DNA of 13,205 nt. Source: an uncultured Selenomonadaceae bacterium (GTDB lineage Bacteria > Bacillota > Negativicutes > Selenomonadales > Selenomonadaceae). Made by a program: the position numbers and the translations under genes. Shown one piece after another: positions 1-13,205 of the stretch. The stretch's first letter is position 1, and each line of letters starts with the position of its first letter. The notes under the pieces are model-generated. The model made no database searches, had not been told where the DNA came from, and saw nothing but the letters and a program-made list of their open reading frames with translations. The stretch covers positions 1-13,205 of the forward strand of contig CAJORE010000174.1 of the NCBI GenBank assembly GCA_905236595.1, given 5' to 3'.

Positions 1-149
1 GAGGAATGACGCAGTACGCGTGCCCTTCAGGGTATGCCGGAAAAAGACCCGGCAAGGGTGCGGACGAATTATGCAGTATTTCCTTAGCTTGCGCCCGATG
101 GCGGCAACAAAATTTACGAATTGAAATGCGTAATTCGTCCAAAAAACCA
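1..149. other. Intergenic region with foldable GC-rich segment
   Basis: No convincing gene was recognised here. The first 61 bases can fold in two mutually exclusive ways. One is a hairpin of 18-25 (GCGTGCCC) with 30-37 (GGGTATGC) around a TTCA loop, with G-T pairs. The other is a two-step stem of 35-40 with 49-54 (TGCCGG/CCGGCA) inside 20-26 with 55-61 (GTGCCCT/AGGGTGC). The heptamer ACGAATT occurs at 64-70 and 116-122 and inverted at 132-138, just upstream of the promoter at 150-178. The segment could be the 3' part of a structured RNA or a dispersed repeat. It does not match any riboswitch consensus I know well. Short open frames cross it on both strands but have no protein character that I recognise. 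Confidence 0.35.
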
Positions 150-178
150 TTGAACGCCGTCGCCCTTTATGCTATATT
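150..178 (+). promoter_or_regulatory. Sigma70-type promoter of the TadG-like gene
   Basis: TTGAAC at 150-155, a 17-base spacer, and TATATT at 173-178. Transcription would start near 185, giving a leader of about 100 bases before the ATG at 289. An inverted repeat ACGAATT/AATTCGT (116-122 and 132-138) lies directly upstream of the -35 box and could be an operator; that part is inference. Confidence 0.7.
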
Positions 179-288
179 TACGAAAAATCACCCACGGATG
201 TTTTTGTTTTGTGGCAAAAGCGCGGGGAGGCTCACAAAATAAATTTTCGCAAATTCCCCAAAGTATATCTTATCGAGGAGATGTGTTT

Positions 289-1869
289 ATGCACAAGACG
301 TTGGCGAATATCAGACAGCGCGCCGAAAAGGGCGCAATGCTGGTTACGGCGGCTTTAGGCGTTACGGCATTGATGTTCGGCACGGCGATAGCTGTGGACT
401 TGGGCAGTTTTTATGCACGCAGTTCCGAATTGCAAAACGCTGCCGATTCGGCGGCATTGGCCGGTGCCTCAGTTTATCTTGAAGGCGGCGATACAAAAAT
501 TATCCCGCTGTCGCGAGCCACTTTCGGCAGCGGCGATTCCAGCCTGTCCTTTTCCATCGACGGCACCAATTACGATTTCAAATCCTACGGCACGACGAGC
601 AAGGCCGACGCCAAGGCGGCAAATTACGTCGACTCCAACGATTCGGCCGTGACTTTCTCCGACAACGCGACGACTACGGCGTGGACGGCCGCCGTGACGG
701 CCACCATGGCCAACGGCAAAACAGCCTCTTATTCCAACGCTTATTGTTATCGGGTGGTTTTGCACCAAGACCTGCCCATGCACTTTGCCAAATTCTTCGG
801 CATTGATACCTATCCCATTAACGTAACGGCGCTTGCTCTCGTCATGCCCGGCGAAACCACCGATCCGTCCAAGAACATCGACGAATTCATCAAAGTGGTC
901 AACGCCAACATTTTTAAGACGATACCGAACTTATACTGGGAAACGATTCACGACGGCAGCCAACAATATTACATCAACAACGCCGGCCAAAAAACCTATT
1001 ACAAAGGCTACGGCGATCGCAACGGCAGTTATTTCACCACCAGCTATCAGTCTTACGTCGTTGACATCACCAAAAGCAAAACCCTCGCCGGAAATTATTT
1101 GGCGTACAAGAACAGCGACAAAAATAAGTTCTGCGCCACCGGCATAACCGGCCATCGCTCAACCAACCTGTACCAACTCGAATACACGCTAAACAGCGAT
1201 TTAATCCGCAAAAAAGCAACCGGCGGCGTCGAAATAACCGGCTTGTTCCTTGACCGCCCGAATGTCGGCTCCAACAGCACCATTCGCGGCACGGTCTTAA
1301 ACATCACCGGCGAAAGCTTGAGCGACTACAACGACGTTCCCTTGTTCATGCGCTTTGAAAGCGAACCGATCCGCGTCGGCTCCAGCCTTACTTACGTTCA
1401 ACCGATTACGATAAACGTTGACGCTTACCAAGAAAAGCCATTGGTGATTGCTTACGACGGGCCGGATCCGAACCGCACCGCCAGCGATGCCCCGAAGGTC
1501 GATACCAAAACCGGGGCTTACGGCGGCAATACATCCACCGCCACCACGCAGTCGGCGCCTTATACCATAAATTTGAACAATGCGGATTTTAACGGCGTCA
1601 TTTATGCTCCCTACAGCAAAGTTACCATTACCGGCACGGGCAAAATAACCGGCTTCATCATGGCCGCCGAAATCGACGACCAAACGACCAACAGCAGCAG
1701 CCGCACGACGCTGAAAAGCCACTCCGTCGAATTGCCGACCTGGGGTGCAACGCCGCGTGATTCAAGCAACAACCGCTTCGATTACACGGTGAAAAACATA
1801 TCCAATACTTACACCGTTGTTTATGACGACTTCCACAATTACACCATGCCGACGACAACTACAACCTGA
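289..1869 (+). CDS. TadG-like (Flp pilus family) surface protein
   Basis: A 526-residue envelope protein. Residues about 16-37 form one hydrophobic segment, followed by DLGSFYARSSELQNAADSAA. This is the signature of the N-terminal Tad/TadG domain, which anchors Flp/Tad pilus accessory proteins in the inner membrane by a pilin-like helix. The rest is Thr/Ser/Asn-rich and beta-like. Near residue 435 the stretch FNGVIYAPYSKVTITGTG resembles the C-terminal passenger region of PilX/DUF7305-type proteins. The ATG at 289 is chosen because GAGGAG at 275-280 lies 8 bases upstream and the membrane segment then sits at the N-terminus; the in-frame ATG at 169 would lie inside the promoter. It has its own promoter and no pilus-machine genes (tadA, tadB, tadC) within this window, so it appears to be an isolated gene. 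The precise role (minor pilin, adhesin or surface protein) is not shown by the sequence. Confidence 0.75.
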   Translation: MHKTLANIRQRAEKGAMLVTAALGVTALMFGTAIAVDLGSFYARSSELQNAADSAALAGASVYLEGGDTKIIPLSRATFGSGDSSLSFSIDGTNYDFKSYGTTSKADAKAANYVDSNDSAVTFSDNATTTAWTAAVTATMANGKTASYSNAYCYRVVLHQDLPMHFAKFFGIDTYPINVTALALVMPGETTDPSKNIDEFIKVVNANIFKTIPNLYWETIHDGSQQYYINNAGQKTYYKGYGDRNGSYFTTSYQSYVVDITKSKTLAGNYLAYKNSDKNKFCATGITGHRSTNLYQLEYTLNSDLIRKKATGGVEITGLFLDRPNVGSNSTIRGTVLNITGESLSDYNDVPLFMRFESEPIRVGSSLTYVQPITINVDAYQEKPLVIAYDGPDPNRTASDAPKVDTKTGAYGGNTSTATTQSAPYTINLNNADFNGVIYAPYSKVTITGTGKITGFIMAAEIDDQTTNSSSRTTLKSHSVELPTWGATPRDSSNNRFDYTVKNISNTYTVVYDDFHNYTMPTTTTT

Positions 1870-1897
1870 TGCAACAAGCGGGGCTCTCTGAGAAACT

Positions 1898-1926
1898 CTT
1901 TCTCCGCGCCTTCGGCGCGGAGAAAG
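1898..1926 (+). terminator. 13-bp perfect hairpin after the TadG-like gene
   Basis: 1898-1910 (CTTTCTCCGCGCC) is the exact reverse complement of 1914-1926, with a three-base TTC loop, 28 bases after the stop codon. There is no T-run on either side, so it is not a canonical intrinsic terminator. It may protect the 3' end of the mRNA or pause RNA polymerase. Confidence 0.5.
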
Positions 1927-1992
1927 ACGATGGACAAGCAATTTTCAGCGATGTCCGCGCGGCGTTGCCGCCGAAATCAATTCAAAAAATCG

Positions 1993-2024
1993 GGGCTTGT
2001 TTAACAAACAAGCCCTATTATTAT
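1993..2024 (+). terminator. 10-bp hairpin with short T-rich tail upstream of rlmN
   Basis: 1993-2002 (GGGCTTGTTT) pairs perfectly with 2006-2015 (AAACAAGCCC) around AAC and is followed by TATTATTAT. This could be a weak intrinsic terminator for transcripts entering from the TadG-like gene. The same bases also carry a plausible promoter, TTGTTT at 1997-2002 and TATTAT at 2019-2024 with a 16-base spacer. Confidence 0.5.
1997..2024 (+). promoter_or_regulatory. Candidate rlmN promoter
   Basis: TTGTTT at 1997-2002, a 16-base spacer, and TATTAT at 2019-2024. A transcript from here starts near 2031, downstream of the ATG at 2023. This is one reason to place the rlmN start at 2086. The -35 box lies in the 5' arm of the hairpin. 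Confidence 0.4.
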
Positions 2025-2085
2025 GGAAAACCTCAAGCCCTTGCCCGAACCTTCGCCACAAAGAACGACACGATTTAATGACACG

Positions 2086-3129
2086 ATGAAGAAAAATATT
2101 TTCGGCCTTTCGCCGACCGAACTTGCCGACACATTCTCGCCGCTTAACCTGCCGCCTTTTCGTGCCAAGCAGGTTGCCAAGTGGCTGTACCAAAAAGGCG
2201 CAACGGATTTTGCCGCAATGACCGATTTGAGCAAAGAGTTGCGAAGCGTCCTTGCGGACAATTTTGTCATCAACGCCGCCGAAGTTGTGCGAGAGCTACA
2301 TTCCGCCGACGGTGCCACGAGCAAATTTCTCTTGCGCTTATCCGCCGATGCCGCCGTCGAAACGGTGCTTATGCGGCACGATTACGGCAACAGCCTTTGC
2401 GTATCGACCCAAGTCGGTTGCGCCATGGGGTGCCGCTTTTGCGCGTCGGCGCTGAACGGTTTCGCCCGCAATCTGACAGCCGCCGAAATTTTGGCGCAAG
2501 TGATTTTCGCGCACCGGCTATTGCAAGCGGCCAAACAAAAGCTTGACACAATCGTCGTCATGGGCATGGGCGAACCGCTTATGAATTATGACAACGTGCT
2601 GAAATTCATGCGGACACTTCACGAAGCGTATGCGCTAAACTTTTCGTACCGGGGGATAACTTTGTCCACCAGCGGCATCGTACCGAACATTTATCGTTTG
2701 GCCAAGGAAAATATCCCCGTAAATTTGGCAATATCGTTGCACGCGCCGACCGACGAGTTGCGCTCCGAAATCATGCCCGTCAACCGCAAATTCCCCGTTG
2801 CCGAAGTCGTGGCGGCCGGAAAATATTACGGTGACACCACCAAACGACGCGTGACCTACGAATACATTTTGCTTGGCGGCATAAACGACAGCGAACGGGA
2901 CGCGGACAAGTTGGCAAAATTGCTGAAGGGCCAGCTTGCCGGCGTAAATCTGATTCCGTTCAACGGCGTAAACGAGCGGGAATTTGTCGCCCCCGCCGCC
3001 GCAAAATGCGAGGCTTTCCTAAAGACGCTGACGGATAAACACGGCATTGCGGCCACCGTTCGCCGCGAGATGGGTGCCGACGTCAACGCCGCTTGCGGAC
3101 AGTTGCGGCGGCAACAAATTATACCTTGA
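2086..3129 (+). CDS. rlmN: 23S rRNA/tRNA adenine-C2 methyltransferase RlmN
   Basis: Radical SAM enzyme that methylates C2 of adenosine 2503 in 23S rRNA, and A37 in some tRNAs (known for the family). The 347-residue protein carries the iron-sulfur motif CAMGCRFC with Cys112, Cys116 and Cys119. It has the conserved LCVSTQVGC context with Cys105 seven residues before the cluster, and the C-terminal Cys337 in NAACGQL. Cys105 and Cys337 correspond in spacing to the two mechanistic cysteines of E. coli RlmN (118 and 355), which separates RlmN/Cfr from other radical SAM proteins. GMGEPLMNYDNV is the usual SAM-binding stretch. The ATG at 2086 gives the typical N-terminus MKKNIFGLSPTEL; the upstream in-frame ATG at 2023 lies within hairpin and promoter sequence. 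Neither start has a strong ribosome-binding site. The gene is probably monocistronic, and the bamA promoter overlaps its stop codon. Confidence 0.95.
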   Translation: MKKNIFGLSPTELADTFSPLNLPPFRAKQVAKWLYQKGATDFAAMTDLSKELRSVLADNFVINAAEVVRELHSADGATSKFLLRLSADAAVETVLMRHDYGNSLCVSTQVGCAMGCRFCASALNGFARNLTAAEILAQVIFAHRLLQAAKQKLDTIVVMGMGEPLMNYDNVLKFMRTLHEAYALNFSYRGITLSTSGIVPNIYRLAKENIPVNLAISLHAPTDELRSEIMPVNRKFPVAEVVAAGKYYGDTTKRRVTYEYILLGGINDSERDADKLAKLLKGQLAGVNLIPFNGVNEREFVAPAAAKCEAFLKTLTDKHGIAATVRREMGADVNAACGQLRRQQIIP

Positions 3130-3154
3130 TAAACCCACGCGGCTTTGTTATTAT
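3126..3154 (+). promoter_or_regulatory. Promoter of the bamA cluster
   Basis: TTGATA at 3126-3131 overlaps the rlmN stop codon. A 17-base spacer leads to TATTAT at 3149-3154. The implied start near 3161 gives a leader of about 140 bases before bamA. This leader holds a small hairpin CCCGT/ACGGG (3266-3270 with 3277-3281). The Shine-Dalgarno GGAGG at 3291-3295 lies 9 bases before the TTG start. Confidence 0.6.
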
Positions 3155-3304
3155 AGTAAACGTGTTAAACTTTGTGTTTTGATTTCCCCGTATTCCGGCG
3201 GGATAATCAAGGCCCACCGACATTTATTGTCGCGTTCGCCACACGGTACACAGTAAATTGCCCCACCCGTAAAAAAACGGGAACGATGCGGGAGGTTTGA
3301 TATT

Positions 3305-5518
3305 TTGTTTTTAACCCAAAAAAAATATCGGCATTTGGGATTGGCGGTTGCACTTTGGTTCGCTACATTCGGCACGGGGATGCCTCACGCCGAAATGGCG
3401 GCACCGCAAGAAAACACCGCCGACAACGAAAATGTGAGCGCCAAAACCGCGCTTGACAACGATGCCAACGTCGCTGTTGTCAAAAATGCCGAATCCGCCG
3501 ACGAAACTGCGGCGCCCAAGAAAAATACGGCTTGGTGGGCGCGGGACGACGAAGAAGATGCCGCCGCCAAGCAAACAACCGACAACGCAAACGCAACCGC
3601 CCCCGGCGATGAAACGGTGACCCGCCCCGCCAAGATAAAAGGGCCGTGGTGGACGCGCACCGACGAAGATGTCGAGACGGTCAACAAGTCGGACGGGCAA
3701 CCGGTTGCAGAGACGCCGCCCGACGATAAGGGCGCCGAAACCGCCAAGGAAACCGAAGCGGAACCGCCCAAGCCGATTGATTTGGAAAACGCCAAGGATA
3801 TTGCCAAGCCCGACCCCCAACGCGCCGAGACTTGGGGGGACAATCGTCCGCAAGATACGGAAGTGGCCGATTCGATGGAGCGGCTGAACGGCAAAACCAT
3901 TGTGGACGTTGTTTTCGACGGCGCGACCAAAACAACTTACGCCACGGCGCGCACGGCCATTTCCGTACGACCGGGCAGCGAATTTTCGGCGGAAAAGATA
4001 AGCGCCGACCGTGATGCCATTTTCGACACGGGCTATTTTTACGATCTGTACCCCAGCTTTGAAGAAGTGCCGGAAGGCGTCATTGTCACCTACAACGTAC
4101 TCGAAAATCCGATACTCACCGATATAACGGTGACGGGCAACAACGTCGAATCAAACGAAACCATTGACAAGTTGCTCACATTGCAAAAAGGCGAAATATT
4201 AAACAGCAACGTCCTGCATGACAACATGACGGCCATCACCGACCAATATCGAAAAGACGGCTACATATTGGCCAAGATTACCGATATGAACATCGACAAG
4301 GACGGCAAGCTGACCCTTAAAATAAACGAGGGTCTGCTTGAAGGCTACAAGGTAAAGGGCAACAAGAAAACCAAGGACTATGTCATATTGCGGGAAATGC
4401 GCCAAAAGACCGGCGAGCCTTTTAACGCGAAACTGGCGCGCCGCAGTATGCAACGCGTTTACAACTTGGGCTTTTTCGAGGACGTCAACATCAAGATGAA
4501 TCCCGGCGTCGAACCGAACGCCGTGGTAATGGAACTTGATGTCAAAGAAAAACGCACCGGGACCTTCGGCATCGGCGCCGGCTACAGCAGTACCGACGGA
4601 ATCATCGGTATGGTAAGCGTCAGCGACACAAACTTGGGCGGCCGCGGCGATGCTGTCCGCGTCACCTACGAAATGAGCGGCGATGATGAAGATGCCCACG
4701 GGTTCACCTTCAGTTTCCGCCGCCCGTGGCTTGATTCCAAGGAAACCGCCGCCACGCTCCGCCTGTACAATCGCACTTACGAATACGACGATTATGACAG
4801 CAAAGGCCATTTGAAAGAGGAGTATATGCGGAAATATTCCGGCGGCGAAATTACCCTCTCGCGTCCGGCCAGCGAATATTCCACGAATTTCCTGACGTTC
4901 CGCCGTCGCGAGGACAGCTACGTCAAACACGTCAGCAACGGTAACGCCGGGGATCGAAGTAGCGATTGGGCATGGCGCAACAAAAATTTCGGCATAACCC
5001 ACAGCGTTGTCTTGGAACACGTCACCGATACCCGCGACAATGTCTACAATCCGACAACGGGCGGCCGCGTGAGTTTGTCCGGCGAATTTGCCGGCATCGG
5101 CGGTGATTTTTCATTCCAAAAATACACCATCGAGGACAACCGCTACATTAAAGTCGGTCGGTCGCAAGTAGTGGCGCTTCGCGGCCAATACGGCATCGGG
5201 ACGGGAAACATCTCCGAATTCAACCAGTACCGCATCGGCGGACAAAGCTCCCTGCGCGGCTATCGCGACGATCAGTTCCGCGGCGATCGCATGGTTTTGG
5301 CAACCATCGAATATCGTTTCCCCATTGTCACCAAAGTACAGGGAGCAATATTTACCGATTGGGGCGGCGCTTGGGACAAAGGCATTGTCCCCGAGGACAG
5401 CAAAGCGAGCATCGGCGCCGGTTTGGCGCTCAATACGCCCATAGGTCCTTTGCGTCTCGATTACGGTTACGGTTCGCAAGGCGGGCGTGTACACTTCACG
5501 GTCGGCGGCACCTTCTGA
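3305..5518 (+). CDS. bamA: Outer membrane protein assembly factor BamA (Omp85)
   Basis: The 737-residue core of the machine that folds and inserts beta-barrel proteins into the outer membrane. It begins with a signal peptide (about 1-29). An acidic, Pro/Ala/Asp-rich linker follows to about 190, containing WWAR-DDEED (Trp77-78) and WWTR-TDED (Trp115-116). Three POTRA domains follow at about 194-269 (NGKTIVDVVFDG), 270-343 (LTDITVTGNN) and 344-418 (KVKGNKKTKDYVILREM). The 16-strand-type barrel runs from about 425 to the end. LRGY at 650-653 is the conserved (V/L)RG(F/Y) motif of loop 6, and the chain ends in Phe, as outer-membrane barrels do. The start is TTG, chosen for GGAGG nine bases upstream and the signal peptide directly after it. 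Three POTRA domains instead of the five of proteobacterial BamA fit a diderm Firmicute; TamA is the alternative, but the gene neighbours favour BamA. Confidence 0.92.
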   Translation: MFLTQKKYRHLGLAVALWFATFGTGMPHAEMAAPQENTADNENVSAKTALDNDANVAVVKNAESADETAAPKKNTAWWARDDEEDAAAKQTTDNANATAPGDETVTRPAKIKGPWWTRTDEDVETVNKSDGQPVAETPPDDKGAETAKETEAEPPKPIDLENAKDIAKPDPQRAETWGDNRPQDTEVADSMERLNGKTIVDVVFDGATKTTYATARTAISVRPGSEFSAEKISADRDAIFDTGYFYDLYPSFEEVPEGVIVTYNVLENPILTDITVTGNNVESNETIDKLLTLQKGEILNSNVLHDNMTAITDQYRKDGYILAKITDMNIDKDGKLTLKINEGLLEGYKVKGNKKTKDYVILREMRQKTGEPFNAKLARRSMQRVYNLGFFEDVNIKMNPGVEPNAVVMELDVKEKRTGTFGIGAGYSSTDGIIGMVSVSDTNLGGRGDAVRVTYEMSGDDEDAHGFTFSFRRPWLDSKETAATLRLYNRTYEYDDYDSKGHLKEEYMRKYSGGEITLSRPASEYSTNFLTFRRREDSYVKHVSNGNAGDRSSDWAWRNKNFGITHSVVLEHVTDTRDNVYNPTTGGRVSLSGEFAGIGGDFSFQKYTIEDNRYIKVGRSQVVALRGQYGIGTGNISEFNQYRIGGQSSLRGYRDDQFRGDRMVLATIEYRFPIVTKVQGAIFTDWGGAWDKGIVPEDSKASIGAGLALNTPIGPLRLDYGYGSQGGRVHFTVGGTF

Positions 5519-5543
5519 CGAATGGCCGTCCCCGACGCAGATT

Positions 5544-6827
5544 ATGATTTTGAAGCTATCATTGGCACTAATATTTGCCGCAACCCTATCCTGCCATGCC
5601 GTCGTCGCCGCCGCCGAGCCGACCGTCGACACGGTCGCCGTCACGGTGGTGACGGCAGCCGGCAAATTGCCGCCGCCCGTCGCTAAACGCATGGAACAAA
5701 GCGTTGCCGTTGTGGCCGAGCAAATTTTATTGGGCAATCTCACCGCACAGGTGGCGTTGCAAAAAACGCAAAAAGAGCAAATTATCCGCGAAGTGTTCGA
5801 CAAAATTCTGACCGGCTACAGCGTCCAAAGCGTCACGATTTATCCGGGCAGCGATACGGCGGTAATCGTGCGGCTTATCCCCTGGAGCGTTACCATAAAA
5901 TCCGTGACGGTAAACATTTCCGTCGAAGGGGTGACTCCCGAAACGGAAAAGATTGTGCGACGCGATTTGGCGGGCGCGGAGAAATTATTCGCCGACATCT
6001 ACATCGGTATGCCGCTTTTGGCCACGGATTGGACCCACGGCATACTAAAGCGCGAACTCGGTAAATTCATGGCCGAACACCTGCCCGAATTCCGGGCGGA
6101 TTTTGATTTGACGCCGACCCATGAAGCAATCGTAAACATGACGGTCTATCCCAAGATGCCGGTCGTCAGGAATGTCAACCTGTTCATGCGCTCCGACACC
6201 GTCCCCACCTTTGCACTCTTAGGTTATCGGAGCATATTGGAGCGCAAAACGAATACGCTGGTGGGGGTGCCGGTGGCCTTCGTCAAGCGTCACCGACAAG
6301 AATTGAGCGACGATATTGCTTCGTTTTTGGACGGGCAGGCCGATTTTCGACGCTTGGGCATGAAAACCGCCTTGACCATGGACGTCGGCGAAGAATTGTC
6401 CGTAACGTGCCGCTCCGACAGCGAACGGTTCCGGCTAAGACTTGAAGGCTGGCTTGACGTCGGCAAAAGTGACGACGAAAATGCCCTGAAATTTCGCCTA
6501 CACGCCGGAACAAAAGTTTCGCCGACGGATGAGTTCTTCATCTTGGCCGATTTTGCGCCGGAGGACGTGAAGTTTTCGTGGAACGTCGGCTACGGTCGCG
6601 ATTTAAGCTCCAAAACCAACGTCGCCTTTCGCTACGATCCGCGAGCGCATCAGCCCATATTCGACGTAACGCAATATGTGTTGCCGAAACTGCGGCTGCG
6701 CTACGAACGCAATCGCGTGACGCGCCTTGACGAATGGGGCGTAAGATACGGCTTGCACGATTTTATGAGCCTTGAATACATCATCAACCATCGGGAAAAA
6801 TGGGTTCGGCTTATCGGAAATTTTTAG
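5544..6827 (+). CDS. Unrecognised secreted protein, POTRA-like and barrel-like
   Basis: I recognise no named family for this 427-residue protein. It has a clear signal peptide (MILKLSLALIFAATL, likely cleaved after Ala24). A helical stretch follows at about 45-90. Next come alternating beta/alpha segments reminiscent of POTRA domains (VQSVTIYPGSDTAVIVRLIP, then IKSVTVNISVEGVTPET, then PVVRNVNLFMRS near 206). From about 270 to the end it has amphipathic strands with alternating hydrophobic residues and charged turns, ending in Phe (RLIGNF), like the C-terminal signal of outer-membrane barrels. The barrel part is far shorter than in BamA. The ATG at 5544 lies 25 bases after bamA and gives the signal peptide directly; an in-frame ATG at 5487 inside bamA would add a non-hydrophobic leader. 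The ribosome-binding site is poor, so translation may be coupled to bamA. Its position between bamA and the ompH genes suggests a role in outer-membrane assembly; this is inference. Confidence 0.8.
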   Translation: MILKLSLALIFAATLSCHAVVAAAEPTVDTVAVTVVTAAGKLPPPVAKRMEQSVAVVAEQILLGNLTAQVALQKTQKEQIIREVFDKILTGYSVQSVTIYPGSDTAVIVRLIPWSVTIKSVTVNISVEGVTPETEKIVRRDLAGAEKLFADIYIGMPLLATDWTHGILKRELGKFMAEHLPEFRADFDLTPTHEAIVNMTVYPKMPVVRNVNLFMRSDTVPTFALLGYRSILERKTNTLVGVPVAFVKRHRQELSDDIASFLDGQADFRRLGMKTALTMDVGEELSVTCRSDSERFRLRLEGWLDVGKSDDENALKFRLHAGTKVSPTDEFFILADFAPEDVKFSWNVGYGRDLSSKTNVAFRYDPRAHQPIFDVTQYVLPKLRLRYERNRVTRLDEWGVRYGLHDFMSLEYIINHREKWVRLIGNF

Positions 6828-6845
6828 CGGAATCGTTTGCGCGGC

Positions 6846-6874
6846 TTGAAAACGGCAACGAATTTTGTTATACT
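6846..6874 (+). promoter_or_regulatory. Strong internal promoter upstream of the first ompH
   Basis: TTGAAA at 6846-6851, an exact 17-base spacer, and TATACT at 6869-6874. This is one of the best promoter matches in the window. It would give a leader of about 80 bases, with AAGGAG at 6944-6949 nine bases before the ATG at 6959. It lets the ompH-lpxD part be expressed apart from, and more strongly than, bamA. Confidence 0.75.
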
Positions 6875-6958
6875 ACGGGGCGTTTGTATTTATCATGAAT
6901 ACGGCGAATTTTTGGATTCACCGGGCTTTCATTACGCGAAAGTAAGGAGTAAGCAATT

Positions 6959-7426
6959 ATGGTCGAAGTAAAAAAACAACATGTGAAAATTGTCAGCATC
7001 GTCATAGCTTTGGTTTTCGTCGGCAGCGTCGTGGCGCTTGCGCTTACGCAATCCGGTTCCGGCATAGCTTCGGCGGCTGCTTCGTCAAACGTTGGCGTTA
7101 TTGATTACAATGCCGTAATGGCACAGCACCCGAAAATGGAAGAAGCCCGCAAAGCCTTCCAAGAAGAGCAAGCCAACGCTCAGAAAGATTTTGAGGAAAA
7201 ATCCGCCAACATGAGCGACCAAGAAAAGCAGGATTATTATCGTCAGACCATTAACCGGCTCCAACAAAAAGACTCGGAGCTTTTGGATCCCATTAAACAA
7301 TCCGTTGAAGAGCAAATCAAAGCCGTGGCCAACGCCAAAGGCTTGAACGTTGTCATCGCCAAAGACGCTGTCTTGTACGGCGGCACGGACATCACCCAAG
7401 ACGTAGTGAAGAAATTGAGCAAGTAA
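6959..7426 (+). CDS. OmpH/Skp family periplasmic chaperone, copy 1
   Basis: A 155-residue protein with one N-terminal hydrophobic segment (about 10-31). An Ala/Ser-rich stretch follows, in which a signal peptidase site is possible near residue 39. The family signature begins with VGVIDYNAVMAQHPKM. A Glu/Lys/Gln-rich helical region (about 58-125) matches the coiled-coil tentacles of Skp. The closing part LNVVIAKDAVLYGGTDITQD is the typical OmpH C-terminal beta hairpin and helix. Skp-type proteins are trimers that hold unfolded outer-membrane proteins on the way to BamA (known for E. coli). It has a consensus Shine-Dalgarno and its own promoter, so it is probably the most highly expressed of the three copies. 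The long Ala/Ser linker leaves open whether it is released or stays anchored in the inner membrane. Confidence 0.9.
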   Translation: MVEVKKQHVKIVSIVIALVFVGSVVALALTQSGSGIASAAASSNVGVIDYNAVMAQHPKMEEARKAFQEEQANAQKDFEEKSANMSDQEKQDYYRQTINRLQQKDSELLDPIKQSVEEQIKAVANAKGLNVVIAKDAVLYGGTDITQDVVKKLSK

Positions 7427-7438
7427 TATTTTTCAATG

Positions 7439-7469
7439 TTGTTGCCCCGCCCGCAGGGTGGGGCAACAA
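7439..7469 (+). other. Intercistronic hairpin between ompH copies 1 and 2
   Basis: 7439-7452 (TTGTTGCCCCGCCC) pairs with 7456-7469 (GGGTGGGGCAACAA): 14 pairs with one G-T and a GCA loop. No T-run follows, so it is unlikely to be a full intrinsic terminator. Placed just after a strongly promoted gene, it could stabilise the upstream mRNA end and reduce read-through, letting the small OmpH be made in excess over the downstream genes. Confidence 0.6.
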
Positions 7470-7490
7470 ATGTAATAAGGCGGTGAGGGG

Positions 7491-8744
7491 TTGACCGACG
7501 GTAACGAAAAACAGGAGCAAACGGTTAATCCCGCGCCTTCCCGTACAAAACAAATCATTGCGGGGGCGGCGACGGGCATGGTGCTGTTTGCCGTCGCAGG
7601 CTGGTTTTGCGCGGCGCATTTTTTGACGGCGGACGAAAAGCCGCCCGGGGGAGCCATCGCCTACGAAGTCGGCTTTGTCAACAACGCCAAGGTTTTGGCG
7701 GCGCATCCGGCGTACGACAAATTGCAGGAGCTATACGGCCAACGCCGCGTCCTAAAAAGCGAACTTGCCGCCTTGACCCAAGAACCGCTCATAGTCAAGC
7801 CACCGGAAGCGGCGGAAGAACCCTTCGATGATTCCGTCTGGCAAAAAAACGCGCAGAACATTATCGGCCAACGGGCGGAGATTGAACGCAAGCGCAAAAA
7901 AGCCACGGAAGAATATCGCCAAGAAACCGACGCGGCCTTTCGCGAACGAAGGAGCGCCATTGACGGTGAATATCTAAACGCCATCTTAAACATTCGCTTA
8001 AAGCTCCAAAACGCCGATGTCATGCGTCTGCCCCCCGAACAAGTGGACGAACTCAACCGGGAAATGGACGAGTTGCAAAAAGAACGCGGCCAACGGCAAA
8101 TTGCGCTCAACGAGGAACGCGAAGCCGAAATTGCCGCTTTCGCCGAAAAAGTCGTCACCGCCGAAATCGGCGATTGGCGGGAGAATTTGCAAAAATCCAA
8201 AGCCGCTTTGATAGCCGAAGCCGCCAAACGACAAAGCGCGGCGCAAGAGCGCAATGCGTCGGTAATGGAAGCGCAGATGCAAATTTCCCGGCGTCGTCAA
8301 GCGGCGCTGAAAAAGAAACGCGACCTTATCCTTTTGGAGGGACGCATTGCCCGTTTGCAAAAACGAATGGCCGCCGACGTCGAAGGACGAGCGGCGAAGT
8401 TAGCCATAATGCACGGGCTGACGTTGATTTTTGCCGCGCCTTCCGAAGATACGGCAAACGGCTTTACCTTTGTCGATAAAGAGACGGTCGAGTTTGCCTC
8501 TTCCCTCACCGTAGCAACAATACCTGCTTCGGCAATGGATTTGACCAAGGAACTTGTTGAAGAGATGGCCACCGTCGCTTTTACGGACGACGATGACCCC
8601 GCCGAAGACCAAGCCGATGACGCCGACGAAACCGACTACGCCGATGAAATTGACGAAGCCGAAGGCGACAGCAAATACGACGAAACCGGCGGATACGAAC
8701 AAGAGAACGACACCGCAATCGCAAAGGAAACGACGGAACCTTAA
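7491..8744 (+). CDS. Large membrane-anchored OmpH-like coiled-coil protein
   Basis: A 417-residue protein with a hydrophilic N-terminus, one transmembrane helix (about 22-44) and an OmpH-like opening VGFVNNAKVLAAHPAYDKL (from about 60). A very long Glu/Arg/Lys/Gln-rich coiled coil follows (about 115-310). A degenerate OmpH end (LAIMHGLTLIFAAP, then MDLTKELVEEM) lies at about 315-370. The last 45 residues are strongly acidic (DDDDPAEDQADD and similar). It is over twice the length of ordinary Skp/OmpH proteins. Topology would place the coiled coil in the periplasm. The start is TTG, preceded by AAGGCGG/GAGGGG. It lies between two normal ompH copies, so it likely arose by tandem duplication and insertion of the long coil; this is inference. 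Its role could be a holdase, or a spacer linking inner membrane, peptidoglycan and outer membrane. Confidence 0.8.
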   Translation: MTDGNEKQEQTVNPAPSRTKQIIAGAATGMVLFAVAGWFCAAHFLTADEKPPGGAIAYEVGFVNNAKVLAAHPAYDKLQELYGQRRVLKSELAALTQEPLIVKPPEAAEEPFDDSVWQKNAQNIIGQRAEIERKRKKATEEYRQETDAAFRERRSAIDGEYLNAILNIRLKLQNADVMRLPPEQVDELNREMDELQKERGQRQIALNEEREAEIAAFAEKVVTAEIGDWRENLQKSKAALIAEAAKRQSAAQERNASVMEAQMQISRRRQAALKKKRDLILLEGRIARLQKRMAADVEGRAAKLAIMHGLTLIFAAPSEDTANGFTFVDKETVEFASSLTVATIPASAMDLTKELVEEMATVAFTDDDDPAEDQADDADETDYADEIDEAEGDSKYDETGGYEQENDTAIAKETTEP

Positions 8745-8792
8745 AGCCAAGATTACGGCCTGTCTTGTAAAACCGTTGAAAGAAGTGTTACG

Positions 8793-9224
8793 ATGCAATA
8801 CAAGAAAATAACGTTGGCGACCTTAGCGGCAGCGTTGATGATGTTTACCGCCGGGTGCGGGCAAACGCAAATCGGTTATGTGGATGTTTCCAGAGTCTAC
8901 GAAGAGGCGCCGCAGATGAAAGCGACCGCCGACGAGGCGCAACAGAAAATTACACAAGCGCAGCAAGAAGCCGAGCAGGAGCTTGCCGCCAAACCGGATT
9001 TAACCGACGAAGAAGCCGAAAAGGCTTACGACGATATAAACAAAAAACTCATGGGCTTGAACCAAATGTACATGACCCAGCTCAAACAAAAATTGGATGT
9101 TGCCTTGGGGCAGATTGCCCGCGAGAAAAAGTTGGACGCCATTTTTGAAAACAACGATATGCAAAAAACCGTATACATGGGCGGCATTGACGTGACCGAT
9201 GAAACAATCGCCAAATTGCAATGA
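8793..9224 (+). CDS. OmpH/Skp family protein, copy 3, putative lipoprotein
   Basis: A 143-residue protein with a signal peptide ending FTAGC (Cys22). This looks like a lipoprotein cleavage site, although Thr rather than Leu stands at -3. The family opening IGYVDVSRVYEEAPQMK follows. A Gln/Glu/Lys-rich coiled coil comes next, and then the closing KKLDAIFENNDMQ and VYMGGIDVTDETIAKL, which aligns with the end of copy 1 (VLYGGTDITQDVVKKL). Lipidation would tether this chaperone to a membrane, unlike a soluble Skp. It lies 48 bases after the large copy, with a weak Shine-Dalgarno (GAAAGAAG). Its stop codon overlaps the ribosome-binding site of lpxD, so the two are very probably co-transcribed. Confidence 0.88.
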   Translation: MQYKKITLATLAAALMMFTAGCGQTQIGYVDVSRVYEEAPQMKATADEAQQKITQAQQEAEQELAAKPDLTDEEAEKAYDDINKKLMGLNQMYMTQLKQKLDVALGQIAREKKLDAIFENNDMQKTVYMGGIDVTDETIAKLQ

Positions 9225-9234
9225 GGGGTAAGTC

Positions 9235-10266
9235 ATGAACATTACGTTGGGGCAGATTGCCGAAATGCTTGGTACCACGGCTCAAAGTGACAATGCCGCC
9301 GTGGTGATAACGGGCTTGTCCGATATTGAGCACGCGGCGGCGGGTGATATAATTTTTGCGGCTTCGTCACACATCGAAGAAGCCAAAACGGCCAAAGCAA
9401 GCGCCGTGATATTGCCCAAGGATGCCGGAGAATTTCCGTTGCCCGCGCTTTATGTTGAAGATCCGCGGGCGGCTTTTGCCAAACTGTTGGAACATTTCAC
9501 GCCGAAGCTTTCCATAGAACGAGTCGTCAGCGACAAAGCGCATATCGGCAAAGACGTGACCATCGGCAAAAACGTCGCCGTCATGCCTTTCGCCGTCATT
9601 GACGATCACGCAATAATCGGCGATAATGCCACGATTTATCCGCACGTTTACATCGGTCAATACGCCGAAATCGGCGAAAACTCCCTCGTATATTCAAGCG
9701 CCACGGTGCGCGAATATTGCAAGGTCGGCAAAAATTGCGTCGTTCACAGTTCGGCGGTAATCGGCTCCGACGGATTCGGGTTTACGACGAAGGACGGGGT
9801 GCATACCAAGGTTCCCCAAGTCGGCAACGTAATTATCGAGGACAATGCGGAAATCGGCGCTCACGTCGGCATTGACCGAGCCGCCATCGGTTCAACCGTC
9901 ATCGGCAACGGCACAAAAATCGACAATTTGGTTCACATCGGGCATAATTGCAAAATCGGCGCCAACTGTCTTATCGTGGCGCAAACGGGCATATCCGGAT
10001 CGACGATTGTCGGACACAATGTCACCTTCGGCGGGCAGGTCGGCACGGTTGGGCATATAACCATCGGCGCCAATTCGGTCTATGCGGCGCGTTCCGGCAT
10101 TACCAACAATATGCCGGAAAATATGTTCTGCGCCGGTTTCCCCGTACAAGGTCATGCCGAGTGGCTAAGAATGCAGGTGGCCATGAAGAAATTGCCGGAA
10201 CTCGTGAAAAAAGTGCGGCAGTTGGAAAAACAGTTGGCGGCGCTCAACAAGCGCCACGAACATTGA
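9235..10266 (+). CDS. lpxD: UDP-3-O-acylglucosamine N-acyltransferase LpxD
   Basis: Third enzyme of lipid A synthesis: it transfers an acyl chain from acyl-ACP to the amine of UDP-3-O-acylglucosamine in the cytoplasm (known for the family). The 343-residue length is usual. The N-terminal uridine-binding domain (about 1-95) has ITGLSDIEHAAAGDIIFA. A left-handed parallel beta helix follows, made of many hexapeptide repeats of the I-G-x-x-x-x type (about 100-300). NLVHIGHNCKIG contains His237, which corresponds to the catalytic histidine in the IAHN-type motif of known LpxD. A C-terminal helix (LPELVKKVRQLEKQL) completes the trimer-forming fold. The ATG follows GAGGGG by six bases, and this site overlaps the stop of the upstream ompH. 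The next genes usually found in diderm Firmicutes (lpxC, fabZ, lpxA) are absent; a terminator follows. Confidence 0.96.
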   Translation: MNITLGQIAEMLGTTAQSDNAAVVITGLSDIEHAAAGDIIFAASSHIEEAKTAKASAVILPKDAGEFPLPALYVEDPRAAFAKLLEHFTPKLSIERVVSDKAHIGKDVTIGKNVAVMPFAVIDDHAIIGDNATIYPHVYIGQYAEIGENSLVYSSATVREYCKVGKNCVVHSSAVIGSDGFGFTTKDGVHTKVPQVGNVIIEDNAEIGAHVGIDRAAIGSTVIGNGTKIDNLVHIGHNCKIGANCLIVAQTGISGSTIVGHNVTFGGQVGTVGHITIGANSVYAARSGITNNMPENMFCAGFPVQGHAEWLRMQVAMKKLPELVKKVRQLEKQLAALNKRHEH

Positions 10267-10278
10267 TATAAACAGCGC

Positions 10279-10348
10279 ATAAACAATACAAAAAAAGGGC
10301 GTCCCTCAGACAAATGTTTGAGAGACGCCCTTTCTTTGTATTGTTTAT
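10279..10348. terminator. Long bidirectional intrinsic terminator
   Basis: This lies in the 91-base gap between the convergent lpxD and DUF6765-like genes. The outer arms 10279-10292 and 10335-10348 pair over 14 bases. After a one-base mismatch, 10294-10303 pairs with 10324-10333 (AAAGGGCGTC/GACGCCCTTT). After another mismatch, CTCA at 10305-10308 pairs with TGAG at 10319-10322 towards a small loop. On the plus strand the GC stem is followed by TTTCTTTGTATTGTTT, and on the minus strand by seven T residues. It can therefore end transcription in both directions. Confidence 0.9.
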
Positions 10349-10357
10349 GATGCGCCG

Positions 10358-11386
10358 TCAGTATATCGGCTCGCTGTGCAAAACATATAACCCGTTAGCT
10401 TCCAGTTCGCTTCGCACCCAATCAAAATGATCGTTTATCTCGTCGTAAAACTGCCGTCTAAAGTTCATATCATCAAAAATCGTTGCCGTGCTGTAAGTCA
10501 CCGATCGGTCGATGTCATCAAAGTCTTCGATTTCAAAATAATTGGCGTGGATGCGCCGCAACCACTCGTTGTACCGTTCGTCAATGTCGTCGCTTTGGAT
10601 GCCCTTAAAGCAAATCATAAGCAACTGCTTTTGCCGATCGGAAAGACCGGTCACCGGTTCGCAACTTACCGCCTGTATAATGCGGAAAACCGCTTCGGCC
10701 GCCTCCAAGAATTCGTCCCAGTTTTTGCGCCCGCCTAAAAACCGTTCGCCGCTTTTCCACCACAAATACGGCATATCCGGACAATGCATCGCCGCCAAAT
10801 GACCAATGGGGCCGCCAACTTTGTCAAAACTCGAAACCACGCCCAAAAGTTTGCTCAACCCCGACGTCTCCGACACCTTATCCAAAACCTGCCCAATCAT
10901 CGAACCTTGGGCGGCGAACATCAAATTTTGCACCAGGTTTATCATGTTGTTGACGCCGGAAAATTCTTGGTGCGCCCAAGTATCCGCAAAAACGTGAAGC
11001 CCTATGCCCAAGCGGAACGAAAAATTACTGTTGTCAAGAGTTGTCCCCAAAAGCCGCCGCGCCAATTTTTGCGACAACACGCTGTTTTTTTTGCAAACCA
11101 GTTTTTCGCGCTCCGTTTCACCGACCAGCCCGGGCAAAAAATGAAAAGGAATCCATATTTCGCCGCTCCCCTTGCCGGTGATATTGCCCCACATATTTTG
11201 GCAGGAGTAGCGGACGTGTACGCCTTTGGCTATGTTGGCCTCTTCTTCGGCATCGGAAAAGGGATTGGAATCAAAATTGTCATCGACAAGCTGTGAGCTG
11301 TGGGCAATCATTTTGGCATTGGCACTGCAAAATTTGCCCCAACGGGACAAAACGTAAATCGTCCCAAAATGAAAATCTATATCCAT
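10358..11386 (-). CDS. DUF6765-like protein, possible metal-dependent hydrolase
   Basis: A 342-residue protein beginning MDIDFHFGTIYVLSRW. This resembles the start of DUF6765 proteins (M-x-x-D-x-H-x-x-G-T-Y), a family of unknown function. It has no signal peptide. His and Asp residues are grouped as in metal sites: His6, Asp35-Asp36, His131/Asp135/His139 (LHVFADTWAHQ, an H-x3-D-x3-H pattern) and His196/His201/Asp204 (GHLAAMHCPD). Such helical His/Asp clusters recall zinc-dependent phospholipase C and S1/P1 nucleases; that link is inference. The start at 11386 is chosen because AGAAGG lies nine bases upstream and the family N-terminus starts there; longer frames begin in non-family sequence. 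It lies downstream of the LCP gene on the same strand, about 100 bases apart, and converges on lpxD. No clear promoter was found. Confidence 0.7.
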   Translation of the reverse strand: MDIDFHFGTIYVLSRWGKFCSANAKMIAHSSQLVDDNFDSNPFSDAEEEANIAKGVHVRYSCQNMWGNITGKGSGEIWIPFHFLPGLVGETEREKLVCKKNSVLSQKLARRLLGTTLDNSNFSFRLGIGLHVFADTWAHQEFSGVNNMINLVQNLMFAAQGSMIGQVLDKVSETSGLSKLLGVVSSFDKVGGPIGHLAAMHCPDMPYLWWKSGERFLGGRKNWDEFLEAAEAVFRIIQAVSCEPVTGLSDRQKQLLMICFKGIQSDDIDERYNEWLRRIHANYFEIEDFDDIDRSVTYSTATIFDDMNFRRQFYDEINDHFDWVRSELEANGLYVLHSEPIY

Positions 11387-11427
11387 TACCCATGACCTTC
11401 TTAAACTGTTCGCAAAACCGACTATGC

Positions 11428-11466
11428 AGCGCCGTTTGCCGCATCTTGAATTCGACAAACGGCGCT
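11428..11466 (-). terminator. 11-bp hairpin downstream of the LCP gene
   Basis: 11428-11438 (AGCGCCGTTTG) pairs perfectly with 11456-11466 (CAAACGGCGCT) around a 17-base loop, 22 bases beyond the LCP stop codon. No T-run follows the stem on the minus strand. A smaller hairpin ACATT/AATGT with six T residues lies between this stem and the stop. Together they could partly terminate LCP transcripts or separate them from the DUF6765-like gene. Confidence 0.45.
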
Positions 11467-11488
11467 AAAAAACATTTGCGAATGTCTC

Positions 11489-12862
11489 CTACTGCGTTTT
11501 GCCGGCATTCATGTCCGGCGTCGGCACATCACCCGCATCAACCGGCAAAGTCGGCGGCGGTGCCGGAGGCGACGTCCTGTTCTCGGCGGGTACCGTCGGC
11601 GCAGGCGTCGGCGCAGGCGTTGGCGAATCGTATTCCGTTGGCGGAGCTGCTTGCCGCGTATCGGCCTCACCACCGTAATAATCGGCAAAGCGGTCGTCGC
11701 CCGTTTTGCTTGCGCTTTGCTCCGCACCGTCAATGTCGTTGTTCCTTGTCGTCGTCGCGCCCGTTTCTTTATTCGGCTTCACCTTATGCTTATCGACTTT
11801 CCACGCCGACCGACCGTCGGTGACGGCTTTGCCGATTGACGTATCGCCGACGGGAATATCGGTGGCGCCGGCGGGAATAGATTCTTCATATTCGCGGGCT
11901 TCGCGTTCCAAATTGTTCATCATCGTCCGCGAAAGTGTCACGCCAAGCGTATCGGCCAACGCGATACGCAACTTATTGACATCGGGTATCCAATAGCTGA
12001 CGCCTTCGATGTAAAGCGGGCGCCCCGGCACCATTTCCGTCTCAAAGCCGTTCTTTTGCGCGTTCCTCAGCGTACCCACGAGTTCCAAAATCTGCCGCAC
12101 GGACAAATCGGTACGCACGGCATCCGCCACTTCCGCAATTAAGCTCGGCAACTTGGTGATGATGGTCGGCGACGTAACTTTATCCGCCACGGCGCGCACA
12201 AATTTTTGCTGTCGCTTTATGCGGCCGATGTCGCCTTCCTCGTCACGGTAGCGAACATAAGTGACGGCGGTTTTGCCGTCCATGTGCTGCATACCCGGGC
12301 GCAAATCAATAAGCAACCCGCCGTCGTCGTCCCACGGATCTTCGTAATACATCCGCTTTTCAACTTCAATGTCAATGCCGCCAATGGCATCAATTACTTT
12401 TTTGAAGGCTTGCGTATTGACTATGACAAAATGGTCAACGTGCACACCCAAAAAAGACTCCACCGTGCGTTCGGTCAGCCGTTCGCCGCCGTAAGCGTAA
12501 GCGGCGTTGATTTTATCATAGCCGATGCCGGAGATTTTCACGCGGGTATCGCGGGGAATTGAAAGCAGCGCCGCTTTGTCGAGCGTGGGATCGATGGTCG
12601 CGACCATAAGCGTATCGGAACGCCCTTTGTCGTCAGCGCGTTCGTCAACCCCCATAATCATTATCGTGGCTTTGTCATGCGCCGTCAGCAAAACAACCTC
12701 TTCCGATTGTTTCTTTTCTTTGGCCGCCGGTTTTTCCGTAAGCCCCGAAGACGCAAACATCGCGCCCGTAATAACGGCGGTTATAAAACAAAATATAAAA
12801 AGAATCCACGGCCAAATACGCCGCCGCTTTTTGGAGCGGTTTGTGTCGGGTAAATTTTCCAA
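11489..12862 (-). CDS. LytR-CpsA-Psr (LCP) family wall-polymer ligase
   Basis: A 457-residue protein of the LCP family, which transfers lipid-linked glycopolymers to peptidoglycan outside the membrane (known for the family). A basic cytoplasmic start (KKRRR) precedes one transmembrane helix (about 17-38). The LCP domain spans about 64-235. It has IMGVDERADDKGRSDT with Arg81 and Asp83, SIPRDTRV with Arg104, YDKINAAYAYGG (Asp116, Lys117, Asn119), and YVRYRDEEGDIGRIKRQQ with Arg204, Arg206, Asp207, Arg214 and Arg217. These are the polyprenyl-phosphate and metal-binding residues of the family. From about 335 the tail is disordered and polar, and it ends Pro/Thr-rich (PTPAPTPAPT and PPAPPP), as in wall-spanning regions. 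The start is TTG with GAGGA six bases upstream. A consensus promoter lies about 85 bases upstream. The attached polymer in a diderm cell is unknown. Confidence 0.93.
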   Translation of the reverse strand: MENLPDTNRSKKRRRIWPWILFIFCFITAVITGAMFASSGLTEKPAAKEKKQSEEVVLLTAHDKATIMIMGVDERADDKGRSDTLMVATIDPTLDKAALLSIPRDTRVKISGIGYDKINAAYAYGGERLTERTVESFLGVHVDHFVIVNTQAFKKVIDAIGGIDIEVEKRMYYEDPWDDDGGLLIDLRPGMQHMDGKTAVTYVRYRDEEGDIGRIKRQQKFVRAVADKVTSPTIITKLPSLIAEVADAVRTDLSVRQILELVGTLRNAQKNGFETEMVPGRPLYIEGVSYWIPDVNKLRIALADTLGVTLSRTMMNNLEREAREYEESIPAGATDIPVGDTSIGKAVTDGRSAWKVDKHKVKPNKETGATTTRNNDIDGAEQSASKTGDDRFADYYGGEADTRQAAPPTEYDSPTPAPTPAPTVPAENRTSPPAPPPTLPVDAGDVPTPDMNAGKTQ

Positions 12863-12902
12863 ATCAAATCCTCATTTCGGCAACGGCAATAAGCCGCCTT
12901 AC

Positions 12903-12931
12903 TTGCGACGCGACACTTTGCCGCGTCGCAA
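12903..12931 (-). promoter_or_regulatory. Leader hairpin of the LCP gene
   Basis: 12903-12912 (TTGCGACGCG) pairs perfectly with 12922-12931 (CGCGTCGCAA) around a nine-base loop. It lies in the untranslated leader between the predicted transcription start (about 12941) and the LCP start codon. A smaller CGGC/GCCG hairpin lies between it and the Shine-Dalgarno. A regulatory or mRNA-stabilising role is inference. Confidence 0.5.
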
Positions 12932-12947
12932 CACCAACGTTCCGTTC

Positions 12948-12976
12948 ATTATACAAATTATTCGGCTCCGACGCAA
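12948..12976 (-). promoter_or_regulatory. Promoter of the LCP gene
   Basis: Read on the minus strand: TTGCGT (12976-12971), a 17-base spacer, and a perfect TATAAT (12953-12948). Transcription would start near 12941, about 80 bases before the TTG start codon. Confidence 0.75.
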
Positions 12977-13124
12977 GAAAAATCCCTCCGGCAAACGTGC
13001 CAAAAAGGACGACGCAAAAACGCGCCGCCCTCAGCCAAGGACCGTTTACCCATCGCCGTTTGCCGCACCGAAAGCGCAGTCAACGGCTCATAGCCACGAT
13101 TATGAAGCGTTCACCAAACAAAAA
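12977..13124. other. Intergenic region between LCP promoter and partial gene
   Basis: I see no gene here. A possible hairpin pairs GCCGTT at 13055-13060 with AACGGC at 13082-13087, 38 bases beyond the stop of the partial minus-strand gene. Its arm GCCGTTTGCCGCA (13055-13067) also occurs in the hairpin after the LCP gene (11431-11443), so the two may be related 3' elements. Confidence 0.35.
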
Positions 13125-13205
13125 CTAATCAAAAATAGGATCGCCGTTTGCATCCGTAACGGCAATAGCGTCATCTTGGTTGCCGAACTTATGATTTTCA
13201 AGCAA
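13125..13205 (-). CDS. C-terminal end of an unidentified protein (partial)
   Basis: On the minus strand an uninterrupted frame enters from the window edge and ends at TAG (13127-13125). It encodes 26 residues, ending AIAVTDANGDPIFD. The composition looks like real protein, and the third codon positions resemble the neighbouring genes. The frame is too short to identify. The rest of the gene, including its start, lies beyond position 13205. It would be transcribed in the same direction as the LCP gene but is separated from it by about 260 bases that include the LCP promoter. Confidence 0.6.
   Translation of the reverse strand: MLENHKFGNQDDAIAVTDANGDPIFD

Follow-up and report, generated by a model that had tools for sequence, protein, structure and literature searches.

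Analysis of a 13,205-nucleotide window (the whole stretch of DNA under study, from an uncultured Selenomonadaceae bacterium) revealed that bamA is followed by a gene for a conserved, apparently exported protein of a new family, here called X, which in other genomes is inherited together with a second protein, g204; the family itself, its linkage to bamA and its co-inheritance with g204 are solid. The placing of a sigma factor, a membrane-spanning g204 and an apparently exported X around bamA, with X and g204 co-inherited genome-wide, makes the sensing of outer-membrane assembly directly testable, and the module suggests that an alarm system for the building of the outer membrane has gone unrecognised. 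The reading tentatively favoured here, held with slightly less than even confidence and drawn from sequence comparisons, is that X acts as the outer-membrane-side partner or sensor in a trans-envelope sigma circuit watching BamA.

The X gene is an ATG-started open reading frame of 427 codons for amino acids on the forward strand of the window (positions 5544-6827). It lies between bamA, which encodes POTRA and Omp85 domains (3305-5518, forward strand; PF01103 3.7e-42, PF07244 1.8e-31, TIGR03303 6.2e-88, just below cut-off), and an ompH/skp-like gene located downstream (6959-7426, forward strand; PF03938 9.9e-16), confirming the 427-residue frame that an earlier sequence-only reading had placed between these two genes. 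The frame is real and not a chance one, because 183 homologues were obtained at E <= 0.01 in a protein search and because X is found in 237 of 300 sampled genomes of the class; identities go down to 42% among the best 120 of the 183. No family in Pfam or NCBIfam matched X up to E 1, in agreement with the previous description of a protein without a named family. Its secretion, also proposed before, is made likely by a probable Sec signal peptide at residues 1-25 (5544-5618, forward strand), whose AxA-type end, AVVAAA/EP, was recognised by eye. Some Selenomonas records carry the label "acylphosphatase"; neither Pfam nor NCBIfam supports it for X, and it is regarded as a stray annotation.

The count of 237 class genomes comes from a profile built on 45 members (A1), for which the raw count was 238 of 300 (182 of the 226 good genomes); one genome (G289) was removed, its 78-residue match at E 0.0037 being chance-like. 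The class was taken as Negativicutes and the phylum as Bacillota on the basis of named relatives, among them Selenomonas, Mitsuokella, Pectinatus and Anaerovibrio, and of others labelled "Firmicutes bacterium" or "Bacillota bacterium". A broader profile (A2) identified X in 22 of 398 genomes of the phylum, namely 13 of the 17 Negativicutes and nine of the 381 remaining genomes. PF01103 matches 100 of these 398 genomes, and all the 22 X-positive ones are among them; with profile A2, X was found in none of the 298 genomes lacking an Omp85 match and was undetected, at the sensitivity of that profile, in 78 of the 100 Omp85-positive ones. Since all X-positive genomes are Omp85-positive and nine lie outside the class, X can be considered a protein of outer-membraned Bacillota that extends beyond one class, and these nine sampled genomes from other classes of the phylum contradict the earlier suggestion of a lineage-specific protein. 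Diderm Firmicutes are a test case in the debate on the origin and loss of the outer membrane. BamA itself is present in 20 of 21 tested X-minus genomes of the window's own family.

The linkage to bamA is very regular. A bamA frame ending within about 600 bp of X, the definition of "directly upstream" used here, was found in 112 of 118 loci, the other six being four contig-edge and two unlinked cases. By set, it was found in 75 of the 80 loci on named contigs, which are the best 80 of 97 (three contig-edge, two unlinked), in 29 of 29 divergent class loci chosen by hand, and in eight of the nine loci from other classes (one contig-edge); 30 genomes were hand-picked out of 238. The two genes are separated by a median of 6 bp (133 loci, of which some share genomes). 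Whether homologues adjoin bamA was the question raised with the sequence-only reading; the 112 loci show a real and strong link, and a partnership of X with BamA is a natural reading of it.

The usual gene order is TamB - sigma70 - g204 - BamA - X - OmpH. TamB, sigma and g204 are all present in 80 of the 86 X-positive loci that have over 3 kb of upstream sequence; of the remaining six, one has sigma and g204, three have g204 only and two have none. Ten further X-positive loci were read, nine with TamB, sigma and g204 and one (L048) with g204 only. The sigma gene therefore does not always adjoin g204, which occurs with no recognised sigma in L048 and in three of the loci with the longer upstream sequence; at L035, L039 and L048, g204 lies beside bamA and X, with neither a sigma nor a TamB recognisable upstream. 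The cluster is also found split: at L061 and L063 the TamB-sigma-g204 block is separate from BamA-X, and at L036 and L046 the TamB-sigma-g204-BamA block is separate from X. In all four of these genomes, which separate X from g204, sigma and g204 stay together beside TamB. Outside the class, 8 of 9 X-positive genomes show sigma - g204 - BamA - X in order, while in the ninth two contig ends interrupt the cluster; L172, one of the eight, has its sigma 3.2 kb away and shows no TamB. The X-minus loci present a different picture: in 42 short ones, and in five longer re-reads from the same X-minus genomes, TamB precedes BamA and the stretch seen holds no sigma and no g204; other X-minus loci end short of the place expected for TamB.

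Co-occurrence of sigma with X was judged by locus, that of g204 with X genome-wide. A g204 profile (A3) gave 264 matches at E <= 0.1 in the 300 class genomes, 234 strong and 30 weak; the weak ones (E 8e-6 to 0.1) were dropped, and belong to two X-positive genomes (G153 and G243) and 28 X-minus ones. On this basis, 234 genomes have both X and g204, three have X only, none has g204 only and 63 have neither (Fisher p 9e-62, a value that ignores kinship). The three X-only genomes are that of the window itself (G000), G153, whose weak g204 match is a C-terminal piece near a contig end, and G243, which is 79% complete and has X without a credible g204 match. On a BamA tree of 101 rows, where long branches make some placements unsure and weak g204 matches were scored as absent, the supported branches hold at least 9 changes in the state of X. 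Of nine independent contrasts, g204 follows X in 7-8 and moves against it in none (sign test p 0.008-0.016). Left out of this tree were L152 and L170 (second copies or near-repeats), L210 (bamA cut) and L197 (no g204 state).

Outside the class, g204 was found in 9 of 9 X-positive genomes, in a count where 26 genomes were not scored as g204-positive, their best match being weaker than E 1e-6 and lacking the cytoplasmic domain. Five genomes outside the class (G311, G494, G600, G649 and G679, loci L206-L210) have sigma and g204 beside BamA and no X match genome-wide; in four of them OmpH is the next gene after BamA, and the contig of G679 breaks off within bamA. Since these five keep the pair without detected X, sigma and g204 can exist alone.

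The g204 product is a single-spanning membrane protein of approximately 200 amino acids, usually encoded beside the sigma gene. Kyte-Doolittle analysis of 99 g204 proteins gave a common layout in which one hydrophobic stretch has a median of 66 residues ahead of it and a median of 107 behind it. The mean number of K/R is 4.1 before the stretch versus 1.0 after it, a positive-inside distribution that indicates an N-in orientation. The part following the membrane segment consists for 68% of P/A/E/V/T/S/Q and terminates with a helix-like motif resembling P-x-x-E-M-Q-K-L-M-Q-x-A-G-K-x-L-R. The strict pattern is present in 92 of the 99 proteins, and inspection by eye fits another six to L-x3-A-x3-L; the one remaining protein, L169, has no motif and comes from a genome without X, the same genome as L209. 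With L169 set aside, 92 of 98 are strict and the other six fit by eye. Conversely, none of the five genomes with g204 but without detected X carries the motif. This comparison is post hoc, as the motif was read off X-positive genomes and the X-less ones are only five; within these limits, the loss of the motif in all five suggests that it docks on X. No Pfam family above cut-off, no NCBIfam family and no known anti-sigma family was found for g204, nor any meaningful PDB sequence match. A PDB match to streptolysin O at E 0.016 was rejected, because it covers profile positions 59-149, mostly the membrane segment and linker, and is of low complexity.

The sigma factor is a protein of the sigma70 family of approximately 215 amino acids, with regions 2 and 4 in the proteins scanned. 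Its best model is that of the sigma70 superfamily, followed by RpoH-, WhiG- and RpoS-type models, all three below cut-off. In 35 of the 82 regions between sigma and g204, which were examined for promoter signals, 8 dyads were counted against 5-6 in shuffled sequences, corresponding to AT-rich runs, and no clear shared promoter was found in these 35 gaps.

The window's own genome provides the main local weakness of the module model, since X and sigma were found there and g204 and TamB were not. This genome is 76.6% complete, with X in single copy on the contig of the window (C174). Its sigma gene lies on a contig of 3,053 bases (C101; 55% identity, E 1.6e-69) and is not followed by g204, which was not found in the 76.6% of the genome represented. 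TamB was not found either, in a search with one protein query that makes a weak negative.

Three segments and a tail were delimited by eye in the sequence of X. The segments are D1 (residues 27-115; 5622-5888), D2 (residues 117-206; 5892-6161) and D3 (residues 207-292; 6162-6419), all on the forward strand. Profile-profile comparison by hhalign revealed similarity for each pair, with scores above those of all 60 shuffles: D1-D2 (E 5.4e-11, score 55.9 vs a maximum of 32.8), D1-D3 (E 2.8e-8, 42.5 vs 29.3) and D2-D3 (E 3.5e-8, 42.3 vs 29.0). The alignments extend over 82-88 columns, for a repeat unit of about 90 amino acids, and the mutual homology of D1, D2 and D3 as a triple repeat is solid. 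Averaged Chou-Fasman propensities, a crude prediction, give each repeat the approximate topology beta-alpha-alpha-beta-beta. The POTRA-like alternation of strands and helices described in the sequence-only reading can therefore be recognised at this crude level; homology with POTRA domains did not stand, as hhalign of D1-D3 against three BamA POTRAs was not significant (E 0.041-0.39). No Pfam POTRA or Omp85 match was obtained among 45 X members at E 0.1 or among 44 members at E 10, and POTRA is absent from the 25 Pfam families listed, out of 38 matched, for 123 single X repeats. The pooled repeats gave nothing credible in PDB or Pfam; of three PDB sequence searches, two were without match and one, with the pooled repeats, returned two chance-like matches at E 1 and 5.4.

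The C-terminal domain (residues 293-427; 6420-6824, forward strand) is predicted to be beta-rich, with about ten strands and a high strand moment by the same crude averaged Chou-Fasman method, and the amphipathic-strand region noted previously is recovered in this last third of the protein. Within it, a segment at residues 367-427 (6642-6824, forward strand) aligns C-terminus on C-terminus with TamB. The last 61 columns of the X profile matched the TamB C-terminus at E 0.0018 with a first TamB set and at E 5.8e-6 (score 42.2) with a broader one, the TamB sequences coming from the same and related clusters; all 100 shuffles scored below 42.2 (mean 17.7, maximum 29.3). The segment that precedes these 61 columns also aligns with that TamB tail, as a second match (score 33.2, E 1.7e-4). 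When a C-terminal HMM of X was searched against 4,638 open reading frames, 151 of which are TamB and whose relatives are not independent, 26 of the 29 non-X matches at E <= 0.1 were TamB, mostly, not always, near the TamB C-terminus. The Pfam TamB model was matched weakly by 2 of 44 X members (best E 0.057). As a control, the C-terminal domain was compared with TonB-dependent receptor barrels; because these score 27.7 (E 0.0017), the likeness to TamB may hold a generic component of outer-membrane strands. The tail of X can be called TamB-like, a well supported statement as to similarity and not to membership of the TamB family. Indeed, X shares with TamB (DUF490) the C-terminal beta-strand tail, but not the N-terminal inner-membrane anchor or the long beta-taco: X proteins have approximately 400 amino acids, a signal-peptide-like start and three alpha/beta repeats, whereas TamB frames have approximately 1,360-1,550, some of them cut.

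This similarity makes the tail of X a test of the idea that the BamA gate is a shared docking site. By cryo-EM, the C-terminal strand of Escherichia coli TamB pairs with TamA beta1 (PMC12800296); in Borrelia the TamB tail is modelled on BamA beta1, in a TamB-BamA hybrid barrel (PMC13382580), and TamB DUF490 is reported to bind POTRA2 and POTRA3 of BamA (PMC11361582).

The favoured circuit would comprise, in outer-membraned Bacillota, a three-protein module around bamA, made of the sigma70 factor, the single-pass inner-membrane g204 and X on the outer-membrane side. X would reside at the outer membrane and contact BamA via its TamB-like tail, the C-terminal motif of g204 would dock on X and, as suggested by gene neighbourhood and topology, the cytoplasmic part of g204 would hold sigma. 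Changes in BamA or in the traffic through it might then alter the contact between X and g204 and free sigma, which would adjust the expression of outer-membrane assembly genes, in an envelope-stress or assembly surveillance circuit. A more specific version sees X as a gauge of BamA occupancy: the related tails of X and TamB would compete for the same BamA strand, and the outcome would be reported via the C-terminal peptide, linker and membrane helix of g204 to a dedicated sigma. Since the tails would compete for that strand, X would measure how busy or damaged the outer-membrane assembly gate is. This version, which also takes the system as ancestral to diderm Firmicutes and apparently absent from Veillonella parvula, the species used as their model in the laboratory, is possible, although we judge it rather improbable as a whole.

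RpoE-RseA-RseB and FecI-FecR-FecA are trans-envelope sigma circuits, and the module likewise consists of a sigma factor, a usually adjacent single-pass membrane protein and a nearby periplasmic or outer-membrane-side partner. It differs from them in that its sigma comes nearest, after the sigma70 superfamily model, to the below-cut-off RpoH-, WhiG- and RpoS-type models, g204 matches none of the known anti-sigma families, X is a new family and bamA itself is enclosed. RcsF and other outer-membrane lipoprotein sentinels report on BamA; the shared idea is that contact with BamA reports assembly activity, but X has no clear lipoprotein signal, as judged by eye, and an unrelated architecture.

The alternative that survives best, still an unlikely one in our judgement, is that X is a structural accessory of BamA replacing BamB-E, in which the POTRA-like repeats would extend or brace the periplasmic ring of BamA and the tail would pair with its barrel, sigma and g204 only regulating or tethering the operon with no sensing through X. 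The 6-bp median gap from bamA over 133 loci fits this arrangement, and so do the crudely predicted POTRA-like topology and the TamB-like tail. It is also consistent with the lack of BamB-E in diderm Firmicutes: PMC5007114 gives no Bam lipoproteins for them, and PMC10665443, which describes mlaEFD-tolC-tamB in V. parvula, gives no BamB-E there. However, there is no need for an assembly partner to be lost along with g204 repeatedly, in several independent lineages, and its absence should not accompany the loss of the g204 C-terminal motif.

The long P/A/E/V-rich stretch of g204, ending in a conserved peptide, is the architecture of a linker that reaches across the periplasm, and X and g204 might form a mechanical bridge or tether from the inner membrane to BamA, with a TonB/TolA-like reach and sigma as a passenger or an independent regulator. 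The four X-positive loci where g204 is beside bamA and no adjacent sigma was recognised (L048 and three with over 3 kb upstream) would agree with it. Conversely, sigma lies beside g204 in 5 of 5 g204 genomes without detected X, which a pure tether leaves unexplained, and this bridge is considered quite improbable.

Very little weight is given to X as a small independent outer-membrane beta-barrel of about ten strands with periplasmic repeats, an ordinary client of BamA. Such a barrel would account for the crudely predicted strands with their high moment, for the aromatic or hydrophobic C-terminal residue, for the weak likeness to TonB-dependent receptor barrels (E 0.0017) and for single weak Pfam matches of members (OMP_b-brl 0.051, OmpA_membrane 0.16). 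The TamB tail is a far better match (E 5.8e-6, C-terminus on C-terminus), the BamA barrel gives no match, and co-inheritance with g204 would be unexplained. As to the C-terminal residue, the terminal Phe pointed out in the sequence-only reading is present in 120 of 121 near relatives, X included (the best 120 of the 183 homologues), but not across the family: since 53 diverse aligned members end with L (26), F (23), I (3) or W (1), it is no family rule.

X belongs to the same cluster as BamA and, like the Omp85 proteins, has tandem alpha/beta repeats, crudely predicted to be POTRA-like in topology, ahead of a C-terminal domain rich in beta-strands. It lacks any detectable profile similarity to POTRA or barrel, and its C-terminal domain is far too short. 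No match to the Omp85 barrel (PF01103) was obtained up to E 1, and when the C-terminal domain was compared with the BamA barrel by hhalign, E was 0.058 and the score 17.5, vs a null mean of 18.1. [V]RG[FY] is a loop motif of the Omp85 barrel, and the 427-residue sequence of X contains neither RGF nor RGY. The Omp85-like small barrel imagined at the outset is thus abandoned: a true mini-Omp85, with POTRA domains and an Omp85 barrel, has in its favour the bamA neighbourhood, the crude POTRA-like topology and the terminal Phe of the near relatives, yet it is scarcely credible, with no POTRA or Omp85 match in Pfam, no significant hhalign result and about 135 amino acids left for a 16-strand barrel. 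Such homology is rejected on the Pfam, NCBIfam, PDB and hhalign results; the POTRA-like topology is still compatible with the data.

In the literature, X, g204 and this sigma are unnamed in the titles and abstract openings of the matches listed from the open literature, and among matches listed none on the sensing of outer-membrane assembly trouble in diderm Firmicutes was found. For V. parvula, PMC5491611 numbers Vpar_0526 as TamB, 0527 as BamA and 0528-0530 as Skp. Vpar_0528 was considered as the Veillonella X and rejected, being numbered Skp in a series with no room for sigma, g204 or X. From this numbering, the strain can be inferred to be without the module, which would explain why work on V. 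parvula missed it. The conserved outer-membrane cluster described in PMC5007114 holds unnamed hypothetical genes, and X, g204 or sigma may be among their products.

Genus g12, which belongs to the Selenomonadaceae as does the window genome, lacks X, the apparently exported 427-residue protein encoded between bamA and ompH, in most of its sampled members. At its loci L113-L115, L117-L118 and L120-L129, TamB and BamA are found without the sigma70-family gene (sigma) or g204, the gene for a single-TM protein of about 200 residues. X is retained in other genomes of the genus (G145, G279, G284 and G291), and the X-minus majority and these X-keeping members provide a natural comparison for the loss of the module. 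At four loci that carry X and in which g204 adjoins bamA (L035, L039, L048 and L187), neither sigma nor TamB was recognised upstream.

In the window genome, the upstream neighbour of bamA is rlmN (2023-3126), in place of TamB-sigma-g204; 5' of rlmN and outside the outer-membrane cluster lies a gene for a TadE/G-like protein (169-1869, plus strand; PF13400, 4.4e-7, and a weak DUF7305 match). The sigma orthologue of this genome (G000:C101:877-1521) is located on a separate 3-kb contig, from which g204 is absent. At a number of loci (L199, L196, L188, L193 and others), a TATATAG-like stretch, detected by eye, recurs 5' of g204 in the gap between sigma and g204; in a 35-sequence sample of this gap, the dyads exceeding shuffled sequences were AT-rich only.

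On the 3' side of X, the window encodes an OmpH-like protein of 417 residues with an acidic C-terminus (7491-8744, plus strand), whose Pfam match is marginal (E 0.34) and which is far longer than Skp; its relatives are the middle gene of an OmpH trio at many loci. After lpxD, genes for a DUF6765 protein (10358-11458) and a LytR-CpsA-Psr protein (11489-12862) follow on the opposite, minus strand, so that the usual post-lpxD genes of many relatives are not next here.

Three members of the X family (P0010, P0017 and P0134) bear the database name "acylphosphatase"; this identity is unsupported by Pfam and NCBIfam searches of X. Additional Omp85-like ORFs, mostly of about 540-560 residues and with weak BamA matches, occur at the Selenomonadaceae loci L132-L140, and are presumably two-partner-secretion-like. 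Finally, an unlabelled ORF adjoining a module-bearing locus (L202:9869-10462) matches the profile of the X C-terminal domain (E 0.0025).
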